The notes under the pieces: model-generated
Databases searched by the model: none
What the model was told of the DNA's origin: nothing
What the model saw: only the letters and a program-made list of their open reading frames with translations
NCBI RefSeq assembly: GCF_000504285.1
Contig: NZ_KI632511.1
Location: 1,671,372 to 1,735,371, forward strand
Length of the DNA stretch: 64,000 nt
Source: Actinospica robiniae DSM 44927
Lineage (GTDB): Bacteria; Actinomycetota; Actinomycetes; Streptomycetales; Catenulisporaceae
Reading direction: 5' to 3'
Made by a program: the position numbers and the translations under genes
In this document: in pieces, positions 1-64,000 of the stretch
Numbering within the stretch: position 1 is the stretch's first letter
How the letters are laid out: each line of letters opens with the position of its first letter

Positions 1-170
1 GGGGCTTCGGGGTCTTCGCCTTGGGTCGCTTGTTGGGCCGGTAGCTGGGTCCGTTCGTGAAGACCTGGTGGCTGGTGTTGATGATCCGGTCGAGCAAGGA
101 CTCCGCGACAACGGGGTTGGGGAACGGCCCGTACCAGTCCTGGGGTGCCCGGTTAGCGGTGACGGCCAAC
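1..170 (-). pseudogene. IstB C-terminal fragment (IS21 family)
   Basis: The reverse strand encodes the end of an IS21 helper ATPase, with residues such as NTSHQVF and NGPSYRPNKRPKAK. It is nearly the same sequence as the second istB remnant near 22.45-22.62 kb. The rest of this copy lies at 1060-1404 on the same strand, so about 0.9 kb of other DNA separates the two halves. The window edge cuts the end of the element. It cannot be functional. Confidence 0.75.
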
Positions 171-325
171 CGACGTGCTCGGCCTCGCCTGCTTACAAGG
201 CCGCCGCCCAGATCAAAGTATGCGCGTAGTCTGATGTACAGGTATCTTTGATGGAAGACGGCACTCGCGAGCGTGGGCTTCCGAACGTCGTTACGTCATG
301 AGGTGCACGAGCACGAGGGGGCAAG

Positions 326-628
326 ATGACACAGGATCCACGAGGTATCTATGAGCAACCGTCTGAACAGGCGACGATGCGGTGCCCGAATTGCCACGGC
401 ACAGGCGAGATTCCCATCCCGACCCCTACGGGAGTGGTGCGGAACAGATGCGAAATATGCGGCGGAACGGGAAATATTCCCGAGACGGCTGAGAATATAG
501 CATTTGCGGGGCAATTGCACCGTTCGCGGGCGCGCGCACGGGGCTGTTTCTGGCTGGTAGTGCTTGCGCTCATAGCGCTGATACTCATGCTGCTTGTAAT
601 CGGCGGACTCATCATTAAGAGCCAATAG
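326..628 (+). CDS. small DnaJ-type zinc-finger membrane protein
   Basis: A 100-residue protein with two CxxCxGxG motifs, CPNCHGTG near residue 19 and CEICGGTG near residue 42, as in the zinc-binding region of DnaJ. There is no J domain. A basic stretch (HRSRARARG) is followed by one hydrophobic helix at about residues 74-96 and a short charged tail, so the zinc finger probably faces the cytoplasm from a C-terminal anchor. A GAGGGGGCAAG stretch before the ATG can serve as ribosome binding site. It sits in DNA that separates the two halves of an istB gene, and its AT-richer codons differ from the neighbours, both suggesting transfer. The function is unknown; a chaperone-like or zinc-dependent protein-binding role is only an inference. 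Confidence 0.7.
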   Translation: MTQDPRGIYEQPSEQATMRCPNCHGTGEIPIPTPTGVVRNRCEICGGTGNIPETAENIAFAGQLHRSRARARGCFWLVVLALIALILMLLVIGGLIIKSQ

Positions 629-1059
629 CCAAGTATTGAGGCTGCCCGCGCACAGCCACGCAGTCAGCCACGCCCGTCGCCGCGCGCCCTGCCAACCTCA
701 TCGGGCGGTGAACCTTTCTTCACCTCATCTAGTATCTGGCCCAGACCTGCGCCCTCTTCACCCACTCCACGGCCGGATGAAGGGGGCACAGTGCTGCTGC
801 GCGAACCCCAGCAGCGCCGCACCCCCGGCGCCAGGCCATCGAAACCCAGCCCACTCGCCAGGCCGCCCGCCGGCCCACTTGCATGTGGGAGAGCATCGAA
901 ACTGTGCCAGTCTATTGGGACGAAGCGGTTGCGGACCTGTGACTCAGCGCGCTGCAATAGAGCCATGCAGTGGGGTGGATGTAGACGCTACGTTCTTATT
1001 GGGGCCCTGGCCGCAGCGGTAATTGTGATATTTGCTATCATGTACGGTGAACTGCCCTG

Positions 1060-1404
1060 GTGGGAGACGAGTTCGTAGAGGTCGTCGGCCTGCTGGGCGG
1101 TGACGGCGTGGAGCCAGCGCAGGGCGGCGAGGTCGCGGATCTGGACCGCGGGCAGCGTCGGGGAGGCGGTGAAGTCGAAGCCTTCGAGGGTGGCGGCGGT
1201 ATCGAAGCGGGCGCGGTGCAGGCGGCGGGCCATGCCCTGGGCCTCGCGCCGGGCGATCTCGTCGTCGCACAGGATCTGGAAGGACTCGAGGTGCCCGAGG
1301 TCGCCGCCGTGGGCTTTCGCCAGGCGGGCGTCGAGGGTTTCGAGCATGCCGGAGAGTTTGAGGGTGTTGAGGCTGTCTGCGAGGCCGGGGCGCAGCACGG
1401 TCAC
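1060..1404 (-). pseudogene. IstB N-terminal fragment with internal deletion
   Basis: Starts with GTG at 1404, overlapping the istA stop by 4 bp as in IS21 operons. Residues such as GMLETLDARLAKAHGGDLGH and ASPTLPAVQIRDLAAL match IstB. After that the frame jumps directly to TAQQADDLYELVS, so the whole Walker A/Walker B core seen in the 22.5-23.2 kb copy is missing. Similarity stops at 1060, where unrelated DNA begins. The ATPase is dead. Confidence 0.75.
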
Positions 1405-1562
1405 CGGCTCTCGTCCTTCGTCGCGGGTGAGGGTGCGGCGGTAAGCAGAGTGCGGAGGGGTTCGGCGTGCAGGCCGGCGGCAGCGAAGAGCATGTCGACG
1501 GCGCCGCGGTAGCCGAAGTGCTCATCGAGGGCGTCGGCGCCGGCGGGGTTCCGCCCACCCCG
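1401..1562 (-). pseudogene. IstA C-terminal fragment (IS21 transposase)
   Basis: The reverse strand reads ALDEHFGYRGAVDMLF and then LHAEPLRTLLTAA before a TGA at 1403-1401 that overlaps the istB GTG. This is the usual end of an IS21 transposase. No longer istA reading frame continues beyond about 1562, so only the last roughly 50 residues remain. Confidence 0.55.
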
Positions 1563-1647
1563 CGCTGATGGTCACGCGCCGCGCCGGATGCAACCGGCAC
1601 GACTGGAACGCGGCGCGCCGGGCAATCGCGGGCCGCTGTACAGACAG

Positions 1648-1669
1648 CCGCACCCTATGCAGGGTGCGG
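1648..1669. terminator. 9-bp stem hairpin
   Basis: CCGCACCCT and AGGGTGCGG form a perfect stem around ATGC. No T-run follows. It lies between IS21 debris and a tRNA-like stretch, so it may be a terminator or the end of a mobile element. Confidence 0.35.
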
Positions 1670-1680
1670 ATGGTTCGGTT

Positions 1681-1765
1681 CGCCCCGAGGGATTCGAACC
1701 TCTCACCATTTGATCCGTAGCTGAGGCGGATCAGCTATCGAATATGCCAGCTTGGGCTGTGACGT
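1681..1765 (-). other. degenerate tRNA 3'-end-like sequence
   Basis: The reverse strand contains GAGGTTCGAATCCCTC followed by GGGGCGA, which looks like a tRNA T arm and 3' acceptor strand. A GATCCG/CGGATC stem around a 9-base loop resembles an anticodon arm. There is no matching 5' acceptor strand, and two T-stem pairs are mismatched, so a complete tRNA cannot be folded. It could be a leftover tRNA end from integration of an element. Confidence 0.25.
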
Positions 1766-1951
1766 CCGATCTCCCGCGCTCCGGTCCGGTCGCCCGCCGC
1801 CATCCCGTCCTACCGGTAGCCGATCGTGCCGCGCCGTCCGCGCCCATCCGCTCGCCCGCCGCTCGCCCAGCGTTCGAAATCCGGCCGCTCCGTGGTGCGC
1901 ACTTCCGACACGTCCTAGAGGGCCGTCACGTGCCGTCCGCTGAACGCGCGC

Positions 1952-2612
1952 CTAGCTCGGCGCCACCGGCATCGAGCCGAACCCGTCGAACAGGTAGGCG
2001 TAGACCTGGGCGAGGTAGAACGCAAGCTGATCGGCGGCTTCGATCGGCCGCTGCTGGATGAGATGCCGAAGGCCCACGGCGACGCAGTCGCGGTAGTCGG
2101 GCCAGGCGAGGGCGAAGGTCGGCTGGAGCATGCCCAGATCGTCCACTGCCTCGCAGCCGAGTAGTCCGGCGCAGAAGTTGAGGAAGCGGCGATCGACGCC
2201 GGTCACCTCGAGCCCCAACGATGCAAGCGGCACGGAGAGCGGGTCGAGATCGCCGGCCGGATACGGATAGAGCGTCGTGTTCCACAACTGGTCGCCCTCG
2301 GCCGGCCCGGTGGCGGCGTCGGCGGTCTCGGCAGGCCGATAGACGCCGTAGACCAGCCCGCCGAGGAAGTCTCCGCGGGTGTAGCTGGTGGAGCCGTCCT
2401 CGTTGATCGGCATTCGGGTGCTGATGCCGATCGCGGTGGCCTTGTCGGCATGCAGGCCCGGTCCGTAGACCGTAGCGAACGGGAGCACCGGTGCGAGGTC
2501 GTGGTGCTCGACCGCGTGGGCGCGCGCCACATTGTCGGCGGTGACCAGAGCCTCCTCGGAGTCGAAGCGCGTGGCCCAGGGCCCGACCCCGCCGCAGCCG
2601 GTCGTGCAGCCT
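1952..2612 (-). pseudogene. hypothetical protein, 5' end replaced by IS DNA
   Basis: An open frame with strong actinobacterial codon bias reads backwards from about 2610 to a stop at 1952. It includes GPWATRFDSEEALVTADNVA, YGPGLHADKATAIGIS and FALAWPDYRDCVAVGL. No family is recognised. The only in-frame GTG at 2530 cuts into sequence that already looks coding. Further upstream the frame runs into the IS5-type fragment, so the N terminus was probably lost when that fragment arrived. What remains is about 190-220 residues, soluble, without membrane segments. Whether any product is made is unclear. Confidence 0.5.
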
Positions 2613-2863
2613 CCCGATCAGGCCCTGGTTGCGCCAGCGCCGGATGAACCGGTAGACCGCGGCCCAGTCCGGGAAGTCCACCGGCACCGCCCGCCACTTG
2701 ATCCCGTTGTCCAGCACGTAGAACACCGCGTCCATCATCTCCGGTGGCAGTAGCCCTCCGGCTGCCACCGCGCCCGCCAAGCCAGGCCGGCAACGGGATC
2801 GCCGGTAGGATCCGCTCCCACTGCTCATCCGTCAGATCCGTCGGATAGGCCCGCACACGCACC
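2605..2863 (-). pseudogene. IS5-type transposase N-terminal fragment
   Basis: The reverse strand reads YPTDLTDEQWERILPAIP and, after a frame change near 2790, AVFYVLDNGIKWRAVPVDFP and YRFIRRWRNQGL. These are the N-terminal (DUF4096-like) features of IS5-group transposases. The catalytic DDE part is absent because the frame runs into an unrelated gene near 2610. It is an inactive scar. Confidence 0.75.
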
Positions 2864-2959
2864 GGCCGGTCCCCGGCATTGCCATAACGGTGCGCGAGAC
2901 AGACGCAACCAACGGCGCGGCGGCTGGAATCGGCGGCGGCACTCGCGTACAACGAAGAC

Positions 2960-3018
2960 AACAGGGCCTCCCTGCTCGATGGATCTCAACAACCCCGAGC
3001 TACACCGGAGGCCCTGTC
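2960..3018. repeat. inverted repeat at IS5-type end
   Basis: AACAGGGCCTCC at 2960-2971 and GGAGGCCCTGTC at 3007-3018 form an 11-of-12 inverted repeat 35 bases apart, just outside the IS5-type start. It may be two abutting IS ends or a strong hairpin that insulates the next gene. Confidence 0.45.
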
Positions 3019-3183
3019 TTTATGCACGTCGGCATCGACGAGCACCCGAACGAGATCCCGCACACGTGCACTCGGAAACACCGCGGAGGGCTATTAGAGC
3101 CCCCGCGAGCGGGGCCCAGCACCGTGGAGGTGCGCTTGAGTGTTCGCAGACGTGCGCTATCGCCGGTGTTGGAGGAACGCCCG

Positions 3184-3663
3184 ATGACGATCGACCTGGA
3201 ATCTCTCGCCGCCCGACTGGACCGGGTGGAAACTGAGCTGGCCCTGCACAGGCTCGTCCACGACTACTGCATCGCCGCCGATCACCGCGACGCGCAACGC
3301 TGGGATGCGGTGTGGACTCACGATGCCGTCTGGGAGACAAGTCCGGATCGCGTCTACCGGGGCACAGTCGAGATCCGTCGTGCTGTTGAAGTGCAGTGGG
3401 CCACCTTCCCAGCGATGCAGCACGCGACCTCCAACCACATCGTCGACCGGATCAACGGCGACACGGCGGCCGGCCGCTGCGACGCGGTCGTCCTGGTACA
3501 ACTGCCCGACCTGCGATGGATCGTGGGCGGAGGCGCGTACGAGGACGAATACCGCCGCGAGGATGACCGGTGGCGGATCGCCCGCCGGACAGTGGTGCGA
3601 CCTTTTGACCTCGCGCCACTCGCCGCGAGTAACTCTCCGATCCTTTTAGACGAAGACGACTGA
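3184..3663 (+). CDS. SnoaL/NTF2-like domain protein
   Basis: A 159-residue protein of the SnoaL_4 type, a cone-shaped alpha+beta fold used by scytalone dehydratase, polyketide cyclases and small dioxygenase subunits. The N-terminal helix (LESLAARLDRVETELALHRL), the HDYCIAADHRDAQRWDAVW segment, and the strand pairs around MQHATSNHIVDRI and YEDEYRREDDRWRIARRTV fit this fold. The ATG at 3184 is chosen because GGAGGAAC lies 5 bases upstream; the frame runs open further 5' but through IS sequence. It stands alone, so the substrate cannot be guessed. It could be an isomerase, dehydratase or a non-catalytic binding protein. Confidence 0.8.
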   Translation: MTIDLESLAARLDRVETELALHRLVHDYCIAADHRDAQRWDAVWTHDAVWETSPDRVYRGTVEIRRAVEVQWATFPAMQHATSNHIVDRINGDTAAGRCDAVVLVQLPDLRWIVGGGAYEDEYRREDDRWRIARRTVVRPFDLAPLAASNSPILLDEDD

Positions 3664-3854
3664 ACAGCGGCGGCCAGGCAGGTCAGCAACACGCCACCCG
3701 TCATCGATCACCCCTCGGCCGAAGGAGGTACCCACCTTACTGGCGTCCACTGACACCGTGCGGGGCCCTACCGTGCATGGTCGAGTTGAGGGCCGTTGTG
3801 ACCGGATACGGCCCGTTGGGGGGAGCTGACAGGAGTTGGGCTGAACTGGTGCCG
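3664..3854. other. intergenic, nothing recognised
   Basis: No convincing gene, repeat or strong promoter was seen between the SnoaL-like gene and the frameshifted small gene that ends at 3855. Confidence 0.4.
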
Positions 3855-4042
3855 CTAGCGTCGTTGCGCCCGCGTGCGCTTGAGGATCTCGGTGAGCCGT
3901 GTGTAGCCGACCCCGTTGTTGAGCGCGGCGACGAGCTCGTCCGGACAGAGTTCGTAGAGCTCCCCCACCAGCTGCGGGCCCTGTTGTCCCAGATCCGGTA
4001 GCCGCCTGGGACGCCGCGGGGTACGTATCTCCGCTTGCTCAT
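3855..4042 (-). pseudogene. small protein gene broken by a 1-base deletion
   Basis: From an ATG at 4042 the reverse strand reads MSKRRYVPRGVPGGYRIWDN, then in the next frame QLVGELYELCPDELVAALN and YTRLTEILKRTRAQRR before TAG. Adding one C in the CCCGC run near 3975 would restore a single 62-residue protein with WDNRARQLVGELYELC at the join. Both halves have good codon bias, so this was recently a real gene. The family is not recognised. Confidence 0.5.
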
Positions 4043-4328
4043 CGTGCCCTGATTCTACCGGGGCTCAGCGGGAGGTCGCCTGGTCTTCAGCGTGGTCGAC
4101 GGTTTCTCGTCGATCCCGAGGCCTCCGCTGCGTAGAGCATAGCGCCGTGCCGCGGCCACGCGAGCTTGTCCACCTCGGAACTGTCCATCTCAGAACCTTG
4201 GCCGCGGCTTCGGGCGATCGCTAGAGTCGGGCCCTACATGGGGCCTCTGCAGCCTTTGTGTCAAATCATCACATTTGCATGTGCGCGTCCCGTTCCCTTT
4301 CAGTCGTGACGGCGGGAGGAGGTGTGAC
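4043..4328. promoter_or_regulatory. upstream region of the peptide operon
   Basis: About 285 bases without a gene. The last 80 bases before the precursor ATG are the only AT-richer part (around TGTGTCAAATCATCACATT at 4256-4275), the likeliest place for the operon promoter. No classical -35/-10 pair could be assigned. Confidence 0.3.
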
Positions 4329-4493
4329 ATGGCAGAGGAATCGCATGTACGCGAGATCGTGCAGGAGTGCGCGGAGAAGTCCGAGGACCTCGAGATGATG
4401 TGGTGGCGAGCGACTTTCGACACCGCGAGCCTCGTGCTCGAGGGCGCAGACGAGCCCCTCGCGACGGATGAGTCCGCGATCACCGCAAGCTGA
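4329..4493 (+). CDS. candidate RiPP precursor peptide
   Basis: A 54-residue acidic peptide right before a radical SAM/SPASM gene. The ATG at 4329 has GGAGGAGGTG immediately upstream, the strongest ribosome binding site in this region. The first 22 residues are charged and helical, like a leader. Residues 23-37 (MMWWRATFDTASLVL) contain two Trp and one Phe in an otherwise polar peptide, and a second acidic stretch follows to the end (ADEPLATDESAITAS). It does not end in the FxSxx motif known for FxsA precursors. Trp25-Trp26-Arg27 and Phe30-Asp31-Thr32 fit the aromatic-x-x pattern of three-residue cyclophanes. Its role as precursor is inferred from size, position and composition. It could also be a small regulatory peptide. 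Confidence 0.6.
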   Translation: MAEESHVREIVQECAEKSEDLEMMWWRATFDTASLVLEGADEPLATDESAITAS

Positions 4494-4569
4494 CGCCTGA
4501 GCAGCACGGTACGGCGGGCTGCGGAGGCTCCATGCACCTTTGGCACCCGGACGCCGTGGAGAGGATCTC

Positions 4570-5700
4570 ATGCCGGGACTGCTCACCCTCATAGTCAAAG
4601 CGACCCGCGAGTGCAATCTGCGCTGCTCCTACTGCAACGACTGGCGCAGCACCGCCAACGCGATCTCCCTGGAGACCGCCGATCTGATGGTCCGCCGGGC
4701 GATGGCCGCCAAGGACGTCACCGCAGTGCACTTCAACTGGCACGGCGGCGAGCCGACGCTGGTGCCCCTCGACTTCTACCGGCACGTCTTCGCCGAGCAG
4801 GCGCGGCACCGGCCGGCCGGGCGGAAGTTCACCAACACGCTGCAGACGAACGGCACGCGGCTGACCGACGAGTGGCTCGACTTCCTGGTGGCCCAGCACG
4901 TGGGCCTCGGCATCAGCATCGACGGGCCGCCCGAGATCCACGATCGGATGCGCCCGACACGCGGCGGGGGCTCCTCCTCGCGGCTGATCGAGAAGACGCT
5001 CGTCAAAGTGCGCGACCGCGGAATCCCGCACGGCGTCAGCATCGTGGCCTCGCACGAGCTGGTCGGCAAGGGGCCGGAGTACATCTGGTCCTTCCTGCAG
5101 AGCGCTGGGATCTCGAACGTCACGCTGGTCCCCGTGCGCCCGCCGAACCCGGTGGCCGGGGACGAGGCCGCGCCGACCATCTCCCCCGAGTTCCTCGGCG
5201 GCGCGGACTGGTCGGCCTACCTGTGCGGGCTGTTCGACCTCTGGTGGTCGAGCGACTCCACGGTGAAGATCAACAACTTCGACGCCGTCCTGCGCAAGCT
5301 GCTCGGCCGGGCGCCGCGCAGCTGCCTGATCTCAGGCAACTGCCTCGGTTCGGTCTACGGGATCGAGGCCGACGGCACGATCATGCACTGCGAGCTGTTC
5401 CAGGGCGAGCCGGACCGGGCCTTCGGGAACCTTGCGAGCACCACCTTCGACGAGGTCGCGGCGGATCTGCGGATGGCGGCGCTGCGCCAGGCGGACGCGG
5501 AGCGGCTCGGCCGGTACCGCGAGTGCCCGACCTTCGGCATCTGCGCCGGCGGCTGTCCGCACGAATGGTACATCCACGAGGGCTACGGCAAGGCGGACCA
5601 GCTCGGCTCCTGTTGCGGCTGGCGCCCGCTCGTCGAGCACATCGCCAAGCGGCTGGCGGCGAGCAAGGTACCCGCGGAAGCGCTCGCATGGACGTCCTAA
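4570..5700 (+). CDS. radical SAM/SPASM peptide maturase (FxsB-like)
   Basis: A 376-residue enzyme. Cys15, Cys19 and Cys22 (CNLRCSYC) form the site for the SAM-binding 4Fe-4S cluster. HGGEPT and SIDGPPEIHDRMRP are further radical SAM signatures. The last 110 residues carry SPASM cysteines (CLISGNC, MHCELF, CPTFGICAGGCPHE, CCGW) for auxiliary clusters. FxsB-like enzymes join an aromatic ring to a backbone beta-carbon in a precursor peptide; the likely substrate is the 54-residue peptide 76 bases upstream. The ATG at 4570 follows GGAGAGGATCTC. In most FxsB proteins an HExxH domain is fused at the C terminus; here that domain is the next gene. The crosslink position is unknown. Confidence 0.92.
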   Translation: MPGLLTLIVKATRECNLRCSYCNDWRSTANAISLETADLMVRRAMAAKDVTAVHFNWHGGEPTLVPLDFYRHVFAEQARHRPAGRKFTNTLQTNGTRLTDEWLDFLVAQHVGLGISIDGPPEIHDRMRPTRGGGSSSRLIEKTLVKVRDRGIPHGVSIVASHELVGKGPEYIWSFLQSAGISNVTLVPVRPPNPVAGDEAAPTISPEFLGGADWSAYLCGLFDLWWSSDSTVKINNFDAVLRKLLGRAPRSCLISGNCLGSVYGIEADGTIMHCELFQGEPDRAFGNLASTTFDEVAADLRMAALRQADAERLGRYRECPTFGICAGGCPHEWYIHEGYGKADQLGSCCGWRPLVEHIAKRLAASKVPAEALAWTS

Positions 5701-5771
5701 GGTAGGCAGCGGACGACGAGGGCGCGGCGGAGGCGGTACGGCCGTGGCTGGTACCGGGCGAAGGCCTGGCC

Positions 5772-6977
5772 GTGGTGGCGCGGGCGATCCGGGCACACGC
5801 CCGGCACGAGGACACCGCCGCCGTCGGCCGCCTGCAGGTTCCGTCCGTCGTCGCGGAGCAGTTGGAGAAGGCGCTCGCCGCCGACGCGTCCTTCGCCCAC
5901 GAGGCGGGCGGCTGCGGCGGGATCCACCTGCCTCCGGGCCGGATCCAGAAGGAGCCGCGGGTCTACGCCGATCTGTGCGGCCTGGCCGCCGAGGCCACGG
6001 TGACCGTCGGCGGCTCGTTCAGCGAACCGCTCGCCGTCTCGAAGATCGTGTTTGCGCACAGCCGGCTCGCCATCGACTTCGGCGACGCGCCGGAACCCGT
6101 GACCCTGGCAGCGCACGACGGCGAGGTGCGGCTCAGCCGCGGCGACACGCGCGTCACCCTGGCGCCCGCCGCCGGGACGGGGACCCTCGCGGTACGCCGG
6201 AGCAGCCCGAGGGTTCAGGTCCGGCAGTCGGTCCGGACCGCGGATATGCGCCTGGCCACCGAGGACGGCCTGCTCCCCCTCGGCATTCCGGACTTCTTCG
6301 CGATCGCCGAGCCGCCGGGTGACGAGGACCTCGCAGGCCTCGAACGTACGCTGCAGCTGCTGGAGCGGGCGTCGCCGCAGACGCTGGCCGAGTTGACCGC
6401 CGTCGCACGCGCCCTCGTGCCGCTGCAGCGGCCACCGGGCCGGGCCATCCACAGCAGCAGCGCGCGGGAGCTGCCGGGCGTGGTCTACGCCGTCTTCGCC
6501 GACCCGCTGGAGGCGCTGGCGATGGTCTGCCATGAATACCATCACCTGAAGCTGTTCCTGCTCGAAGAGAGCGCCACGCTGCTCGGCGATCCGAGCCGGC
6601 CGGTCAACGCGCCGTGGCGGCCGGACACGCGGCAGGCGGAGGGCGTGCTGCACGGGACCTACGTCTTCTTCGGCATCGCCACGACCTTCGCGCGGCTCTT
6701 CACCGTGCTCAATCCGACCCGCCGGGGTTATCGCCGGCTCGCGATCTGGCGCGCGTGCGTGGAGGCGGGAATCGCGCAGCTCGCGTCGGCGGACGCACAG
6801 CCGACGGCCGCCGGCGAGGCGCTGGTGAACGGCATGGGCGCGATCAACGCCGCGGCGCTGGCCGAGCTCGAGGAGAGCCACCACCATGAGGTCCAGAGGG
6901 CCCGCAGAGTCATCGGGGAGCATCTGGCCGCCGCAGGGACCGAGGAACGGAGGGAACCGTGGTATCTCCTCAGCTAG
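5772..6977 (+). CDS. HExxH-type RiPP modification protein
   Basis: About 401 residues, matching the domain that normally follows the radical SAM part in FxsB proteins. The metal-binding motif is His254-Glu-Tyr-His-His258 in MVCHEYHHLKLFLLEE, with conserved downstream NAPWRPDTR and GVLHGTYVFFGIA. Members are thought to modify the same precursor, and from memory some have been linked to 2-oxoglutarate-dependent hydroxylation. The start is uncertain. GTG at 5772 is the first standard start, but the frame already looks coding from 5706 (AVRPWLVPGEGLAVVARAIR). An ATG at 5688, overlapping the radical SAM gene, is in frame but followed by TAG at 5703. The 3' end overlaps the next gene by 19 bases, indicating tight coupling. 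Confidence 0.85.
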   Translation: MVARAIRAHARHEDTAAVGRLQVPSVVAEQLEKALAADASFAHEAGGCGGIHLPPGRIQKEPRVYADLCGLAAEATVTVGGSFSEPLAVSKIVFAHSRLAIDFGDAPEPVTLAAHDGEVRLSRGDTRVTLAPAAGTGTLAVRRSSPRVQVRQSVRTADMRLATEDGLLPLGIPDFFAIAEPPGDEDLAGLERTLQLLERASPQTLAELTAVARALVPLQRPPGRAIHSSSARELPGVVYAVFADPLEALAMVCHEYHHLKLFLLEESATLLGDPSRPVNAPWRPDTRQAEGVLHGTYVFFGIATTFARLFTVLNPTRRGYRRLAIWRACVEAGIAQLASADAQPTAAGEALVNGMGAINAAALAELEESHHHEVQRARRVIGEHLAAAGTEERREPWYLLS

Positions 6978-7783
6978 GGTCGGGCTCGCCCGACCATCTC
7001 GCCGCGGACCATCTCGCCGCCGACTATCTCGCCACCGTGCAGAGCAGCGCCGTCGCCCTGGCCGACCTGGCCGAGGACGACCCGACGCTGATCGTCCCCG
7101 GGTGCCCGGCGTGGACCCTGGCGGACCTCGTCCATCACGTCGGGGCGGTCTACCTCCACGTCAGCGAGCTGACCAGGAGCCGCCCCGTCTCGGGCAAGGA
7201 GGTCAAGACCCGGCTCGGTCCGGTCCGGGCGCCCGCCCCGGGCACGATGCGGGCCTGGTTCACGCAGGCCACTGACACGCTCGTGGACACCCTCGCGGCC
7301 GCGGGCGAGGACGAGCGGATCTGGTCGTGGTCGAGCGAGCGGACCGTGGCGTTCTGGATCCGGCGGATGTGCCACGAGACGGTCGTGCACGAATGGGACG
7401 CCGCCAGCGCGCACGGCGAGGACCTGCGCATCGAGCCGGGCCTGGCCGGCGACGGGATCGACGAGTTCGTCACGCACTTCGTACCCTTGATGCGCCGCCG
7501 CCGCAGCGCCGTGGCCGCGTCCGGCGAGCACTATCTGGTCGAGTGCACCGACGTGGCCTCGGCGTCCTGGGACGTGGCGTTCGGCGAGGGCGCCCTCGAC
7601 GCGGGGGCGGACGGCAGCGGCACGGCGCCGCCCGATCCGAACCCGGTGGCCCTGCGCGGTGCGGCGCAGGACCTGCTCCTGCGCTTCTGGCGACGGCCGC
7701 TTCAGCCGAACCCGGACCCCGACCCCGACTCCCTGACCGCCGCGGGGTTCGAGCGCTGGTGGAGGGTCGTCGGATGCCCGTGA
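6959..7783 (+). CDS. MDMPI-type mycothiol-dependent enzyme
   Basis: A 274-residue protein of the maleylpyruvate isomerase (MDMPI/DinB-like) family. The N-terminal four-helix domain includes VPGCPAWTLADLVHHVGAVY, and the zinc ligands fit His in LVHHVG and the Glu/His of MCHETVVHEWDA. An MDMPI_C-like domain follows. Family members use mycothiol as a cofactor or transfer groups to thiols; many have unknown substrates. The GTG start at 6959 follows GGAACGGAGGGAACC and lies inside the end of the HExxH gene, so it is translated with the peptide genes. A role in thiol chemistry or detoxification of the peptide product is inference. Confidence 0.85.
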   Translation: MVSPQLGSGSPDHLAADHLAADYLATVQSSAVALADLAEDDPTLIVPGCPAWTLADLVHHVGAVYLHVSELTRSRPVSGKEVKTRLGPVRAPAPGTMRAWFTQATDTLVDTLAAAGEDERIWSWSSERTVAFWIRRMCHETVVHEWDAASAHGEDLRIEPGLAGDGIDEFVTHFVPLMRRRRSAVAASGEHYLVECTDVASASWDVAFGEGALDAGADGSGTAPPDPNPVALRGAAQDLLLRFWRRPLQPNPDPDPDSLTAAGFERWWRVVGCP

Positions 7784-7796
7784 AGGGAGTTGACCG

Positions 7797-8690
7797 ATGA
7801 ACCCGTCGCCGTCGATGGGTGGCGCAGCCCCGCTGAACCGGCTGACCGACCGCGAGCGGTTCCTGTTCGACCTGAACGGGTTCGTGGTCGTGCGCGGGGC
7901 CCTGACGGAGAGTCATGTGGCCCGGCTCAACGAGGCCGTGGACCGGCACCCGGAGGGCATCGCGCGCTCGACCCTCGGGCCGGGGCCGTCGAAGACGCTG
8001 GGCGGCAGCCGGCGCTGCCGCGGGTTCAAGCCGGATCCGCTGCAGTTGCCCGAGCCGGACGCGCGCCCCTTCCGCGAGCTGGTCCGCAACCCCGAGTCCC
8101 GGCGCTACCTGGACTCCCTCCTCGGCCGCGGCTGGCGCCTCGACTCGGCACCGGAGATCATCCTCGCCGATCAGGGTGCCGACGGCATGTGCCTGCACGG
8201 CTCCGGCCAGCGGTGGTTCTCGCCGGTGACCTACTACTCGTACGCGAACGACGTCATCCGCTGCGGCATGATCACCTTGGAGTTCGCACTGACCGCCGCG
8301 CGGGCCGGGGACGGCGGGTTCGCCTGCATTCCCGGGAGCCCCAAGGCGAACCTGCACTGCCCCGCGTCCATCTTGAAGTGGGAGCAGGACACCGAGCTCG
8401 TGCGCCAGATCGAGATGGAGCCGGGCGATCTGATCGTCTTCACGGAGGCCCTGCTGCACGGCACGCTGCCGTGGCGCGCGGCGCATCAGCGGCGGGTCAT
8501 CCTGATGCGCCAGGTGCCGAAGGTGAACTGCACCGTCCCGCCCCGGCTCGCCTACCATCAGACGAGCTACCCCGACTGGATCAACGACCTCGCGCCGGAG
8601 GACCGGGTGCCGTTCGAGGCCCCTTACTTCCTGGAACGCCCGGTGCTCACCGAGGACGACACGGTGGAGCCGGCCACGGAATGGGTGTGA
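7797..8690 (+). CDS. PhyH-type iron/2-oxoglutarate oxygenase-like protein, atypical iron site
   Basis: A 297-residue protein with the phytanoyl-CoA dioxygenase layout: GFVVVRGALTESHVARLNEA at the start, then LHGSGQRWF, GDGGFACIPGSPKANLHCP and ALLHGTLPWR with the distal His221 and Arg232/233. The first His is His134, but the position two residues later, normally Asp or Glu, is Ser136 (HGS). Loss of that carboxylate is the hallmark of iron/2-oxoglutarate halogenases, although a PhyH branch with LHGG-type motifs also exists. ATG at 7797 follows GAAGGGAG. Its place in the operon suggests hydroxylation or halogenation of the peptide. The reaction is not established. Confidence 0.85.
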   Translation: MNPSPSMGGAAPLNRLTDRERFLFDLNGFVVVRGALTESHVARLNEAVDRHPEGIARSTLGPGPSKTLGGSRRCRGFKPDPLQLPEPDARPFRELVRNPESRRYLDSLLGRGWRLDSAPEIILADQGADGMCLHGSGQRWFSPVTYYSYANDVIRCGMITLEFALTAARAGDGGFACIPGSPKANLHCPASILKWEQDTELVRQIEMEPGDLIVFTEALLHGTLPWRAAHQRRVILMRQVPKVNCTVPPRLAYHQTSYPDWINDLAPEDRVPFEAPYFLERPVLTEDDTVEPATEWV

Positions 8691-8692
8691 CG

Positions 8693-9961
8693 ATGAAGAA
8701 CCGACCCGCCTCGACCTTCGCGCCCCTGCGCACGCGGGACTTCAGGGTGCTGTGGGCGGGGCAGAGCGTGAGCCTGTTCGGCGACCGCGTCTTCCCGATC
8801 GCCCTCGCCACCCTGCTGCTCACCTCGGGCCGCGGAGCGTCAGGGCTCGGACTCGTGCTGGCGGCGCGCTCGGTCGCCCTCGTCGCGGTGGTGCTTCCCG
8901 CGGGCGTGCTCGCAGACCGGGTCAGGCGCACCCACGTGATGTTCGCCGCGAACCTGCTGTGCCTGGGCGGCGTCGCCGGCCTCGCTTTGGGCCGGTATCC
9001 GGTCTCGGTGGGCCTGGCCTGTGTCTGCGGGGCCGCGGTCGGCGCCGGCGAGGGCATCTTCACCCCGGCATTCAGCGCCGTGGTGCCCCAGGTCCTCCCG
9101 GACGAGGACATGCAGTCCGGCAACGCCCTGATGTCGCTCTCCAGCCAGACGGCGATGATCGCCGGCCCGGCGCTCGGCGGCCTGCTGGTCGCGCTCGGGA
9201 GCCTGCGCAGCGCCTTCCTCATCGACGGTGCGACCTTCGTGGTCAGCTGCGCCTGCCTGGCGGCCATCCGGGTGGAGCGGCCCGAGCCCACCGGGGAAGG
9301 CATGTCGCTGCGCGTCGCCGCGGGCGGTTTCGCCGAGGTCGCCAAGCGCCCGTGGGTGAGTGCGGTGATGCTGATGTCCTGTGTGCAGATGGTCTTCGCC
9401 TCCGCCACCTGGACCCTGCTGCTGCCGGTGATCGCGCGCACCCGCTTGGACGGCACGCCCGCGTACAGCGCCTTGCTGGTGACCTTCGGCGCCGGGGCCC
9501 TGCTCGGCGCGCTGGCGGCGAGCCGGTGGCGGCCGTCCAGGCCGGGGGCCGCCGCGTTGGCCGCGCTCCTGCCGTTCGGGGCGATGCTCGCCGTCATGGC
9601 GGTGTCCCGTTCGGTGTTCGTGATCGGCGCCGCGACGGCGTTGGCGGGGGCGGGCCTGGAGTTCTTCGGCATCGCCTGGATGACGGCGCTGCAACGCGGG
9701 ATCCCCGAGCGCGCGCTGGCCCGGGTCATGTCCCTGGACTACTTCGTCAGCGGCCTGCTGTACCCGATCGGCCTGGCCGCCATGGGCCCGCTGGCCTCGC
9801 ATTTCGGAGCGGGCGCGATCCTGGTCCTCGGCGCGGCGGTCCTCGCCGCCAGCACCCTGGGCCCGATGTTCGTGCCCGGCGGCCTGGACTTCGCCGATCC
9901 CGGGCCCGCGCCCGGGCCGGTCGACCGGGCGAGCGTGGTGGGGAGCAGCGCCGATGGCTAG
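8693..9961 (+). CDS. MFS efflux transporter
   Basis: A 422-residue polytopic membrane protein of the major facilitator superfamily, close to MFS_3-type drug exporters. TFAPLRTRDFRVLWAGQSVS and the loop GVLADRVRRTHVM are typical signatures, and 12 hydrophobic stretches are spread over the length. The ATG at 8693 starts 2 bases after the PhyH stop, so the two are translationally linked. The likely job is export of the finished peptide or self-protection. The C-terminal 25 residues are polar (FADPGPAPGPVDRA) and probably cytoplasmic. Confidence 0.88.
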   Translation: MKNRPASTFAPLRTRDFRVLWAGQSVSLFGDRVFPIALATLLLTSGRGASGLGLVLAARSVALVAVVLPAGVLADRVRRTHVMFAANLLCLGGVAGLALGRYPVSVGLACVCGAAVGAGEGIFTPAFSAVVPQVLPDEDMQSGNALMSLSSQTAMIAGPALGGLLVALGSLRSAFLIDGATFVVSCACLAAIRVERPEPTGEGMSLRVAAGGFAEVAKRPWVSAVMLMSCVQMVFASATWTLLLPVIARTRLDGTPAYSALLVTFGAGALLGALAASRWRPSRPGAAALAALLPFGAMLAVMAVSRSVFVIGAATALAGAGLEFFGIAWMTALQRGIPERALARVMSLDYFVSGLLYPIGLAAMGPLASHFGAGAILVLGAAVLAASTLGPMFVPGGLDFADPGPAPGPVDRASVVGSSADG

Positions 9962-10490
9962 CCGCGATCAGGTGAGCGTGCCGCTGGAACGCGGCCTCGC
10001 CGGGCAGTTGCACGCCCCGGCCGCCGTCAACGGCAAGAGCGTCTCGGCGTTCCTCGACACCGGCGCCATGTGCACGGTCCTGTGCCTCTCCCTCACCTCG
10101 GACCTGGGCCTGGAGACGCGGGCATCCGGCCGGCGCGTCGGGGGTGCGGGCGCGGTGACCCTCGAGGTGTTCGAGGTCGTGGACGCGCTGTTCGAGCTCG
10201 GCGGGGTTCCGTCGCCCGGCCTGCCGCTGCTGGCGACGGACCTGAACCGGGTCAACGGCGGCCGGCGCCGTAACGGCGATCTGCGGATCGACGTGGCATT
10301 GGCCGGCGAGCCTGCGGAGCCTGCGACGTCAAGGGCCATCGGACCATCCCCTTGTGTTGACCGGGATCTCACCTCGCAGACTAGGAAGGCCGCCTACTCC
10401 CGCGATACCACCGCACTATCGTCGAACTCTGCCGCCGGCTTCATCGCGGCCGCGACGAGGGCGGCCAGCTCCGGCGGGCCTTCGAGGTAG
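9954..10490 (+). CDS. retropepsin-like aspartyl protease-like protein
   Basis: Starts with ATG at 9954 inside the end of the MFS gene (8-base overlap). The first 110 residues look like a retropepsin monomer: AVNGKSVSAFLDTGAMCTVL holds the active-site Asp-Thr-Gly, followed by alternating strands and ALFELGGVPSPGLPLLATDL. Retropepsins act as dimers, each giving one Asp. The second Gly-Asp motif expected near the C terminus is weak (NGDLRIDVAL). From about 10310 codon bias is lost and the frame overlaps the opposite thioesterase gene, so the 3' end is probably truncated or frameshifted. It is the best candidate in the operon for leader-peptide removal, but activity is uncertain. Confidence 0.6.
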   Translation: MASRDQVSVPLERGLAGQLHAPAAVNGKSVSAFLDTGAMCTVLCLSLTSDLGLETRASGRRVGGAGAVTLEVFEVVDALFELGGVPSPGLPLLATDLNRVNGGRRRNGDLRIDVALAGEPAEPATSRAIGPSPCVDRDLTSQTRKAAYSRDTTALSSNSAAGFIAAATRAASSGGPSR

Positions 10491-11188
10491 CTCCAGTGGT
10501 CCCCGTCGAGCAGGTGGAAGTCCGCGTCGGCGCAGCCCTCCCAGCCGGGCCAGACCACGGACGGCGGCACGACCTCGTCGGCGCTCCAGCCGATGACCGT
10601 CACCGGCACCGGGATGCGGGGTTCGCCGTCGTACGCGTAGCCGCGCTCCACGCGCATGTCGAACAGCAGGCTCCGGGCGGCCAGCTCCGCGTGGTCGGCG
10701 GGCAGGGTGAAGCCCATCCGCGCCAGGCAGATGTCCTGGATCTCGGCGACCGCGTCGAAGGTCTCGAGGTCGACGAAGCTGAGCCGGCCGTAGAGGCCGC
10801 GGTGGGCCGGCCCCCAGGAGGAGCAGAACAGGCGCTCGGGCAGCGGCAGTCCCGCCTCCTGCAGCCGGAACGTGGTCTCCACCAGGTAGGGGAAGGCGCC
10901 GCAGTGCCCGATGAAGGCATAGCGACGGTCCACGTACCCTGATATCGCGGCGACGGTCGCGTCCGCGAATTCGCGGTGGGTCCGCAGCGGTGCCTCGTCG
11001 GTCCGGTCCTCCCGGCCGGGCGGCTGCAGGGGGCAGAGCACGCCGTCGCCGATCTCCCGCGGCCAGGCGTGGTAGGTCGCGGACGCGCCCACTCCGGCGT
11101 AGGGGAAGGCGAAGAGGGCGAACTCGCCGTCGCCGGGCTCTGCGCGCAGCATCGTCGCGCCGGTCACGGATCGCGTGGTCGGGCTCAT
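10394..11188 (-). CDS. type II thioesterase with Cys nucleophile
   Basis: A 264-residue alpha/beta-hydrolase of the GrsT/TEII family, which clears or releases acyl groups from carrier proteins. The N-terminal FALFAFPYAGVGAS and PLQPPGRE, the Asp in SADEV and the His in DGDHW are as expected. The nucleophile elbow reads FIGHCGAF, so the usual Ser is Cys96. The ATG at 11188 overlaps the NRPS stop (ATGA), so the two are one operon on the reverse strand. Cys at this place is rarer than Ser and in some thioesterases goes with strained-ring or macrocycle formation. Whether that applies here is unknown. Confidence 0.85.
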   Translation of the reverse strand: MSPTTRSVTGATMLRAEPGDGEFALFAFPYAGVGASATYHAWPREIGDGVLCPLQPPGREDRTDEAPLRTHREFADATVAAISGYVDRRYAFIGHCGAFPYLVETTFRLQEAGLPLPERLFCSSWGPAHRGLYGRLSFVDLETFDAVAEIQDICLARMGFTLPADHAELAARSLLFDMRVERGYAYDGEPRIPVPVTVIGWSADEVVPPSVVWPGWEGCADADFHLLDGDHWSYLEGPPELAALVAAAMKPAAEFDDSAVVSRE

Positions 11189-12981
11189 CGGCCGCCGGCC
11201 GTCCTTTCCGCGTCCTCGATCAGGCCCCGCACCGCCGTGGCCGTTCCCGCGATGGTCGGGTCTTCGTAGAACCCGCGGGCCTCGAGGACGACCCCGTACT
11301 CGCCGGAGATCGCGGTGGTGATCCGGGCGGCGAGCAGCGAGTGGCCGCCGAGCTCGAACAGCCCGTCGTCCACACCGATCCCGTCGATGCCGAGGACGTC
11401 CTCCCACAGGCCGGTGAGCCACGCCTCGATCTCGGTGCTGACCGCGCGGTAGGGCCGGGTCAGTTGCGGACGTTGCCGGCTGCGGCGGCTCGCGAGGTCC
11501 GAGCGGTCGACCTTCCCGTTGGCGTTGAGCGGCAGCGTGTCGATCCGGGTCAGCCGAGCGGGGACCATGTAGTGCGGGAGGACCGCGTGCAGGGCCTTGC
11601 GCAGCTCAGGTGTCGGCAGCGGGTCGTCGCTCTCGTAGAACGCGGCGAGTGTCCGGCCGCCGACGCTGTCGCGCTGCGGCACCACCGCAGCGTCGCGCAC
11701 GCCGGGCAGTGCGCGTAGCGCGGCCTCCACCTCGCCGGGCTCGACCCGGAATCCGCGGATCTTGACCTGGAAGTCCGCGCGCCCGATGAACTCGATCGTG
11801 CCGTCGGGCCGCCGGCGCACGAGGTCTCCGGTTTCGTACATCCGGGCCCCGGGTTCAGGCGCGAACCGGTGCGGCAGGAAGCGACGCGCGGTGAGGGCGG
11901 GCTGGCCGAGGTAGCCGTCGGCGAGGCCCTCGCCCGCCGCGAAGAGCCCGCCGGTCTCGCCGTCGGGCATCGGGTTCAGGTCCGCGTCCAGGATGAGGAC
12001 GGAGGTCCCCCTGACGGGCCGTCAGATCGGGACGGTTCCCTGCTCCACCGGAGCGGACACGGGGTGGCAGGTGGTGTAGGTGGTGTTCTCGGTCGGGCCG
12101 TAGGCGGCGATCAGCCGGGCTGCGGGCAGCGCGGCGAATGCGCGGTTGACGTGCGGTACCGAGAGCACGTCGCCCCCGGTCAGCAGGTAGCGCAGCGCGG
12201 GCAGGTCCGCCAATCCGGCATCGACGACCTGGTGGAACAGTCCCGTGGTCAGGAACCACACCGTGACGCCCTCACGGCGGGCCAGTTCGATCAGCTCGAC
12301 CGGGCTCAGGTCCGGCAGGGGCGCAGGGACCACGGCCGCGCCGTGCAGCAGCGGCACCCAGATCTCGAAGGTAGACGCGTCGAAGGCGGTCGGCGCGGCG
12401 TGCAGGAACACGTCGTCCGGCCGGACGTCGATGTAGTCGGGGTCTTGCGCCAAGCGCAGCACCGCGCGGTGCGGCACGCACACCCCGCGCGGCGAGCCGG
12501 TGGATCCCGAGGTGTACGCGATGTAGGCGGTCCGGCCGGGGTGCTCGACGCGCGTCGGCGGCGCCTGCGGCTCGTCGACGTCGGACGGCTCGGGTGGCAG
12601 CAGCTCACGGATCGGGGCGGGAACGCGTCCGAGGTGCTCTTGTCCGCAGATGACGAGTTCGACCCCGGCGTCGTGCAGCAGCGCGGCCAGCCGCCCGTCG
12701 GGGTCGCGCGGATCGAGCGCGAGATAGGCCCGGCCGGCCTTGAGGATGCCGAGCAGCACGGCGATCGACGTCGTCGAACGGTTCATCAGCACGGCCACGG
12801 GGGCGTGGCCCGGGACGTCGCCCGGACCGGCGGCGCGGGCCAGGAGCCGGGCCACGTCATCGCTGCGCGCGTCCAGTTGCGCGTAGGTGAGCCGGTCTTC
12901 CCCGGCGCGGACGGCCACGGCTTCGGGCGTCCGGCGCGCGCAGTCGACGAAGAGCCGGTGCACGGACTCCGGCGTCGTCAC
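11185..12981 (-). pseudogene. NRPS A-PCP module with in-frame stop
   Basis: A 598-codon gene starting with GTG at 12981 (GTGA overlap with the upstream MFS stop). Adenylation motifs are in order: [60 protein letters not shown] and LPLNANGKVDR. A carrier domain with GLFELGGHSLLAA closes the protein. Codon 320 is TGA (12024-12022) where the family has the Gly of IGRP; one T-to-G change would restore it, and the frame continues unbroken. The pocket residues read by eye, D-A-F-W-L-G-A-T-Y, resemble valine-type codes. No condensation domain is present, so it would load an amino acid onto a free-standing carrier. As read, the product is truncated. Confidence 0.85.
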
Positions 12982-14246
12982 AGTTCCGCTCCGTCCTCGA
13001 GGAGCACCGCTGGTTCGGTCGGTGCCTGCTCGGCGCTGCCCGCGAGCGTGCTCGGGAGGAACGCGGCCGCGCAGGCCGCGGCCAGCACGAAGGCAGTGGC
13101 CAGATTCATCGCCCAGACCACGCCGAGGGCGCCGCCTAGCGCGGCCCCGCCGAACCCGCCGACGATGGTGGACCCGGCCTGCACAGTGAAGTAGGACGCT
13201 GAGACCCGGCCCAGGGCGTGGTCCGGGGTGGCGGCCTGGACGGAGGTGTCGACGGTCACGAACGCGCATATCGCCGGGATGCCGATCAGGGTGAACAGCG
13301 CGGCGTCGGCCACGACCGAGTGCAGGTTGAAGGTGGCCAGGAACGCCAGGCCGAGGGCGAGGAACGAGCCCGGGAGCAGCAGCCGCGCCGGCACCCGGGC
13401 GCCGAGCACCCGGCTGAGCGGGGCCCCGATGACGAATCCGAGGCCGAAGAAGGCGAACAGCACGCCCAGGGTCCGCCCGCCCGCCCCGAGTTCCTCGCTC
13501 ATGTAGGGCACGAGCAGCACCGTCAGTGTGCTGTTCCCGACCGCGGCGAGGCCGCCGGCCAGGAACAGCGGGGGCAGCCCGCGCGTGCGGGCGACCAGCG
13601 CCCAGCCCTCGCACGCCTCGCGCAGGAATACGGCGAGGGCGGCGCCGGAAGCCCGCTTCGGCTTGGTTTCCGGCGTCTGCCGGGTCCTGATGAGCGCGAC
13701 GGAGAGCGCGGCGGCGAGGTAGCTGCCGATGTCCGCCGCGACGATCGGCGCGAACCCGAACAGCGCGTAGAGCGCGCCGCCGAGCGGGGCGCCGATCAGC
13801 CGCACCAGGCCGCCGACCAGGGCGTTGAGCGAGTTGGCCGCGCGCAGCTGCGGCCCGCGCCCGACGATGAGCGGGATCATCGCCTGGCGCGCGGGGTTGA
13901 ACAGCTGGCTGAAGGAGGCCTCGATGAACAGGGCCGTGTAGAGGATCCAGATCTCGCCCACCCGGTGCACGGTCAGCATGAGGCCGACCGCGGCGGCGCG
14001 GGCCAGATTCGTGGCGATCATCGTGCGGCGCCGGTCCCAGCGGTCCACGAGCACGCCCGCCACCGGGCTGAGCAGGAGGGCGGGCACCGTCTCGGTCGCG
14101 AGGGCCAGTCCCGAGGCGAGCGTGGAGCCGCTCAGCCTCAGGACGTAGTAGGGCACGGCGAGCAGCATGAACCAGTCGCCGACGTTGGAGAGGAACTGGC
14201 CGACGACCAGATAGCGCAGATCACGCAAGCGCAACACCTCGCGCAT
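12978..14246 (-). CDS. MFS transporter of the NRPS cluster
   Basis: A 422-residue major facilitator protein. LRDLRYLVVGQFLSNVGDWF, the loop GVLVDRWDRRRTMIATNLAR and 12 hydrophobic segments place it with MFS_3 exporters (EntS-like). Start ATG at 14246 follows the methyltransferase stop after 2 bases, and the end overlaps the NRPS start by 4 bases. This makes a four-gene operon methyltransferase-MFS-NRPS-thioesterase. It most likely exports the peptide made there. The gene itself looks intact, while its partners are damaged. Confidence 0.88.
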   Translation of the reverse strand: MREVLRLRDLRYLVVGQFLSNVGDWFMLLAVPYYVLRLSGSTLASGLALATETVPALLLSPVAGVLVDRWDRRRTMIATNLARAAAVGLMLTVHRVGEIWILYTALFIEASFSQLFNPARQAMIPLIVGRGPQLRAANSLNALVGGLVRLIGAPLGGALYALFGFAPIVAADIGSYLAAALSVALIRTRQTPETKPKRASGAALAVFLREACEGWALVARTRGLPPLFLAGGLAAVGNSTLTVLLVPYMSEELGAGGRTLGVLFAFFGLGFVIGAPLSRVLGARVPARLLLPGSFLALGLAFLATFNLHSVVADAALFTLIGIPAICAFVTVDTSVQAATPDHALGRVSASYFTVQAGSTIVGGFGGAALGGALGVVWAMNLATAFVLAAACAAAFLPSTLAGSAEQAPTEPAVLLEDGAEL

Positions 14247-14248
14247 GG

Positions 14249-15030
14249 CTACGCGTCGCCCCCTTCGCCTCCGGGCGCCTCGGTGGCGCGGGAGAGCAGG
14301 CAGCCGAACTCCAGCGCGGTCGAGTCGACCCGGGGATCGGTCGTCATCCACGCCTCGACCCGGGTCCCCGCGTCGCTGAAGAGCCGGCGCCAGAAGCCGG
14401 TCGTCTCCAGACGCTGCTCGGTGACCTGGTGCAGCAGGTAGTACGGGTTGTAGTACGCGGTCCCCAGGCCGTGCCGCATCTTCGACGGGTCGTCAGGCCG
14501 GTGGTCGACTTCGATCACGACCAGGTGGGAGTCCTCGGCGCAATGCACCGCGGCGTGCACCAACTGGACCACGGCGTCCCGGTCCTGCTGCTCCAGCACC
14601 TCCTGGAGCGAGAACGCCGTCAGGTAGGCCGTGCGGCCGCGCGGGAGCCCGTCGCCCCGGGCCAGATAGCCCTCGGCGCTGTCCACGGCGAAGGAGACTT
14701 CGAGCCCGGATTCGGCCGCGGCCCGGCGGGCCGCTGCGATGCTCGGCGGATGCGGATCGACGCCGACGCCGCTCGGCCCGTCGCCGCACAGGTCCAGCAG
14801 GATCGTCCCGTCCCCGCAGCCGAGGTCGACGATGGTGTCCACCGGGCCGGGCAGCTCCCGCAGCAGCCTGCGGACGAGCGGAAGCGCGTCGTAGCGGCTC
14901 ATTCCGCAGCTCCCCTTGCCGACTATGGCGCCGTTCCGGCCAGCATAGACCGCGGGGTCCGCCATCGTCTCGGGCAGTTGCCCGAGTGTGTCGGCGTAGA
15001 AAGCGCTGGCGCAGGCCCTGCGCGACACGA
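14249..15030 (-). pseudogene. SAM-dependent methyltransferase, N-terminally truncated
   Basis: The reverse strand gives about 260 residues with a class I methyltransferase core: VDTIVDLGCGDGTILLDL (SAM-binding motif I), GVGVDPHPPSIAAARRAA (motif II) and TAYLTAFSLQEVLEQQDRDA. The preceding AFYADTLGQLPETMADPAVY and GRNGAIVGKGSCGMSRYD recall the 2-ketoarginine methyltransferase group, but this assignment is from memory. Coding character stops near 15030, where the opposite strand begins a truncated gene, so the usual first 60-80 residues are gone. A start within the remaining frame is possible, for example Met in CGMSRYD, but would give a partial enzyme. Confidence 0.7.
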
Positions 15031-15044
15031 CGGCAGGCCACCGG

Positions 15045-15520
15045 TTGAAGGTGACGGTGACCGCCGACGCCCGTAGCTGCGTCGAGCGGGCCGACCTCGT
15101 CGTCCCCGTCACCACGGTCACAGAAGGCTACCTGCCGTACGCGTGGCTCAAGCCCGGCGCGCTGCTCGCCCACGTCTCACTCGACGACGCGATGCCCGAC
15201 GTCGTCGAGGCCGCCGCGATGGTACTCGTCGACGACTGGGGCCTGGTCAGCGCGGCCAGCGAAGGCTGCTCGGACGCATGTACCGGGCCGGCGAACTGCT
15301 GAGCCCGCAAGGCGAGGCCCACCCGGAGGCCGTCCCCCGAGCGGGCGCCCGGCGCGTGGACGGCACGCTCGGGGAGGTGCTCACCGGCGCGGTACCGGGC
15401 CGCAAGTCCGAGACCGACGTCATCCTGAGCAACCCGTTCGGCATGTCAGTACTCGACCTCGCCGTGGCCGAACCGGTCTTCCACGTGGCCCGCGACCTGG
15501 GAATCGGCCTGCGCCTGTAA
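15045..15520 (+). pseudogene. ornithine cyclodeaminase/SbnB-like fragment, frameshifted
   Basis: The plus strand reads CVERADLVVPVTTVTEGYLP and KPGALLAHVSLDDAMPDVVE, then after a frame change near 15255-15270 RLLGRMYRAGELLSP and FGMSVLDLAVAEPVFHVARD, ending with TAA at 15520. This is the C-terminal half of an NAD-binding ornithine cyclodeaminase/mu-crystallin family protein, most like SbnB-type enzymes that help make 2,3-diaminopropionate. The N-terminal half is missing and the join at about 15040 abuts the truncated methyltransferase. It would have supplied an unusual amino acid to the peptide cluster. Confidence 0.65.
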
Positions 15521-15532
15521 CCCTGAGGACGG

Positions 15533-16402
15533 ATGATGGCCTTCTTCCTGCTCACCGAGAACACCTTCCACTCGGGCTACCTGGTGAACCAGTGGCTTGA
15601 CGAGTTCGGCACGGACCCGGAATTCCTCGGCGTGACACTGCGCGCGGACCCGCTGCCCGAAGAAGTGCTCGCAAACCGCGCGTCGTTTCACGAACGCCTG
15701 CACGGGCGCAGAGAGCTGAGCGATATGGAGCAGAGGGAACTCCTCGCCCTCTACCCCGACGCGGGCGACACGGACTTCGCCATGGTCAAGCTGCTAGGCA
15801 TACCGGCGCGGCCGGTCACCGCCCTGGACCCCGGCACGGCAACCTTCCTAGGCCACGACCTGAACAGCGCACGAGCAGAAGCGTGGCTGACGGCCATGAG
15901 CCAGGCGCACGAGAGGCTGCACGGATTCGTCTTCCTGGATCGGCTGCTGGCGAGCTGGTGGATCAAGACAACCGCAGGCATGCTGTTCAACGCCCACTCG
16001 GCCGTCCTGCCGCACGCACGCGGCATGTTCGCCATCGAACAAGTCGCCGCCCGCGCAGACGCCGAATACTTCCGCCGCGCCGCCGGCGCGACCGTGCACT
16101 TCGTCGACGAGGGCGTGGACACGGGCCCGATCGTGCGCGCCGAGCGGCTCGATGACCCATTCGCGGCCGAGTCGATCTGGGAGTGCAAAGGCAGGTCCTT
16201 CGCGACGGGATTCAGACTGCTCACCGAAGTCGCCCGCGACGCCCAGGCGTCCCGAATCGCCCCGCCGACACCGCAGACGGACGGCACGGAGGACCGCGAA
16301 CCCGGCCCCGAGTTCAAGCGGCGAGACTTCGCTCAAGCAACGAAGGCGGCGGCCGAACGCGGCTACCTCGAGATGCGACGCCGGGCGAAAGCCGGGCCAT
16401 GA
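15533..16402 (+). CDS. formyltransferase (Formyl_trans_N family)
   Basis: A 289-residue protein related to methionyl-tRNA and amino-sugar formyltransferases. The catalytic set is visible: Asn and His in LFNAHSAVLPHARG and Asp in GATVHFVDEGVDTGPIV. It would transfer a formyl group from 10-formyl-tetrahydrofolate to an amine. The first 70 residues (FFLLTENTFHSGYLVNQWLD) differ from the housekeeping Fmt and the C-terminal tRNA-binding domain is replaced by a short basic tail. The ATG at 15533 follows TGAGGACGG and lies 12 bases after the SbnB fragment. Next to it is a deformylase gene, so the pair may add and remove a formyl group on a peptide or on ornithine-type residues. Confidence 0.8.
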   Translation: MMAFFLLTENTFHSGYLVNQWLDEFGTDPEFLGVTLRADPLPEEVLANRASFHERLHGRRELSDMEQRELLALYPDAGDTDFAMVKLLGIPARPVTALDPGTATFLGHDLNSARAEAWLTAMSQAHERLHGFVFLDRLLASWWIKTTAGMLFNAHSAVLPHARGMFAIEQVAARADAEYFRRAAGATVHFVDEGVDTGPIVRAERLDDPFAAESIWECKGRSFATGFRLLTEVARDAQASRIAPPTPQTDGTEDREPGPEFKRRDFAQATKAAAERGYLEMRRRAKAGP

Positions 16403-16495
16403 GGACTGACGAGCGGACCGATTCACCTCGACGCACGCTACCGGCTCGAATGGAGGTTCCGAGCGCGCCCAGAGCACGACGAGAAGACAGGCACC

Positions 16496-17053
16496 ATGGC
16501 CACCAGCGCGAGCGAAACCATGCGATCACTCGGGATTCTGCAGGAGGGTGACGCGTTCCTGCGCCAGACAGCCCGGCCGTTCGACTTCCCGGCCGAGGCA
16601 GAGGACGCGCGCCGCGTGGTGGCCGAACTCAACTCAGCAGCCGAGCGCGTCAGTGCCGCCCACATCTTCGGGCAAGGGCATGGGCATCGCGGCCCCGCAA
16701 ATCGGCATTGATCGAGCCGTAGCGATCGTGAAGACGCCGGGCAGAGGCGAGACCATCACGCTGTTCAACCCGAGGATCACGAGCAGGCCGACCAGGAGGA
16801 CGAGCAGTACGAGGGCTGCCTAAGCTTCTTCGACGTCCGATGCATGGTTCCCCGGTCACGCGGTATCCAGGTCGAGCACCAGGACGTGAACGGGCAACGA
16901 CACATCACGATCTTCGAAGACGGGCTCGCCCGGCTCGTGGCCCACGAGGTGGACCACCTCTTCGGCGTGCTCTGCCGCGATCGGATGCGACCGGGCACCC
17001 AGCCCATCCCAGTCACCGAGTATCGCGGAACCGGCCAGCAGTGGACGTACTGA
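16496..17053 (+). pseudogene. peptide deformylase with two frameshifts
   Basis: The three deformylase signatures are present but in different frames. The first 59 residues (to VSAAHIFG, near 16672) are in the frame of the ATG at 16496. GMGIAAPQIG then lies one frame off. After a second shift near 16781 the original frame returns with YEGCLSFFDVRC and RLVAHEVDHLFGVLCRD. The metal ligands Cys and the two His of HEVDH are all conserved. One extra base and one missing base explain it, about 110 bases apart. The catalytic core in between is mistranslated, so the enzyme is probably dead unless these are sequence errors. It follows the formyltransferase in the same direction. Confidence 0.75.
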
Positions 17054-17066
17054 CGATCTCTCGCGC

Positions 17067-17540
17067 GGAGTGACGCGCGGTGTCAGGTCCCAGGTGATGG
17101 TTGACGCTTCGGCTCCTGGCGATGCTTGACGGGGACCCGAGATCCAAAGCGGGAAGGTGACTCGATCAGCGTTGCCTGAGGAACCTGACGTAGACAGTCC
17201 CGAAGACCACGGCAATGCCGACGTCTACCGCCAGCCGTGGCCAGACCTGGTGTCTGAAAAAAAGGAAATTTACTCCTACCGTGACGGCCAGCATCGCGAT
17301 GAACACGACGAGCGAGCGCTTGTCCATGACTAGACCATAGCGACGCCGCAACATCGTGTCTCGGCCTCAGTCACCGACAATCCGGCGGCCAATTCCAAGA
17401 CCGCGTGATACCGCTGCTCGACCACGCTCAACTCCACCAGCACGAGCCCGGAGCCTGAGATCCGGGACAAGCGGTGTCAAGCATCAACCGAAGCCACACT
17501 GTCAGGCATCAACCGGAACCGGACAAGGAGTGACGCGCGG
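17067..17540. mobile_element. deleted IS481-like element with 14-bp target duplication
   Basis: GGAGTGACGCGCGG occurs at 17067-17080 and again at 17527-17540, directly bounding a 446-base segment. The two ends are imperfect inverted repeats about 45 bases long, sharing GATGCTTGAC and GCTTCGG blocks. Inside, the reverse strand at about 17360-17440 reads VELSVVEQRYHAVLELAAG and LSVTEA, the helix-turn-helix start of an IS481-type transposase. The catalytic part is gone. A small membrane protein gene occupies the remaining space. Confidence 0.65.
17166..17327 (-). CDS. small two-helix membrane protein
   Basis: A 53-residue protein read from ATG at 17327: a basic start (MDKR), a first hydrophobic helix (SLVVFIAMLAVTVGVNFLFF), a short polar turn (RHQVWPR) and a second helix (LAVDVGIAVVFGTVYVRF). 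Similar short hypothetical membrane proteins seem common in actinobacteria. It lies inside the IS481-derived segment, right after the transposase N-terminal scar, so it was either carried by the element or captured when the transposase was deleted. Its function is unknown. Confidence 0.6.
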   Translation of the reverse strand: MDKRSLVVFIAMLAVTVGVNFLFFRHQVWPRLAVDVGIAVVFGTVYVRFLRQR

Positions 17541-18060
17541 GAGTGGGCAGAACTTTCTCTACGAGGATCAAGGCGCGCCCGTTGGGCGCGCACGAGCTCC
17601 CGACGAGAGACAGCCAACCGACGACCACGACCACAGGGAAGCTCACCGAGGCGAAGCCGCAGGAGCGGCCGGGCTGCCCGAAGTCGTCGGGGTCACGGAT
17701 GCCACGAAGCCACCGCGGGAGCCTGGCACCGCCGGACCCACGCCTGCGTTCCGCGCGTGCGCCGGCGCGCCAGCTCCCGCGAGGACACGAGCACCAGACA
17801 GACACACGGACGCAGGACTGACCACCGCACGCCTGGGAGCACCACGGCCGGAGCCGTCGGCGCCGACTCTCGAGGAATGCGACGACCTGGACGACGCCAC
17901 GCAGCCGGACACAGCGACCGAGGCGAAGAACGAAAGGCAACGCCTCCGGCGGACCGCCTCGGGGATGGATGGCGGGGGAGGCTGCGGTTGGGAGGGTGGT
18001 GGCGGGTCAACTCGGATCATCCCCGCTATATAGGCTGCGGCCCATGACGCTCGGTTCGGT
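17541..18060. other. no gene recognised
   Basis: About 500 bases with several overlapping open frames, none with convincing codon bias, homology or ribosome binding site. The low-complexity purine-rich stretch GGATGGCGGGGGAGGCTGCG near 17963-17982 and the AT-rich CCCGCTATATAGGCTGC at 18023-18039 precede the next small gene and may contain its promoter. Confidence 0.4.
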
Positions 18061-18083
18061 CGGAGTAGGGACGTGGAAAGCCT

Positions 18084-18332
18084 GTGGTGGCGGACTATCT
18101 CGTGAAGGCCTTGCTCTCTGCCGTGGCGATGCTTGAGGACGCGGCCAAGTTCGGCATGGACTCACATGCGGCGGTGAATGCCTTAGAGGACATGAGCCAC
18201 GAGCTTGATCAGATGGGCGCTTCTGAGCGCAGAGAGCTTGCCGAGATTTTTGACCGAATAGCGGCTTCCGCTGATCCCGCTCAGCAGGTGTGGATTCGAG
18301 ATGTTCTCCAGAACCTCGGAGTTGACGCTTGA
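18084..18332 (+). CDS. small helical hypothetical protein
   Basis: An 82-residue acidic protein predicted to be all-helical: VADYLVKALLSAVAMLEDA, then AAVNALEDMSHELDQMGASE and RRELAEIFDRIAASA. Codon bias is normal. GTG at 18084 or 18087 is the start; GGAAAG lies upstream. Related short proteins occur next to toxin-immunity type genes in actinobacteria, and here repeat A begins 9 bases after its stop. The function is unknown. Confidence 0.6.
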   Translation: MVADYLVKALLSAVAMLEDAAKFGMDSHAAVNALEDMSHELDQMGASERRELAEIFDRIAASADPAQQVWIRDVLQNLGVDA

Positions 18333-18340
18333 GCGCGTTA

Positions 18341-18475
18341 CGGCAGTATCGCAGCGGAGTACAGCAACAGGACCGACGTTCAGCGGTCCAGGTCGACGCT
18401 TGCTGACGCGTCTCGTTCGGGTATGCGCGGGTTTGACCAGGGGTTGCGCCGAGTTCGCATCGAGGGGGTCACGCC
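18341..18475 (+). repeat. repeat A, copy 1
   Basis: About 135 bases, roughly 75 % identical by eye to 29189-29321, and sharing blocks with 39903-40020. Marked blocks are GAGTACAGCAAC near the start, GGGTATGC in the middle and GAGTTCGCATCGAGGGGGTC at the end. It precedes a single small gene that is followed by repeat B. Confidence 0.6.
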
Positions 18476-18487
18476 GACAAGGTGCAC

Positions 18488-18766
18488 CTACTCGTACGTC
18501 CGCGCGGCACGCAGCGCTGCGGCAAACAGTTGCCACGACGGTGCTTCTGGGTCTATCCACAGATCTGGCTGGAAGCGGGTCATGTTCTTCGCCCAGGAGT
18601 CGGCCGACCCGAGCCACCGGGATAGCGCGCTCAAGTATGTACCGACAGACACGTTCTCCCACGCATCGGCGTTGGCGGCGAAGTCCTCGCTGAGCGCCTC
18701 GATGAAGGCGGCCAACTCTTGACGCGAAGCGATGGCGTGCACATCGATGCTGTACGGATCGGTCAT
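18488..18766 (-). CDS. DUF7660-like small protein (possible immunity protein)
   Basis: A 92-residue acidic protein. ASRQELAAFIEALSEDFAAN, WENVSVGTYLSALSRWLGSA and APSWQLFAAALRAARTYE follow the pattern of the DUF7660 family, whose members often lie near polymorphic toxin and immunity genes. It has good codon bias and an ATG at 18766. It is the only gene between repeat A (18341-18475) and repeat B (18790-18847). A role as an orphan immunity protein is inference; no cognate toxin is visible. Confidence 0.7.
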   Translation of the reverse strand: MTDPYSIDVHAIASRQELAAFIEALSEDFAANADAWENVSVGTYLSALSRWLGSADSWAKNMTRFQPDLWIDPEAPSWQLFAAALRAARTYE

Positions 18767-18789
18767 GTTCAGAGCTTACTGACCAAGCC

Positions 18790-18847
18790 GTGCCCGTTGC
18801 GTGCCCGTCGGGAGGCAGCCGAACGGTGAATCACGGGGACTCACGGG
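18790..18847 (+). repeat. repeat B, copy 1
   Basis: GTGCCCGTTGCGTGCCCGTC, then GGGAGGCAGCCGAACGGTGA and a TCACGGGGACTCACGGG end. A close copy lies at 29083-29139 and shorter core copies at 29653-29678 and 40573-40593. The paired TGCCC core resembles sequence seen at attachment sites of actinobacterial integrative elements, from memory. Confidence 0.55.
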
Positions 18848-18964
18848 AGATCGACTCCGCATCGAACCGCTGACCAGTGCACAGGTCAGCGCGAGTGTGG
18901 GTACTCTGCTTCCCAAGCTTACAGCCCGAACCCGCAGCGACGGCGGCGCGATAGCCTTTCCAGC

Positions 18965-19312
18965 ATGGGGTATGACCTGCACATCACCCGGGCGGAGCTG
19001 TGGTTCGAGAGCGACCAGCACCCGATCAGCGAGGCCGAATGGTTGGCGCTAGTCGACCAGCGGAAAGACCTCCGGCCCGTCGGACCAGATGTTGCCCTCG
19101 ACGTCCCCGGCGGCATTGAACTCCTACTGTGGTGGCGGGATGGGCAGATCACGGTCAACAAGCCCTATGGGCGTGACGAGACGCTCTATGAACCCGTCAC
19201 GGACGCGCTAATACGAGTGGCCTCAGACATGAGTGCTCGGCTCCAAGGCGACGATGGCGAAGCCTATGAGCTTGGCCAGGATTCGGCTCAGCCGGCCGAC
19301 ACCAGCGACTGA
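18965..19312 (+). CDS. GYDLHITR-type small protein (possible immunity protein)
   Basis: A 115-residue protein beginning MGYDLHITRAELWF, a start shared by a widespread small-protein family of unknown function found mostly in accessory DNA. Further features are HPISEAEWLALVDQ, IELLLWWRDGQITVNKP and DALIRVASDMSARLQGDDGE. ATG at 18965 fits the family start. It lies 117 bases downstream of repeat B copy 1. The pattern, one small soluble acidic protein per module, suggests an immunity or effector-binding role, but nothing proves it. Confidence 0.7.
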   Translation: MGYDLHITRAELWFESDQHPISEAEWLALVDQRKDLRPVGPDVALDVPGGIELLLWWRDGQITVNKPYGRDETLYEPVTDALIRVASDMSARLQGDDGEAYELGQDSAQPADTSD

Positions 19313-19477
19313 CACCAACGGCGCCATCCGCCAGCGTTCTACCGCAGTTCTTATCGATGCCACCCGAACAAGCGGGGCAGATCACCCAGCCGGGGCCACC
19401 AGAGAGAATGAAACGGGCCCAGATCAGTAGACGAAACCCAGCCACCCGTCAGCATTTACCGCACCGTGCTTTGAGGC

Positions 19478-20464
19478 TCAGTAGTCATCGTCATCGGGCT
19501 GTTCGTCGTCGTCGAAGACCGATCGGCAGGGATCCAGATCGAGCGGAATCGGCCGGAACGCGGTGCCCGGCTCCTTGAACACGCGCAGGGGGGCGCCGGC
19601 GTACCAGTGATAGGGCTCGTGGAGGAGGATCGGGTCCAGCAGTTCGCGCATCGCGCCGAGACGCTCATCGTCGAACTCGGAGATCGGTCGCGGATCGCGG
19701 ACAAGGATCGCGCCCTCCTCCTCGTCGGCGATGGGGAGCGCGTCAAGCCCCAGTTCAGCGCATCGCTTCTCGAGAGCGGATCTGCCGCCGAGTACGCGGA
19801 TATGCCCGGCTGAGAGGATATTCGCCCAATGATATCCTCGCGGATGTTCGTCCGCGCGGGCTTCACCGTCCTTTTCCTGAATGCCGAAATACAGCTCGTA
19901 CGCGGTGTATTCTCTGACCTCGTAGTCGAGCATGACCGATCCCCACACCGCGTCGGTACGGTGGCAGATCTCCGCGAGCGCCACGCTCCACGCGTTCGCC
20001 TCGGCGTCCACGAGCGGATCGAGTTCGTTGACCCCGCTCGCGTTGAAGCCGGGAGCCAGCCGCCCGCTCCACACCGCACTCGCCCACCAGTTGGTGTGCA
20101 GACTCAGATCGAGCATCGTCCGCCTGCCGTCCCGCGGCGGCGCGCCGAGCACGACGGTGACCCGGGCCGAAGCGTCCAACGCGAGCTGCTCGACCAGCTG
20201 CGAGAGACCGGCCGCGGAGTACGGGAGCTCCTCCGCGGCGCCGGTGCCCAACCCGATGGACAGCCGCTCGACCTCTACCGGCAGGGCGATCCGAGCCATC
20301 GCGCGCTGGATGTCCTCGACGACGCCGACCAGGTGCTCGCCGATCGCCGTCTGCCCTGTCCGGCAGGTCCAACGCAGCTCCAGCACCCGCCCGGGCGGGC
20401 GGGTGTCGCTGTACCCCTTGCGGGCGAGGTACCACGCAACCCCGTCTGCTTCGCGCCGCAGCAT
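19478..20464 (-). CDS. hypothetical protein
   Basis: A 328-residue soluble protein starting at ATG 20464, preceded by CAGGAGGTCGATCGCC. Notable stretches are YLARKGYSDTRPPGRVLELR, VEVERLSIGLGTGAAEELPY, SLHTNWWASAVWSGRLAPGF and a very acidic end, VFDDDEQPDDDDY. No catalytic motif or signal peptide is visible. The lack of a known family, acidic character and position beside immunity-like small genes suggest a larger immunity or defence-associated protein, but this is only context. Confidence 0.6.
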   Translation of the reverse strand: MLRREADGVAWYLARKGYSDTRPPGRVLELRWTCRTGQTAIGEHLVGVVEDIQRAMARIALPVEVERLSIGLGTGAAEELPYSAAGLSQLVEQLALDASARVTVVLGAPPRDGRRTMLDLSLHTNWWASAVWSGRLAPGFNASGVNELDPLVDAEANAWSVALAEICHRTDAVWGSVMLDYEVREYTAYELYFGIQEKDGEARADEHPRGYHWANILSAGHIRVLGGRSALEKRCAELGLDALPIADEEEGAILVRDPRPISEFDDERLGAMRELLDPILLHEPYHWYAGAPLRVFKEPGTAFRPIPLDLDPCRSVFDDDEQPDDDDY

Positions 20465-20516
20465 CGGCGATCGACCTCCTGTCTCGTGCCCTGCTTCTGC
20501 CGCCCGGTGTCCCGGG

Positions 20517-20750
20517 TCAGAGGCAGAAGGCTCCGACAACGGCATCCTCGCCGACTTCGTCGACTACCGGATCGGTCACGACCGTCCGCACCACCTTGTA
20601 GAAGTCAGTCCAGAGTGAGTCTGACGCCGGGTCGGCCGTAGCGTCCAGTTCGGGATCGATGTCGATCCCCCCGGAGCGCGCGTCGAGGTCGGAGCATGCG
20701 GGTTCGGGCGCGGCTGAGGTGGCACCCGGGGCGTAGATACCGGGTTTCAT
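20517..20750 (-). CDS. short acidic hypothetical ORF
   Basis: A 77-residue frame with acidic composition (SGGIDIDPELDATADPASDS, DPVVDEVGEDAVVGAF). Its ATG at 20750 overlaps the stop of the broken response regulator. No family is recognised, and it may be the tail of a gene cut by IS3 DNA. Confidence 0.35.
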   Translation of the reverse strand: MKPGIYAPGATSAAPEPACSDLDARSGGIDIDPELDATADPASDSLWTDFYKVVRTVVTDPVVDEVGEDAVVGAFCL

Positions 20751-21393
20751 GCGGCTATGGACATGAGTGCGGTAGGGGAGTCAGGACACTGACCAGTAAA
20801 GTGGTAGCGTTGCTCGTGGTCGACGGGTGAGAGCATCCCGGCCCGGCGGTGCTTGATCACGGTCTCGGTGACGTGCAGCTTGGCCGCGATCTCGCCGTTG
20901 CGGTCGCCCTCGGCGACTAGTTCGAGCACGTCGCGTTCGCGTGCGGTGAGGGCAGCGAGGGGGCTTCGGCCGCGCCGCATGAGGGCGCCGACGACCTCCG
21001 GATCGAGGACGGTTTCGCCGCCGGCCACGCGCTCCACAGTGCGGAGGAAGTCCTCGACGGCGCCGACCCGTTCCTTGAGCAGGTAGCCCACGCCTCCGGC
21101 GCCGTCGGCCAGCAGGTCACTGGCGTATCGGGTCTCCACGTGGGCTGAGAGCACGAGTACCGGGAAGCCCGGGCGGCGGGTACGGACCTTGATCGCGGCC
21201 CGCAGGCCCTCGTCGATGTAGGTGGGCGGCATCCGCACGTCGATGACGGCGAGACTCGCATCGAAATGCGCGATGGTCTCGTCCAGACCGTCGGCGTCGG
21301 GGTGCGCGGCGACCACGTCGATCCCCTGGCACGCAGCAGCGCCGCGATGCCTTCACGCAACAGGGTGTCGTCTTCGGCGATCACGACTCGCAT
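20747..21393 (-). pseudogene. LuxR-type response regulator, frameshifted and IS-capped
   Basis: Starts at ATG 21393 with MRVVIAEDDTLLREGIAALL (acidic pocket and receiver start). A frame change near 21322 leads into IDVVAAHPDADGLDETIAHF, then SLAVIDVRMPP with the phospho-Asp, LLKERVGAVEDFLRTV and the HTH start LTARERDVLELVAEGDRNGE. The HTH recognition helix ends at HVTETVIKH, after which the frame continues as IS3-type transposase sequence. So it carries two lesions, a frameshift and replacement of the DNA-binding C terminus. It followed a NarL-type histidine kinase remnant at 21381-21870. Confidence 0.75.
20750..20855 (-). mobile_element. IS3-type OrfB C-terminal scar
   Basis: RRAGMLSPVDHEQRYHFTGQ on the reverse strand resembles the end of IS3-group transposases (GMLSPxxHE near the C terminus). 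It directly continues the reading frame of the response regulator, indicating that an insertion removed that gene's end and then decayed. Confidence 0.5.
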
Positions 21394-21870
21394 GGCAACT
21401 CCATCCGTACCGAGGTCGGTCCGCCGGGCGGGCTCGCGACGCTGACCGCGCCGCCGAGCGCTTCGATCCGACTCTCGATTCCGGCCAGGCCGCCGCCACC
21501 CGCCGGATCGGCGCCACCGTGTCCGTTGTCGGTCACGGTGGCGCTCACGTACGTCTGGCCGTCGTTCTCGTCCCAGCTCAGGTGTATGCCGCACTCGGTG
21601 GCACCGCTGTGCTTGGACACATTGGTCAGCGCCTCGGCGATCGAGAAGTACAGGCCGCGTCGACGGACGCCGGTGTCGCCGCGGGCCGCTCGACGCGCAG
21701 CCGGACGGGGACCTGCATCCGGTCGGCCAGCAGGCCCAGCGCCGGGATCAGGCCCTCTTCGGCAAGCGCCGGCGGGTAGATGCCCCGGATGATGCGGCGC
21801 ATCTCGGCGAGCGCGTCCCGGCTGGCGTCCTGTGCCTTCGCCAGCGCGGTGGCGATATCGCCGTTTCCGG
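21381..21870 (-). pseudogene. NarL-type histidine kinase, 3' half, frameshifted
   Basis: The reverse strand reads AKAQDASRDALAEMRRIIRG, IYPPALAEEGLIPALGLLAD (after the phospho-His helix) and VRLRVERPAATPASVDAA. After a 1-base shift near 21655 it continues LYFSIAEALTNVSKHSGATE (N box), ATVTDNGHGGADPAGGGGLA (G box) and IESRIEALGG to the stop at 21381. The sensor part and the phospho-acceptor His are missing. The stop overlaps the start of the response regulator gene, so this was a two-component operon. Confidence 0.75.
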
Positions 21871-21901
21871 TGCTCAGGGGAACGACGGCGTAATTCCCCA
21901 C

Positions 21902-22016
21902 GCCCTCCTCCTTTCTCGGGGTTTTGTCGGGATCAGGGCTCGCTCACTGGCATGCGCCGGGTCATGCACAGAAGGGCAGCTCCTGGCATGCACTGGGCGT
22001 TTCGTGCAGACTTGGC
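21902..22016. other. junction region, nothing recognised
   Basis: Between the lost 5' end of the kinase and the next membrane gene. It contains two GGCATGCRC(T/C)GGG repeats (around 21950 and 21988) of unknown meaning. Confidence 0.3.
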
Positions 22017-22412
22017 ATGGTGGGGACCTCGGGAACGGGTCAAGGGAGTCGGCTGGGCGCCTCGCGGAGGCGCATATTGGTGTCGGTGCCGTTCGTCGGC
22101 CCCATTTTCGCGGTCGTCGGCTTCCGTCAGGCGTTCACCGGCCGTAGTCGCGATTCGACGTCGGGGACTGATAAGTTCGCGGCTGCGGATCGATGGGGCT
22201 CACTGGTGCTGGCGCTCGGGTTGGCCGCAGTGTTCACCGTGGTGTGCTGGGGCTGGATGGCCCTGGCCCTGCCCCCGAGAGCTCTCGGCGCCAGGGTCGT
22301 GGCCGCGGTGCTGGTCGCCGATTTGGCGAGCTCAGTCTTCTTCTGGCCTTGGATGGCCTTCGTGTTTCTCTGCGGCCTGTCTGTCACCTCGCGGAAGAAG
22401 CGCGGTCGCTGA
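22017..22412 (+). CDS. small membrane protein with three helices
   Basis: 131 residues from ATG 22017. Predicted helices are ILVSVPFVGPIFAVVGF, LVLALGLAAVFTVVCWGWMA and VVAAVLVADLASSVFFWPWM, with a short hydrophobic end (FVFLCGLSVTS) and basic tail (RKKRGR). It is not a recognised family. It sits between two regions of decayed DNA and its codon use is less biased than that of the neighbours. A frame open further 5' (to 21924) has no ribosome binding site. Confidence 0.5.
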   Translation: MVGTSGTGQGSRLGASRRRILVSVPFVGPIFAVVGFRQAFTGRSRDSTSGTDKFAAADRWGSLVLALGLAAVFTVVCWGWMALALPPRALGARVVAAVLVADLASSVFFWPWMAFVFLCGLSVTSRKKRGR

Positions 22413-22449
22413 CACTCCGAAGTTTCCTTCCACGCACCCGTGAAGGTCG

Positions 22450-23200
22450 GCGGCTGGGCGGTGGGCATCGGGTCTTCGCCTTGGGCCGCTTGTTGGGCCG
22501 GTAGCTGGGTCCGTTCATGAAGACCTGGTGGCTGGTGTTGATGAGCCGGTCGAGCAAGGATTCTGCGACGACGGGTTGGGGAACAGCCCGTACCAATCCT
22601 GGGCCGCCCGATTGGCGGTGATGACCAGGGATGCGTGATCGGTGATGCGCTGGGAGACGAGTTCGTAGAGGTCGTCGGCCTGCTGGGCGGTGAACTCGCG
22701 CATCGCGAAGTCGTCGAGGATGAGCACGGCGGGCTTGGCGTGGGCGGCCTGGCGCTTGGCGAAGGTACCGTCGGCGTGTCCGCCGGCGAGGTCGGCCAGC
22801 AGCTTGCTGGTCTTGTGGAAACGGGCCTCTGCGCCGGTGCGCACCGCGAAATCGCCCAGGCCCTGGGCGAGCTGGGTCTTGCCTACCCCGACGGGACCGT
22901 AGACCAGGACGGACTCGCCGGCGTGCAGCCGGCATAGGGCCGCGAGGTCGCGGATCTGGACCGCAGGCAGCTTCGGGGAGGCGGTGAAGTCGAAGCCTTC
23001 GAGGGTGGCGGCGGTCTCGAAGCGGGCGCGGCCAGGCGGCGGGCCATGCTCTGGGCCTCGCGGCGGCGATCTCGTCGTCGCACAGGATCTGGAGGAACTC
23101 GAGGTGTCCGAGGTCCCCGCCGTGGGCTTGGGCCGGGCGGGCGTCGAAGGTTTCGAGCATGCCGGCTTCCACGCCCCGACCCCTCACGTTCCCCCTGGAT
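22450..23200 (-). pseudogene. IS21-type IstB remnant, multiple frameshifts
   Basis: Nearly full-length helper ATPase on the reverse strand but spread over frames: GMLETFDARPAQAHGGDLGH at the start, Walker A VYGPVGVGKTQLAQGLGDFA, Walker B AVLILDDFAMREF, then ADDLYELVSQRITDHASLVI and the end NTSHQVFMNGPSYRPNKRPK. It is about 85-90 % identical by eye to the split copy at 1-1404. It shows what that copy lost. There is no istA next to it. Confidence 0.8.
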
Positions 23201-23274
23201 TCAGTTATATCAAGGCTGATCGTCACGCGGCGTGCCTAGGTTTCTGAAAGCCGTGTGAGAAGGGGACCCAGGAC

Positions 23275-24213
23275 ATGACTGTGGCAGTGAGAGGCCGCGG
23301 CATCACCAAGATCTTCGGTGATGTCGTGGCACTCGATCATATCGACGTCGACGTGGCGCAGGGCCGGATCCACGGACTGGTCGGGCCGAACGGAGCCGGG
23401 AAGACGACCCTGCTCGGCCTGCTGCTCGGGCTGTCCGTGGCGGACGAGGGCCGGCTGGAGATCCTGGGCACCCCGGTCGGACGGGCGCTGTCCACGCCCG
23501 ACGGCGTATCCGGCTTCGTGGACGGCCCCGGGCTCTACCCCACCCTCACCGCGAAGCAGAACCTCGCCGCGCTCGCCGCACTGCGTCACCGGGACGCGCG
23601 CTCCACCGGGATCGAGGCGGCACTCGACCAGGTCGGGCTGACCGAGGTCGCCGACGACAAGGTCCGCGGCTTCTCGCTCGGCATGCGCCAGCGGCTCGGC
23701 CTGGCCGCGGCGCTGCTCACCCGGCCGCGGCTGCTGGTGCTCGACGAGCCGTCCAACGGCCTCGACCCGGCCGGCAAGAAGCACGTGCGCGGCGTACTGG
23801 GCCGGCTGGCCGACGAGGGGACCACGGTGGTGCTCTCCAGCCATCGGATGGACGACCTCGAGGCGCTGTGCTCCGAGGTGACCATCCTCGCCACCGGCCG
23901 CGTGGTCTTCTCCGGCCCGCTGGCCAAGCTCTCGGCCGAGAACCGCGAACTGGACTACCGGCTGCGCACCTCGGATCCGGAGCGTGCGCGCGCCGTCGCC
24001 GGGGACGTCCCCGGCATCCGGGTGCTGTCGGGCTCCGACGGGGTCAACCGCCACGACCCGGCGGTGATCGTGCTGAGCGCGCAGGTGAGCGCGCTCGACG
24101 AGGCGGTGGCGCGGCTCGTGCGCGCGGACGTCGCCGTGCGCGAGCTGGCCCCGGTGATCTCTCCGTTGGAGGCCGCGTTCCTCGCCCTCACCGAGCAGGA
24201 GGAAGAGAACTGA
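23275..24213 (+). CDS. ABC transporter ATP-binding protein
   Basis: A 312-residue ATPase. Walker A is GPNGAGKTTLL, the signature FSLGMRQRLGLA and Walker B LLVLDEPSNGLDP. The C-terminal 90 residues (YRLRTSDPERARAVAGDVPG) form the DUF4162-type extension of drug and antibiotic exporters. The gene starts at ATG 23275 after GAGAAGGGGACCCAGGAC. Its stop overlaps the permease start by ATGA. It energises the membrane protein encoded next. Confidence 0.93.
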   Translation: MTVAVRGRGITKIFGDVVALDHIDVDVAQGRIHGLVGPNGAGKTTLLGLLLGLSVADEGRLEILGTPVGRALSTPDGVSGFVDGPGLYPTLTAKQNLAALAALRHRDARSTGIEAALDQVGLTEVADDKVRGFSLGMRQRLGLAAALLTRPRLLVLDEPSNGLDPAGKKHVRGVLGRLADEGTTVVLSSHRMDDLEALCSEVTILATGRVVFSGPLAKLSAENRELDYRLRTSDPERARAVAGDVPGIRVLSGSDGVNRHDPAVIVLSAQVSALDEAVARLVRADVAVRELAPVISPLEAAFLALTEQEEEN

Positions 24214-25586
24214 TGGCCGCCGTCGTCGCCGAAGCCCCCTCGGCCGAGAACCCGCCCTCCGGACATCAGACCGCCGGCGCCGTTCCGGTCCACCGCGTGC
24301 TGCGCTTCGAACTGGTCAAGCAGTTCTCTCCGTGGCGGACGCGCCTGTTGATCCTGATCTGCTGGCTCGGCCCGGCGATCGTCGTCATCGGCATCGACCA
24401 GCAGGCGAATCTGCCCTCGGACACCCTGTTCGGCCGCGAACTGCACGCCACCGCGTGGGCCGCTCCGCTGGTGGCCCTGGGATTCTCCGGCACCTGGGGG
24501 CTGCCGCTGATCACCTCGCTCGTCGCCGGGGACGTGTTCGCCTCCGAGGACCGGCTCGGCACCTGGCGCCATCTGCTCGTCGCCGTCCGCTCGCACCGGC
24601 GGATCTTCGCGGCCAAAGCCCTGGCCAGCCTCAGCGTGATCGTGCTGCTGGTGGCCGGCCTCATCGCCTCCAGCCTGGTCGGTGGGCTCATCGCGGCCGG
24701 CAGCCACCCGCTGATCGGCCTGGACGGGCACACCCTCGCCGCCGGAGACGCGGCCGGCAGAATCCTGCTCGCCTGGGCCTGCGCGCTGGCCCCGACCCTC
24801 GCCCTGGCCGGCATCGGGCTGCTCGGCTCCGTCGCGCTCGGCCGCTCGCCGATGGGCCTGCTGCTGCCGGTCATCGTGGGGCTCGGCATGCAGGTGGCAC
24901 AGATGCTGCCGCTGCCGGTCGCGGTACGGCTCGCGCTGCCCGGCTACGCCTTCATCTCCTGGAACGGGCTGTTCGCCGAGCCGGAGCAACTCAGTCCGCT
25001 GCTGATCGGCGTGGCGGTCAGCCTCATCTGGGCGGCGGCCGCGACCGCGCTGGCATACCTGCTGTTCGTCCGCCGCGACTTCACCAACCTCACCCACGAC
25101 GGATCCGGTCGCAAGGCCCTGGCCATGGGCGCGCTGCCGCTGATCGGCGTGTTCGCCCTCTGCGCCGGCGTGATCGCCGGCGCGACCGGGGCCACCGGCT
25201 CCGGCATCGACCAGGCCGGTCTTCAGCGCTCGCTCGCCACCGAGTTCGCGCACCTCTACCGCCTGCAGGAACAGCAGCTGCACCGTCCGCCGGTCACCGA
25301 AACGCAGCTGCAAGCCTCAGCGTCCTGCGTCAAGGCCGAAGGGCTTTCGGCGCAGGAGGGTCCCGGCGACGACTGGCGCTGCACCGTCTCCTGGCACGTT
25401 CCGGGCGCCGCGCTCACCGGACAGGCGATCTACCAGCTCGACGTCACCCCGAACGGACGGTACATCGCCGACGGCGACGGACCGAAGGAAGTCAACGGCT
25501 ACTTCCTGGTGCACACCGCGGACGGGGACGTGCCGAACCCGCTCTGGCAGTTCGACGGGAACGTCGACCTGCTTGCCACCCCCTGA
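24213..25586 (+). CDS. ABC transporter permease with extracytoplasmic tail
   Basis: A 457-residue ABC-2 type permease. Six or more membrane helices lie between about residues 45 and 340 (LLILICWLGPAIVVIGI, AAPLVALGFSGTWGLPLITS, VIVLLVAGLIASSLVGGLIA, MGLLLPVIVGLGMQVAQM, LLIGVAVSLIWAAAATALAY, GALPLIGVFALCAGVIAGAT). The last 130 residues are soluble and resemble a small secreted domain (ASASCVKAEGLSAQEGPGDD, WRCTVSWHVPGAALTGQAIY) with two Cys that could pair. It overlaps the ATPase gene and is followed after 22 bases by a secreted phosphoesterase gene, forming a three-gene operon. Confidence 0.88.
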   Translation: MAAVVAEAPSAENPPSGHQTAGAVPVHRVLRFELVKQFSPWRTRLLILICWLGPAIVVIGIDQQANLPSDTLFGRELHATAWAAPLVALGFSGTWGLPLITSLVAGDVFASEDRLGTWRHLLVAVRSHRRIFAAKALASLSVIVLLVAGLIASSLVGGLIAAGSHPLIGLDGHTLAAGDAAGRILLAWACALAPTLALAGIGLLGSVALGRSPMGLLLPVIVGLGMQVAQMLPLPVAVRLALPGYAFISWNGLFAEPEQLSPLLIGVAVSLIWAAAATALAYLLFVRRDFTNLTHDGSGRKALAMGALPLIGVFALCAGVIAGATGATGSGIDQAGLQRSLATEFAHLYRLQEQQLHRPPVTETQLQASASCVKAEGLSAQEGPGDDWRCTVSWHVPGAALTGQAIYQLDVTPNGRYIADGDGPKEVNGYFLVHTADGDVPNPLWQFDGNVDLLATP

Positions 25587-25608
25587 AACCCACCGGAGGA
25601 TCCCACCG

Positions 25609-28368
25609 ATGCAGGTAACGCGACGCAAGCTGCCGCAGGGCAAGACAGCAGAACCCACTTCCGGCCGGACCCGCAGCCGCCTGAGGACGGCCGGTGCCGC
25701 CTCCGTCGTGCTCGTCCTGACCGGAGCCGGCGTCGGCTCCGCGTCCACCCAGCAGTTCGGCACCCAGCAGGTCGGCCAGCAGACCGACCAGGGCCAGGTG
25801 CTCCCGGACGACCAGTACCTCAACCCGATCGGCTCGAGCCTGGTGCTCAACCAGGGCAAGATCATGGCCGCCTCGATCAGCCCGGACGGCAGCCACATGG
25901 CCGCCACCGTCACCGACGGCGGCGTCGCGCTGGTCATCATCGACCTGCGCACCTACACGGTCCAGCAGGTCATCGGGAACTCCGCGACCGCCGACCTGAA
26001 GATCAGCGGCAACGACGTCGGCCAGGCCTCGCCGACCTACTCCCCCGACGGCAGCTCGCTGTGGATCGGCCGCACCGACGGCTACACCAAGTTCAATGTG
26101 AACGCGGACGGCAGCCTGGCCAACCCGGTCAACGTCGCCATCGCGGCCGACGGCGCGATGCACGCGCTCTCGGCCAAGGCGCTCTTCTCCGCCGACGGCT
26201 CGACCGTGTACGCGGCGGTCAACGGCCAGAACCGGGTCGTGGCCATCGACGCCGCGAGCGGCGCCATCACGCAGAGCTGGAACACCGGGATCGCCCCGCG
26301 CGGCATGGTGATGGTCGGCGGCAAGCTCTACGTCACCGACGAGGGCGGGCGCACCGCCCAGGCCGGCGACACGACCATGGACTCCTACGGCACCGCCGTG
26401 CCGGCCAACGGCAAGACCGGCTCCTCCACCACCGGCGAGGTCAGCGTCATCGACCCGGCGCACCCGACCGCGGCGGTCGGCCAGATCGCCGTCGGCCTGC
26501 ACCCCACCGCGGTGTTCGCCGCCGGCAAGACGATCTTCGTGGCCAACACCAACAGCGACACCGTCTCGGTGATCGACGCCACCCGCGGCAAGGTGATGCA
26601 GACGATCTCGACCCAGCCCTGGCCGGAGTCCTCGGTCGGCTACGAGCCGGACGCGATCACCCTGACCGCCGACGGCCACCTGCTGGTCTCCCTCGGCCGG
26701 GCCAACGCGGTGGCGGTCTACCGCTTCTCCTCGGCCCGGCAGCCGGTCAGCTACGTGGGCCTGCTGCCCACCGGCTACTTCCCGGCCGAGATCGCCGTGG
26801 ACGGCAACCAGATCGTGGTGGCCAACACCCGCGGCATCGACGCGCTGCGTCCGACCACCGCGGCCGGCCACAACACCCACGACACCACGGGCAGCGTCAC
26901 CCACTTCACGCTGCCGAGCGACCAGGCGATCCGCGGCTACACCGGCAAGGTGTTCCAGTACAACGGCTGGACCAAGAACTCGGTGCAGTACGCCCAGGGC
27001 AAGGGGGCGAAGAAGGCCGTCCCGGTGCCGGCGAAGATCGGCGACCCCTCGACGATCAAGCACGTGTTCCTCGTCGTCAAGGAGAACCGGACCTACGACC
27101 AGGTCTTCGGCGACATGCCGCAGGGCAACGGCGATCCGGCGCTGACCCAGTTCGGCGAGGCCGTGACCCCCAACCAGCACGCGCTGGCGGACCAGTTCGG
27201 CCTCTACGACAACTTCTACGACGCCGGCACGAACTCGGCCGAGGGCCACAACTGGCTGATGCAGGCGGACGACCCGGAGTACACCGAGTCCTCCGCGGGC
27301 GAGTACCTGCGCAGCTACGACACCGAGAGCGACGTCCTGGGCCACCAGGAGTCCGGCTTCATCTGGACCGGGGCCGAGGCCGCGGGCGACACGGTCAAGG
27401 ACTTCGGCGAGTTCGACTCGATCGAGAGCAAGCCGGCCGGCGCGACCTGGCAGAACCTTTACTGCGAGTCGCAGACCATGGCCGCCACCGGCGACCCGAG
27501 CGCGTACCCGATCCAGGAGGGCTCGGCGATCCCGTCCCTCAACGCGGTGACGGTGCCGGGCTTCCCGCAGTTCGACCTGTCCGTGCCGGACGTGTACAAG
27601 GCCCAGGTCTGGAAGCAGGACTTCGAGCAGAACGGCCCGGCCAACCTGAACATGTTCTGGCTCTCGAACGACCACACCGGCGGCCCGACCAGCCCGGCCG
27701 CCCAGGTCGCCGACAACGACCTGGCCCTCGGCCAGATCGTGGACACCATCTCGCACAGCAAGTACTGGAAGGACTCGGTCATCTTCGTGGTCGAGGACGA
27801 CTCGCAGGCCGGCCTCGACCACGTGGACGGCCACCGCGCCCCGGTCCAGGTCATCAGCCCCTGGGCCCAGCACGGCGTGGTCGACGACCAGTACTACACG
27901 CAGATCACGATGGTCCGCACGATCGAGCAGATCCTCGGCATCCAGCCGATGAACCAGCTCGACTCCGCGGCCACCCCGATGACCACGGCGTTCACCGACA
28001 AGCCGAACTACACGCCGTTCAACGCGGTGCCGAACCAGACCTCGCTGACCCTCGGCCTGTCCACCGAGCCCTCCTGCGGCGAGAACGTGCCCTCCGGCCA
28101 GACCGCCGCCTCCGTCGCCCAGGCGAACCTCGCCGCCGTCAGCGTGCCGACCGCCGAGAAGTCGGTGGCCGCCGAGTGGCAGTCCTGGGCCAAGCAGCAG
28201 CACCTTACCGGGTCGACCGCCGTTCCGGACTACGCCAACCCGGAGCAGATGAACCGCTACACGTACTACCAGAACAACGGCTGGACCAAGCCGTACCCGG
28301 GCGACAGCAAGATCTACGCGCCCAACGACGTGCCGGGCGCCTTCATCCCGTCCGCCGACGGCGACTGA
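25609..28368 (+). CDS. secreted YncE-like beta-propeller / phosphoesterase protein
   Basis: A 919-residue protein starting at ATG 25609, after CCGGAGGATCCCACCG. A basic N terminus and one hydrophobic stretch (AGAASVVLVLTGAGVGSAS) form a signal or anchor. Residues about 60-440 are a YVTN/YncE-type beta-propeller (AASISPDGSHMAATVTDGGV, NSDTVSVIDATRGKVMQTIS). The second half is an alkaline phosphatase/phospholipase C-like phosphoesterase domain: KHVFLVVKENRTYDQVFGDM, NFYDAGTNSAEGHNWLMQAD and FVVEDDSQAGLDHVDGHRAP contain the metal-binding Asp, Glu and His residues. It belongs to the bifunctional YncE/alkaline phosphatase family. The operon with an ABC exporter suggests surface localisation. The substrate is unknown. 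Confidence 0.9.
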   Translation: MQVTRRKLPQGKTAEPTSGRTRSRLRTAGAASVVLVLTGAGVGSASTQQFGTQQVGQQTDQGQVLPDDQYLNPIGSSLVLNQGKIMAASISPDGSHMAATVTDGGVALVIIDLRTYTVQQVIGNSATADLKISGNDVGQASPTYSPDGSSLWIGRTDGYTKFNVNADGSLANPVNVAIAADGAMHALSAKALFSADGSTVYAAVNGQNRVVAIDAASGAITQSWNTGIAPRGMVMVGGKLYVTDEGGRTAQAGDTTMDSYGTAVPANGKTGSSTTGEVSVIDPAHPTAAVGQIAVGLHPTAVFAAGKTIFVANTNSDTVSVIDATRGKVMQTISTQPWPESSVGYEPDAITLTADGHLLVSLGRANAVAVYRFSSARQPVSYVGLLPTGYFPAEIAVDGNQIVVANTRGIDALRPTTAAGHNTHDTTGSVTHFTLPSDQAIRGYTGKVFQYNGWTKNSVQYAQGKGAKKAVPVPAKIGDPSTIKHVFLVVKENRTYDQVFGDMPQGNGDPALTQFGEAVTPNQHALADQFGLYDNFYDAGTNSAEGHNWLMQADDPEYTESSAGEYLRSYDTESDVLGHQESGFIWTGAEAAGDTVKDFGEFDSIESKPAGATWQNLYCESQTMAATGDPSAYPIQEGSAIPSLNAVTVPGFPQFDLSVPDVYKAQVWKQDFEQNGPANLNMFWLSNDHTGGPTSPAAQVADNDLALGQIVDTISHSKYWKDSVIFVVEDDSQAGLDHVDGHRAPVQVISPWAQHGVVDDQYYTQITMVRTIEQILGIQPMNQLDSAATPMTTAFTDKPNYTPFNAVPNQTSLTLGLSTEPSCGENVPSGQTAASVAQANLAAVSVPTAEKSVAAEWQSWAKQQHLTGSTAVPDYANPEQMNRYTYYQNNGWTKPYPGDSKIYAPNDVPGAFIPSADGD

Positions 28369-28449
28369 ACCACGGCGCTGGAGAAGCGCGGCGCTGCGGT
28401 ACTGAAGAACCACAGCCACGCTGTGCCGAAGCAGGGCAATGATCGAGAG

Positions 28450-28754
28450 CACTGAGTAAGCCGTCGCACGTCGAACGCGCCCGGCCGGGACATCCGGCCG
28501 GGCGTCGGCGTTCGCAAGGCCAGCTCCGCCAGCGCGGCGTCATCCGCGGCGAACGGCTCGGCAACGCTCAAATCCATGGTCTCGATCAGTTCGGCCACAG
28601 CATCGCTCGCGGCGATCATGCTCGCGTTCGGCGACCAATCGAAGAGGAAGGCGACGTCGGGTTTGACAAGCCGCCGGAGCTGGGAATGCGACGTCGGGGC
28701 CAGACCGTGGATCGTAGCGATCGCCGGATCAGGGTGCTGGCCCTCGTCATCCAC
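28450..28754 (-). pseudogene. possible gene remnant
   Basis: The reverse strand contains about 100 residues with coding-like composition (RRLVKPDVAFLFDWSPNASM, AVAELIETMDLSVAEPFAAD), continuing into the operon terminator. An adjacent frame just upstream (MRFRPDVALGVCSARRTIAW) suggests a frameshift near 28750. No family is recognised. It may be a decayed immunity-type gene. Confidence 0.3.
28478..28504. terminator. strong hairpin after phosphoesterase operon
   Basis: CGCCCGGCCGG and CCGGCCGGGCG form a perfect 11-bp stem with a 5-base loop, about 110 bases after the phosphoesterase stop. No T-run, as usual in GC-rich actinobacteria. Confidence 0.6.
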
Positions 28755-28959
28755 GCGATCGTCCTACGAGCAGAGCACACGCCGAGGGCCACGTCCGGCC
28801 GGAAGCGCATCGGAAGCGCACCGTGTCTTGTAGTGGAAGGGGCCTGGCTGTTCGCATCGTCGCATGACAAACCAGTCCTGCGACCTGCGGCGAGCCGGCG
28901 CGCCGCATGCCCTTCAGTCCGCCGCGGCGGGCGGCGCCGGAGGCGGGGTCCACCGTGCA

Positions 28960-29079
28960 CGATGACGACGACTGGACGAGTTCATCTTTCGCCAGCCGAA
29001 GACCCGATCCGAAGTCGAGGCGGTTGCCGCCGCCGCACAGGCGGACCCGGATGACGGTTACGAACTGCCGAGACTCTAG
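28960..29079 (+). pseudogene. 3' end of a small gene before repeat B
   Basis: The frame ending with TAG at 29077-29079 reads LDEFIFRQPKTRSEVEAVAA and AQADPDDGYELPRL, with good codon bias. Directly upstream it hits TGA, while an ATG in the neighbouring frame (GATGACGACGAC) would connect if one base were added. So this is a truncated or frameshifted small acidic protein. Repeat B copy 2 starts 4 bases later. Confidence 0.4.
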
Positions 29080-29082
29080 ATT

Positions 29083-29139
29083 TGCCCGATGCTTGCCCGT
29101 CGGGAAGCAGCCAAACGGTGAATCGCGGGGACTCACGGG
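29083..29139 (+). repeat. repeat B, copy 2
   Basis: Matches 18790-18847 in about 50 of 57 positions by eye, including TGCCCGTCGGGA(A/G)GCAGCC and CGGGGACTCACGGG. It ends one small-gene remnant and is followed 50 bases later by repeat A copy 2, giving a B-A junction. Confidence 0.55.
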
Positions 29140-29188
29140 CCGAAAGGTCTCGGCGCCACGCCAGAAGCACGGCGCGCTAGATCTGCAT

Positions 29189-29321
29189 GGCGGTACCGCA
29201 GTCGAGTACAGCAACGAGCACGACGATCAGCGGTTCAGGCCGACGCTAGCTGAGGTAGCCCGTTTGGGTATGCCCTGATTTGCCCATGGGTTGCACTGAG
29301 TTCGGATCGAGGGGTCACGCC
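29189..29321 (+). repeat. repeat A, copy 2
   Basis: Closest relative of 18341-18475. Shared blocks: CGAGTACAGCAAC, TCAGCGGT(T/C)CAGG(C/T)CGACGCT, GGGTATGC and a GAGTTCG(G/C)ATCGAGGGG end followed by GTCACGCC. Confidence 0.6.
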
Positions 29322-29351
29322 AGCGAACCGCGAAGTCGCCGTACTCGCAGC

Positions 29352-29643
29352 ATGGATCGCTACGAAGGACCCGCGCGCTTGGAGTGGTGGGCGAACCGAA
29401 GCACCTGCCTGGGATCCGTCGACGTCGAGCTTAGCGTTACGGCCGATGCCGGCGGATGGCACGCGTCCGCTACGTTCGCCTCGCAGCTCGACTACGACCA
29501 GCAGGATGGCTGGCCGTTCCTGCCGGACTTGTTCGGACTTGTCTCCGTACTTCACGCTCCGGCTGCTCGAGGACGAAGGTTCGACGATCGACGTCAAGGT
29601 TGTCGAGGAACCAGACGGACGACTGGCGCTCACGGCCGCATGA
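29352..29643 (+). pseudogene. small acidic protein gene, one frameshift
   Basis: From ATG 29352 the frame reads MDRYEGPARLEWWANRSTCL, ELSVTADAGGWHASATFASQ and DQQDGWPFLPDLFGLVS. Near 29540 the coding frame changes and continues SPYFTLRLLEDEGSTIDVKV and VEEPDGRLALTAA to TGA at 29643. Together this gives an about 97-residue acidic protein, broken by a single base. It lies between repeat A copy 2 and a repeat B core. The family is not recognised; size and setting resemble the immunity-like genes of the other A-B modules. Confidence 0.5.
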
Positions 29644-29652
29644 CGAGACGTC

Positions 29653-29678
29653 GTGCCCGATGCGTGCCCGTCGGGAGG
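29653..29678 (+). repeat. repeat B core, copy 3
   Basis: GTGCCCGATGCGTGCCCGTC then GGGAGG, matching the core of repeats B1 and B2. It is followed by GGTCGTGGATTCGATCCC, which resembles a tRNA T arm, and suggests an old attachment site. Confidence 0.5.
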
Positions 29679-29876
29679 AAGAGGTCGTGGATTCGATCCC
29701 TGCATCGCCCGCCGCCAAGGAGCAGGCGACTCTGGCAGTCTCCCCACATTCGAAATCCCCGCACCCCCGCCGCAGGTATCAGGCTGCGGGCACGCGCCGT
29801 GAAGCCGCGCGACTCGGGTAGCTTGGCAGTGCTCGAATCCGGACGATCCCGCTTCACCTCAGTCTCGGAGGCCGCC

Positions 29877-30389
29877 ATGCCGCTCACCCCCGAACCAGGA
29901 CACTGGCAACTCGACCCTGCCCGCTCCACCGTGAGGTTCCGGCACAAGACATTCTGGGGTCTGGTCACCGTGAAAGGCAGGTTCTCCTCGGTGAGCGGAG
30001 AAGGTGAGGTCTCGCCGAGCGGCGCCGCCACCGGCACGCTCACCGTCGACTCCGCCTCGCTCAGCACCAGGCTGCCCATGCGTGACAAACACCTGCGCTC
30101 CGCGGACTTCCTCGACGCCGAGAACCACGCCGCCATCGTCTTCACCGCACGCGGCATCACGCCGCGGGAGGGCGACACCGTCGAGGTCGAGGGCACTTTG
30201 ACCGTGCGCGGCACCACCCGCCCGCTCTCGTTCACCGCGCGCGCGGAGAAGGCGGACGGCGACGCGATCGCTCTGCGCGGCAACGCGGCGATCGACCGGG
30301 AGGAGTACGGCCTGACCTGGAATCAGATAGGCATGATCCGCGGCCTGACGTCCGTGGCCGTGGATCTGTACTTCGCTCCCTCGGCCTGA
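29877..30389 (+). CDS. YceI family protein
   Basis: A 170-residue protein of the YceI lipocalin-like family, which binds isoprenoid-type lipids in a beta-barrel. Key stretches are HWQLDPARSTVRFRHKTFWG, VKGRFSSVSGEGEVSPSG, MRDKHLRSADFLDAENHAAI and the closing NAAIDREEYGLTWNQIGMIR. There is no signal peptide, as in many actinobacterial members, so it probably stays in the cytoplasm. ATG at 29877 follows CGGAGGCCGCC. It is a single gene. The ligand is not predictable. Confidence 0.92.
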   Translation: MPLTPEPGHWQLDPARSTVRFRHKTFWGLVTVKGRFSSVSGEGEVSPSGAATGTLTVDSASLSTRLPMRDKHLRSADFLDAENHAAIVFTARGITPREGDTVEVEGTLTVRGTTRPLSFTARAEKADGDAIALRGNAAIDREEYGLTWNQIGMIRGLTSVAVDLYFAPSA

Positions 30390-30619
30390 CCCGCCGGCCG
30401 AGCGTCCGCGACACGCAACTGCCGCGTGCCCGGCCGCGTGGGGTGCGTGGTGCCGGCGTCGACGCGGTGCCGCACCGCCTTCTCCGCTCGGGTCCGTCCC
30501 CCGCAGGCTCCGTCATGGTGAATCGAGTTCGTCCCTCGGCGGACCGGGGACCACACGTGGCTCGCCTGTCGGAGAGCGCGCGTGACGCAGGAAACTGGGG
30601 CGGGGCGACAGGCTCTGCC

Positions 30620-32035
30620 TCAGCACAGCAGGTCGGCGACGGCGGCGATGCCCGGAGCGATCGCGCGCTCGGGGACGTTGCCGAAGCCGAGGACGAGTTG
30701 CGCCGGCGCGTCCTGGTCGACGGCTCGGTAGCCGCCCATCGCGTGCAGGCCCACGAGCCGCTCGCGGGCCGCGGCGACCACCTCGTGCTCGCGCGCATGC
30801 GGCGGGAGGTGCGCGACGGCGTGGAAGCCCGCGGCCAGGCCGGTCAGCCGCACGCTCGGGGCGTGCTCGGCGACCGCGTCGACGAGCCCGCTGCGGCGGA
30901 CGGCGTAGAGCGAGCGCATGCGGCGCAGGTGCCGATCGTAGCGGCCGGAGCCGAGCAGTTCGGCCAGGGCGAGCTGGTCCAGGGTGGACGAGCCGCGGTC
31001 GCCGACCTGCTTGTGCGCGGCGACCGCGGCGGCGAGCGCCGGCGGAGCCAGGATCCAGCCGAGGCGCACGGCCGGGGCGAGCGTCTTGCTGACGGTCCCG
31101 ATCGTGAACACCCGACTCGGGGCGAGGCCCTGCAGCACGCCGACCGGCTCCCGGTCGTAGCGGAACTCGGAGTCGTAGTCGTCCTCGATGACGAACGCGT
31201 CCTCGCGCACCGCCCAGTCCACCAACGCCTGCCTGCGCCGGGCCGCGAGCACGACCCCGGTGGGCGACTGGTGTGCCGGAGTGACCACGACGGCCTGCGC
31301 GCCGCCGGCCGCCAGGGCGTCGACGTCGATCCCGTGCTCGTCGACGGGGACGTGCACGACCCGGAGTCCGAGCTGGGCGGCGGCCCGCAGGGTCTCGCTG
31401 TTCTCGACGCTGCCGTAGCCGGGGTCCTCGAACGCGGCGCACCGGATGCCGGCCTCGACCAGGGCGCGCAGGACGAGGTTGATGCCTTGCGCGAACCCGG
31501 AACTGACGATCAGCTGTTCGGGCACGGCGGCCGCGGCGCGCACCCGCCCGAGGTACCCGGCGAGCACCCGGCGCAGGACCTCGTGGCCGCGCGGGTCGCC
31601 GTAGTCGAGGTCGGCATTGGCCACGTTCGCGCAGGCCGTGCGCACCGCGCGGACCCAGTCCTCACGCGGGAAGCTCGCCAGGTCGGGCACTCCGGCCCGG
31701 AAGTCGGCGATGAGGGCCGGTCGCGGCGGCTGCGGTGCCGGTGCCGACGGCGGCCGGGTGGCGGCGAACCGCGCGACGCGCGTGGCCGAGCCCGTGCGGC
31801 TGGTCAGATACCCCTCGGCGAGCAGCTGGTGGTAGCAGTCCTGGACCAGCCCGCGTGACACGCCGAGCTCGCGGGCCAACTCGCGTGAGGAGGGCAGCCG
31901 TTCGCCCCCGGGCAGCCGACCGCCGCGGATCGCCTCGCGCAGACGGTCTTCGAGCTGGGCTCGCAGCGGCTGCCCGCTGTCCCGGTCCAGCCGGATCAGC
32001 AGCGCCGGACTCAAACCGGACCACTCGACCGCCAT
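30620..32035 (-). CDS. MocR-type transcriptional regulator
   Basis: A 471-residue fusion. Residues 1-85 form a GntR winged helix (PLRAQLEDRLREAIRGGRLP, LPSSRELARELGVSRGLVQD). The remainder is a fold-type I aminotransferase domain with the PLP region (LIVSSGFAQGINLVLRALVE, DYDSEFRYDREPVGVLQG, IGTVSKTLAPAVRLGWILAP with the PLP Lys). Such proteins sense PLP or amino compounds and control a neighbouring gene. The ATG at 32035 is 48 bases from the start of a divergent MFS gene, its probable target. The frame extends upstream through the MFS gene in antisense, which is a shadow. Confidence 0.92.
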   Translation of the reverse strand: MAVEWSGLSPALLIRLDRDSGQPLRAQLEDRLREAIRGGRLPGGERLPSSRELARELGVSRGLVQDCYHQLLAEGYLTSRTGSATRVARFAATRPPSAPAPQPPRPALIADFRAGVPDLASFPREDWVRAVRTACANVANADLDYGDPRGHEVLRRVLAGYLGRVRAAAAVPEQLIVSSGFAQGINLVLRALVEAGIRCAAFEDPGYGSVENSETLRAAAQLGLRVVHVPVDEHGIDVDALAAGGAQAVVVTPAHQSPTGVVLAARRRQALVDWAVREDAFVIEDDYDSEFRYDREPVGVLQGLAPSRVFTIGTVSKTLAPAVRLGWILAPPALAAAVAAHKQVGDRGSSTLDQLALAELLGSGRYDRHLRRMRSLYAVRRSGLVDAVAEHAPSVRLTGLAAGFHAVAHLPPHAREHEVVAAARERLVGLHAMGGYRAVDQDAPAQLVLGFGNVPERAIAPGIAAVADLLC

Positions 32036-32083
32036 GGAATTGGACCTTACCAGCGCTCCGCCTGCCGACCTACCTTCGAAGGT
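32036..32083. promoter_or_regulatory. divergent promoter region MocR/MFS
   Basis: 48 bases between two divergent starts, containing TACCTTCGAAGGTA (32068-32081), a 14-base perfect palindrome right before the MFS ATG. This is a plausible binding site for the MocR regulator. Confidence 0.5.
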
Positions 32084-33295
32084 ATGACGACGTTGACGCA
32101 GACGGATCCCCAGCCGCAGACGGGCACGGGCCAAGCCGCCGCGCGCATCGTCAGCCGGCCGCTGGCACTGGTCTTCCTCGCCGAGTTCTGTGCGCTCAGC
32201 AGCTTCTACCTGCTGGTCTCGGTCACCCCGGTGTACGCCGCGACCGCCGGCAGCGGCGGCGCGGGTCTGGTCACCGGCGTGCTGCTGGCCGGCACGGTGG
32301 TGGCGGAGCTCGCCTCGGCCGTGGTGATGCGGCGCTTCGCGCACCGCAGCGTGCTCGTGGCCGGGGCCCTTCTGCTGGGTGTCCCGGCACTCCTGCTGCA
32401 CCCCGGAAGCGCGCTGGGCGTGATCGTGGCGGTCAGCCTCGTCCGCGGCATCGGTTTCGGCCTGAGCACCGTCGTCGCCGGGGCGCTGACCGCGATGCTG
32501 CTTCCGCCGGAACGGCGCGGCGAAGGACTGGGCCTGTACGGGGTGGTGGCCACCGCGCCGGGCATCGTCGCGCTACCCCTGGGCGTCTGGCTGGCCGGGC
32601 ACTTCGGCGGCAGCGTGGTCATCCTGGCGACCGCGGTCACCGCGCTCGTCCCGCTGGCCGGGCTCCCCTGGCTGCCGGGGGGCGAGGACCGAGGCGCCCG
32701 CGAAGCCGCCGCGGACGCGCAGCCCACCCCGCTGCTGGAGAGCATCCGGCGCAGCGGGCAGATCCGGCTGGCGCTGATCTTCGCGTCCACCACGGTCGCC
32801 GCCGGCATCGTCGTCTCCTTCCTGCCGCTGGCCGCCGGCGTCTCCGGCGGCCTGGCCGCGGCGGGCCTGCTGGCCCAGTCGCTCACGGCCACCGTCAGCC
32901 GGTGGTGGGCCGGACGGTTCGGCGACCGCCACGGCCACGCCCGCCTGCTGGCGCCCTCCCTGCTGCTGTCCGCGCTCGCGCTCGGCGCGATGCTCTGGCC
33001 GACCTCCGCGGTGGCCGTGCTCGTCGGGATGTCCCTGTTCGGCGTGGGCTTCGGCATCGTACAGAACGCCACCTTCGCGCTGATGATCGAGCGCATGCCG
33101 TCCGCCGAGGCCGGCACCGCCAGTGCGCTGTGGAACCTCGCCTTCGACGCGGGCTACGGTGCCGGCCCGGCGGCGTTCGGGCTCGTGGTCGGGCACACGG
33201 GGTATCCCGCGGCCTTCATCATGACGGGCGCCGTGATGCTCGCCGCCGTGCCGGCCGCCGGCTCCCGCGCCGGCCGGACCACGAGGCGGGCCTGA
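32084..33295 (+). CDS. MFS transporter
   Basis: A 403-residue major facilitator with 12 predicted helices. Signatures include PLALVFLAEFCALSSFYLLV, a central charged loop (GGEDRGAREAAADAQPTP) and GTASALWNLAFDAGYGAGPA. The ATG at 32084 lies 2 bases after the palindrome TACCTTCGAAGGTA, so the transcript may have a very short leader. Divergent from a MocR regulator that likely controls it. Substrate probably a small metabolite or drug. The last residues are basic (GRTTRRA). Confidence 0.88.
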   Translation: MTTLTQTDPQPQTGTGQAAARIVSRPLALVFLAEFCALSSFYLLVSVTPVYAATAGSGGAGLVTGVLLAGTVVAELASAVVMRRFAHRSVLVAGALLLGVPALLLHPGSALGVIVAVSLVRGIGFGLSTVVAGALTAMLLPPERRGEGLGLYGVVATAPGIVALPLGVWLAGHFGGSVVILATAVTALVPLAGLPWLPGGEDRGAREAAADAQPTPLLESIRRSGQIRLALIFASTTVAAGIVVSFLPLAAGVSGGLAAAGLLAQSLTATVSRWWAGRFGDRHGHARLLAPSLLLSALALGAMLWPTSAVAVLVGMSLFGVGFGIVQNATFALMIERMPSAEAGTASALWNLAFDAGYGAGPAAFGLVVGHTGYPAAFIMTGAVMLAAVPAAGSRAGRTTRRA

Positions 33296-33469
33296 GCACG
33301 GATTCCGGGGGAACTCCCAGTCCCGGCCCGGCCCGCTCGTGCGGCCGCGGCCGCGGCCGGGTGTGCTTCGCTGGAGCCCGGCCACGACGGCTCAAGCGGA
33401 GGGAGAGCAGGACGCCATGAGCCCACTGATCGCGGGCACGACGCCCCGGAACAGGCCGGCAGGCCACTG
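33296..33469. other. intergenic, GC-rich, nothing recognised
   Basis: Contains CGGCCGCGGCCGCGGCCG near 33341, a simple GC repeat, and no gene. Confidence 0.35.
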
Positions 33470-33590
33470 ATGCCCGCCCCGCTGACGATCGCTTACTCGC
33501 CGTGTCCCAACGACACCTTCGTCGACCACGCGTGGGCGCGGGGACTGCTCCCCGACGCCGAGCCCCCGCGGGTCACGATCGCCCCGAAGC
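33470..33590 (+). pseudogene. mqnD N-terminal fragment
   Basis: From ATG 33470: LTIAYSPCPNDTFVDHAWAR, then GLLPDAEPPRVTIAPK. The SPCPNDTF start is diagnostic for 1,4-dihydroxy-6-naphthoate synthase (MqnD) of the futalosine menaquinone route. After about 38 residues the sequence changes abruptly into NRPS-type sequence. A working copy would have to exist elsewhere if this route is used. Confidence 0.7.
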
Positions 33591-33599
33591 GGAGGCGGT

Positions 33600-34079
33600 G
33601 CGCCGGCCCGGCGGTTCGATGACCTTCGCCGAGCTCGACGCCCGGTCCTGTGCCGTCGCCGCGCATCTGGCCGCGCTCGGCACCGGACCGGGGTCGGTGG
33701 TCGCGCTGATGGCGCACCGCACCCCGGAGACGATCGCAGGGCTCTGGGGCATCCTGAAGTCGGGCGCCGCCTATCTGCCGCTGGAGCCGCACCACCCGGA
33801 CGCCCGGCTCGCCGACGTGCTCGCGGACTCGGGCGCGCGGCACTGCCTGGCCCAGGCCTCTGACATGGCGCAGACGGCTCCGACGCGGCGCGGGCGCCGA
33901 GGCCGGACGACCTCGCCTACCTCATCTACACCTCCGGCTCCACCGGCCGTCCCAAGGGCGTGGAGATCGACCACCGTGCGCTGGCGAACTACACCGCGCG
34001 GGCCGCGCGCCGCTTCTCGGTGAACGCCGGGACCCGGTTCGCGGTCTTCTCCTCGCTCGCGTTCGAGGCCGAGGTGTGA
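33600..34079 (+). pseudogene. NRPS adenylation-domain fragment, frameshifted
   Basis: Reads MTFAELDARSCAVAAHLAAL (33619), VALMAHRTPETIAGLWGILK and SGAAYLPLEPHHPDARLADV, then after a shift near 33880 [20 protein letters not shown] with the A3 phosphate loop and [13 protein letters not shown] before TGA at 34079. So motifs A1 to A4 remain, and the rest of the domain is gone. It is directly joined to the mqnD fragment. It differs from the adenylation domain at 11.2-13.0 kb, so it is a separate lost module. Confidence 0.75.
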
Positions 34080-34133
34080 GCCGTCTGGAACGCAGAGGCC
34101 TGAGGCGCGCACCGCGAGCGCGCACAGCCAGAC

Positions 34134-34170
34134 CCCGTGCCCGTGTCCGCTGAGCGGCCACGGGCACGGG
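34134..34170. terminator. 12-bp stem hairpin
   Basis: CCCGTGCCCGTG and CACGGGCACGGG form a perfect stem with a 13-base loop between the NRPS fragment and the end of the LysR gene. It can stop transcription from both sides. Confidence 0.55.
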
Positions 34171-34233
34171 ACCGGCGGTGATGACGCGCAGCGGACGTTT
34201 CTCGGCACTACGCCGGGGGTCGACCCCCGCAGC

Positions 34234-35082
34234 TCAGATCATGCGTCGCAGCGCGGCTTCCACAGCGTCGACCAGCGGATCCCCGTCGGCGCTCGGGTGC
34301 CGGGAGAGACCGAGTTCGATGTCGGGTAGGGGAGGTAGGGTGTCGTGGCCGTGGCCGAGCATGGCCGGTTCGAGGTTCGAAGCCGTCAGGGCCGCGACGC
34401 CGAGCCCGGCGCGCAGCGCGGCGAGAACTCCAGCCAGGCTGTTGCTTTCGAACGTCATGTGCCAGCGCCGGCCTGTGCTTTCGAGTGATTCCAGCAATGA
34501 GGTGCGCCAGAAGCACGGGTGCGAGAACAACACCACCGGCAGCGGATCAGCAGTCGCGTCCACGCCCTGGCCGATGGCCCAGGCCAGCGGGCGACGTGCC
34601 GTCCAGCGTGGCGGCCCGGGCAGGTCCTGCACCGCGTCGAGCACGAGTTGGACGCGGCGTGCGTCATAGGCCTGGCGCATCTCGGCGTTGGACAGGCTGA
34701 GCACCTCCAACCTCGCGCCGGGGTGTAGCCGGGCGAGGTCGGCGAGTGTCTGCGGGAGCTGGGATAGGGCAAGGTCTTCGAGCAGGCCTACGCCGCAGTG
34801 GCCGGTGAGCGCGCGTCGCGTTTCGGTGAGTGCCTGCTCGGACAGTGACAGGATGCGTTCTGCGTAGGGCAGCAGATCCTCGCCGGCTCGGGTCGGTGTG
34901 ACTCCGGAGGGCGAGCGGTGAAGCAGTGGACGCCCGACGGTGCTCTCGAGCTTGCGCAACTGCTGGCTGAGCGCAGGCTGCGTATGCCCGAGCGCGGTCG
35001 CGGCGCGGCTGATACTGCCGGCCCGTACGGCGGTGACGAACGAGCGCAGCAGCGCGGTCTCAAGGTCCCTTGCCATAAGCAT
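34234..35082 (-). CDS. LysR family transcriptional regulator
   Basis: A 282-residue regulator with an N-terminal winged helix (LLRSFVTAVRAGSISRAATA, LGHTQPALSQQLRKLESTVG) and a LysR substrate-binding domain (GVGLLEDLALSQLPQTLADL, GLGVAALTASNLEPAMLG). The start is ATG at 35082 or 35076. The MFS gene 65 bases away is divergent and is the obvious target. In the gap, ATAAGCATCCATTAT at 35076-35090 is an imperfect palindrome of the T-N11-A type and overlaps the LysR start, consistent with autoregulation. Confidence 0.9.
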   Translation of the reverse strand: MLMARDLETALLRSFVTAVRAGSISRAATALGHTQPALSQQLRKLESTVGRPLLHRSPSGVTPTRAGEDLLPYAERILSLSEQALTETRRALTGHCGVGLLEDLALSQLPQTLADLARLHPGARLEVLSLSNAEMRQAYDARRVQLVLDAVQDLPGPPRWTARRPLAWAIGQGVDATADPLPVVLFSHPCFWRTSLLESLESTGRRWHMTFESNSLAGVLAALRAGLGVAALTASNLEPAMLGHGHDTLPPLPDIELGLSRHPSADGDPLVDAVEAALRRMI

Positions 35083-35147
35083 CCATTATGCCGCCGACAA
35101 CGGATTCGCGGCTTCCTATGGCCCCGGCGGCATCCTAGCCTCGGGGC

Positions 35148-36401
35148 GTGACCAGTTACCGACAAGTTCTTGCCGTGCCGGGATTGGCGTCGCTGTTGAG
35201 TGTTTCGCTGATCGCCCGCGCCGCGCTCGCGGCTGACATGATGACACTGACGTTGTATGTCGTGCTGGGCCTGCATATGAGCTACGCGGCAGCCGGTAGT
35301 GCCGCAGCGGCATTGACCACCGGATTGGCGCTGGGCGGGCCGTTGCTCGGTCGCTTGATCGACCGGCGGGGCGCGCGCGGCGTGCTGCTGTTGACCGCCG
35401 CGGTGCAGGTCGCGTTCTGGCTGTGTGTGCCCGTCCTGGCTTATCCGGTTCTTTTACCCGCCGCCTTCGCAGCGGGTCTGCTGATGGTCCCGGCCCAACT
35501 GGTGACCAGGCAGGCGATCACCGCGGCCACGACGACAGGGCAGCGCAGGGCCGCGTTCGCGCTGGAGTCGGTGCAAGGCGAGCTGTCGTATGTGCTGGGC
35601 CCGCCGATCGTGATCCTCTGCGCGGCGAAGCTGTCCCCCGACGTGATGGTGTGGGGCGCCGGCGCCGCGATCGCGACGGGTGGAGTCGGGATCGCCCTGC
35701 TCGACCCGGTGCTGCGGACCGATCACGCGATGGGCGCCGAGCACGCCGGCCGACACGGCCGCCGGGAATGGCTCGGCAAGGGCATGATCGCCGTCCTGGT
35801 GATGGCGTTCGGCGCCACGGTGCTGCTCAGCGGTACCGAACTGGCCATCATCGCCACGCTCAAAGACACCGGCCAGGTGTCCTGGGCCGGCGTGGTCGTC
35901 GTGGTCTACGGCGCATCATCGATCATCGGCGGGCTGGTGTATGGCACGTGGTCGCGGCCGCTGCCCACGTGGCTGCTGCTCGGACTGCTCGCTGTGGCGA
36001 CCATTCCGGCCGGGCTGGCTCACGACTGGCATTGGTTGTGCGTGGCCGGCGTCGGTGCGGGAGTGTTCACGGCGCCGACCCTGTCCACCGTGGCCGACGC
36101 GGTCAGCCGGCTCGCTCCCGCCGGTGTCCGGGGTGAGGCGACCGGCCTGCAGTCATCGGCGCTGAGCGCGGGCTTCGCACTCGGCGCCCCGATCGCGGGG
36201 GCAGCGATCGATCTCTCCGCTCCGGCGGGGGGCTTCGCGGCGGCAGGGCTGGCCGGCCTGGCCACCGCACTGACCGGATTCCTGCTCTCGCGCCGCCCGC
36301 CCGTCCGAACACGGCCTGGCCTCGACGACCCCAACCTCGACCAGGCGCCGGGTCTTGAGCCGTGCGGGGCGTCCCACTCCCCCGCCCACACGGCGTACTG
36401 A
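35148..36401 (+). CDS. MFS transporter
   Basis: A 417-residue major facilitator with 12 helices: LSVSLIARAALAADMMTLTL, the conserved loop LGRLIDRRGARGVLLLTAAV, and a central loop around GAEHAGRHGRREWLGKG. The GTG at 35148 follows CCTCGGGGC. It is transcribed away from the LysR gene. This pairing is typical of an inducible exporter. The 30-residue C-terminal tail (RPGLDDPNLDQAPGLEP) is polar. Substrate unknown. Confidence 0.88.
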   Translation: MTSYRQVLAVPGLASLLSVSLIARAALAADMMTLTLYVVLGLHMSYAAAGSAAAALTTGLALGGPLLGRLIDRRGARGVLLLTAAVQVAFWLCVPVLAYPVLLPAAFAAGLLMVPAQLVTRQAITAATTTGQRRAAFALESVQGELSYVLGPPIVILCAAKLSPDVMVWGAGAAIATGGVGIALLDPVLRTDHAMGAEHAGRHGRREWLGKGMIAVLVMAFGATVLLSGTELAIIATLKDTGQVSWAGVVVVVYGASSIIGGLVYGTWSRPLPTWLLLGLLAVATIPAGLAHDWHWLCVAGVGAGVFTAPTLSTVADAVSRLAPAGVRGEATGLQSSALSAGFALGAPIAGAAIDLSAPAGGFAAAGLAGLATALTGFLLSRRPPVRTRPGLDDPNLDQAPGLEPCGASHSPAHTAY

Positions 36402-36629
36402 CGAGCCGTCACAGTCTCCCGTTACACGGCCCTTGTCGTCCTGATCACCAGACCGCCGGGACCGTGTTGACCCTGTAATGGTGGTCGAGAACTCCACCGA
36501 TGGTGCGACCTGGGGCTTCAGGATGCTGACCGGCACTCGTTGATGAGGCCTGCGAGTACGGTTCGGCGTTGGATCGGCTCCTTCGGCGTGGGGAGGCGAT
36601 CACGTCCGCAGCGTGCGCGATCCGCTCGG
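36402..36629. other. intergenic, nothing recognised
   Basis: No gene with supported start. The upstream extension of the next frame (from 36540) has atypical composition and probably is not translated. Confidence 0.35.
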
Positions 36630-37001
36630 GTGGTGGACGATGGCGAGGTGTCTGCGGTCGAAGAGTCCTGGGAGCAGTTGAGGTCGCATCTGAGGCTGGG
36701 CCAGCGGTTGACCGGGACTGTGGTGTGGGTGCCGCGGCCCGGGGGCATCGGGATCGGGGTCGATGTGGGCCTGGCGGTCGGCGGGCTCGTCGATGTGCTG
36801 ATGCTGCCCTTGGACGTGTCGAAGTGGCCGACGGTCGGAACGAGGACCGAGTTCGAGGTCTGGTGGCTCGACCAGCGACCGCGGATCCGGCTCAAACCGG
36901 TCGACCCCGGCTACCTGCGCGACGACTTCGACGCATGGGCCCGCACCGTGCGCTCGCCAGCGGCCGCCTGCCTTACTGAGCCGGCCGATCCCGGCCGCTG
37001 A
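36630..37001 (+). CDS. small S1-like beta-barrel protein
   Basis: About 123 residues. LRLGQRLTGTVVWVPRPGGI, GIGVDVGLAVGGLVDVLMLP and EFEVWWLDQRPRIRLKPVDP resemble a single S1/OB-type RNA-binding barrel, as in short S1-like proteins of actinobacteria. The start could be GTG at 36630, 36633 or 36648; the acidic stretch VVDDGEVSAVEESWEQ fits an N terminus. It is a single gene next to IS debris. RNA binding is inference. Confidence 0.6.
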   Translation: MVDDGEVSAVEESWEQLRSHLRLGQRLTGTVVWVPRPGGIGIGVDVGLAVGGLVDVLMLPLDVSKWPTVGTRTEFEVWWLDQRPRIRLKPVDPGYLRDDFDAWARTVRSPAAACLTEPADPGR

Positions 37002-37189
37002 GGGGGTGTGCTGCGGGTGAGCTGCGGGGACCTGAAGCGTAGGTGGGCTCGGTGTATGACGGAGGATGCGGTGTCGGCGAGCGAGGTGCTCGCCGGGGAT
37101 GAGATCGAGCTGCTGCGTCGGTCGCCCGGTGAGTGGGGTGGCCCGGCTCGCTATCGGTATGGGGGGAAGTAAGGCCCCAGAGGAATCGG

Positions 37190-37326
37190 GAGTGGGAGGC
37201 GCAGTAGCCGTAGGAGGCGAAGCCGGCCCGCGCCTGGGCCACGGCCAGGCAGACGAGCTCGCTGTCCGTGAGCTGCGGCGGCCGACCGACTCGGCGGATT
37301 CCGGCAAGGTCGTCGTCGATTTTCAC
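37190..37326 (-). pseudogene. transposase N-terminal fragment
   Basis: The reverse strand starts MKIDDDLAGIRRVGRPPQLT and continues DSELVCLAVAQARAGFAS, resembling the N terminus of an IS982-type DDE transposase (GRPPxLTDxELVCLAVAQ). It breaks up within 45 residues. No catalytic part remains. Confidence 0.6.
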
Positions 37327-37418
37327 GTAGGTGCGATGATGAGGTTGTCCAGGCCTGTCGTCAAAAACAGAGCTTGGACCCCCTCACCTCATCGCGCAGG
37401 CGATTGGAATACGTCGTC

Positions 37419-37583
37419 TAGTGTCCCGATCCGGAAATTCGCTGCATGAGAAATCGGTTCCAGCGTTCGTCTGGCAAGGCGCCGGGATGCCCTCATACTC
37501 GCCTCGTCTGTGGGCATTTCGGCAACGCAGCCAGGCGGGCGCTGGGGCCGATTTCTGCAGCGAATTTGCGGTGAGGGACACTA
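37419..37583. mobile_element. 165-bp foldback MITE
   Basis: The ends are inverted repeats of about 45 bases: TAGTGTCCC at 37419 and GGGACACTA at 37575-37583, with AAATTCGCTGCA on the left matched by TGCAGCGAATTT on the right, and AAATCGG matched by CCGATTT. The inner part (CTGGCAAGGCGCCGGG and GCAACGCAGCCAGGCG) continues the imperfect palindrome. CTAG is found at both outer edges, a likely target duplication. It encodes nothing and would need a transposase elsewhere. Confidence 0.7.
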
Positions 37584-38273
37584 GGCTCGTACCACGGCCA
37601 GCAGTCGTTCGGGCGACTCGACGGTCGGCAGATGGCCGGTCTCGGGCAGCAGGACGAAGCGGGCTCCCGGGATGGCCTCGGCGTAGGCGCGTCCGAAGGC
37701 GACGTCGACGATGCCGTCGCTCTCTCCCCAGACCACTGTCACCGGCACCTCGATCTTCGCCAGCCGCTCACGCAAGGTCGGATCGGACATCGTCGGCCCG
37801 GCATAGGCCGTCAGGGCACGGATGTCCGGTCCGGGTCCCGCGGGCCGGCCGGCGGGGGCGTTCGCGGCCGGGGAGAGGGCGGGGTTGTGGAAGGACAGGC
37901 GGGCCAGTTCCCTCGGACTCAGGCCGGCGACCTGCGCGACGGGGTGGCCGTCCACCTCGATCCCGACGGCGTTCACCAGCACGGCGCCGTGGACGCGGGG
38001 GCTGCCGAGCAGGGCGAGTTCGGCGGCGATCCATCCGCCGAGCGAGCTGCCGACGACGATCACGTCCTGCGCGTCCTGTTCGTCGAGGTAATCCGCGTAG
38101 TGCCGGGCGAGTGCCGCGACGCTCGCGAGGTGCTCGGGCCGGTCGGTGCCGGCGAAGCCGGGGTGGGTCGGCGCGAGCACGCGGACTTGTTCGCGGGCCG
38201 CGAGCAGGTCGGCGAACGCGCTCACCGTCGCCGGGCCGCCGCCACCGTGCAGCAAAAGGAACGTGGGCACCAT
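37581..38273 (-). CDS. alpha/beta hydrolase
   Basis: A 230-residue hydrolase. VPTFLLLHGGGGPATV (oxyanion loop), VIVVGSSLGGWIAAELAL (nucleophile Ser in GSSLGG), VVWGESDGIVD (Asp) and LLPETGHLPTVESPERL (His) give a complete triad. ATG at 38273 follows AAGGAGTAGCC. The frame open upstream lacks a ribosome binding site. The TAG stop is made of bases of the MITE end, so the MITE sits exactly at the gene's 3' end and may have trimmed it by a few codons. A TetR operator lies 14 bases upstream of the start, so the hydrolase is under control of the adjacent TetR protein. Confidence 0.88.
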   Translation of the reverse strand: MVPTFLLLHGGGGPATVSAFADLLAAREQVRVLAPTHPGFAGTDRPEHLASVAALARHYADYLDEQDAQDVIVVGSSLGGWIAAELALLGSPRVHGAVLVNAVGIEVDGHPVAQVAGLSPRELARLSFHNPALSPAANAPAGRPAGPGPDIRALTAYAGPTMSDPTLRERLAKIEVPVTVVWGESDGIVDVAFGRAYAEAIPGARFVLLPETGHLPTVESPERLLAVVRA

Positions 38274-38286
38274 GGCTACTCCTTCA

Positions 38287-38302
38287 TGAGAGTTGACTCT
38301 CA
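38287..38302. promoter_or_regulatory. TetR operator 1
   Basis: TGAGAGTTGACTCTCA, a palindrome just upstream of the hydrolase start. It matches operators 2 and 3 around the adjacent tetR gene. Confidence 0.7.
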
Positions 38303-38347
38303 CGAAGTTAGCCAACCCGGGCCACTGATGCAAGCCAGCTTTACTGA

Positions 38348-38363
38348 TGAGAGTCAGCTCTCA
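38348..38363. promoter_or_regulatory. TetR operator 2
   Basis: TGAGAGTCAGCTCTCA, a palindrome overlapping the last codon and stop of the tetR gene, 61 bases from operator 1. Two half-turn-spaced sites would allow tight repression of the hydrolase. Confidence 0.65.
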
Positions 38364-38987
38364 TTCCTGTGCGCCACCCGCCTCGGACATGGCTGCACTG
38401 GTCAGCAGCTTCGCGGTGTGGGCGACGCTCGCGACCGCCTCTTCGGCGCAGAGGCCGGACAGATCCAGGAGCGAAAGCACGGCCTCGGCGCTGATCACCA
38501 CCGACAGGCCCTGCTTGAGCCGGGCGAGGCGCTCGGGATCCGCGGCCGCCAGCCGGTCGGTGACGGGGGCGAGTGCATAGTCGATCAGGCCGACGCGCAG
38601 ACCGGGCCGCATGGCAGTGGCGCCCGGCTTGGCGATCGTCGCGGCGATCATGGTGCGGACCGCGCTCTGCCGGGCGAGCACGTGCCGAGCGAGGAATTCC
38701 GCCGCATACCCCGCGCGTTCGACCGGGTCGGGCGAATCCGCCACCGCGGCCAGCGCGGTGGCGGGATCAGGCAGCTGATCGTTCATCGCCTCGCGCAGCA
38801 GGCCGGCCAGGTCCGGGAAGTGCCGGTACGCGGTCGCCTCCGAGACCAGGGCGGCTGCGGCGATCGCGGGCATGGACAACTCGCCGTCGGCGAGCATCAG
38901 CTCCGCCGCCGCGCGCACGATCGCGTCGCGGGTGCGCTTCTTCTGATTGACCCGGCCGCCTTCGGCCCGCGCCGCGGTCGCGTCCAT
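38361..38987 (-). CDS. TetR family transcriptional regulator
   Basis: A 208-residue regulator. The N-terminal HTH is visible in TRDAIVRAAAELMLADGELS, MPAIAAAALVSEATAYRHFP. The C-terminal ligand domain is helical (LIDYALAPVTDRLAAADPER, SVVISAEAVLSLLDLSGLCA). The start is ATG at 38987. The hydrolase lies 87 bases downstream on the same strand, with two operators between; a third (TAGAGTCGCCTCTCA) lies 23 bases upstream of this gene. The regulator therefore likely controls itself and the hydrolase, released by a substrate or product of that enzyme. Confidence 0.9.
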   Translation of the reverse strand: MDATAARAEGGRVNQKKRTRDAIVRAAAELMLADGELSMPAIAAAALVSEATAYRHFPDLAGLLREAMNDQLPDPATALAAVADSPDPVERAGYAAEFLARHVLARQSAVRTMIAATIAKPGATAMRPGLRVGLIDYALAPVTDRLAAADPERLARLKQGLSVVISAEAVLSLLDLSGLCAEEAVASVAHTAKLLTSAAMSEAGGAQE

Positions 38988-39007
38988 GGTGCTCCTCCGC
39001 AGGATGA

Positions 39008-39024
39008 ATAGAGTCGCCTCTCAT
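39008..39024. promoter_or_regulatory. TetR operator 3
   Basis: ATAGAGTCGCCTCTCAT, same half-sites as operators 1 and 2 with one mismatch, upstream of tetR. Confidence 0.6.
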
Positions 39025-39116
39025 CACGGAGGTTAACACGCAGGAAGCCGCGCGTATCCGGCCCGACCGGCGGCACCCAGGGCGCCGCCGCGAAACAGAC
39101 TCCTCGAGAACCGCTA

Positions 39117-39262
39117 AGGCATACGGGAGAGCCGGGGCATCCCGCTCGCCGCGAGCCTGACCGGCGGCAACAGGCACGACAGCACCCGACTGTTCACACT
39201 GCTCGATGCGATACCCCGCATCCGCGGGGCCGGTCGGGGACGGCCACGTAGCAGTGTCGCGT
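39117..39262 (+). pseudogene. IS5-type transposase fragment
   Basis: The plus strand reads GIPLAASLTGGNRHDSTRLF then TLLDAIPRIRGAGRGRPR, the middle of an IS5-group DDE transposase (TGGNxHDxxxLxPLLDAI). Both ends are gone. Confidence 0.7.
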
Positions 39263-39419
39263 CACGTTGCCCTCTCCAGGGGTCCTGCACTCTAGGGAAT
39301 GATCAGGCAGACGAGGACGGCGACATAGTCGTCGCGCAGCCCCCGGGGTTGATCCGAGCAGCCCCGCTGCGTCGAATGTGGCCCAGCGTGTGCGCGGCAC
39401 GTGCCACTGCTCGAGCCGG

Positions 39420-39860
39420 CTAGTCGGACTCTTCGATGAAGCTGTTCAGCCATTGGGCGAGCGTTGTGGTCTCTTGAGAGAGTGCGCCGCTCTCTGCGCG
39501 CCACACGGGCCCGACCGGGTCGCGAAAGTCGACCATCGACCAGATCGAGCAACCCCAGTCGTACACGAGGACGAGCCCATCGGGTATCACGCCGTCCGGG
39601 TCGGGGCCGTCTTGGTAGAGGTCCGCGATGTCATCGAAGTTCGCGCTCGGGAACCCGCCCCGCACGCCCATCAGGTCCGGACCGAAGCCTCCATTGCCGA
39701 CCTCGAGGTACAGGCGACGGAGCAATGTCGGGATGGGAAGCCCGATGATTCGCTCGGCTTCAGCAAGCGCGTCCTGTGTGGCTGACGGTTGCAGGTTCCC
39801 GGACCTGACCGCGTCGGCCCGCAGCGCCGCAACGAGCTCGTCGTCGTTCATGGGCGCCAT
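39420..39860 (-). CDS. SMI1/KNR4 (SUKH) family protein, possible immunity protein
   Basis: A 146-residue protein. ATQDALAEAERIIGLPIPTL followed by LLRRLYLEVGNGGFGPDLMG is the diagnostic start of SMI1/KNR4 proteins, and SIWSMVDFRDPVGPVWRA the expected later part. SUKH proteins frequently neutralise contact-dependent or polymorphic toxins. Start ATG at 39860 or 39851. No toxin gene lies beside it. Repeat A copy 3 begins about 40 bases upstream, in the same order as at the other loci. An orphan immunity gene is the likely reading. Confidence 0.85.
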   Translation of the reverse strand: MAPMNDDELVAALRADAVRSGNLQPSATQDALAEAERIIGLPIPTLLRRLYLEVGNGGFGPDLMGVRGGFPSANFDDIADLYQDGPDPDGVIPDGLVLVYDWGCSIWSMVDFRDPVGPVWRAESGALSQETTTLAQWLNSFIEESD

Positions 39861-39902
39861 CTTCGCCTACGCCGGCCGGACGCGAAGCGAGTACAGCAGG
39901 GA

Positions 39903-40020
39903 AGTACAGCAACAGGCCTGCTGGAAGGCGCGGTCAAACGACGTTCGCCGACCTACCTCGCGGAGTTATGCCCGTATTCGTCACCCAAGTGCCCCGAGTT
40001 CGCATCGAGAGGGTCACGTC
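39903..40020 (+). repeat. repeat A, copy 3
   Basis: More diverged copy. Shared blocks are GTACAGCAACAGG, CGACGTTCGCCGACCTA, TTATGCCCGTATTCG and the well-kept end CCGAGTTCGCATCGAGAGGG followed by TCACG. The sequence GAGTACAGCAGG just before it at 39889 may be a partial duplication. Confidence 0.5.
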
Positions 40021-40510
40021 ATTCGGCGAGCTCGACCTCTGCCCAGGTGTCGCCGATGCAACCTTCTTCGTAGTCCCACCATCCCTCGCTGACTCCGCGA
40101 ACCAGCAGGCCCTTGACCCGCGGCAGGTCGGCTTCGGGCGGGACACCGAGCGAGACCATGCCGAACTGCTCGATTCCCTCGCCGTCGACCCCGAGCGGCG
40201 CGAACAGGTCGATGACCGCCTGACGGCTGCCGGCCAGCGCGCCCTTGGCGAACGGCACGACACGGATCGCGCAGTTGCCGGACCACTCGACCTTTTCCGC
40301 GAACCACAGGACCCCGTCATCGTCAGTCGATGTACGAACAACGTCACCGGCAGCCACGTTGCGCGCGAACCACGGATTGTTGTCGATCCGTACCAGCCCG
40401 TCGCCGAGGTCGACCGCCCACAATCCCTCACTACCAGCGGGAGGCCAACCATCAGCATCGCGTTCGAGCGCGAATCGCACCTTCACATACTCAGCTTGAT
40501 CAGAAGTCAC
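40019..40510 (-). CDS. DUF4265-like protein, possible immunity protein
   Basis: A 163-residue protein. EYVKVRFALERDADGWPPAG, EGLWAVDLGDGLVRIDNNPW, AAGDVVRTSTDDDGVLWFAE and the acidic end YEEGCIGDTWAEVELAE follow the DUF4265 layout, a family of small proteins of unknown function often near toxin systems. GTG at 40510 fits the family start better than the ATG at 40558, which runs through repeat B. It is enclosed by repeat A copy 3 and repeat B core copy 4. Confidence 0.75.
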   Translation of the reverse strand: MTSDQAEYVKVRFALERDADGWPPAGSEGLWAVDLGDGLVRIDNNPWFARNVAAGDVVRTSTDDDGVLWFAEKVEWSGNCAIRVVPFAKGALAGSRQAVIDLFAPLGVDGEGIEQFGMVSLGVPPEADLPRVKGLLVRGVSEGWWDYEEGCIGDTWAEVELAE

Positions 40511-40554
40511 CAGGCCAGCATGGCGGACTACGAGCGGTTGGCACCAACCAGGGG

Positions 40555-40791
40555 TCACCGCACAAACATGACGTGCCCGATGCGTGCCCGTCGATGTCTG
40601 ATGTGCTGAGACATGTCAGGCCGCTCATGGAGGCTGCGGAGCGCCTCCACAATGGCTGCGTCGATGGGAAAGCCTTCCTCGAGCCGGTTCAGCGCGAGGG
40701 CGGGCCAATAGTCGGTCGGCCAGTCCAGCGCTGTGACCACACTGTGGAAATGAGCGACTCCGAAGCAACTCCATCGGCCACGGTTCGCCAC
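40555..40791 (-). CDS. short hypothetical ORF ending in repeat B
   Basis: A 78-residue frame: FHSVVTALDWPTDYWPALAL, NRLEEGFPIDAAIVEALRSL, HERPDMSQHIRHRR. The last dozen residues (RARIGHVMFVR) are encoded by the repeat B core, so the original C terminus may have been replaced. No family is recognised. Confidence 0.4.
   Translation of the reverse strand: MANRGRWSCFGVAHFHSVVTALDWPTDYWPALALNRLEEGFPIDAAIVEALRSLHERPDMSQHIRHRRARIGHVMFVR
40573..40593 (+). repeat. repeat B core, copy 4
   Basis: GTGCCCGATGCGTGCCCGTC, identical to the core at 29653 over 20 bases, here followed by unrelated sequence. Confidence 0.5.
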
Positions 40792-40799
40792 GGTCGCTC

Positions 40800-41012
40800 A
40801 AGCGTGAGTAGCGCCCAGATGCCGGTTCCATCCCGTGTCACGAGGTTATCGTGGCAGGCCGAGCAGTCAGCAGGAAGTCAGCGAAAGCCCCGGCAACAGA
40901 CGACAGCAGAAGCCGTCAGACGACAGTCGATCAAGAGCAGACCACAGCGGACGACACTGGGACGCACCAGCTTGCGGCCCGGTGCCCGTTGAACGCAGTT
41001 GAGCGCTCGGCC
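40800..41012. other. no gene recognised
   Basis: Contains loosely repeated CAGACGACAGCAGAAGCC and CAGACGACAGTCGATC units (40899-40935) but no supported coding frame. Confidence 0.35.
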
Positions 41013-41120
41013 CTACCAGATGCCGCCTTCTGCCAATCCGGGCATGAGCTCGGACTCCGAAGCGGTCGGAACGGTGAACGGCCGGATCGCGGCCGAGGTG
41101 GACTTGGACGAAGCGGACAC
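41013..41120 (-). pseudogene. epoxide hydrolase N-terminal remnant
   Basis: A 35-codon frame from GTG 41120 with a perfect AGGAGG ribosome binding site 5 bases upstream. AAIRPFTVPTASESEL resembles the start of the epoxide hydrolase N-terminal (EHN) domain (IRPFxVxVPxxxL). The frame stops after ELMPGLAEGGIW, so the enzyme is lost. A free 35-residue peptide is the alternative. On the other strand, ATG 41041 opens a 29-residue acidic frame without a good ribosome binding site. Confidence 0.4.
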
Positions 41121-41162
41121 GGAAGCCTCCTGAGTCTGTCTACGGGGAAGAAGCTGATCTGA

Positions 41163-41444
41163 CCAGCGCTCGCCGCCCTCTCCTCGCGACGCACACCGCC
41201 TGACGTGCGAAAGACCCACTTTCACACACACCCCGTCGCGGAGATTGCACCACTCGGGCGACATCTGCCGCCGCGCGTCTGCGTCGCCCGAACACGGGGG
41301 TCGGCTGACCTGGTCCCGCTAGTCCTAGGCTTAAGAGGGTTCTAGCTGCGCCCTGGCCGCCACCGCATCATGGGCTTGTCGGTTCGATTCGCCCATGGCG
41401 TGCACTCGCCCGGGAGAAGATATCTACAGGTAAGGCCTGGCACG
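41163..41444. promoter_or_regulatory. upstream region of SDR operon
   Basis: 280 bases without a gene. The most promoter-like part is the CTAGTCCTAGGCTTAAGAGG stretch near 41320-41339; CCTAGG is a palindrome. No firm -10/-35 assignment. Confidence 0.3.
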
Positions 41445-42371
41445 ATGACTCGTATTACCACTCCGTTCGGTTTCTCAACCACGGCTGCCGAGGTCGCGGG
41501 TGGCATCGACCTCACCGGCCGGCGCGCGGTCGTCACCGGTGCGTCCTCAGGGATCGGCATCGAGACGGCGCGGGTGCTGGCGTCCGTGGGCGCCGAGGTC
41601 ACTCTCGCTGTTCGCAACACGGACGGCGGTGACAAGATCGCCACGGAGATCGCGGCTTCGACGGGGAACAAGAACATCCACGTGGCTCGCCTCGACCTCT
41701 CTTACCAGGACTCGGTCGCGGCGTTCGTCAACTCGTGGGACGGGCCACTGCATCTGCTGATCAACAACGCGGGCGTACTGGCGATCCCGGAGCTCCAGCG
41801 CACCTCTGAGGGGTGGGAGATGCAGTTCGCGACCAACCACATGGGCCACTTCGCCCTCGCGAACGGTCTGCACGGCGCCCTGGCCGCTGATGGGGACGCG
41901 CGCGTGGTTGTCGTCGCGTCCCAGGGGCACCTCATTTCGCCGGTGGTCTTCGATGACATCAACTACCGTTACCGTGCCTACGAGCCGATCGGAGCCTACG
42001 GTCAGTCCAAGACCGCGACCGTGCAGTTCGCAGTGGCCGCACAGAAGCGATGGGCTGCCGACGGCATCACCGTCAATGCTCTGGCGCCCGGTGCGATCGC
42101 GACCAATCTCCAGAAGCACACAGGCGGGCTGCGCACGCCCCAGGAGCAGCGGAAGACCGTGGAGCAGGGTGCAGCGACCACGATCCTGGTGGCGACCTCG
42201 CCTCAGCTCGCCGGCGTGGGCGGACGCTATTTCGAGGACTGCAACGAGGCGGTCCAGGTGCTGGACGGAAACGGATGGGCGCGCGGCGTGGCGCCGTACG
42301 CACTCGACGCCGAGAACGCCGACCGCATTTGGGAGACATCGCACCGCTTCCTGCGCGAAGCCGGGCGCTGA
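41445..42371 (+). CDS. short-chain dehydrogenase/reductase
   Basis: A 308-residue SDR, close to retinol dehydrogenase/WWOX-like members. Cofactor motif VVTGASSGIGIETARVL, the NNAG motif in HLLINNAGVLAIPELQR, active-site Tyr and Lys in YGQSK with the Ser in VVVASQGHL, and NALAPGAIATNLQKH. RHO-type Arg after the first strand (AVRNTDGGDKIA) suggests NADP. ATG at 41445 follows AAGGCCTGGCACG weakly; upstream in-frame ATG at 41370 lacks a site. An oxidoreductase gene follows after 54 bases and an XRE regulator after that, likely one transcription unit. Confidence 0.92.
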   Translation: MTRITTPFGFSTTAAEVAGGIDLTGRRAVVTGASSGIGIETARVLASVGAEVTLAVRNTDGGDKIATEIAASTGNKNIHVARLDLSYQDSVAAFVNSWDGPLHLLINNAGVLAIPELQRTSEGWEMQFATNHMGHFALANGLHGALAADGDARVVVVASQGHLISPVVFDDINYRYRAYEPIGAYGQSKTATVQFAVAAQKRWAADGITVNALAPGAIATNLQKHTGGLRTPQEQRKTVEQGAATTILVATSPQLAGVGGRYFEDCNEAVQVLDGNGWARGVAPYALDAENADRIWETSHRFLREAGR

Positions 42372-42425
42372 CACCCCAGTCGAGCGCATTGAAACGCCGG
42401 GATCTTCTGGGGAACGGAGAATGAC

Positions 42426-43280
42426 GTGAATGACCATGTGACGAGAGATCAGATCGGGTGGATCGGTCTGGGCGACCAGGGTGCCCCCATGGCCCGCGCA
42501 ATCGCCGGCGCCGGCGAGTCGCTCCACGTCTGGGCCCGCCGCAGTCGCTCGCTCACCGCGCTTGAAGGGCTCCCCCGCACAATCCATGAGAGCGTCGCCG
42601 AACTCGGCCGCGCCAGTGACGTGGTCGGGCTCTGCCTACGCGAAGACGCCGATATCCAGGACGTCCTCACCGGAGGAGGCCTCCTCGAGAGCATGAAGCC
42701 TGGCTCGGTCATCGTGAACCACGGCACTGGCCTGCCGCAGTTCGCCGCGAAGATGACCGAGCTGGCCGCGGCCAAGGGCATCCAGGTACTCGATGCGCCG
42801 GTCAGCGGCGGCAACGCCGGCGCGGTGGCGCGCCGACTGAGCACCATGGTGGGCGGCTCGGCGGAGATCTTCGAGAGGTGCCGTCCGATCTTCGAAACGT
42901 TCTCGAAGAAAGTCACCTACATGGGGCCCACCGGGTCCGGCCAGCTCAGCAAACTCATGAACAACACGCTACTCATGATGAACCAGCGCAATGTCCAAGA
43001 GATCCTTGGTCTGGCCAAGGATCTGGGACTCGAGATCGAGGCCCTCGTCGACATCCTGCTGGCCGGGAGCGGCTCGAGCTTCGCTCTGCAGGCGCTTGGC
43101 GGGCCGGTGACAACAGACAACGCCGAGCACTTGTCGACGCTGCAGCTCATCGACATGGAGATCTTCGACGCCGCGGTCAAGGCGCTGGGCCGGGACGTAC
43201 CCGACATGACTCGGCAGGCTGTCGAAGGCGCCCACGGCCTGGCGCTGGCGGCGCGGTTGGTCGCAGGCGACCAGGACTGA
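42426..43280 (+). CDS. NAD(P)-dependent beta-hydroxyacid dehydrogenase-like protein
   Basis: A 284-residue protein of the 3-hydroxyisobutyrate/6-phosphogluconate dehydrogenase family. Rossmann start IGWIGLGDQGAPMARAIAGA, the conserved VLDAPVSGGNAGAVARRLST and the catalytic-Lys segment GQLSKLMNNTLLMMNQRNVQ are clear. GTG at 42426 is used because the ATG at 42421 is in another frame and stops at once. It may act together with the SDR upstream on the same hydroxy compound. Substrate unknown. Confidence 0.9.
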   Translation: MNDHVTRDQIGWIGLGDQGAPMARAIAGAGESLHVWARRSRSLTALEGLPRTIHESVAELGRASDVVGLCLREDADIQDVLTGGGLLESMKPGSVIVNHGTGLPQFAAKMTELAAAKGIQVLDAPVSGGNAGAVARRLSTMVGGSAEIFERCRPIFETFSKKVTYMGPTGSGQLSKLMNNTLLMMNQRNVQEILGLAKDLGLEIEALVDILLAGSGSSFALQALGGPVTTDNAEHLSTLQLIDMEIFDAAVKALGRDVPDMTRQAVEGAHGLALAARLVAGDQD

Positions 43281-43337
43281 CAGGCGGCGACGGCCCTTTC
43301 TGGCAGACCAGGGCATGCGCGACGTACCGTAGGAGTC

Positions 43338-44183
43338 ATGAGCGGGAACCTGCTGGGCGACTACCTACGGGCGCGCAGGAAGGTCGTCCAGCCTGAGGAC
43401 GTCGGGTTGTCCCCTGGGGAACGCAGGCGGCGCGTGTCCGGTCTGCGCCGGGAGGAAGTCGCGCTGCTCGCGGGAATCAGCCCCGATTACTACCTGCGAC
43501 TGGAGCAAGGGCGCGACACGAATCCATCCGGTCAGGTTCTGGATGGGTTGGCCCGTGTGCTGCGCCTGGACGCGGCTGCCGTCGCCCACCTCCACGCGCT
43601 CGCCGGCCCATCGCCTCGCCGGCCGAGCAGACCTTCCAAGCCGGAGCCGGACCAGGTGAGCGCGGGAATCCGCGAGCTGATCGCGACATGGTGGTCGTCC
43701 ACTCCCGTGATTATCCTCAATCGCTACGCGGACGTCCTCGAATCCAACGCGCTCGCCAGAGCTCTTACCCCGACCAACCAGCCGGGATCCAACGTCATCC
43801 GCGCTGCATTCCTCGATCCGGACCTGCGCAAGCTCTACCTGAACTGGGACGAGATGAGCAGCCGTGCCGTGGCGAGCCTACGCGCGCTCGTGGGCACGGA
43901 ACTCGACGACGTCCGCGTGGTGGAGTTGGTCAACGAGTTGTCTACGGCAAGCCGAGAATTCCAAGACCTATGGGCTCGATACGATGTCAGCCCGGGCGGA
44001 TCGGGCGTCTCACACTTCGACCATCCGGTAGTCGGCCGGATGAGCCTGGAGTTCGAGCGGCTTGCCGTCGCAGGAACCAGCGGCCAGCTCATCGTGGTCT
44101 ATCACGCGGCGCCGGGAAGCCCATCGGCACGAAAGCTCACCGAGCTCGGCAACGATTCAGCGGTCCATTCCGGACAGCGCTGA
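43338..44183 (+). CDS. XRE/MmyB-type transcriptional regulator
   Basis: A 281-residue regulator. LGDYLRARRKVVQPEDVGL and RRRVSGLRREEVALLAGISP, DYYLRLEQGRDTNPSGQVLD form the HTH typical of the actinobacterial MmyB group; the rest (LNRYADVLESNALARALTPT, HFDHPVVGRMSLEFERLAVA) is the MmyB-like ligand-binding domain. ATG at 43338 follows TAGGAGTC. In actinobacteria this type is very often next to an SDR gene, as here, and represses it. Confidence 0.92.
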   Translation: MSGNLLGDYLRARRKVVQPEDVGLSPGERRRRVSGLRREEVALLAGISPDYYLRLEQGRDTNPSGQVLDGLARVLRLDAAAVAHLHALAGPSPRRPSRPSKPEPDQVSAGIRELIATWWSSTPVIILNRYADVLESNALARALTPTNQPGSNVIRAAFLDPDLRKLYLNWDEMSSRAVASLRALVGTELDDVRVVELVNELSTASREFQDLWARYDVSPGGSGVSHFDHPVVGRMSLEFERLAVAGTSGQLIVVYHAAPGSPSARKLTELGNDSAVHSGQR

Positions 44184-44324
44184 CGATGACATTCGCAACG
44201 ACGTCGGCCGGGCCGGGCGGGCCAGAGACTCATGCTGTTACCTGGGTCGGCAGTCGCACTTCGTGGGCTGATGCTGCTGTAAGCCCGCGAAGGACGTTGT
44301 TCGACAGCTGATGGGAGCAGGGCG

Positions 44325-44687
44325 TCAAGCGCCTGTCAGAGTCCCTTGGTGGAAGTACAGGCGCCATCCTTTCGGCGTTTGACGCCAGATGGAGCTGCGC
44401 CGTGCGCGTCGCCCGGCTCCGTCGGACAGGTATGTCAGGTGGACGACGCCCGGAGCAAGGACGGTTCCCGACATCTCGCTGACCTCGATAGGTGGCTCGG
44501 TCGAGGGTGATTCCGAGCTCATCATCGCGAGGATCGATGGAAGGTCCCAGCGTGTTCCGGACGCACCGAACTCGACGAACTCGGGATCCAGCAGCTGTGA
44601 GCTCAGCGCGGCAGATGCGCGCACGCCGGGGTCCAGCAGCCGCAGTTCCCCGTCTACCGCCGCCTGTACGGCGTCCTGATCGATCAC
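44325..44687 (-). CDS. NTF2-like/DUF4440-type protein
   Basis: A 120-residue protein: AVQAAVDGELRLLDPGVRAS, LLDPEFVEFGASGTRWDLPS, VVHLTYLSDGAGRRARRSSI and WRQTPKGWRLYFHQGTLTGA follow the layout of DUF4440/SnoaL-like domains (a helix with Glu, the DF.E.GaSG motif, and the W......Hqt end). GTG at 44687. The end faces the XRE gene; the start faces an IS701 fragment. Probably a small binding protein or isomerase. Confidence 0.8.
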   Translation of the reverse strand: MIDQDAVQAAVDGELRLLDPGVRASAALSSQLLDPEFVEFGASGTRWDLPSILAMMSSESPSTEPPIEVSEMSGTVLAPGVVHLTYLSDGAGRRARRSSIWRQTPKGWRLYFHQGTLTGA

Positions 44688-44739
44688 GGGGACAGCGTAG
44701 CCGCGCCGGCCCGCCTCGTTGGCCGAGACGCGCGACTAC

Positions 44740-45060
44740 GCCGTGAGCGGAATTCAAGGTCCTGTCTCGCCGGTATTCGCCAGGTGTTGGCCCTGGTCAG
44801 GAGGCACTGGATCTCGGGAACGGTCAATGCGGTCATGCCACAGTCCACGGGTGCCCGCTGGTCCGCGTCGTCGGGCAGGACGGGTTGTGGGTGGGCCGCT
44901 TTGGCCAGGGCCGATGCGACGGCCCGCAGCGCGTAGGCGGCCAGGGCGAGGGCGGTGTGCCGTTTCCAAGCGCGATAGCCGCGCACCTGGGTCTCATCCA
45001 GGCCGACAGACTGCTTGGCGTCCTGAATTGGTCGGGGCGCTCGTGCCCGATCGCTCCCTC
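44740..45060 (-). pseudogene. IS701-type transposase C-terminal fragment
   Basis: The reverse strand reads DAKQSVGLDETQVRGYRAWK, RHTALALAAYALRAVASALA and LTVPEIQCLLTRANTWRIPA, typical of the C-terminal end of IS701-group transposases. The catalytic part is missing and the frame is disturbed at both ends. Confidence 0.7.
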
Positions 45061-45164
45061 CCGCCAGAGTGGCCGAGAAGGCCGTTCCTTGATCCGATTG
45101 CGTCACAACATGGAGATCACGGAGCGGCCCGCTTCCGTTCCCGCTGCTGCCGCAGCCGCTCGCT

Positions 45165-45209
45165 GAGCTGAAAAACCTTGCAGCTCAAAAGCACTGACTT
45201 TACGTCAGT
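45165..45209. repeat. two adjacent small hairpins
   Basis: GAGCTG/CAGCTC (45165-45186) and ACTGAC/GTCAGT (45193-45209) lie between the IS701 and msrB fragments; possibly an element end. Confidence 0.3.
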
Positions 45210-45233
45210 CCACGAAGTCCGACTGCCGTACCC

Positions 45234-45479
45234 GAGGTCTTCACTTCCGAAGAGAAGTTCGGCTCCCGTTGCGGCTGGCCGTCGTTCTTCGACCCCAAGA
45301 GCCTCGACTCAGTGACGGTCGGGTCGTCGTTCGGGCAGGCCCCTGTTGTCCTGTGCACCCAGTGTGGCTCATATCTCGGCGAACTCTTCGAAGGCGAAGG
45401 GTTCACCACGCCCACTGACAAGCGCTACTGCATCAACGGTCTCTCGCTGCGTTTGAATCCAGTAGATTTGCCAGACTGA
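45234..45479 (+). pseudogene. msrB (peptide methionine-R-sulfoxide reductase) fragment
   Basis: An open frame without a start codon reads EVFTSEEKFGSRCGWPSFFD, VVLCTQCGSYLGELFEGEGF and RYCINGLSLRLNPVDLPD before TGA. CGWPSF and the catalytic RYCIN motif identify MsrB, which reduces methionine-R-sulfoxide in proteins. Of the two zinc CxxC pairs only CTQC remains; the first pair and N terminus are gone. The core of the catalytic domain is intact, but no translation start is visible. Confidence 0.75.
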
Positions 45480-45949
45480 ACCGCACCGAAGTTGATCCAG
45501 ACGCTGCATGAGAGGCCGCCGCTTACCGGGCGTAGCCGCCGGACGTTTCGCAGCAGCGTGCACGCTCTGCGAATCAAGTACCGCCAGTACGAGGCACGGC
45601 CGAGGGAGTCAGATCCCGTTGCTACCACGTGGATGTGATCGGCCCGGATGGCCAGAGTGCCGCCGGGTTCGGCGCGTGCGCCGAACCCGGCAACCACATC
45701 TCCCTGGGGCGCGCCGGCAGCCTCGTCATCGGGTCGGTGGGTACCCACATCGCGGCCTCGGTGCGGGTGGTCACCGAACAATGCGAAGCAGTGGCGACCG
45801 TCACCGACGGCTACTTCATGGTCCCGCCCCACCTCACACCCAACCCTCATGTGCTCCACGCCGTGCACATGATCGGGACAGACGGAGAGCACCTGGGCGC
45901 TGTCACTGAGCTGACCGCTCCTGGCAGCGCCTTACCCGTCACAGATTAG
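45480..45949 (+). pseudogene. hypothetical protein, probably frameshifted
   Basis: The first part reads RRTFRSSVHALRIKYRQYEA (about 45536-45600), then one frame over VDVIGPDGQSAAGFGACAEP, SLGRAGSLVIGSVGTHIAAS and YFMVPPHLTPNPHVLHAVHM, stop at 45949. GTG at 45629 could start a 106-residue product. There is no known family. The frame change near 45620 and decayed surroundings suggest a pseudogene. Confidence 0.4.
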
Positions 45950-46214
45950 AAGCCCGGCGCCCCGGGTCAACACCGCACGATCACGCCCGCCGAGCCCAGC
46001 ATCGCATCGACGATGCCCTCCTGGCTTGGGAGAAGAAGGTGCTTGCTCGCCGCGGTCATGGGTCGAACGGAGGCTATGCTCGAACGTGCCGAAGACGACG
46101 GGTCGTAGTTGGTTTTGATCTGCGGATAGAGCGCGCCGGTCGTCCTCACTCGTGCGATCGCCCGCGCCGCGCCCAAATCGGCCCCGGGGAGGTTGTGTAG
46201 GTAGCGCTCGACCG

Positions 46215-46620
46215 AACGCAGCAACTCCATCTACGCCTATCTCGGCGGCAAGGAGAAGCTCTCTCTACGCTGCCTTGATCCCTATGCCGCGCGCTATGGC
46301 GGCAAGTACTACGCCGCCCTGGCGTGTGCCGCTCGGACCTCGTGGCCGCTGCTCGTGCGTTCTTTGACGTCACGCTCGAACGCATCGCCGATCCCGACTT
46401 GCCCGACGGATGCTTCGTCGCCCAGTCGGCCATGGCGATTCCTCGCCATCGTGGGTGTGAGCGTCGGCGCGCTCTCGCAAGCACTTCGCGCAAAACCAGT
46501 GCTCTGCGCTTGAAATCTGCGGCGCCCGCCGGCTCGGCTGCCCTCGCCCACGCTTCTGATCGAGCGCCAGGCCAGCCTATGTTTCCACGCATAAGCATGG
46601 CCGGCGCCTACGAGCCTTGA
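46215..46620 (+). pseudogene. TetR regulator remnant
   Basis: The plus strand reads YAYLGGKEKLSLRCLDPYAA and RYGGKYYAALA, then in another frame SDLVAAARAFFDVTLERIAD and PDLPDGCFVAQSAMAIP. IYxYxGGKExL is the end of a TetR HTH and the rest its ligand domain. At least two frame changes, and no HTH start. Inactive. Confidence 0.6.
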
Positions 46621-46949
46621 TTCGCGAGCTGCCTTGTCTGGGACATCGCAACAGTTCCCGCTACGGGCCGACGAGGGCGTGGTAGGCCCTTTCCAATCCG
46701 CAACCTTGGCGGTCGCCCACCATCTCCACATACATGAAGCCTGCTTCCTGGCCTTCGCACCGTATGAGGGCACTGTTTTGCCGTTTCCACTCGCGTGTCA
46801 CTCGTGCTCCGCGTCATCACAGCCGGCGAGCCAGTGCGGGGCAATGCGCAGCGCCTCAGCGCGGTCGGCGGCGGGGTAGAGCACGGCCGTCGGGCCCGAG
46901 CACGAGGTCATGTCACAGAGTGAGACAGGCGCGAACGTTCGAGCTTCTT
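46621..46949. other. no gene recognised
   Basis: Only a short reverse-strand stretch, SGPTAVLYPAADRAEALRIA at about 46830-46890, has coding character; it may be another gene fragment. Confidence 0.3.
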
Positions 46950-46952
46950 TCG

Positions 46953-47125
46953 GAAAATTTTCAGTCGAGTTCGGCGGCCCCGCGACACACGTCAGGGGGC
47001 CCATCGGCGCCGACGCCGCGTCACATCCATCTCAGGGCTCACATCCGGGCTCTTGACAGTGCGCTGACCTGCGGGCAGGCTCCGAGTTGCGCAGATAGTT
47101 TTCATAGAAACATTCGAAACTTTCG
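46953..47125. promoter_or_regulatory. GAAA/TTTC palindromes upstream of the esterase gene
   Basis: GAAAATTTTC at 46953-46962 and CGAAACTTTCG at 47115-47125 are palindromes with the same half-sites, the second 17 bases before the esterase ATG. Elements of the CGAAA-N-TTTCG type are known upstream of actinomycete xylanase genes, from memory, and bind LacI-type repressors. A similar half-site CATTCGAAAC overlaps the second. Confidence 0.5.
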
Positions 47126-47141
47126 GAAATGGGAGGGTGCG

Positions 47142-49874
47142 ATGTCGGATCCTCGGTCGACGGCGCGGCCCGGTGTTTCACGGCGGATGTTCCTGAGCGG
47201 CGTGGGGGTCGCCGCGCTCGGGGTGAGTGGGTTGGAGACGGTGACCGCGGCGGGGACGGCCTGGGCCGCACCAGCGGGGTCGGGTTCCGCCGCCGGTGTC
47301 GGCGGCGCAATGGCGCCGCGGTCGTACTTTCCCGCGGACGTCACGCGGATGCCTTCGACCGGGAGCCTGCCGGATCTGTTCGCGTTCTTCGAGCCCGGTC
47401 GCGGTCGGGTGACGCGAGCTTCGGAGTGGCCCGCGCGTGCCGCCGAGCTCTCCGACCTGATGCAGTACTACCTCTACGGTTACAAGCACCCGACGCCGGC
47501 CGCCGGGTCGATCTTCCGGCAGGTGCAGGTTCCGGCAACCTCCGTCGTCGACTTCTCCGCGGCCTTCGACTTCTCCACCTTCACGGTGACGCTGCCATCG
47601 GGCTCGTACACGCTCGATCCCTCCACATTCGTCATCAGCCCGGTCATGTCCTTCATCGCGACCTCGACGTACACGGCTCCCTCCGGCTTCCAGAGCTGGG
47701 CGGTGGGCGACAGCTGGAGCACGCCTTCGCACGCGAGCCTGCTCGTCGCGGTGCCGGCGACGACGCAGATGGTGGTCGACGTGACCGACCCCTCCGCCCC
47801 CGAAAGCACCACAGCCACGATCAAGATCGACGCGTTCTCGGTGCCGGAACAAGGGGTCGACACCGCTATCCCGGGGCCTTACCCGTCCGTCCTGGTCGTC
47901 GGGAGCCTGTCCGCGGAGCAGGTGGCGACCCTCAAGGCCAACGGGTACGGGTACATCGCCATGAACACCGGCTCGGTCTACTCCGACGGTGCGAACAACC
48001 CGCATACGGGTGCTTACAACGTCCTCTACCCGTACCAGGCGGGCGTGTACGAGTTCGACAGCGGCGCGTTGATGGGCTGGGCCTGGGGGATCAGCCGCAT
48101 CCTCGACGCGATCGCGAACGACGCGGCAGGCGCCGGCCGGTTCAACCTGGACCCGCGGCGTACGGCCGTCACCGGCGTCTCGCGCAACGGCAAGGCCGCC
48201 GCGCTGGCCGCGGCCTTCGACGCGCGCATCGCCGTCGCCGCACCGAGCGACCCGGGCGGCGGCGGTCTGACCGGCTTCCGGAACCGGACCGAGAGCGAGA
48301 TGTTCACCTACAACGTGCCCTCGGGATACGACCAGATCTATTCGCTGAACGAGACGGTGCAGCGGGCGATCGGGAACCCGAGCGAGTCGGCGTGGTTCTG
48401 CTCGAAGGCCCAGGACTTCCTGCCGGACAAGACCGATCACTCCCCGTTCGACCTGCACGCCGTCGCCGCGCTCGTCGCCCCGCGGCCCTTCATCCTCTGG
48501 ACCGGGGAGGCGCAGCAGGCCTGGCTGGGGTCGCCGAGCTCGGTGCTCTCGATGCAGGCCGGCAAGGAGGCGTACGAACTGCTCGGGGCCGGCGGGAACA
48601 TCGGCTGGGTGGTGCGCGACGCGCAGCACGCCAATCAGGACCGGGATCTGCCGGACCTGATCGCGATCATGGACAAGGCCTTCGGCCGCCGCACCGCGCT
48701 CACCCGCCGGCACTTCGACTCGCTCGCCGGCTCCAACGGCGCCGCGATCGATGGCAGCGGCGTGATCTACCCGGAGGCGACGTTCGCCTCGATCGCCGAC
48801 ATGACCCGCAATCCCTACGACCTCGAGAACTTCTTCGTGCCGTGGGCGCGGCCGGGCAAGTTCGTGCTGTGGAGCGAGGACACGTTCGTGACCGCGGGCC
48901 TGGCGCGGGAGCTGAGCTTCCACACCGACGCGCACCAGGTGCGGCTGACCCTGCCCGACGGCACCCGCCTCGTGCGTGGCGCGCCCCACGGTGTCGCGAC
49001 GTTCTCGCTCTCCGGGGCTCAGACGAAGCTCGGCCGGTACGTCGCCGACGTGAGCGGGCCGGGAAAGGACGAGAACCGGATCGAGCTGGCCGGCTTCTCG
49101 CTCAGCGACGCTCTGCGCCACGGCCTGAATCTCACCAGCGGCGTGCCCGACGGCATGGCGGTCGGGTTCTCCAGCCCCCTGGCCAACTGGGGTTCGGCCG
49201 ACGACCCGGTACAGATGTTCGTCAACGGTGACAGGCTGACGGCGAGCATCGTCGACGACGGGCAGCACCAGGGCTACGTCGAGCGCTTCGGCGCGTCGTT
49301 GAAGCTGACCGGTGCGCCGGACGGCCCTTGGGACGGGACGGTGAGCTTCGCGTTCGGCGCACGCAATCTCAAGCTCCAGGCGCTTCCCGGCTTCACCTTC
49401 GCCGTGGATCTGAAGCTGACGAAGGCGCAGGTGCCGAACTACGCCGGCGTGAACACCGACGGGTTCACCTCAGCGCTCGGCGAGAAGCCCAGTTGGGCGT
49501 CGCAGAACCTGCAGAACACGCCGCTGTCCGGGAACTTCCACGGCCGCTGGCCGCTGTATCCGAACTCGGCCACCGACACCGGTGCGCGACCCGTGTCGGT
49601 GCCTGCCACGACGGGCTTCACCGCGAAGATGATGGTGAGCGACGTGAGTTCCGCAGGGTTCACGCTTCGGTTCGACCAGCCGCTGGACCCGGGCGAGTTC
49701 GGGATCGGCATGGACGCGGCGTCGTCGTGGAGCACCCGCTGGGCCTCCGACGGCACCTCCGTCCAGGTCGTCTACGCCCGCCCGGTCTCCTTCCGCGCGG
49801 GGTCCGTGGTGGTGTTCCGTGCAGTGGACGCCGCCGGGAACATGCTCGGCGGGCCGGTGCGCCTCGCCCTGTAG
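47142..49874 (+). CDS. Tat-exported glucuronoyl methylesterase-like (CE15) protein
   Basis: A 910-residue protein. The N terminus has a twin-arginine signal, SRRMFLSGVGVAALG, with AWAAPAG as cleavage region. The catalytic Ser motif is RTAVTGVSRNGKAAALAAAF, matching the G-x-S-R-N-G-K pattern of CE15 glucuronoyl esterases; RIAVAAPSDPGGGG and the His in VRDAQHANQDRDLPD fit the fold. CE15 enzymes cut ester bonds between lignin and glucuronoxylan. Residues from about 590 form one or two beta-rich domains (LNLTSGVPDGMAVGFSSPLA, AGFTLRFDQPLDPGEFGIGM) for carbohydrate or wall binding. ATG at 47142 follows TGGGAGGGTGCG. The long open frame further upstream is not coding. Likely xylan-induced through the palindromes before it. 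Confidence 0.85.
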   Translation: MSDPRSTARPGVSRRMFLSGVGVAALGVSGLETVTAAGTAWAAPAGSGSAAGVGGAMAPRSYFPADVTRMPSTGSLPDLFAFFEPGRGRVTRASEWPARAAELSDLMQYYLYGYKHPTPAAGSIFRQVQVPATSVVDFSAAFDFSTFTVTLPSGSYTLDPSTFVISPVMSFIATSTYTAPSGFQSWAVGDSWSTPSHASLLVAVPATTQMVVDVTDPSAPESTTATIKIDAFSVPEQGVDTAIPGPYPSVLVVGSLSAEQVATLKANGYGYIAMNTGSVYSDGANNPHTGAYNVLYPYQAGVYEFDSGALMGWAWGISRILDAIANDAAGAGRFNLDPRRTAVTGVSRNGKAAALAAAFDARIAVAAPSDPGGGGLTGFRNRTESEMFTYNVPSGYDQIYSLNETVQRAIGNPSESAWFCSKAQDFLPDKTDHSPFDLHAVAALVAPRPFILWTGEAQQAWLGSPSSVLSMQAGKEAYELLGAGGNIGWVVRDAQHANQDRDLPDLIAIMDKAFGRRTALTRRHFDSLAGSNGAAIDGSGVIYPEATFASIADMTRNPYDLENFFVPWARPGKFVLWSEDTFVTAGLARELSFHTDAHQVRLTLPDGTRLVRGAPHGVATFSLSGAQTKLGRYVADVSGPGKDENRIELAGFSLSDALRHGLNLTSGVPDGMAVGFSSPLANWGSADDPVQMFVNGDRLTASIVDDGQHQGYVERFGASLKLTGAPDGPWDGTVSFAFGARNLKLQALPGFTFAVDLKLTKAQVPNYAGVNTDGFTSALGEKPSWASQNLQNTPLSGNFHGRWPLYPNSATDTGARPVSVPATTGFTAKMMVSDVSSAGFTLRFDQPLDPGEFGIGMDAASSWSTRWASDGTSVQVVYARPVSFRAGSVVVFRAVDAAGNMLGGPVRLAL

Positions 49875-49905
49875 CAGCCTAGTGAAAGTCATCGTGTTCT
49901 GATGT

Positions 49906-49930
49906 GGCGGGCCGGCATAGCCGGCCCGCC
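49906..49930. terminator. 11-bp stem hairpin after esterase
   Basis: GGCGGGCCGGC and GCCGGCCCGCC pair perfectly around ATA, 31 bases after the stop codon. Confidence 0.65.
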
Positions 49931-50576
49931 CTTCGTCTCTGTGGAGACGCGCGTCCGGGGTTGACCAGGTGCGGCCTCAGGGGCTTCGGCGGATGCGTAC
50001 CGGCCGGGGCCCCTCGTCATTGCTCCAAGGTCGGTTGCAGCCTCAGCGCGCGGCGAGGCGTGCGGCCCAGATCGGCAGAAGCCTGTTTCATCGTTGGAGT
50101 CCTCCCGCACGCTCCTTGACACACGCGACTTACTGAGATCACAGGAAGTGATACCCCGACCCCACGGATCACAGGGTGTACCAACCCGAGACTTCGCCGT
50201 ACACCCTTTGTGAATCGCACCGGCTTCCGTCCACGGTAGAGCGTTCGGCCTGCAGTTCAGAGCGGCTCGCGGACCTGCACCAAGGACGGAGCCGTGGATG
50301 GAAGCCGGAACGACTCAGAAACGCGGGAGACGCCCTTGCCGAGTCCGGGGAAGAGGCCACCACCCGGCGATTCCTGCGCGTCCTGTTCGTCTGGTCACGT
50401 GCAGCCGGCAACGGCGTTGCCAATCCGCAATGGGCCGAGTACATCGCCGAGGATCCCCAACACCCCTCGACCGCTCAGGCGGCAGCCCGAGCGTGACTCG
50501 ATGAACCTCGCAGCCCGAACGGGGACCCCACCATCTACAGGTCTTGACAATAGGAACTCCCCCCGGCTCCCGCCGT
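49931..50576. other. 645 bases without a supported gene
   Basis: Open frames at 50176-50496 (TTRRFLRVLFVWSRAAGNGV) have some coding character but no ribosome binding site or known family. CTTGACACACGCGACTTA near 50113 may be part of a promoter. Confidence 0.35.
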
Positions 50577-52064
50577 TCACCGATAGCCGTAGGTCTCCCA
50601 CTTGGCGAGCACGCGCTGCTGGATGTCGGTGGGCCAGCCGTTCTCGAAGCTGCCCTTGACCGGCCGGTCCTCTTTGGCGAACAGGTCGGCCAGCAGGCAG
50701 TTGTGCAGCACCTTTCCGGCGCGGTAGGAGTGGGACTCGGCCTCGGAGAGGTAGACCGAGAGCTGGACGTGCGGGAGGGCCGGGAAGTGGACCTCGCCGT
50801 GCTCGGGGTGGGTCCGGGTCGCGAAGGCCCACACCACGTCGTTGACGTCGGTGATGTCGATGTCGTCCTCGACCAGCAGCACCTTCGGGACGCCGAAGCC
50901 GGCCTTGCCGGTGAAGACCACTTCGCCGATCTTCCGGGCGAGTTCCGTCGACGGGACGGCGGTCTCCTCGTGCCAGTCCGATCGCACGGAGACGATCAGC
51001 CAGTGCATCGCCGACTCGAAGGAGAACCATGCGGAGGCGACCGGCAGACCGGCTTCGCGCAGCTGGTAGAGGATCTCGGCGGCGTGCATGGTGCCGGTGA
51101 CGGTGTGGTCTTCCTCGACCGGCGGTCCGGCTGCGACGACGGGCAGGACGGCGTCGTTCCGGTGGGTGACGGCCGAGACGTGGAAGACGGGCTTGAGCGA
51201 CTTCTCCCGGGCGTTGTAGCCGGGGTACTCGTTCATCGGCCCTTCCAGCACCGTCTCGTCGAAGGCGATGTGGCCCTCGATGACGATCTCGGCGGTGGCC
51301 GGCACCATCAGGTCCACGGTTTCGGCGGGGACCACCTCCAGGCCCTCGCCGAACAGCGCACCGAGGAAGTGGGACTCGTCGGCGCCTTCGGGCAGCGGCA
51401 TGCCGCCGACGAACGGCAGCGCCGGTTCGACCCCGAGGGCCAGCGCGACCGGTAGCGGCTTGCGTTGCGCGGCCCACTGGGCGCGGATGATGCCCAGGTG
51501 CTGGGGGCCGGGGATGAGGCAGCCGAGGGTGTTCTTGTCGGCGATCATCATGCGGTTGACCGACCAGTTGGTCCAGGACCCGTCGGGTGTGCGGGCGATG
51601 TTCATGCCGTAGGTCTGGATGTAGCGGCCCCCGTCGTTGCCGTGGATCAGCGGCGTCGGGAACTTCAGCAGATCGACGTCGTCGCCGAGCGCGATGTTCT
51701 CCTTGCACGGCGCGGTTTCGGCGGCGACGACCCGCGGCGCGATCCCGGGCCGGGCGCGGGCCGCGACGATCGTCTCCATGATCTGCGGCCCGGTCGCCTC
51801 GGCCGGCAGCCCGAGGGCCAGCGCGATCCGGGCCAGCGGGTGGCCGGGCCCCGACAGGGCGCCGGGAGCACCGAGCACACCGAAGCCCGTGCCCTGATAT
51901 CCCGTGATGTTGGTGAACAGCGGGGCGGGCGCGCGTAGGTCGTAGGAGCGGCGGATGACGGCGCCGATCTCCAGTCTCCAGTCGACCTCCTCCTCGATCC
52001 GCTGCAGGTCCCCGATCTCTTCGAGCGCCTCGATGAACTCGCGCTGGCTGCGCAGGTGCTTCAC
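50577..52064 (-). CDS. UbiD family decarboxylase
   Basis: A 495-residue enzyme that uses prenylated FMN to decarboxylate aromatic or unsaturated acids. Recognisable parts are MKHLRSQREFIEALEEIGDL, TAPCKENIALGDDVDLLKFP (prFMN and metal region), GGRYIQTYGMNIARTPDGSW, and EIVIEGHIAFDETVLEGPMN with the catalytic Glu pair (EGPMNE). The ATG at 52064 lies 21 bases after the UbiX gene, so both are co-transcribed. This is the layout of non-oxidative hydroxyarylic acid decarboxylases (VdcC/BsdC type) acting on compounds such as vanillate or 4-hydroxybenzoate. The third small subunit (VdcD/BsdD) is not seen on either side. Confidence 0.93.
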   Translation of the reverse strand: MKHLRSQREFIEALEEIGDLQRIEEEVDWRLEIGAVIRRSYDLRAPAPLFTNITGYQGTGFGVLGAPGALSGPGHPLARIALALGLPAEATGPQIMETIVAARARPGIAPRVVAAETAPCKENIALGDDVDLLKFPTPLIHGNDGGRYIQTYGMNIARTPDGSWTNWSVNRMMIADKNTLGCLIPGPQHLGIIRAQWAAQRKPLPVALALGVEPALPFVGGMPLPEGADESHFLGALFGEGLEVVPAETVDLMVPATAEIVIEGHIAFDETVLEGPMNEYPGYNAREKSLKPVFHVSAVTHRNDAVLPVVAAGPPVEEDHTVTGTMHAAEILYQLREAGLPVASAWFSFESAMHWLIVSVRSDWHEETAVPSTELARKIGEVVFTGKAGFGVPKVLLVEDDIDITDVNDVVWAFATRTHPEHGEVHFPALPHVQLSVYLSEAESHSYRAGKVLHNCLLADLFAKEDRPVKGSFENGWPTDIQQRVLAKWETYGYR

Positions 52065-52085
52065 GTAATGTCCTTCCCAAGACGG

Positions 52086-52679
52086 TCATTCGCCCCAGCG
52101 GGGCAGGTCCGGGACCTCGATCCCGAACAGTTCCAAGGCACGGCCCACGGTGTGCTCGACGACCTCGTCCAGGCTCCGCGGCCGCAGGTAGAAGGCGGGC
52201 ACAGGCGGCATCACGATCGCGCCGGACTCGGTGGCCGCGGTCATCGCCCGGAGATGGCCGAGCGTCAGCGGTGTCTCGCGCACCAGCAGGACCAGCCGGC
52301 GCCGCTCCTTGAGCGTCACGTCCGCCGCCCGTGTCAGCAGATTGTCGTTGCCGCTGTACGCGACCGACGACAGGGTGCGGATGGAACACGGCGCGATGAG
52401 CATCCCCGCGGTCCGGAAGGAGCCGCTGGCGATCGCCGCACCGACGTCCGCCGGACGGTAGGTCACATCCGCCATCGCGGCCAGATCGGCCGCGGTCAGG
52501 TCCGTCTCGTAGGCGCGGGTCTGCTGGCCGGCCGGTGTGACGACCAGGTGCGTCTGCACCCCGGCTTTTCGAGCGAGTTCCAGCGCGCGCATCCCGTACG
52601 CGATCCCGGTCGCGCCGCTGATCCCCACCACCAGGCGCCGCGGGTGCTTGTCATCTCCGTGGTCGGAGTCGTTCGTCAT
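52086..52679 (-). CDS. UbiX family flavin prenyltransferase
   Basis: A 197-residue protein. RLVVGISGATGIAYGMRALE, SGSFRTAGMLIAPCSIRTLS, VTLKERRRLVLLVRETPLTL and AIVMPPVPAFYLRPRSLDEV are classical UbiX motifs for FMN and dimethylallyl phosphate binding. It makes prenylated FMN for the UbiD enzyme encoded next. The ATG at 52679 is followed by a polar 13-residue extension (TNDSDHGDDKHPR). It is the first gene of the operon; the region upstream (to 53330) has no gene of the same direction. Confidence 0.93.
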   Translation of the reverse strand: MTNDSDHGDDKHPRRLVVGISGATGIAYGMRALELARKAGVQTHLVVTPAGQQTRAYETDLTAADLAAMADVTYRPADVGAAIASGSFRTAGMLIAPCSIRTLSSVAYSGNDNLLTRAADVTLKERRRLVLLVRETPLTLGHLRAMTAATESGAIVMPPVPAFYLRPRSLDEVVEHTVGRALELFGIEVPDLPRWGE

Positions 52680-53299
52680 GGCGGTGCGCTCTCTCCTGTT
52701 CAGCTCCGGGCGGTGGTGTCAGCGCTCTGAGCCTGTCATTTGCGAGGAGCGGGCTGAAGTGCCGCAGTACCCGATCGGAGTGTGCATTTCGCACAGTCCC
52801 GACAGCGACGCCACGCCGCGAAGTCCCGCGACCCGCACGATCGCCGGTAGTACCGTCGCCGTCGTGGCCGACACTGGAAGCCCTGGCGCGGAAAGCCTGA
52901 TCAAATAGCCTAAGCAGCGATCAACAGCATGTCCGCGGCTCAGCACGCAGACATCTGGCACAGCTTCGCCGGCGACGTGCTGGCACACGAGACGAAGGTC
53001 CTTGAGGAGTAGTCCAACGCACCCGGCGCTTCCACGGACGTCTCAGCAAAGCTGCGTCGTGGCAGACGACGAGCCCGAGTTCCTCCACCACCGCCCACCG
53101 TCCGCTGCCCGGTACGGTCGCACGAAGCCGCAGAGCACTGCCGATGCCCCGCAACCTGGGGTGGTATGCGCTGAACTCCCGGAGCCGCCTCCACCATCCA
53201 ACCGCGCTCTACGAGTTGCCTCGGCCTCAATTGCGGCCTACGGCCGTCATGCGGGTCGTGGGGCGGTGGCCGCCGCGCCGCGGGTGGGGACCTTGGTTT
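52680..53299. other. 620 bases without a supported gene
   Basis: Several short open frames but no family, no ribosome binding site. It must contain the promoters of the ubiX-ubiD operon and perhaps gene debris (reverse strand VVEELGLVVCHDAALLRRPW at about 53040-53100). Confidence 0.35.
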
Positions 53300-53342
53300 G
53301 TCAGCTTTTGTTGACGGCACACGTCTGTCAGCATATGCTGAC
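53300..53342. promoter_or_regulatory. tandem GTCAGC palindromes (operator)
   Basis: GTCAGCATATGCTGAC at 53327-53342 is a perfect 16-base palindrome covering the ATG at 53335. GTCAGCTTTTGTTGAC at 53300-53315 is a second copy with one central mismatch pair, 27 bases away. The two face the same side of the helix roughly, as expected for cooperative binding of the HTH protein encoded next. Confidence 0.65.
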
Positions 53343-53571
53343 GGACGTGGAAAGCTCTTCCGAGATCGCCGAGGACGCCGCCAGCCGGGACCCCGACGTC
53401 GGGCTGCGTGCCGTGGCCGCGCTGCGCGAACTCACCGAGCGCCTTGAGATCCTGCAAGTCGACAACGCGCGCCGACTGGGCTGGTCCTGGCAGCAGATCG
53501 CGGCGCGACTGGGCGTGACCAAGCAGACCGTGCACCGCAAGCACGGCCCGAGAGTTCGGGGGCGAGAATGA
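53335..53571 (+). CDS. small HTH regulator
   Basis: A 75-78 residue protein. The acidic start (VESSSEIAEDAASRDPDVGL) is followed by RAVAALRELTERLEILQVDN and a helix-turn-helix, RRLGWSWQQIAARLGVTKQT, VHRKHGPR. The start is ATG 53335, inside the operator, or GTG 53347. It overlaps the next gene by ATGA. Small HTH proteins paired with a Clp N-domain protein are a recurrent actinobacterial pair. It most likely represses its own promoter by the two GTCAGC palindromes. Confidence 0.85.
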   Translation: MLTDVESSSEIAEDAASRDPDVGLRAVAALRELTERLEILQVDNARRLGWSWQQIAARLGVTKQTVHRKHGPRVRGRE

Positions 53572-54161
53572 CAGGACGCATAGAGGGCGAAGCGCGTGCG
53601 GCGGTGATCCGCGCACAGGCTCAGGCACGCTACCTGGGCCAGGGATTCATCGGCTGCGAGCACCTGCTCTTCGGATTGGCCGGCGCCGACGACAGTATCG
53701 GGAGCACGTTGCGCGGACACGGCGTGACTCCGGACAGCGTCGGAAGGGAAATTCAGGTATTGATTTACGGCCGTACCGCCACCGCGACCACCCTCGGCGA
53801 CCTCGACCGCGACGCGCTCGCGGCGATCGGCATCGACCTCGATGTCGTCCGCGCGCGCCTTGACGACGCCTTCGGCCCCGGCAGCCTCGATCGGCCGGCC
53901 CGACGCCCCCGACGCGCGCGGTTCACGCGCCGCGACGGCCGCCGGGCCCCGAGCGGCCACCTGCCTATCACCCGGCAAGCACGGTCGTGCCTAGACCGTG
54001 CGGCTTCGATCGCAGCCACAGCGGACCCGGCCGCCGCCCCGGACTCCGCAGCACTCGTTAAGGCGCTGCTCCGCTCACCCGCCAGCGCACTGCGTGCCGT
54101 CCTGGCCGGCCTCGATGTCTCGCTTCCGCGACTGGCCGCGGAGATCGAGCAGCTCGGATAG
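53568..54161 (+). CDS. Clp N-terminal domain protein
   Basis: A 197-residue protein with a Clp_N repeat: VIRAQAQARYLGQGFIGCEH, LLFGLAGADDSIGSTLRGHG in the first half and ITRQARSCLDRAASIAATAD, SAALVKALLRSPASALRAVL in the second. It has no ATPase domain. A basic linker (DRPARRPRRARFTRRDGRR) joins the halves. Clp_N domains bind substrates or adaptors of ClpC/ClpA. ATG at 53568 overlaps the HTH stop. Probably it senses protein damage and tunes the HTH regulator or delivers it to Clp. This is inference. Confidence 0.85.
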   Translation: MTGRIEGEARAAVIRAQAQARYLGQGFIGCEHLLFGLAGADDSIGSTLRGHGVTPDSVGREIQVLIYGRTATATTLGDLDRDALAAIGIDLDVVRARLDDAFGPGSLDRPARRPRRARFTRRDGRRAPSGHLPITRQARSCLDRAASIAATADPAAAPDSAALVKALLRSPASALRAVLAGLDVSLPRLAAEIEQLG

Positions 54162-54353
54162 TGCCGCATCAGAGGGCTGGCAGGCAGTGGGTGCAGGAAA
54201 GGGAGTAGACGGCCGAGGAGCCTGATTGCTCGGTGTCAGACCGGTTTGAAGGGCGTGACCCGCGCCGAGCCAGCGAGATCTCTCGCCGCCCTCGGCGCGG
54301 CTGCCCTCGGCGCGATGGACCCGCCGGTCAGAGTCGGGGCGCTGTGCGGGAGA

Positions 54354-55628
54354 TCAGCCGAGGTCCGCCAAGAGGGCGCTCAGCTCGCTCTCCTGCTGGG
54401 CTGCCGACATCGGTGGGTTCGAGTGGTCGATGCCGAAGGTCTTAAGCACCTTGTCCATCTGGGCGTCGATCGAGGTCCAGCCGGTGTCGTCCAGGGGCTG
54501 CAGGGATTCCTGATCAGCGTCCCAAAGATCACGCAGCGACTGCACGGCCGCATGAGCGCCGGCCGGGTCCCCCGATCGCGCATCCTTGAGCGAGGTCGAT
54601 GTGAGGGCCCGAAGCGCACCGACCTCCGCGGGCGGGAATTTCTTCACCGCCTGACCGGGGGCCAGCTGGACAGTGGAGGTGGCATCGGCTTCGGGCGCGG
54701 GGCCGACGTGCGGCTGACCGTGAGCCCAGACCAGCAGGCCTGCGGTGGCGGCAGCCAGCAGCCCGAAGCCGAGGAGCGCGGTGCGTTCCCTGCCCACGTT
54801 GGAGGTGATGTGTCCGTCGTGGGCCGCCTCGTAGGTCTCGGTCACGTCCGAACGAGTGACCGTCAGGTAGACCACGGTCGCCAGGATGAGGCCGAGGAAG
54901 ACCAGGCTGGTGGTGAACGTGCCGAGCGCGAGGCCGGTCGGATCGCCAGGGCTCTGGGCGACCTTGGGTGAGGCGAGCCAGTCGCCGATGTTGGCGCCCA
55001 GAGGGCGGGTCAGGATGTAGGCGAGCCAGAAGGAGAGCACCGGGTTCGCGCCGAATCGCCACAGCGCCGTGATCGCGGCGATCAGGCCGAGCGGCAGCAG
55101 CACCGAGACGCCCGGGCTCCAGCCGGTCAGCTCGAGCGTCCAGTCTCCGGTCGCGGTGCCGAGCGCGAAGGTGACCAGGACGGTCAGCCAGTAGAACGAC
55201 TCGCGCGACCGGGTGGTGACCGAGTGGATCGAGAGCGTGCGCTCGCGCAGCCACCAGGTGCCGAAGACCACGGCGAGCAGGACGGAGAAGACCGCGGAAC
55301 TGATCCACAGCGGCACGTTCAGCTGGTCGGTGAGGATGTCTGTGTAGAGAGTGCCCGTGACGCTGACGACGACGACGGTAAGCCAGTACGGGAACGGGAC
55401 ATACCGCTTGAGCCGCAGCTGGACGGCCAGGACCAGTACGAAGACCGCGGTGAAGATCCAGGCCGTGTTCACCAGGCCGACGCCCAGCTGCATGTTGATC
55501 CAGTCGGCGAAGCTCTCACCCACCGTCGTGCACAGAACCTTGATCACCCAGAACCAGACGGTGATCTCCGGGACCTTGTTGAACATGAGCGGCCCGGCGT
55601 GTGTGCGCGTTTCCGTCGTCGTTGTCAT
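54354..55628 (-). CDS. COG4705-like polytopic membrane protein
   Basis: A 424-residue protein. KVPEITVWFWVIKVLCTTVG, ESFADWINMQLGVGLVNTAW and TTRSRESFYWLTVLVTFALG, TATGDWTLELTGWSPGV are duplicated halves with the conserved E(S/A)xxD and GDW motifs of COG4705 membrane proteins. About nine helices are followed by a soluble 115-residue tail (QLAPGQAVKKFPPAEVGALR). ATG at 55628. It lies 38 bases downstream of a sensor kinase and response regulator on the same strand, so it is likely their target or part of the same operon. Function is unknown. Confidence 0.75.
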   Translation of the reverse strand: MTTTTETRTHAGPLMFNKVPEITVWFWVIKVLCTTVGESFADWINMQLGVGLVNTAWIFTAVFVLVLAVQLRLKRYVPFPYWLTVVVVSVTGTLYTDILTDQLNVPLWISSAVFSVLLAVVFGTWWLRERTLSIHSVTTRSRESFYWLTVLVTFALGTATGDWTLELTGWSPGVSVLLPLGLIAAITALWRFGANPVLSFWLAYILTRPLGANIGDWLASPKVAQSPGDPTGLALGTFTTSLVFLGLILATVVYLTVTRSDVTETYEAAHDGHITSNVGRERTALLGFGLLAAATAGLLVWAHGQPHVGPAPEADATSTVQLAPGQAVKKFPPAEVGALRALTSTSLKDARSGDPAGAHAAVQSLRDLWDADQESLQPLDDTGWTSIDAQMDKVLKTFGIDHSNPPMSAAQQESELSALLADLG

Positions 55629-55666
55629 GCGGCGAGCCTTGCGGAGGCAACCTGCAGACAACCTGA

Positions 55667-56935
55667 CTATGCGCCGACCCGCGACGCGGGCAGCGTCACC
55701 TCGACATGGCCGCGCCCGTCGGCGATCGCTCGCACCGCAGCGCCTGCCGGGCCGGCGATGCGCCGGACCACGGGCAGTCCGAGCCCGTGCCCGTCGTTGC
55801 CGGTCACGCCTGCTTCGAAGACCCGCTCGACATCCGCGGGATCGAATCCGGGTCCGTCATCCAGGACATCGACCACGATCACCTCGCCCTCGATCCGCGC
55901 CGTGATCCACACGCGCGAACGCGCATACCGCAGGCCGTTCTCCAACAGCGGCGAGAGAAGCGCCACGACGACGTCGCCCGCCATGGCGACCTCGGCCTTC
56001 GGCGGAACGACCGCCTCGATCGCCCGACCGGCGATCGCCTGCCGGGTGGCCGAGTTGAGATCGCAGCGGGTCCCGGCCTCTATCCGCGCGCGTGCCGCAC
56101 GCAGGATCGTGGTGATCGCCGCATCGAGGCGGTCGACTTCGCTCAGCACCGCCTCTGGCGGCAACGGCCTGTCGGACAACTGCGCCAACTGGGCCTCTCC
56201 CCGCAAGACCGTGAGTGGCGTCCGCAGCTCGTGGGCGATCTCATCGGTGAGCCGTCGCTCATCCGCCAGCGCGTTCTCGACACGCTCCAGGAGGTGATCC
56301 AGGGTGCTGCCCAACGCTCCGAACTCGTCACGGGGTACGCCCAGGTTGAAGCGGCGCCCTGGCTCGTGATCGCCCCAATCCTCGGCAAGAGCGGCCATCT
56401 CGCGCACGACCCGCAAAGCCCGGCGCACCACGAGGTGCGCGACACCGCCGGCGAGGAGGATCGCCACGCCACCAAGGATCAGCGACAGCGTCAGGCTGAG
56501 CTGCTTCGATGTCTCGTAGGGCGTGAGGTTCACGCGGGCGATCACCATGACCCGGTGGCCATCGGCCGGCACCTCCTGCGCGTACAGGAGATAGTCGTCG
56601 ATGTAGGCGCTCTGCGACTTGCCGGCCCGAACCAACGCCTCGGCACGGTCGACCACGCTCGGTGTCACGTTCCCGTCGATCAGGCGTCCGTCGGCATACA
56701 CCCAGGCAACCTCGTCCAGTGCCTCACTGCCGTTCTCCGTCAACATGACACGGCCGCTCACGACAGTCACGCTCGCCACGACGGCATCGGCGCGGCTACG
56801 CGCCAGATCGTGCGCGTCGGCGTCCGTCACCTTGGTCAGCAGCACATGCGAGAGCACGATCAGTATCGCTACCACGGCGGTGGCGATCAGCACTGTGAGC
56901 ACGACGATCCGGCCGCGAAAGCCCCTCACTGCCAT
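55667..56935 (-). CDS. sensor histidine kinase
   Basis: A 422-residue kinase. Helix 1 is at residues 8-32 (IVVLTVLIATAVVAILIVLS), an extracellular sensor of about 115 residues follows, then helix 2 (LSLTLSLILGGVAILLAGGV), HAMP-like linker and the phospho-acceptor His in RRLTDEIAHELRTPLTVLRG. N box LLSPLLENGLRYARSRV, G1 DDGPGFDPADVERVFE and G2 GHGLGLPVVRRI are present. ATG at 56935 lies within the end of the response regulator gene (10-base overlap). Confidence 0.92.
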   Translation of the reverse strand: MAVRGFRGRIVVLTVLIATAVVAILIVLSHVLLTKVTDADAHDLARSRADAVVASVTVVSGRVMLTENGSEALDEVAWVYADGRLIDGNVTPSVVDRAEALVRAGKSQSAYIDDYLLYAQEVPADGHRVMVIARVNLTPYETSKQLSLTLSLILGGVAILLAGGVAHLVVRRALRVVREMAALAEDWGDHEPGRRFNLGVPRDEFGALGSTLDHLLERVENALADERRLTDEIAHELRTPLTVLRGEAQLAQLSDRPLPPEAVLSEVDRLDAAITTILRAARARIEAGTRCDLNSATRQAIAGRAIEAVVPPKAEVAMAGDVVVALLSPLLENGLRYARSRVWITARIEGEVIVVDVLDDGPGFDPADVERVFEAGVTGNDGHGLGLPVVRRIAGPAGAAVRAIADGRGHVEVTLPASRVGA

Positions 56936-57579
56936 CGATAGCCCACACCGCGCACGGTCGCCAGGCGCTCGGCCACACCGAGTGGAGCGAGCTTGGCCCG
57001 CAGTCGGCGCACGAAGGAGTCGAGGGTGTTGTCACTGACCTGCGCCCCGTGCGGCCAGCCGGCAGCGATGAGGGCGTGCCTGCGTACCGCGTCGCCCTGG
57101 GCGCCGATCAGACGCCCCAGAAGCCGGAACTCCGTCGGAGTCAGGCTCTCGCTCATCGAGTTGTAGGTCACCACGTGCTTCGCCGGATCCAGAGCGACCT
57201 CGCGTGGAGCAGGAGCCACAGTGACCCGTCGCAGCAGCGCGCGGACCCGGACCAGCAGTTCCGGTATGTCGAAGGGCTTGGTCACGTAGTCGTCGGCGCC
57301 CGCCTCGAAGCCGCCCAGCTTGTGATGCAGGCCGTCGAGGGCAGTGAGCATCAGCACTGGCGTGTCGACGCCGCGAGCGCGAACGGCCACGCAGACGTCG
57401 CGGCCATCGGCGTCCGGGAGGCCGAGATCCAAAATGATCAGTTGAGGCGCAGTTTCCAACCGGCGCAGCAGGCTGTCCGCCGTGGCGGCCACGGAGACGG
57501 TGTGGCCGTCATGCTCTAACGCACGCTTGAGGACACTGCGAACCGTCGGATCATCTTCACAGACCAAGATCAAAGGCAC
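56926..57579 (-). CDS. OmpR-type response regulator
   Basis: A 217-residue regulator. Receiver: ILVCEDDPTVRSVLKRALEH (acidic pair), LIILDLGLPDADGRDVCVAV (phospho-Asp), LMLTAL and DDYVTKPFDIPELLVRVRAL (Lys). The C-terminal winged helix SESLTPTEFRLLGRLIGAQG, SDNTLDSFVRRLRAKLAPLG and TVRGVGYRW is typical. ATG at 57579. First gene of the operon regulator-kinase-membrane protein. Confidence 0.93.
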   Translation of the reverse strand: MPLILVCEDDPTVRSVLKRALEHDGHTVSVAATADSLLRRLETAPQLIILDLGLPDADGRDVCVAVRARGVDTPVLMLTALDGLHHKLGGFEAGADDYVTKPFDIPELLVRVRALLRRVTVAPAPREVALDPAKHVVTYNSMSESLTPTEFRLLGRLIGAQGDAVRRHALIAAGWPHGAQVSDNTLDSFVRRLRAKLAPLGVAERLATVRGVGYRWQ

Positions 57580-57677
57580 CTGTCGGACCCTTTCCTATTT
57601 CGCCAGGTACAGCACCAAGGCCCTGGCCCACTTGTCGAGACGTGGGGAACGCGAGCCGGCCTCGGACCGCCGGCCAC

Positions 57678-58028
57678 TCATCGCGACGCCTCAGTCGCTG
57701 TGGGGTCGGCGCCCAAAACCTCCGGCAGCGGCTCGAGTACCAGCGCGAGTCGCCTTGCCAGTGCCCGGCAGTCTGAGATCTCGATCAGACCTCTTCCTAT
57801 CGCCGTGCAACGTACGAGCAGTCCTCGAGCGAGGTCCTCGACGCGCGCCGCGCGCGTGTCCGGCGCCGGAGCCGGATGACGGTGCTGAAACGAGCCCCAG
57901 CGGCGGCGCACGCAGCGGATGATCTCGGGCCAGTGCTGGGGATCGGCTCCGAGCACCGGATTGCCGAGGTACTGCGCGTCCGCGAGTACAGGCATCAGCG
58001 GATCGGCATGATCCAGGGGACGGTTCAC
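57678..58028 (-). CDS. hypothetical protein under a CTACA-N4-TGTAG site
   Basis: A 116-residue soluble protein: LMPVLADAQYLGNPVLGADP, HWPEIIRCVRRRWGSFQHRH, VRCTAIGRGLIEISDCRALA, RRLALVLEPLPEVLG. No family is recognised. GTG at 58028. A CTACA-N4-TGTAG palindrome (58061-58074) lies 33 bases upstream, and the M56 peptidase gene 110 bases upstream on the same strand, so it probably belongs to the same regulon. Confidence 0.6.
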   Translation of the reverse strand: MNRPLDHADPLMPVLADAQYLGNPVLGADPQHWPEIIRCVRRRWGSFQHRHPAPAPDTRAARVEDLARGLLVRCTAIGRGLIEISDCRALARRLALVLEPLPEVLGADPTATEASR

Positions 58029-58060
58029 GCGTTCTCCTCTGCGTATCCGACCAACAACTT

Positions 58061-58074
58061 CTACAAGATTGTAG
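58061..58074. promoter_or_regulatory. BlaI-type operator 1
   Basis: CTACAAGATTGTAG, a CTACA-N4-TGTAG palindrome resembling BlaI/MecI operators, between the M56 gene and the small hypothetical gene. Confidence 0.65.
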
Positions 58075-58138
58075 ATTCAATGGCGGCCGCGAGATCACCG
58101 GCCAGACCCCGGGTCGTCAGGGTTTGGCAACAACCGTG

Positions 58139-59095
58139 TCACCGATGCCGCTCCATGCGGGCGAGTGCGATCAGCTCACGCAGATCGTCGGTCGCTTCCA
58201 ACGCGCAGAATCCAGCCAGCGCGATGACGCTCAAAGCCACGCCCAAGGCGAACGGACTCGTACACGGGGCCGGGCTGAGCAGCGCGGCCACACGCCTAGG
58301 CACCGGCCCGGCACCGTCGGCGCGCGATTCATCTGGTCGTCCGAACACGGCCCCCAGGACAGGTGCGGACCGGCGGTGCGGGCGGGTCCGCTTGGTCGCG
58401 ATCGCTGCGGTGGCGATCGCGGTGGCCACCTGACGACGGTCGCCAAGCTCGTCGGCGGCGTATTCGTCGGCCCACCGCTCCATCGCATAGTCGACCGCGC
58501 CGGCCAACGGCCGCACCAGCGGATTGGCAGCAGCGGCAAGCCGTGCGGCGGCGGCGAAGATGTAGTGGCGACCGCGCACGTGCGCCATCTCGTGAGCGAG
58601 TAGCGCCCGCCGCCCGGGCTCATCGAGCGCCTCGAGCATCGCGGTCGACACCACGATCCGACCGGGCCGTCCCGGAACGGTGTACGCGTCCGCGACCTCG
58701 TCCTCGGTGATCACCAGGCTGCGCCGTCCAGGCAGGGCGCGGGCGTGGCCGAACGCGGCCGCCAGGGCGCGGATCCTTGCTACGGCGAACGTGAGGGCGG
58801 CTAGCAGTGCGGCGCCCAGGAGGATCCCGGCGGTCGCCGCGACTGCGCTGGAGGTCGAGTCATTGCTGACGATCGCCCTCCTTGACAAGTGCGCGAGGCG
58901 GGCGAGCTCCGGAATGCGTACGAGTTCTGCGATGACCAGCAGGCCGAGCGCCCCGCAGCTCGTACCGGCCAACACCACCGCAGACGCGCTCAGCAGCCAC
59001 GCTGCGTGACGTGGATGCAGCCTGGCGGTGGCCAACCGTGCCAGCGGCATGGCCGTCGCCGGGAACAGAAGCGTTGCGTAGACGAACACGCGCAC
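58139..59095 (-). CDS. M56 family (BlaR1-like) membrane metallopeptidase
   Basis: A 318-residue protein with the zinc motif His-Glu-x-x-His in RRALLAHEMAHVRGRHYIFA and a third ligand Glu in YAMERWADEYAADELGD. Helices are LLFPATAMPLARLATARL, AWLLSASAVVLAGTSCGALG, TAGILLGAALLAALTFAVAR and the C-terminal FALGVALSVIALAGFCALEA. It lacks the penicillin-binding sensor domain of BlaR1, as do most actinobacterial M56 proteins. Such proteases inactivate a BlaI-type repressor upon a signal. That repressor is usually the neighbouring gene but is absent here. Confidence 0.88.
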   Translation of the reverse strand: MRVFVYATLLFPATAMPLARLATARLHPRHAAWLLSASAVVLAGTSCGALGLLVIAELVRIPELARLAHLSRRAIVSNDSTSSAVAATAGILLGAALLAALTFAVARIRALAAAFGHARALPGRRSLVITEDEVADAYTVPGRPGRIVVSTAMLEALDEPGRRALLAHEMAHVRGRHYIFAAAARLAAAANPLVRPLAGAVDYAMERWADEYAADELGDRRQVATAIATAAIATKRTRPHRRSAPVLGAVFGRPDESRADGAGPVPRRVAALLSPAPCTSPFALGVALSVIALAGFCALEATDDLRELIALARMERHR

Positions 59096-59099
59096 GGGC

Positions 59100-59440
59100 T
59101 CGTCCTTAGCTGTTGCCTGGGCGGGGCAGCGGAGAGCGCGAATCGAGTAGTTCGCGCAAAAGCCGCACGACGGTGACGACAGCCGATTCCAATTCGTCGG
59201 CGTGGCTTACTGACCCGCCCGGACAGCTTGCTCGCCCTTCGCGTCCTCGTGACATCGTGGATGCTCCGTTCCCCAGCGGTACTCGTCCTTGGCGGCGTTC
59301 TGTTCCATGACCGCCGTGCGGCGGTTACGGGCACATAGGCCGATTAAGCAGGTCGGGCCATGGCAGTCGTCAGCGACGAGCAAAGCCGGCTAGCGGCCGC
59401 ACCCGACCCAACGGGCGCAACGCGGCCCGCCGAGCAGGCG
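59100..59440. other. intergenic, no gene recognised
   Basis: No supported gene. It lies upstream of the M56 gene, where the blaI-type gene would be expected, and no HTH of that type is seen. Confidence 0.4.
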
Positions 59441-59447
59441 CCAGTGC

Positions 59448-59508
59448 GGTAGCCGAGCGCGAAGACAGCCGAATGGCCGTAATGTGCGATGAAATCCTGC
59501 ACGTTCAT
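59448..59508 (-). pseudogene. DedA N-terminal fragment
   Basis: MNVQDFIAHYGHSAVFALGY on the reverse strand is like the first 20 residues of DedA proteins, then the frame breaks up. It may be a decayed second DedA gene or a rearranged end of one. Confidence 0.4.
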
Positions 59509-59607
59509 GTCCTTCGCTTCTCGTGCAGCCGCGAGCTGTGGAAAGGAACCGAAGGCGGACGGCGTCGAGGGGGCGGTGGGCCGTCCGTCTCCGGCTGACT
59601 CCAAATT

Positions 59608-59621
59608 CTACACGTTTGTAG
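59608..59621. promoter_or_regulatory. BlaI-type operator 2
   Basis: CTACACGTTTGTAG, second copy of the palindrome, upstream of the DedA remnant on the reverse strand. Confidence 0.6.
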
Positions 59622-59706
59622 ATGTTTGCTGGCGAGCCGCCTCGCCGTGTCGTTTGCAACCCACCGCGGGACCCCGCCGAGTCGGGCGCGCAGTGGCGTG
59701 GAACTA

Positions 59707-59739
59707 CTACAGCGATGTAGAAATACTACAAGCTTGTAG
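59707..59739. promoter_or_regulatory. BlaI-type operators 3 and 4 (tandem)
   Basis: CTACAGCGATGTAG (59707-59720) and CTACAAGCTTGTAG (59726-59739), 19 bases apart centre to centre, end 52 bases before the DedA start. Tandem sites over the promoter are the classical arrangement for this repressor family. Confidence 0.7.
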
Positions 59740-59791
59740 AAGCAAGAAGCGCAGCCAGCGCCGCCGCCGGCTCTCCGGGAGGTAGGGCAAA

Positions 59792-60490
59792 GTGAACTTC
59801 TTCGATCCGAACGCGCTCCTGAGCACGACCGGGCCATACGCTCCCGCCGCCGTGTTCGCCGTGATGTTCGCCGAATCGTCGCTACCGATCGGATTCGTGT
59901 TGCCTGGCGACACTCTGCTCTTCACGGTCGGCCTCGTCTGCGCCGCCGGAATCCTGCCGCTGCCCTGGATGCTCGCGGCGGCGGCGAGCGGCGCAGTGCT
60001 CGGAGCGCACGCCGGGCTTCTGCTCGGAAGGCTCGGGTCGCGAGCGCTCTCACCACGACGCCCGCAGCGCCACGTCGTGCGAGCGGTGGAGAGGTTCGAA
60101 CGGCTCACCGCGCGGCGCGGGTTCGGGCCGGCCTTGGTCGCCGCCAGGTTCATCCCCCTGGCGCGGTCGGCGACCGGGCCCCTCTCCGGCTTGCTACGTG
60201 TCCCGGTCGCGCGATTCACCGGCTGGGCCACGCTCGGCGGACTCGCCTGGACCGGATCCCTCATCTCCGGCGGTTACCTCATCGGGCGCGTAGCTCCGGG
60301 GCTCGAACGCTTCGTCCCGGAAGTCCTCATGCTGGCTGCGCTCTCGTTCCCGGTCGCCGCCTCACTCGGCTTCATATTCACCTGCCTGCGGGCGCGACGG
60401 GCCCTCGTACCTACACCCCCGACCGCCCCGATGCCGCGATTGGCGGTCGGAGGAGAACCGGACCTCGCCGCCACGACTGCGCCGCACTGA
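59792..60490 (+). CDS. DedA family membrane protein
   Basis: A 232-residue inner-membrane protein. AVMFAESSLPIGFVLPGDTL, GAVLGAHAGLLLGRLGSRAL and GFGPALVAARFIPLARSATG, PLSGLLRVPVARFTGWATLG are the conserved DedA re-entrant and helix motifs (E..lP..PGe, and R.ipg.R). DedA proteins flip phospholipids or carrier lipids and affect envelope stress resistance. GTG at 59792 follows GGGAGGTAGGGCAAA. It lies downstream of the tandem operators and 45 bases before another membrane gene. Confidence 0.9.
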   Translation: MNFFDPNALLSTTGPYAPAAVFAVMFAESSLPIGFVLPGDTLLFTVGLVCAAGILPLPWMLAAAASGAVLGAHAGLLLGRLGSRALSPRRPQRHVVRAVERFERLTARRGFGPALVAARFIPLARSATGPLSGLLRVPVARFTGWATLGGLAWTGSLISGGYLIGRVAPGLERFVPEVLMLAALSFPVAASLGFIFTCLRARRALVPTPPTAPMPRLAVGGEPDLAATTAPH

Positions 60491-60535
60491 AACCCAGTAA
60501 TCCGCTCAACCGTCGGACCCGAGAACGCGAACGGG

Positions 60536-61759
60536 GTGAGCCCTTTGACGCGAGCGCCGAAAACACCGCTACCTGAGACCATCGTCGACCCGAGCGACCG
60601 AACACAGGCTGACCCGGCCGAAACGAAGCGGCTCCGGCTACAGCGTTGGGGCGCGCTGACGATATGGGCCGCGCTGACTTCGATTTGGTTCGCCCGCCGC
60701 GGCGGCTATTCCTGGCACTACTTCGTGCACGGGAGCGCGCTGCTGTTCGACGGCGCGAGCGGAGGCGCCCCCACCGGAGGGATGCACATCTACGCCGACT
60801 ATCCCCAGCTGCAGATCGGCCCGGTGAGCTTCGTGGTCGCCCAGGGCTTACGGCACATGGGGCCCGCGAACGGGCTGTACGCGGCGGAGATATTCATGAC
60901 GGGCCTCGGGCTCGTCGCGCTGCACGTCATCGAACGGATCGCTGCGGCCTCGCGCCCCGAGGCGATCGGCGACCGGCGTTGGCATCATACGATGCTCGTC
61001 GGCGGGGCGCCCTTCATGATCGGCTGGACTGATCTGAGCGTGGCATACGCTCACCTCGACGACGTCCTCGCCTTAATCTTCGCGCTGGTCGCACTCTGGT
61101 CGGTCGCCGCCGGCCTGCCCGCGCTCACGGGAGTCTGCCTCGGCCTGTCAGTTGATGCCAAGCCGTGGTCGCTGGTGTTCCTCCCGATGATTCTCGCTCT
61201 GCCTCGCCGAGCATGGCACTACGCGGCAGCATGGACGACACTCGTCGTGATGCTCGGCTGGCTCCCATTCGTCGCAGCCGACTTCCACACGGTCGCGGCC
61301 GCATCGCAGTTCACGATCACGAACGAGCGCGACTCGGCCCTGCGTGCCCTCGGCGTCGGCGATCCGGTCACACCGAGATGGGACCGTGCGGCGCAGATCG
61401 CTCTCGCCTGTCTGCTGGGCGCCGAGGCCGTGCGCCGCCGACGCTGGCCTGCGCTGATCCTGCTCGGCGTCGGCGCGCGCGTCGCCTTGGATCCCGGCGT
61501 ATACGGCTATTACACCGCGGGCGTGCTGCTCGGAGCGCTGCTCTGGGACCTCGTCGGCTCAGGTCTGTGGATGCCGATCTGGACCGTCGCGTCGGGCGCC
61601 GTTCTCGCCGCAACGCCCCTGCTCATCTCCGATGCCGCATTGCGCGGCCAGATGAGACTATCGCTCGTCATCGCCTTCACCTGCGCCCTGTTGTTCGGGC
61701 CGACGGCGTCAAGCACACATACGCCAGCCACGGACAATCGCCTCGCAACGCTGCGATAA
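60536..61759 (+). CDS. polytopic membrane protein (GT-C-like)
   Basis: A 407-residue protein with about ten helices, e.g. WGALTIWAALTSIWFAR, VLALIFALVALWSVAAGLPA, WTTLVVMLGWLPFVAADFHT, PALILLGVGARVALDPGVYG. The first loop has HYFVHGSALLFDGASGG and HIYADYPQLQIGPVSF, and a later loop VSVDAKPW-like LSVDAKPWSLVFLP. The overall look is that of DUF2029/GT87-type mannosyltransferases with acidic first loop, but the usual DxD is not clear. GTG at 60536. Expected to be co-transcribed with dedA and so under the same operators. A carrier-lipid-linked sugar transferase is a guess. Confidence 0.65.
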   Translation: MSPLTRAPKTPLPETIVDPSDRTQADPAETKRLRLQRWGALTIWAALTSIWFARRGGYSWHYFVHGSALLFDGASGGAPTGGMHIYADYPQLQIGPVSFVVAQGLRHMGPANGLYAAEIFMTGLGLVALHVIERIAAASRPEAIGDRRWHHTMLVGGAPFMIGWTDLSVAYAHLDDVLALIFALVALWSVAAGLPALTGVCLGLSVDAKPWSLVFLPMILALPRRAWHYAAAWTTLVVMLGWLPFVAADFHTVAAASQFTITNERDSALRALGVGDPVTPRWDRAAQIALACLLGAEAVRRRRWPALILLGVGARVALDPGVYGYYTAGVLLGALLWDLVGSGLWMPIWTVASGAVLAATPLLISDAALRGQMRLSLVIAFTCALLFGPTASSTHTPATDNRLATLR

Positions 61760-62029
61760 CCGGCAATGCGGCCAGGTGCGCCGGCTTCCAGACACAGCGT
61801 TCCGCTGATGAGCGTTGAAGATCTTAACCGGATCTGAGCAGGTTCCTTGCCAGTTCTGAAAATACTCGCAAATAAGATCCTGGCGCGGGCACTGGGATTG
61901 CCCGTACATGGTGGGTCCTGGGTTGACCTGCCAGGTGGGCTGCCGGACTATCCGGGTATCACAACCGCTTTTGGCACTGATGCCGGAGCCCGAACGGCAG
62001 CCCACCGTTTACCGTTCCCCTCGCCAAAG
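61760..62029. other. 270 bases without a gene
   Basis: Nothing supported. The AT-richer stretch at 61830-61880 (GAAAATACTCGCAAATAAGA) may belong to a mobile-element end. Confidence 0.35.
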
Positions 62030-62270
62030 CGATGATGTTGAGCTCCACATGCGCCGGTCCGCGTACGAAGCCGACGGCGCGCAGCGCATCGGCGTCGGCC
62101 GCGCTGAGAATCTCCGCGAGCTCGGGGGCGATGCGCGTACCGCTGTGCGCGCATACGGCTCCCAGGTAGCCGACCTCATCCGCGATGCCGAGTAAGACCT
62201 CGAGATCGCGTTGCGCACCAGCCGTTGGTTGAGCACCGCCAGGGCCATGCCGCCCTCTGGCCACGGCCGT
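62030..62270 (-). pseudogene. GHMP-type kinase remnant
   Basis: The reverse strand reads ALAVLNQRLVRN (62253 downward), then one frame over RDLEVLLGIADEVGYLGAVC and AHSGTRIAPELAEILSAADA. NQR and AHSGT match the C-terminal part of GHMP kinases such as L-threonine kinase. Only about 60 residues and one frame change remain. Confidence 0.45.
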
Positions 62271-62289
62271 CGGTCCGTTGACAAGCCTA

Positions 62290-62324
62290 CCTCTCTAACG
62301 GTTAGACTATAACCGTTAGAGAGG
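62290..62324. promoter_or_regulatory. PadR operator
   Basis: CCTCTCTAACGGTTA and TAACCGTTAGAGAGG, a perfect 15-bp inverted repeat around GACTA. It ends 10 bases before the padR GTG and includes the probable ribosome binding site GAGAGGTGAG. Internal ACGGTTA/TAACCGT is AT-rich and may hold the -10 region. Confidence 0.75.
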
Positions 62325-62334
62325 TGAGCGGTCG

Positions 62335-62862
62335 GTGCAGCAGGAAGTCGTCTTAGCGCTCCTCGCGAAGGAGCCTCGCCATGGTTCGCAGCTTCGCGCC
62401 CGGCTGGAGGCCGCACTCGGGCCGGTCGGTGACGGGCTGAACGCCGGCCACGTGTACGTCATCCTCGCCCGCTTGGAAAAGGCCGGGCTGGTGGAACGTG
62501 ATGGAGCCGAAGAGCCCGCGCAACGGCAGGACCGCAAGAGCTACCGCCTCACACCGGCAGGACGGGAGCGGCTGGCCGAGTGGCTCGCCGACGTCACGTG
62601 GCCCAAACAGGATCAAGCCGACTTCCACCTGAAGCTCATCGTCGCCGACCAGGGCCGCCTGGCCGATCCGATCGCCCTCGTCGACGTGCAGCGTCGCGAG
62701 TTGCTTCGCCGCTTGCGCGACGCACAGCGCGCCGCGATGGCCGAGCCGGGCGATTCCGAAGCCGTGCTGCTGCTGGAGGGCATCGTGCTCAGGCTTCAGG
62801 CGGACCTGCGCTGGCTCGAGGCGTGTGAACGTACATGGACCGAACGAAGGGGAAAGCGATGA
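62335..62862 (+). CDS. PadR family transcriptional regulator
   Basis: A 175-residue PadR protein. Winged helix: VVLALLAKEPRHGSQLRARL, NAGHVYVILARLEKAGLVER, DRKSYRLTPAGRERLAEWL. The C-terminal helices (LADPIALVDVQRRELLRRLR, EAVLLLEGIVLRLQADLRWL) are for dimerisation. GTG at 62335 lies 10 bases after the 35-base operator, so it must shut off its own operon. The stop overlaps the ABC ATPase start (ATGA), making regulator and transporter one transcript. Confidence 0.93.
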   Translation: MQQEVVLALLAKEPRHGSQLRARLEAALGPVGDGLNAGHVYVILARLEKAGLVERDGAEEPAQRQDRKSYRLTPAGRERLAEWLADVTWPKQDQADFHLKLIVADQGRLADPIALVDVQRRELLRRLRDAQRAAMAEPGDSEAVLLLEGIVLRLQADLRWLEACERTWTERRGKR

Positions 62863-63602
62863 ACAGCACGGGGGGAGCGCTAGTGTGCGCTCGCGGTCTG
62901 CGCAAGGACTACGGCACGGGGGAAGCACTCGTACGCGCGCTCGACGAGGTCGACGTCGAGATCGCGAGCGGCGAGTCGGTGGCGGTGATGGGACCGAGCG
63001 GATGCGGCAAGTCGACCCTCCTGCACCTGCTCGGCGGCCTCGACCGGCCGACGGCCGGGGAGGTATGGCTGGGCGGACGCCGCACCGACCGGCTCTCCGA
63101 GCGCGGCTCCGCTCGGGTCCGGCAGAGCGAGATCGGGTTCGTCTTCCAGTCCTTCCACCTCATGGAAGAGCTGACCGCGCAGGAGAACGTCGAACTTCCG
63201 GCGTTGCTGGCCAGGCGCTCCCCGTGCGCGGCCCGCGAGCGCGCCCGAACGCTTCTCGACCAGGTGGGGCTCACGGACCGCGCCCAGCACCTGCCCTCGC
63301 AGCTTTCCGGTGGCCAGCGCCAACGCGTCGCCATCGCTCGGGCGCTGGCCAACGAGCCGACGATCGTCCTGGCCGACGAGCCGACCGGCAATCTGGACTC
63401 CGCCTCCACCCTGGACGTGTTGCGCCTGTTCGAGGCCTTACATGCGTCGGGACTGACCGTTGTGGTCGTAACACACGATGAGCGCATCGCCGCCACTGCG
63501 GACCGATTGATCACGATGCGCGACGGGGCCTTCGTGGACGAGATGAGGCTGACCGGCGGCACGCGCGCGAGCCTCGCCGATCTCGCCGGGCTGGAGGGCT
63601 GA
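62859..63602 (+). CDS. MacB-type ABC transporter ATPase
   Basis: A 247-residue LolD/MacB-like ATPase. Walker A GPSGCGKSTLLHLLGGLDRP, Q-loop FVFQSFHLMEELTAQENVEL, signature LSGGQRQRVAIARALA and Walker B IVLADEPTGNLDS are complete. ATG at 62859 overlaps padR. It works with the FtsX-type permease encoded 3 bases downstream. PadR-controlled systems of this type commonly export peptides or antibiotics. Confidence 0.95.
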   Translation: MNSTGGALVCARGLRKDYGTGEALVRALDEVDVEIASGESVAVMGPSGCGKSTLLHLLGGLDRPTAGEVWLGGRRTDRLSERGSARVRQSEIGFVFQSFHLMEELTAQENVELPALLARRSPCAARERARTLLDQVGLTDRAQHLPSQLSGGQRQRVAIARALANEPTIVLADEPTGNLDSASTLDVLRLFEALHASGLTVVVVTHDERIAATADRLITMRDGAFVDEMRLTGGTRASLADLAGLEG

Positions 63603-63605
63603 CCG

Positions 63606-64000
63606 ATGGGAAGGCTGCTCCTCATCCGACGCCTGGTCGCCAAGGACTTGCGCCGCCGTCCCGCGCAGGCGCTCCTGCTCACGCTCGCCATCGCGACGGC
63701 GGCGACGACACTGACTCTGGGGCTGGCGCTGCGAGGCGCGATCGACAACCCCTACGCCCGCACCCAGACCGCCACCAACGGACCCGACGTCATCGCAACG
63801 CTCCTGCCCGATGGTCCGCACGCCGGTGCGCGAATCGACCCTGGGCAGGTTGCTACCCTCGAACACGCGTCTGGCGTGGCCGCGAGCAGCGGGCCGTTCC
63901 CGGTGACCTGGACGCTGATTCAGCGAGGGCAGGCCCGCGAAGGTGCCGAGGTGGAAGGGCGCAGCGAGCTGCCGGCCGCGGTCGATCAGCCGAAGCTGAT
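63606..64000 (+). CDS. FtsX-like ABC permease, partial
   Basis: The first 131 residues of a permease, cut by the window end. LLLIRRLVAKDLRRRPAQAL then LLTLAIATAATTLTLGLALR is the first cytoplasmic helix and membrane segment, followed by an extracytoplasmic domain (NGPDVIATLLPDGPHAGARI) as in FtsX/MacB permeases. ATG at 63606 is 3 bases after the ATPase stop. Confidence 0.85.
   Translation, partial: MGRLLLIRRLVAKDLRRRPAQALLLTLAIATAATTLTLGLALRGAIDNPYARTQTATNGPDVIATLLPDGPHAGARIDPGQVATLEHASGVAASSGPFPVTWTLIQRGQAREGAEVEGRSELPAAVDQPKL

Follow-up and report, generated by a model that had tools for sequence, protein, structure and literature searches.

The locus studied here raises the question of which peptide product is made by a compact group of genes in Actinospica robiniae DSM 44927, a soil-type actinomycete, and by which crosslinking chemistry. 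In this group a gene for a short acidic peptide precedes genes for a radical SAM/SPASM enzyme and for several putative oxidative enzymes. A first-pass annotation had proposed a RiPP-type operon with oxidative tailoring and export, an outline that the gene content supports. The locus is likely a RiPP operon in which a maturase of the DarE clade acts on the 54-residue precursor.

Organization of the operon

Positions refer to the window, i.e. the whole 64-kb stretch of DNA that was analysed.

4314-4328, plus strand: ribosome-binding site of the precursor gene, gggaggaggtgtgac (read from the sequence)
4329-4493, plus strand: precursor peptide, 54 residues (GC3 frame plot, codon-position GC)
4570-5700, plus strand: radical SAM/SPASM maturase placed in the DarE (darobactin) clade, 376 residues (domains, family models, trees, structure model)
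5772-6977, plus strand: aKG-HExxH peptide beta-hydroxylase family protein, 401 residues (TIGR04267, motifs; start uncertain)
6959-7783, plus strand: MDMPI/DinB-like (mycothiol-dependent maleylpyruvate isomerase family) protein, 274 residues (Pfam, family models)
7797-8690, plus strand: PhyH-type Fe/aKG enzyme, 297 residues (Pfam, alignment)
8693-9961, plus strand: MFS transporter, presumed exporter, 422 residues (Pfam, family models)
9954-10490, plus strand: retropepsin-like (Asp_protease_2) protein, 178 residues (Pfam, FLDTGA active-site motif)

The seven genes (4329-10490, plus strand) are all present in the order and on the strand given by the first-pass annotation: precursor, radical SAM/SPASM, HExxH, MDMPI, PhyH, MFS and retropepsin. 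The six genes that follow the precursor span 4570-10490. Radical SAM and SPASM, MDMPI_N, PhyH, MFS_1 and Asp_protease_2 domains all exceed their Pfam cut-offs, and each of the seven genes has an open frame with high GC3. The genes had been described as joined by overlaps or tiny gaps. This holds for four of the six joints, which are overlaps or gaps of less than 15 bases: HExxH/MDMPI and MFS/retropepsin overlap, and gaps of 13 and 2 bases separate MDMPI from PhyH and PhyH from MFS, respectively. The remaining two joints, however, are wider, with 76 bases between precursor and maturase and 71 bases ahead of the HExxH start.

A search around the operon start revealed neither a sigma-70-type promoter nor a terminator. 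Remnants of IS21 and IS5-like elements lie upstream and are consistent with an acquired island. An NRPS-like gene nearby has an in-frame stop.

The precursor gene

The ORF at 4329-4493 reads MAEESHVREIVQECAEKSEDLEMMWWRATFDTASLVLEGADEPLATDESAITAS, an acidic peptide of 54 residues. Directly 5' of it lies the strong ribosome-binding site gggaggaggtgtgac, which includes GGAGG. Both features had been recognized by the first-pass annotation. On the two strands of the 64-kb window, 21 ORFs of 30-120 residues are preceded by GGAGG. Because such short ORFs are common, the ribosome-binding site alone is weak evidence for a gene. The coding status is carried by base composition and position instead. GC3, ~0.6 upstream, climbs to 0.93 in this very frame and drops again at its stop; the codon-position GC of the precursor is 0.65/0.44/0.83. 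This frame-specific rise, together with the location 76 bases ahead of the maturase, makes the precursor a convincing gene. Its C-terminus reads SAITAS and, as the first-pass annotation stated, has no FxSxx.

The maturase groups with DarE

Among the NCBIfam models, the maturase scores highest with DarW (276 bits), followed by DarE (207), sulfatase maturase (206), DynA (175) and FxsB (113), every score being below its curated cut-off (650 bits for DarE and DarW, 370 for FxsB). In a 45-row tree it falls within a nine-row clade with support values of 99/98. This clade contains DarE of Photorhabdus and Vibrio as well as homologues from Streptomyces, Cupriavidus and Larkinella. After removal of the longest other branches the DarE clade is still recovered (98/97). 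The closest maturase found, from Larkinella, scores 283 bits at ~35% identity, and identity to anything found does not exceed 38%. Membership in the clade of DarE, the darobactin ether/C-C crosslinking enzyme, is thus supported by the sequence comparisons, with the maturase being a long branch (1.7 changes per site) whose inner position is not fixed.

The first-pass annotation had drawn an analogy to FxsB-type enzymes. This analogy does not hold, as the maturase matches FxsB with 113 bits compared to 276 and 207 bits for DarW and DarE, and it lies in the DarE clade in two trees. Grouping with FxsB was rejected in both trees (p-AU 0.029 and 0.021), which is not overwhelming by itself. Grouping with the sulfatase maturases was likewise rejected (p-AU 0.013).

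The maturase has the CxxxCxxC motif and eight further conserved Cys; the radical SAM and auxiliary cluster Cys are conserved between maturase and homologues. The conserved Cys274 is followed by Glu in this maturase, where each of the nine others in the alignment has Asp. The AlphaFold model has a pLDDT of 84 and, of the solved structures, is nearest to anSME, the anaerobic sulfatase maturase, and to ChlB, which forms cyclophanes.

Candidate core and crosslink site

DarE links W3 by a C-C bond to the residue at position 5, which is K5 or, in Yersinia, R5, with Arg tolerated for Lys in this crosslink, and forms an ether that joins W1 to an aromatic residue at +2, e.g. in W-N-W or W-T-F (PMC9055067). 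The window precursor would consist of a leader (residues 1-24), a core around W25 W26 R27 A T F D31 and a follower to S54. In outline this supports the earlier proposal of a Trp- and Arg-bearing core near WWRATFD ahead of a follower. The precursor contains one W-x-R, W25-W26-R27 (WWR), with a chance of 0.07 by shuffling. WWR is the sole site with a basic residue at Trp +2. The residue at +2 of W25 is Arg and that at +2 of W26 is Ala; the W-x-aromatic ether motif of darobactin is absent. The aromatic-X-X3 triceptide motif adjoining a radical SAM/SPASM gene is a loose criterion and describes both W25-W26-R27 and F30-D31-T32.

Conserved small ORFs were expected before homologous radical SAM genes. 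Inspection of the maturase homologues showed that small ORFs are indeed present just upstream, but these are dissimilar to the window precursor outside the short W-x-R motif. The Larkinella precursor (142 residues) carries WFR, WVR and WFR in a row, RIWFRIWVRFWFRI, and then a follower. Three W-x-R are above chance (shuffle p 0.0002). In a second species the core is unchanged at the DNA level, with varying flanking codons. Among the homologues, the shuffle test is significant for Larkinella only and not for the Streptomyces and Cupriavidus precursors, where aromatic motifs are sited elsewhere (VQWIYTRP, VQWAYVRP, WEKANP). The W-x-basic arrangement is common to WWR of the window, WFR/WVR of Larkinella, WVR of G098 and W-S-K/R of darobactin.

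Since the core has the W-x-K/R arrangement of DarE substrates and not W-x-aromatic, a C-C cyclophane without an ether is predicted. Trp25 to Arg27 as the exact crosslink site is the best single prediction, offered tentatively and at somewhat below even chance.

Tailoring, protease and transport genes

The HExxH protein matches TIGR04267 (aKG-HExxH) with 101.9 bits at a cut-off of 40. Its motifs HEYHH and APWRPDTR are intact and conserved with the family. The GTG start at 5772 has no clear ribosome-binding site and the frame is open from 5706; the start is therefore uncertain. Solved relatives include ChlH, and the AlphaFold model of this protein alone is unusable (pLDDT 37). Characterised aKG-HExxH enzymes hydroxylate cyclophane peptides made by radical SAM enzymes or cleave the chain oxidatively (PMC12636437).

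The PhyH protein exceeds the Pfam cut-off (45.8 bits, cut-off 22). Its sequence departs from the facial triad HxD/E...H: the first site reads HGS and has no carboxylate ligand, while the second His (LLHGT) is kept. The nearest PhyH relative found, from Cupriavidus, reads HHG and is also devoid of the carboxylate. Fe/aKG halogenases typically have no such ligand. The chlorinating-enzyme model, however, matches weakly (17.7 bits, cut-off 226), so that halogenase-like activity of PhyH is no more than a lead. The oxidase/hydroxylase 4xc9/4xcb from the PDB is likewise a weak match to PhyH (E = 0.01).

The retropepsin-like protein has a single, intact DTGA motif (FLDTGA). A protein of this type with one DTGA would act as a dimer. 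Its coding signature fades past ~10300, and the ORF continues to 10490. The family assignments of MDMPI and MFS are clear, whereas their roles in the operon are putative. A review of RiPP leader proteases does not mention aspartic proteases (PMC10885120), and the literature searched gave no direct match for a radical SAM RiPP cluster that includes a retropepsin, a mycothiol-dependent enzyme or a PhyH enzyme.

Distribution of the operon

Neither a close maturase nor an orthologous operon was found in 60 relatives or in 392 order-level, 395 class-level and 286 (251 + 35) family-level genomes. No orthologous operon was found among the matches listed in the collection scan or on plasmids. HExxH, MDMPI, PhyH, MFS and retropepsin have no counterpart next to the maturase homologues. 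The 148 order-level genomes searched contained no homologue of the retropepsin and two weak homologues of PhyH. A stand-alone HExxH protein beside a maturase of the DarE clade, rather than of the FxsB type, is a pairing found nowhere else in the genomes searched. The gene combination had been called unfamiliar, and the co-occurrence search of other genomes likewise found none; as the searches are samples of genomes, this absence is not proof of uniqueness.

The plasmids searched gave no homologue of the precursor, and the genomes searched gave no orthologous maturase locus able to carry one. With no precursor orthologue found, conservation does not pin down the core or the sites of cleavage.

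Proposed pathway and alternative explanations

A plausible order of steps begins with binding of the 54-residue precursor by the maturase, which would join an indole carbon of Trp25 to the beta carbon of Arg27 and thereby form a three-residue cyclophane (-2 Da). This bond would correspond to the W3-K/R5 crosslink of darobactin, minus the W1-W3 ether. Next, the HExxH enzyme would hydroxylate a residue of the ring or one close to it, or clip the chain oxidatively as PflC does, and PhyH may carry out a further oxidation. Within the operon, the best candidate for removal of leader or follower is the retropepsin-like protein. The MFS protein would export the product. For MDMPI, a role in supplying or removing mycothiol is conceivable, as is one as a DinB-fold accessory.

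The same operon could form a different crosslink, from Phe30 to Asp31 or Thr32, from Trp26 to a later residue, or several crosslinks. This has a considerable minority chance: the Streptomyces and Cupriavidus precursors place their aromatic motifs elsewhere, the W-x-R of the window is not significant by itself and F30-D31-T32 is another candidate cyclophane site. Only WWR, however, offers a Trp with a basic residue at +2 as found in Larkinella, G098 and darobactin. The maturase might also make a true daropeptide by forming an aromatic-aliphatic ether with water, in the manner of DarE. Its position inside the DarE clade and the top ranking of the DarW and DarE models would agree with this, but Arg and Ala at +2 of W25 and W26 leave no ether motif, a DarBCD transporter is missing and the scores are far under the 650-bit cut-offs, which renders an ether product very unlikely. 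A three-residue cyclophane RiPP of the FxsB type, with an atypical precursor, is highly improbable. It draws support from the aKG-HExxH domains that often accompany FxsB-like maturases or are fused to them (PMC12636437), in some cases in this genome and order, yet it is at odds with the low model score (113 bits, cut-off 370), the rejected placement in two trees and the absent FxSxx end.

Alternatively, the locus could be a composite or decaying island whose RiPP part comprises precursor, maturase and HExxH, with MDMPI, PhyH and retropepsin separately acquired or non-functional. The IS21 and IS5-like remnants upstream and the in-frame stop in the neighbouring NRPS-like gene fit such an island. 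Likewise, PhyH and retropepsin are without close homologues in 148 genomes of the order, the coding signal is lost at the 3' end of the retropepsin gene and PhyH has no carboxylate ligand. On the other hand, all seven frames are open, GC3 is high and the four joints from HExxH onwards leave little or no spacing. A composite or decaying island is unlikely; the operon is real and probably functional, an orphan RiPP operon that varies the darobactin/cyclophane theme.

The DarE clade is best known for darobactin, a lead compound active on Gram-negative bacteria. An actinomycete member of this clade acting on W-x-R would uncouple C-C bond formation from ether formation and would help to identify the residues that decide between them. 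Real novelty could lie in what MDMPI, PhyH and retropepsin do; action on the peptide by the retropepsin, or by PhyH with its missing carboxylate, would be new RiPP tailoring chemistry. It is quite unlikely that the operon represents a new RiPP class that combines a DarE-clade maturase making only a Trp-Arg cyclophane, hydroxylation by the HExxH enzyme, a PhyH step that lacks the carboxylate and resembles halogenases or oxidative cyclases, mycothiol-linked MDMPI chemistry and retropepsin-type release.

Comparison with known systems

The predicted Trp-Arg cyclophane operon shares with the darobactin/daropeptide system (DarA-DarE) the maturase clade, a short precursor and a Trp-rich core with W-x-basic as the C-C half. 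It differs in the missing W-x-aromatic motif and in a long follower, where daropeptides have none or a few residues. Furthermore, MFS replaces DarBCD, the HExxH, PhyH, MDMPI and retropepsin genes are additional, and the maturase stays below the DarE and DarW cut-offs. The uncharacterised Larkinella loci (L016, L160) have a W-x-R precursor with a follower ahead of the closest maturase, but this precursor has 142 residues and three motifs, and homologues of HExxH, PhyH, MDMPI and retropepsin are absent from the locus.

FxsB and ChlB-ChlH systems with aKG-HExxH proteins have the same HExxH family and motifs and a similar radical SAM fold. In contrast to these, the maturase of the window belongs to another clade, its HExxH protein is unfused and the precursor has no FxSxx end. 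The biphenomycin operon (bpm/bip) also combines a short precursor, with Arg between modifiable aromatic residues, an HExxH hydroxylase and an MFS protein. It includes an MNIO, an arginase, a B12-dependent radical SAM enzyme and a TldD-type protease, none of which is among the operon genes described here. The Streptomyces and Cupriavidus loci (L111, L112, L119) share the maturase clade and small ORFs directly upstream; they carry a pair of small ORFs together with a glycosyltransferase-like gene, whereas the operon of A. robiniae carries the oxidative set.

Precursors and small ORFs at related loci

The Larkinella-type precursor lies upstream of a maturase of the DarE clade, which groups with the darobactin crosslinking enzyme, at two of the comparison loci:

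L016 (Larkinella), 9479-9907: Larkinella-type precursor
L160, 979-1407: Larkinella-type precursor

It carries three W-x-R motifs (Trp with Arg at +2) in tandem. Together with its maturase it offers a simple, attractive system for testing W-R crosslinking.

At four loci from Streptomyces and a Cupriavidus plasmid (L111, L112, L113 and L119), two small ORFs precede a DarE-clade maturase, and in the last three of these a glycosyltransferase-like gene is found downstream of it. These loci possibly represent an undescribed family of glycosylated crosslinked peptides. A Streptomyces-family genome harbors a tandem pair of DarE-clade maturases behind a small ORF (L114, 1726-5741). The C-terminal end of this ORF is SWVRFIQRQR, and a probable 2OG oxygenase gene follows the maturases. 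The Photorhabdus asymbiotica locus (L017) contains two darobactin-type precursors (4236-4409 and 4773-4952), with the sequences AWNWSKSFQEI and the variant AWNWTKRFPI.

Genes flanking the RiPP operon

Transposase remnants are located upstream of the operon, and an NRPS-like cluster with genes on both strands adjoins it in convergent orientation:

988-2830 (within), -: IS21 (IstB) transposase remnant
988-2830 (within), -: probable IS5-type transposase remnant
10394-16402, both strands: convergent NRPS-like cluster
10394-16402 (within), -: thioesterase, A-PCP, second MFS, methyltransferase
10394-16402 (within), +: formyltransferase-like gene, after the minus-strand genes

The adenylation domain of the adenylation-carrier (A-PCP) gene is interrupted by an in-frame TGA (12022-12024, minus strand) and is otherwise unbroken. 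Also upstream of the operon, a small minus-strand gene (~3840-4042) reads MSKRRYVPRGVPGGYRIWDNRARSWWG... and resumes in a different frame as ELYELCPDELVAALNN...; this frame change indicates that the gene is frameshifted or mis-assembled at a G run.

Follow-up and report, generated by a model that had tools for sequence, protein, structure and literature searches.

Does a PhyH-family enzyme that has lost the carboxylate of its metal-binding motif turn to halide chemistry, or does it stay an oxygenase? The question is raised by an open reading frame on the plus strand (7797-8690) of the window, the 64,000-nucleotide stretch of Actinospica robiniae DSM 44927 DNA analysed here. The frame opens with an ATG at 7797, is uninterrupted and encodes 297 amino acids, of which residues 24-234 match the PhyH profile (Pfam PF05721) with 45.8 bits (cut-off 22). 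A preliminary description had noted that His134 is followed by Gly-Ser while the distal His221 and an Arg are kept, and had proposed a possible Fe(II)/2-oxoglutarate (2OG) halogenase. The sequence agrees with the residues as described. H134 (8196-8198), G135 (8199-8201) and S136 (8202-8204) form an HGS segment at 8196-8204 that replaces HxD/E and places Ser at the carboxylate position; the range then given, 8196-8465, starts at the H134 codon and ends shortly after that of H221, with the R232 codon just outside. H134, H221 (8457-8459) and R232 (8490-8492) are each present in 104/104 rows of an alignment made from the query and 103 relatives found by BLAST, and we therefore take them as the proximal metal, distal metal and 2OG positions, the part of R232 being suggested by the family. 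The full HxD/E...H triad with Arg is not found in this frame, which reads HGS and has H221 and R232. That triad is a trait of most PhyH members but not of all, and the HGS/HGG clade also scores as PhyH, for example with 56.2 bits in its member L019.

The fold points to a particular relative. An AlphaFold2 model of the protein (mean pLDDT 88.5, pTM 0.89) has its best Foldseek match in HygX 4xcb (E 9.7e-15, TM 0.62/0.71) and its top VIA-align fold match in HygX 4xca, with a Z of 23.4 and an rmsd of 2.4 A over 218 residues, non-HygX entries reaching at most 21.9. HygX is also the top profile match (E 7.7e-23), and the profile alignment sets its LHGG and NEALMHGT opposite LHGS and TEALLHGT of the query. 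This enzyme of hygromycin B biosynthesis (PDB 4xc9, 4xca, 4xcb, 4zpi) thus shares with the query an LHGG-type motif and a Glu at distal His minus four; it differs in overall sequence (19% identity), in its sugar-type natural product context and in having Gly instead of Ser two residues after the proximal His (H+2). HygX is an orthosomycin-type oxygenase, not a halogenase. The abstract of its structure paper reportedly mentions variation in metal coordination. The enzyme is also named in passing in the relevant part of PMC8234114.

A halogenase would bind chloride to the iron at the position that Ser136 leaves free and pass it to a substrate radical, yielding a chlorinated peptide or pathway intermediate. 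SyrB2/CytC3-type chlorinating enzymes (TIGR01762) do have the PhyH fold and a small H+2 residue in common with the query, and T160 (8274-8276) and R238 stand at columns with Thr and Arg in 8/8 HQA chlorinating enzymes, where the query's clade mostly has Val and Lys; T160 is the residue that speaks most strongly for a halogenase. These columns presumably correspond to T143 and R254 of SyrB2, whose halide pocket we take to be formed by N123, T143 and R254; the Thr and Arg are matched, and the Asn belongs to a loop for which no alignment was obtained. The query is, moreover, divergent within its clade, and its chemistry could have shifted. Against this, the two residues also occur outside halogenases: column 160 holds Thr in 9/37 HxD rows and in 6 of 94 clade rows (Val in 57), and the R238 column holds Arg in 10/37 HxD rows. 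At column 158, where the halogenases have a further Thr, the query has Met, and the loop after H134 differs. The TIGR01762 profile gives 17.7 bits over 48 residues only, far below its cut-off of 226.3, and at distal His minus four the query has E217 where all eight HQA enzymes have Ser. In the Foldseek comparison SyrB2 comes at rank 42 (TM 0.49/0.47), and the nearest solved relative is HygX. Losing the H+2 carboxylate is not enough to turn an enzyme into a halogenase. Human AspH, which has no such ligand, hydroxylates peptide and does not halogenate its substrate, as stated in the sections of PMC13168262 concerned, and the carboxylate-free D414A/G variants of a prolyl 4-hydroxylase gained no halogenase activity according to the pertinent part of PMC2767507. 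The halogenase proposal is for these reasons not supported; on present evidence the protein is more likely an oxygenase, and chlorination by it appears improbable.

The lost carboxylate is a feature of the family as a whole. Contigs of genomes were scanned with a two-row alignment, which matched 146 stretches and gave 96 relatives; the best 80 of the 96 were used as loci. Some loci had no blastp match at 1e-3 and were left out (among them L008, L010, L012, L014, L015, L017 and L018), L108 and L109, being fragments, were excluded, and the tree omitted L002, L005 and L129, which are the same proteins as L084, L007 and L106, respectively. Over the 104 aligned rows, position 136 is Gly in 82, Asp in nine, Ala in five, Ser in four and Thr in four, and the nine Asp rows are canonical HQD or HSD relatives. 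In all 94 sampled clade members the H+2 residue is Gly, Ser, Ala or Thr. The hedge in the preliminary description, by which an LHGG branch might share the change, is thereby borne out, since 94/94 sampled clade rows are without an H+2 carboxylate. The phylogeny of the HGS/HGG clade that it had called for gives a consistent picture: the query groups at an SH-aLRT of 98 with L019, its nearest sampled relative (39% identity), which reads MHGS, and both lie inside a 29-row set supported at 99. The query itself carries the features by which we define the LHGG/HygX-like branch, namely HG[GSAT], a Glu at distal His minus four, GDGGF and an Arg at distal His plus eleven. It genuinely belongs, as a divergent member, to a PhyH clade that lacks the carboxylate and has a solved relative.

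This clade is large and, in our sample, found mostly outside actinobacteria. It includes LHGG PhyH proteins of Poribacteria, Latescibacteria, Gemmatimonadota, cyanobacteria and others, which mostly read HGG while the query reads HGS. The abundance of PhyH proteins in Poribacteria is in print, and the text on it within PMC3909097 does not contain the LHGG motif. A search of the open-licence literature returned no paper on the LHGG/Glu feature, a result that does not prove that none exists. In L022, L025, L057 and L067 the LHGG PhyH genes occur in adjoining pairs on one strand. The query also shows a substitution of its own, Pro182 (8340-8342), at the position of the His of a PGSH segment kept in 93/94 clade rows and 35/37 HxD rows.

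What sets the clade apart besides the lost carboxylate is an acidic residue elsewhere. E217 (8445-8447) is invariant in an 85-row alignment (A2), which lacks nine distant HSG, HGT, HNG, HGG and HRG rows included in a 140-row table of the H+2 residue against that at H221 minus four. In this larger table an acid stands at H221 minus four in 94/94 clade rows without an H+2 carboxylate (92 Glu and two Asp, or 98% Glu), in 1/37 HxD rows (L003) and in 0/8 of the HQA chlorinating enzymes over the TIGR01762 cut-off. The pattern is not forced by the search, because positions 136 and 217 both lie outside the two patterns by which the clade was retrieved. Contrasts on the tree give one independent pair on supported branches and three on all branches (sign-test p 1). 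Since the supported branches provide a single independent contrast, and independent events are few overall, the apparent coupling of positions 136 and 217 is described here as an association between clades and not as statistical proof. Other acids are clade-specific as well: D116 is acidic in 85% of the clade and 0% of HxD rows, D172 in 95% and 3%. As read from the profile alignment, HygX shares with the query the Glu and, of these two further acids, only D172. One protein outside the clade deserves mention. L107:1501-2385 exceeds the TIGR01762 cut-off with 295 bits, yet reads HQV and has a Glu at distal His minus four, unlike the eight HQA members. Left out of the clade count, it looks like an independent case of the same coupling at the sequence level, and its protein may be no halogenase. 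Taken by its conservation, E217 is a strong candidate for the Asp or Glu that would fill the third metal position.

How such a residue could act is suggested by human AspH. According to the structural passages of PMC13168262, its iron is held by H679 and H725 only, and a water molecule, W1, occupies the carboxylate site and is held by D721. Like the query, AspH thus has two His and no carboxylate ligand, and D721 lies at H725 minus four, the same spacing as from E217 to H221. AspH belongs to another Pfam family (PF05118), and the likeness is one of active-site logic, not of membership; a Pfam scan of the query at E 0.01 gave PhyH and no PF05118. This family was found in 4/198 genomes. Its bacterial members were considered as a control and rejected, as, judged by eye, the probable proximal site reads HFD in L142 and L143, HVD in L140 and HEE in L141, and none appears to be of the two-His type. 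In the query the AspH-like arrangement is seen as two His and an acid at the distal His minus four, and a water in the site would follow by analogy. Given the identical spacing to the distal His, we infer that E217 plays the part of AspH D721 or binds iron directly.

The explanation that we regard as best, and hold to be probable, is a two-His Fe(II)/2OG oxygenase of the LHGG (HygX-like) PhyH branch, in which E217 fills the open site and a peptide of the surrounding operon is the likely substrate. H134 and H221 would bind the iron, which in turn would hold 2OG together with R232. G135 and S136 would leave open the site normally occupied by Asp, and E217, in the turn before H221, would fill it either through a water, in the manner of AspH D721, or by direct iron binding, in both cases keeping halide out. 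The ferryl species would then hydroxylate the substrate, or oxidatively cyclise or desaturate it, the likely substrate being a peptide from the radical SAM/HExxH operon.

Direct binding, taken further, would make E217 a true third ligand: the carboxylate would have moved from H+2 to H221 minus four, giving a rearranged 2-His-1-Glu centre in an otherwise ordinary hydroxylase. The invariance of E217 in the 85-row alignment fits this idea, as does the model, in which residues 217-220 lie between strands 212-216 and 221-224 and E217 is predicted in the short turn beside H221. The variation in coordination said to be mentioned for HygX would agree with it too. At the same spacing in AspH, however, the acid is outer-sphere and not inner-sphere, and two clade rows carry Asp at this position, so that we consider a relocated ligand unlikely. 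The query could also be degenerate and inactive, kept by chance or for its structure. Pro182 in place of His, Asp152 in place of a Gly kept in 91% of the clade and a long end branch in the tree (1.03) are what such decay might leave behind; with H134, E217, H221 and R232 all intact, the frame open and a sister in an unrelated metagenome-assembled genome that also reads HGS, this alternative is highly improbable.

The neighbourhood bears on the substrate. Several genes on the plus strand overlap or nearly touch, which suggests that those around the oxygenase form one operon. A SnoaL-like gene (3178-3663) lies before a 54-residue frame (4329-4493) directly upstream of a radical SAM gene; the frame matched nothing in NCBIfam and no Pfam family above cut-off, and is a tentative candidate, as a reading frame, for the precursor peptide. 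The radical SAM/SPASM protein (4570-5700) is a peptide maturase of the darobactin-maturase type, with 276 bits for DarW (NF041300), under the cut-off of 650, and 65.2 bits for PF04055. It is followed by an aKG-HExxH-type peptide beta-hydroxylase with an HEYHH motif (5772-6977; TIGR04267, 101.9 bits, cut-off 40). In RiPP clusters, aKG-HEXXH enzymes hydroxylate peptide residues, as the corresponding section of PMC12636437 reports. Overlapping the HExxH gene is one for a mycothiol-dependent maleylpyruvate isomerase (MDMPI)-like protein (6959-7783; PF11716, 76.6 bits; TIGR03083, 69 bits, cut-off 50). Only two bases separate the oxygenase stop codon from the ATG of an MFS exporter (8693-9961; PF07690, 112.7 bits), which in turn overlaps the gene of a small aspartyl-protease-like protein (9954-10490; PF13650, 39.8 bits, cut-off 24.3), by its position possibly a leader protease. 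The gene order makes the operon peptide the likely substrate of the oxygenase. A scan of 3000-10600 for promoters and terminators found none, a scan that is uninformative for actinobacteria.

Relatives of the maturase at E 1e-40 or better occur in one other genome (G143) among 295 others in the class, and blastp at 1e-6 detects no relatives of the remaining operon proteins in the neighbourhood there (L146), which counts against the operon peptide as substrate; viral contigs gave no maturase relative. In Streptomyces sp. CB02923 a related HGG enzyme also stands before an MFS gene, beside NRPS genes.

Seen more broadly, a large and widespread PhyH clade may have arrived independently at the AspH solution, in which the iron carboxylate is lost and a Glu at distal His minus four guards the site and forces oxygen instead of halide chemistry; here it would serve as a second 2OG tailoring step beside the HExxH enzyme on a radical-SAM-made peptide. 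We offer this wider view tentatively. Its practical side concerns the annotation of halogenases. A missing HxD carboxylate is read as the sign of a halogenase, as it was in the preliminary description, and the sampled clade combines this loss with a fixed acid at distal His minus four. Because the clade has an acid there and the eight HQA chlorinating enzymes do not, checking this second residue may separate false from true halogenase candidates. The fixed Glu is the part of the finding worth testing: E217 offers a one-residue test of the choice between oxygen and halide in carboxylate-less 2OG enzymes, and if the AspH-like reading is true, its exchange for a small residue might open a halide site.

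The same genome holds 12 PhyH genes, ten with HxD, one with HQA and the one with HGS described here. The HQA gene (L106; G000:C1:3773513-3774394, minus strand) lies outside the window and clears the TIGR01762 cut-off with 430.9 bits, and the organism therefore has a chlorinating-type enzyme elsewhere. Within the window, an in-frame TGA at 12022-12024 (minus strand) interrupts an NRPS adenylation domain whose halves both match, AMP-binding upstream and AMP-binding_C plus a carrier downstream; it reflects a broken gene or an assembly error. Further along, at 14249-15121 (minus strand) and 15533-16402 (plus strand), a relative of 2-ketoarginine methyltransferase, which at 295.9 bits stays below the cut-off of 425, is found near a formyltransferase-like gene and NRPS genes.
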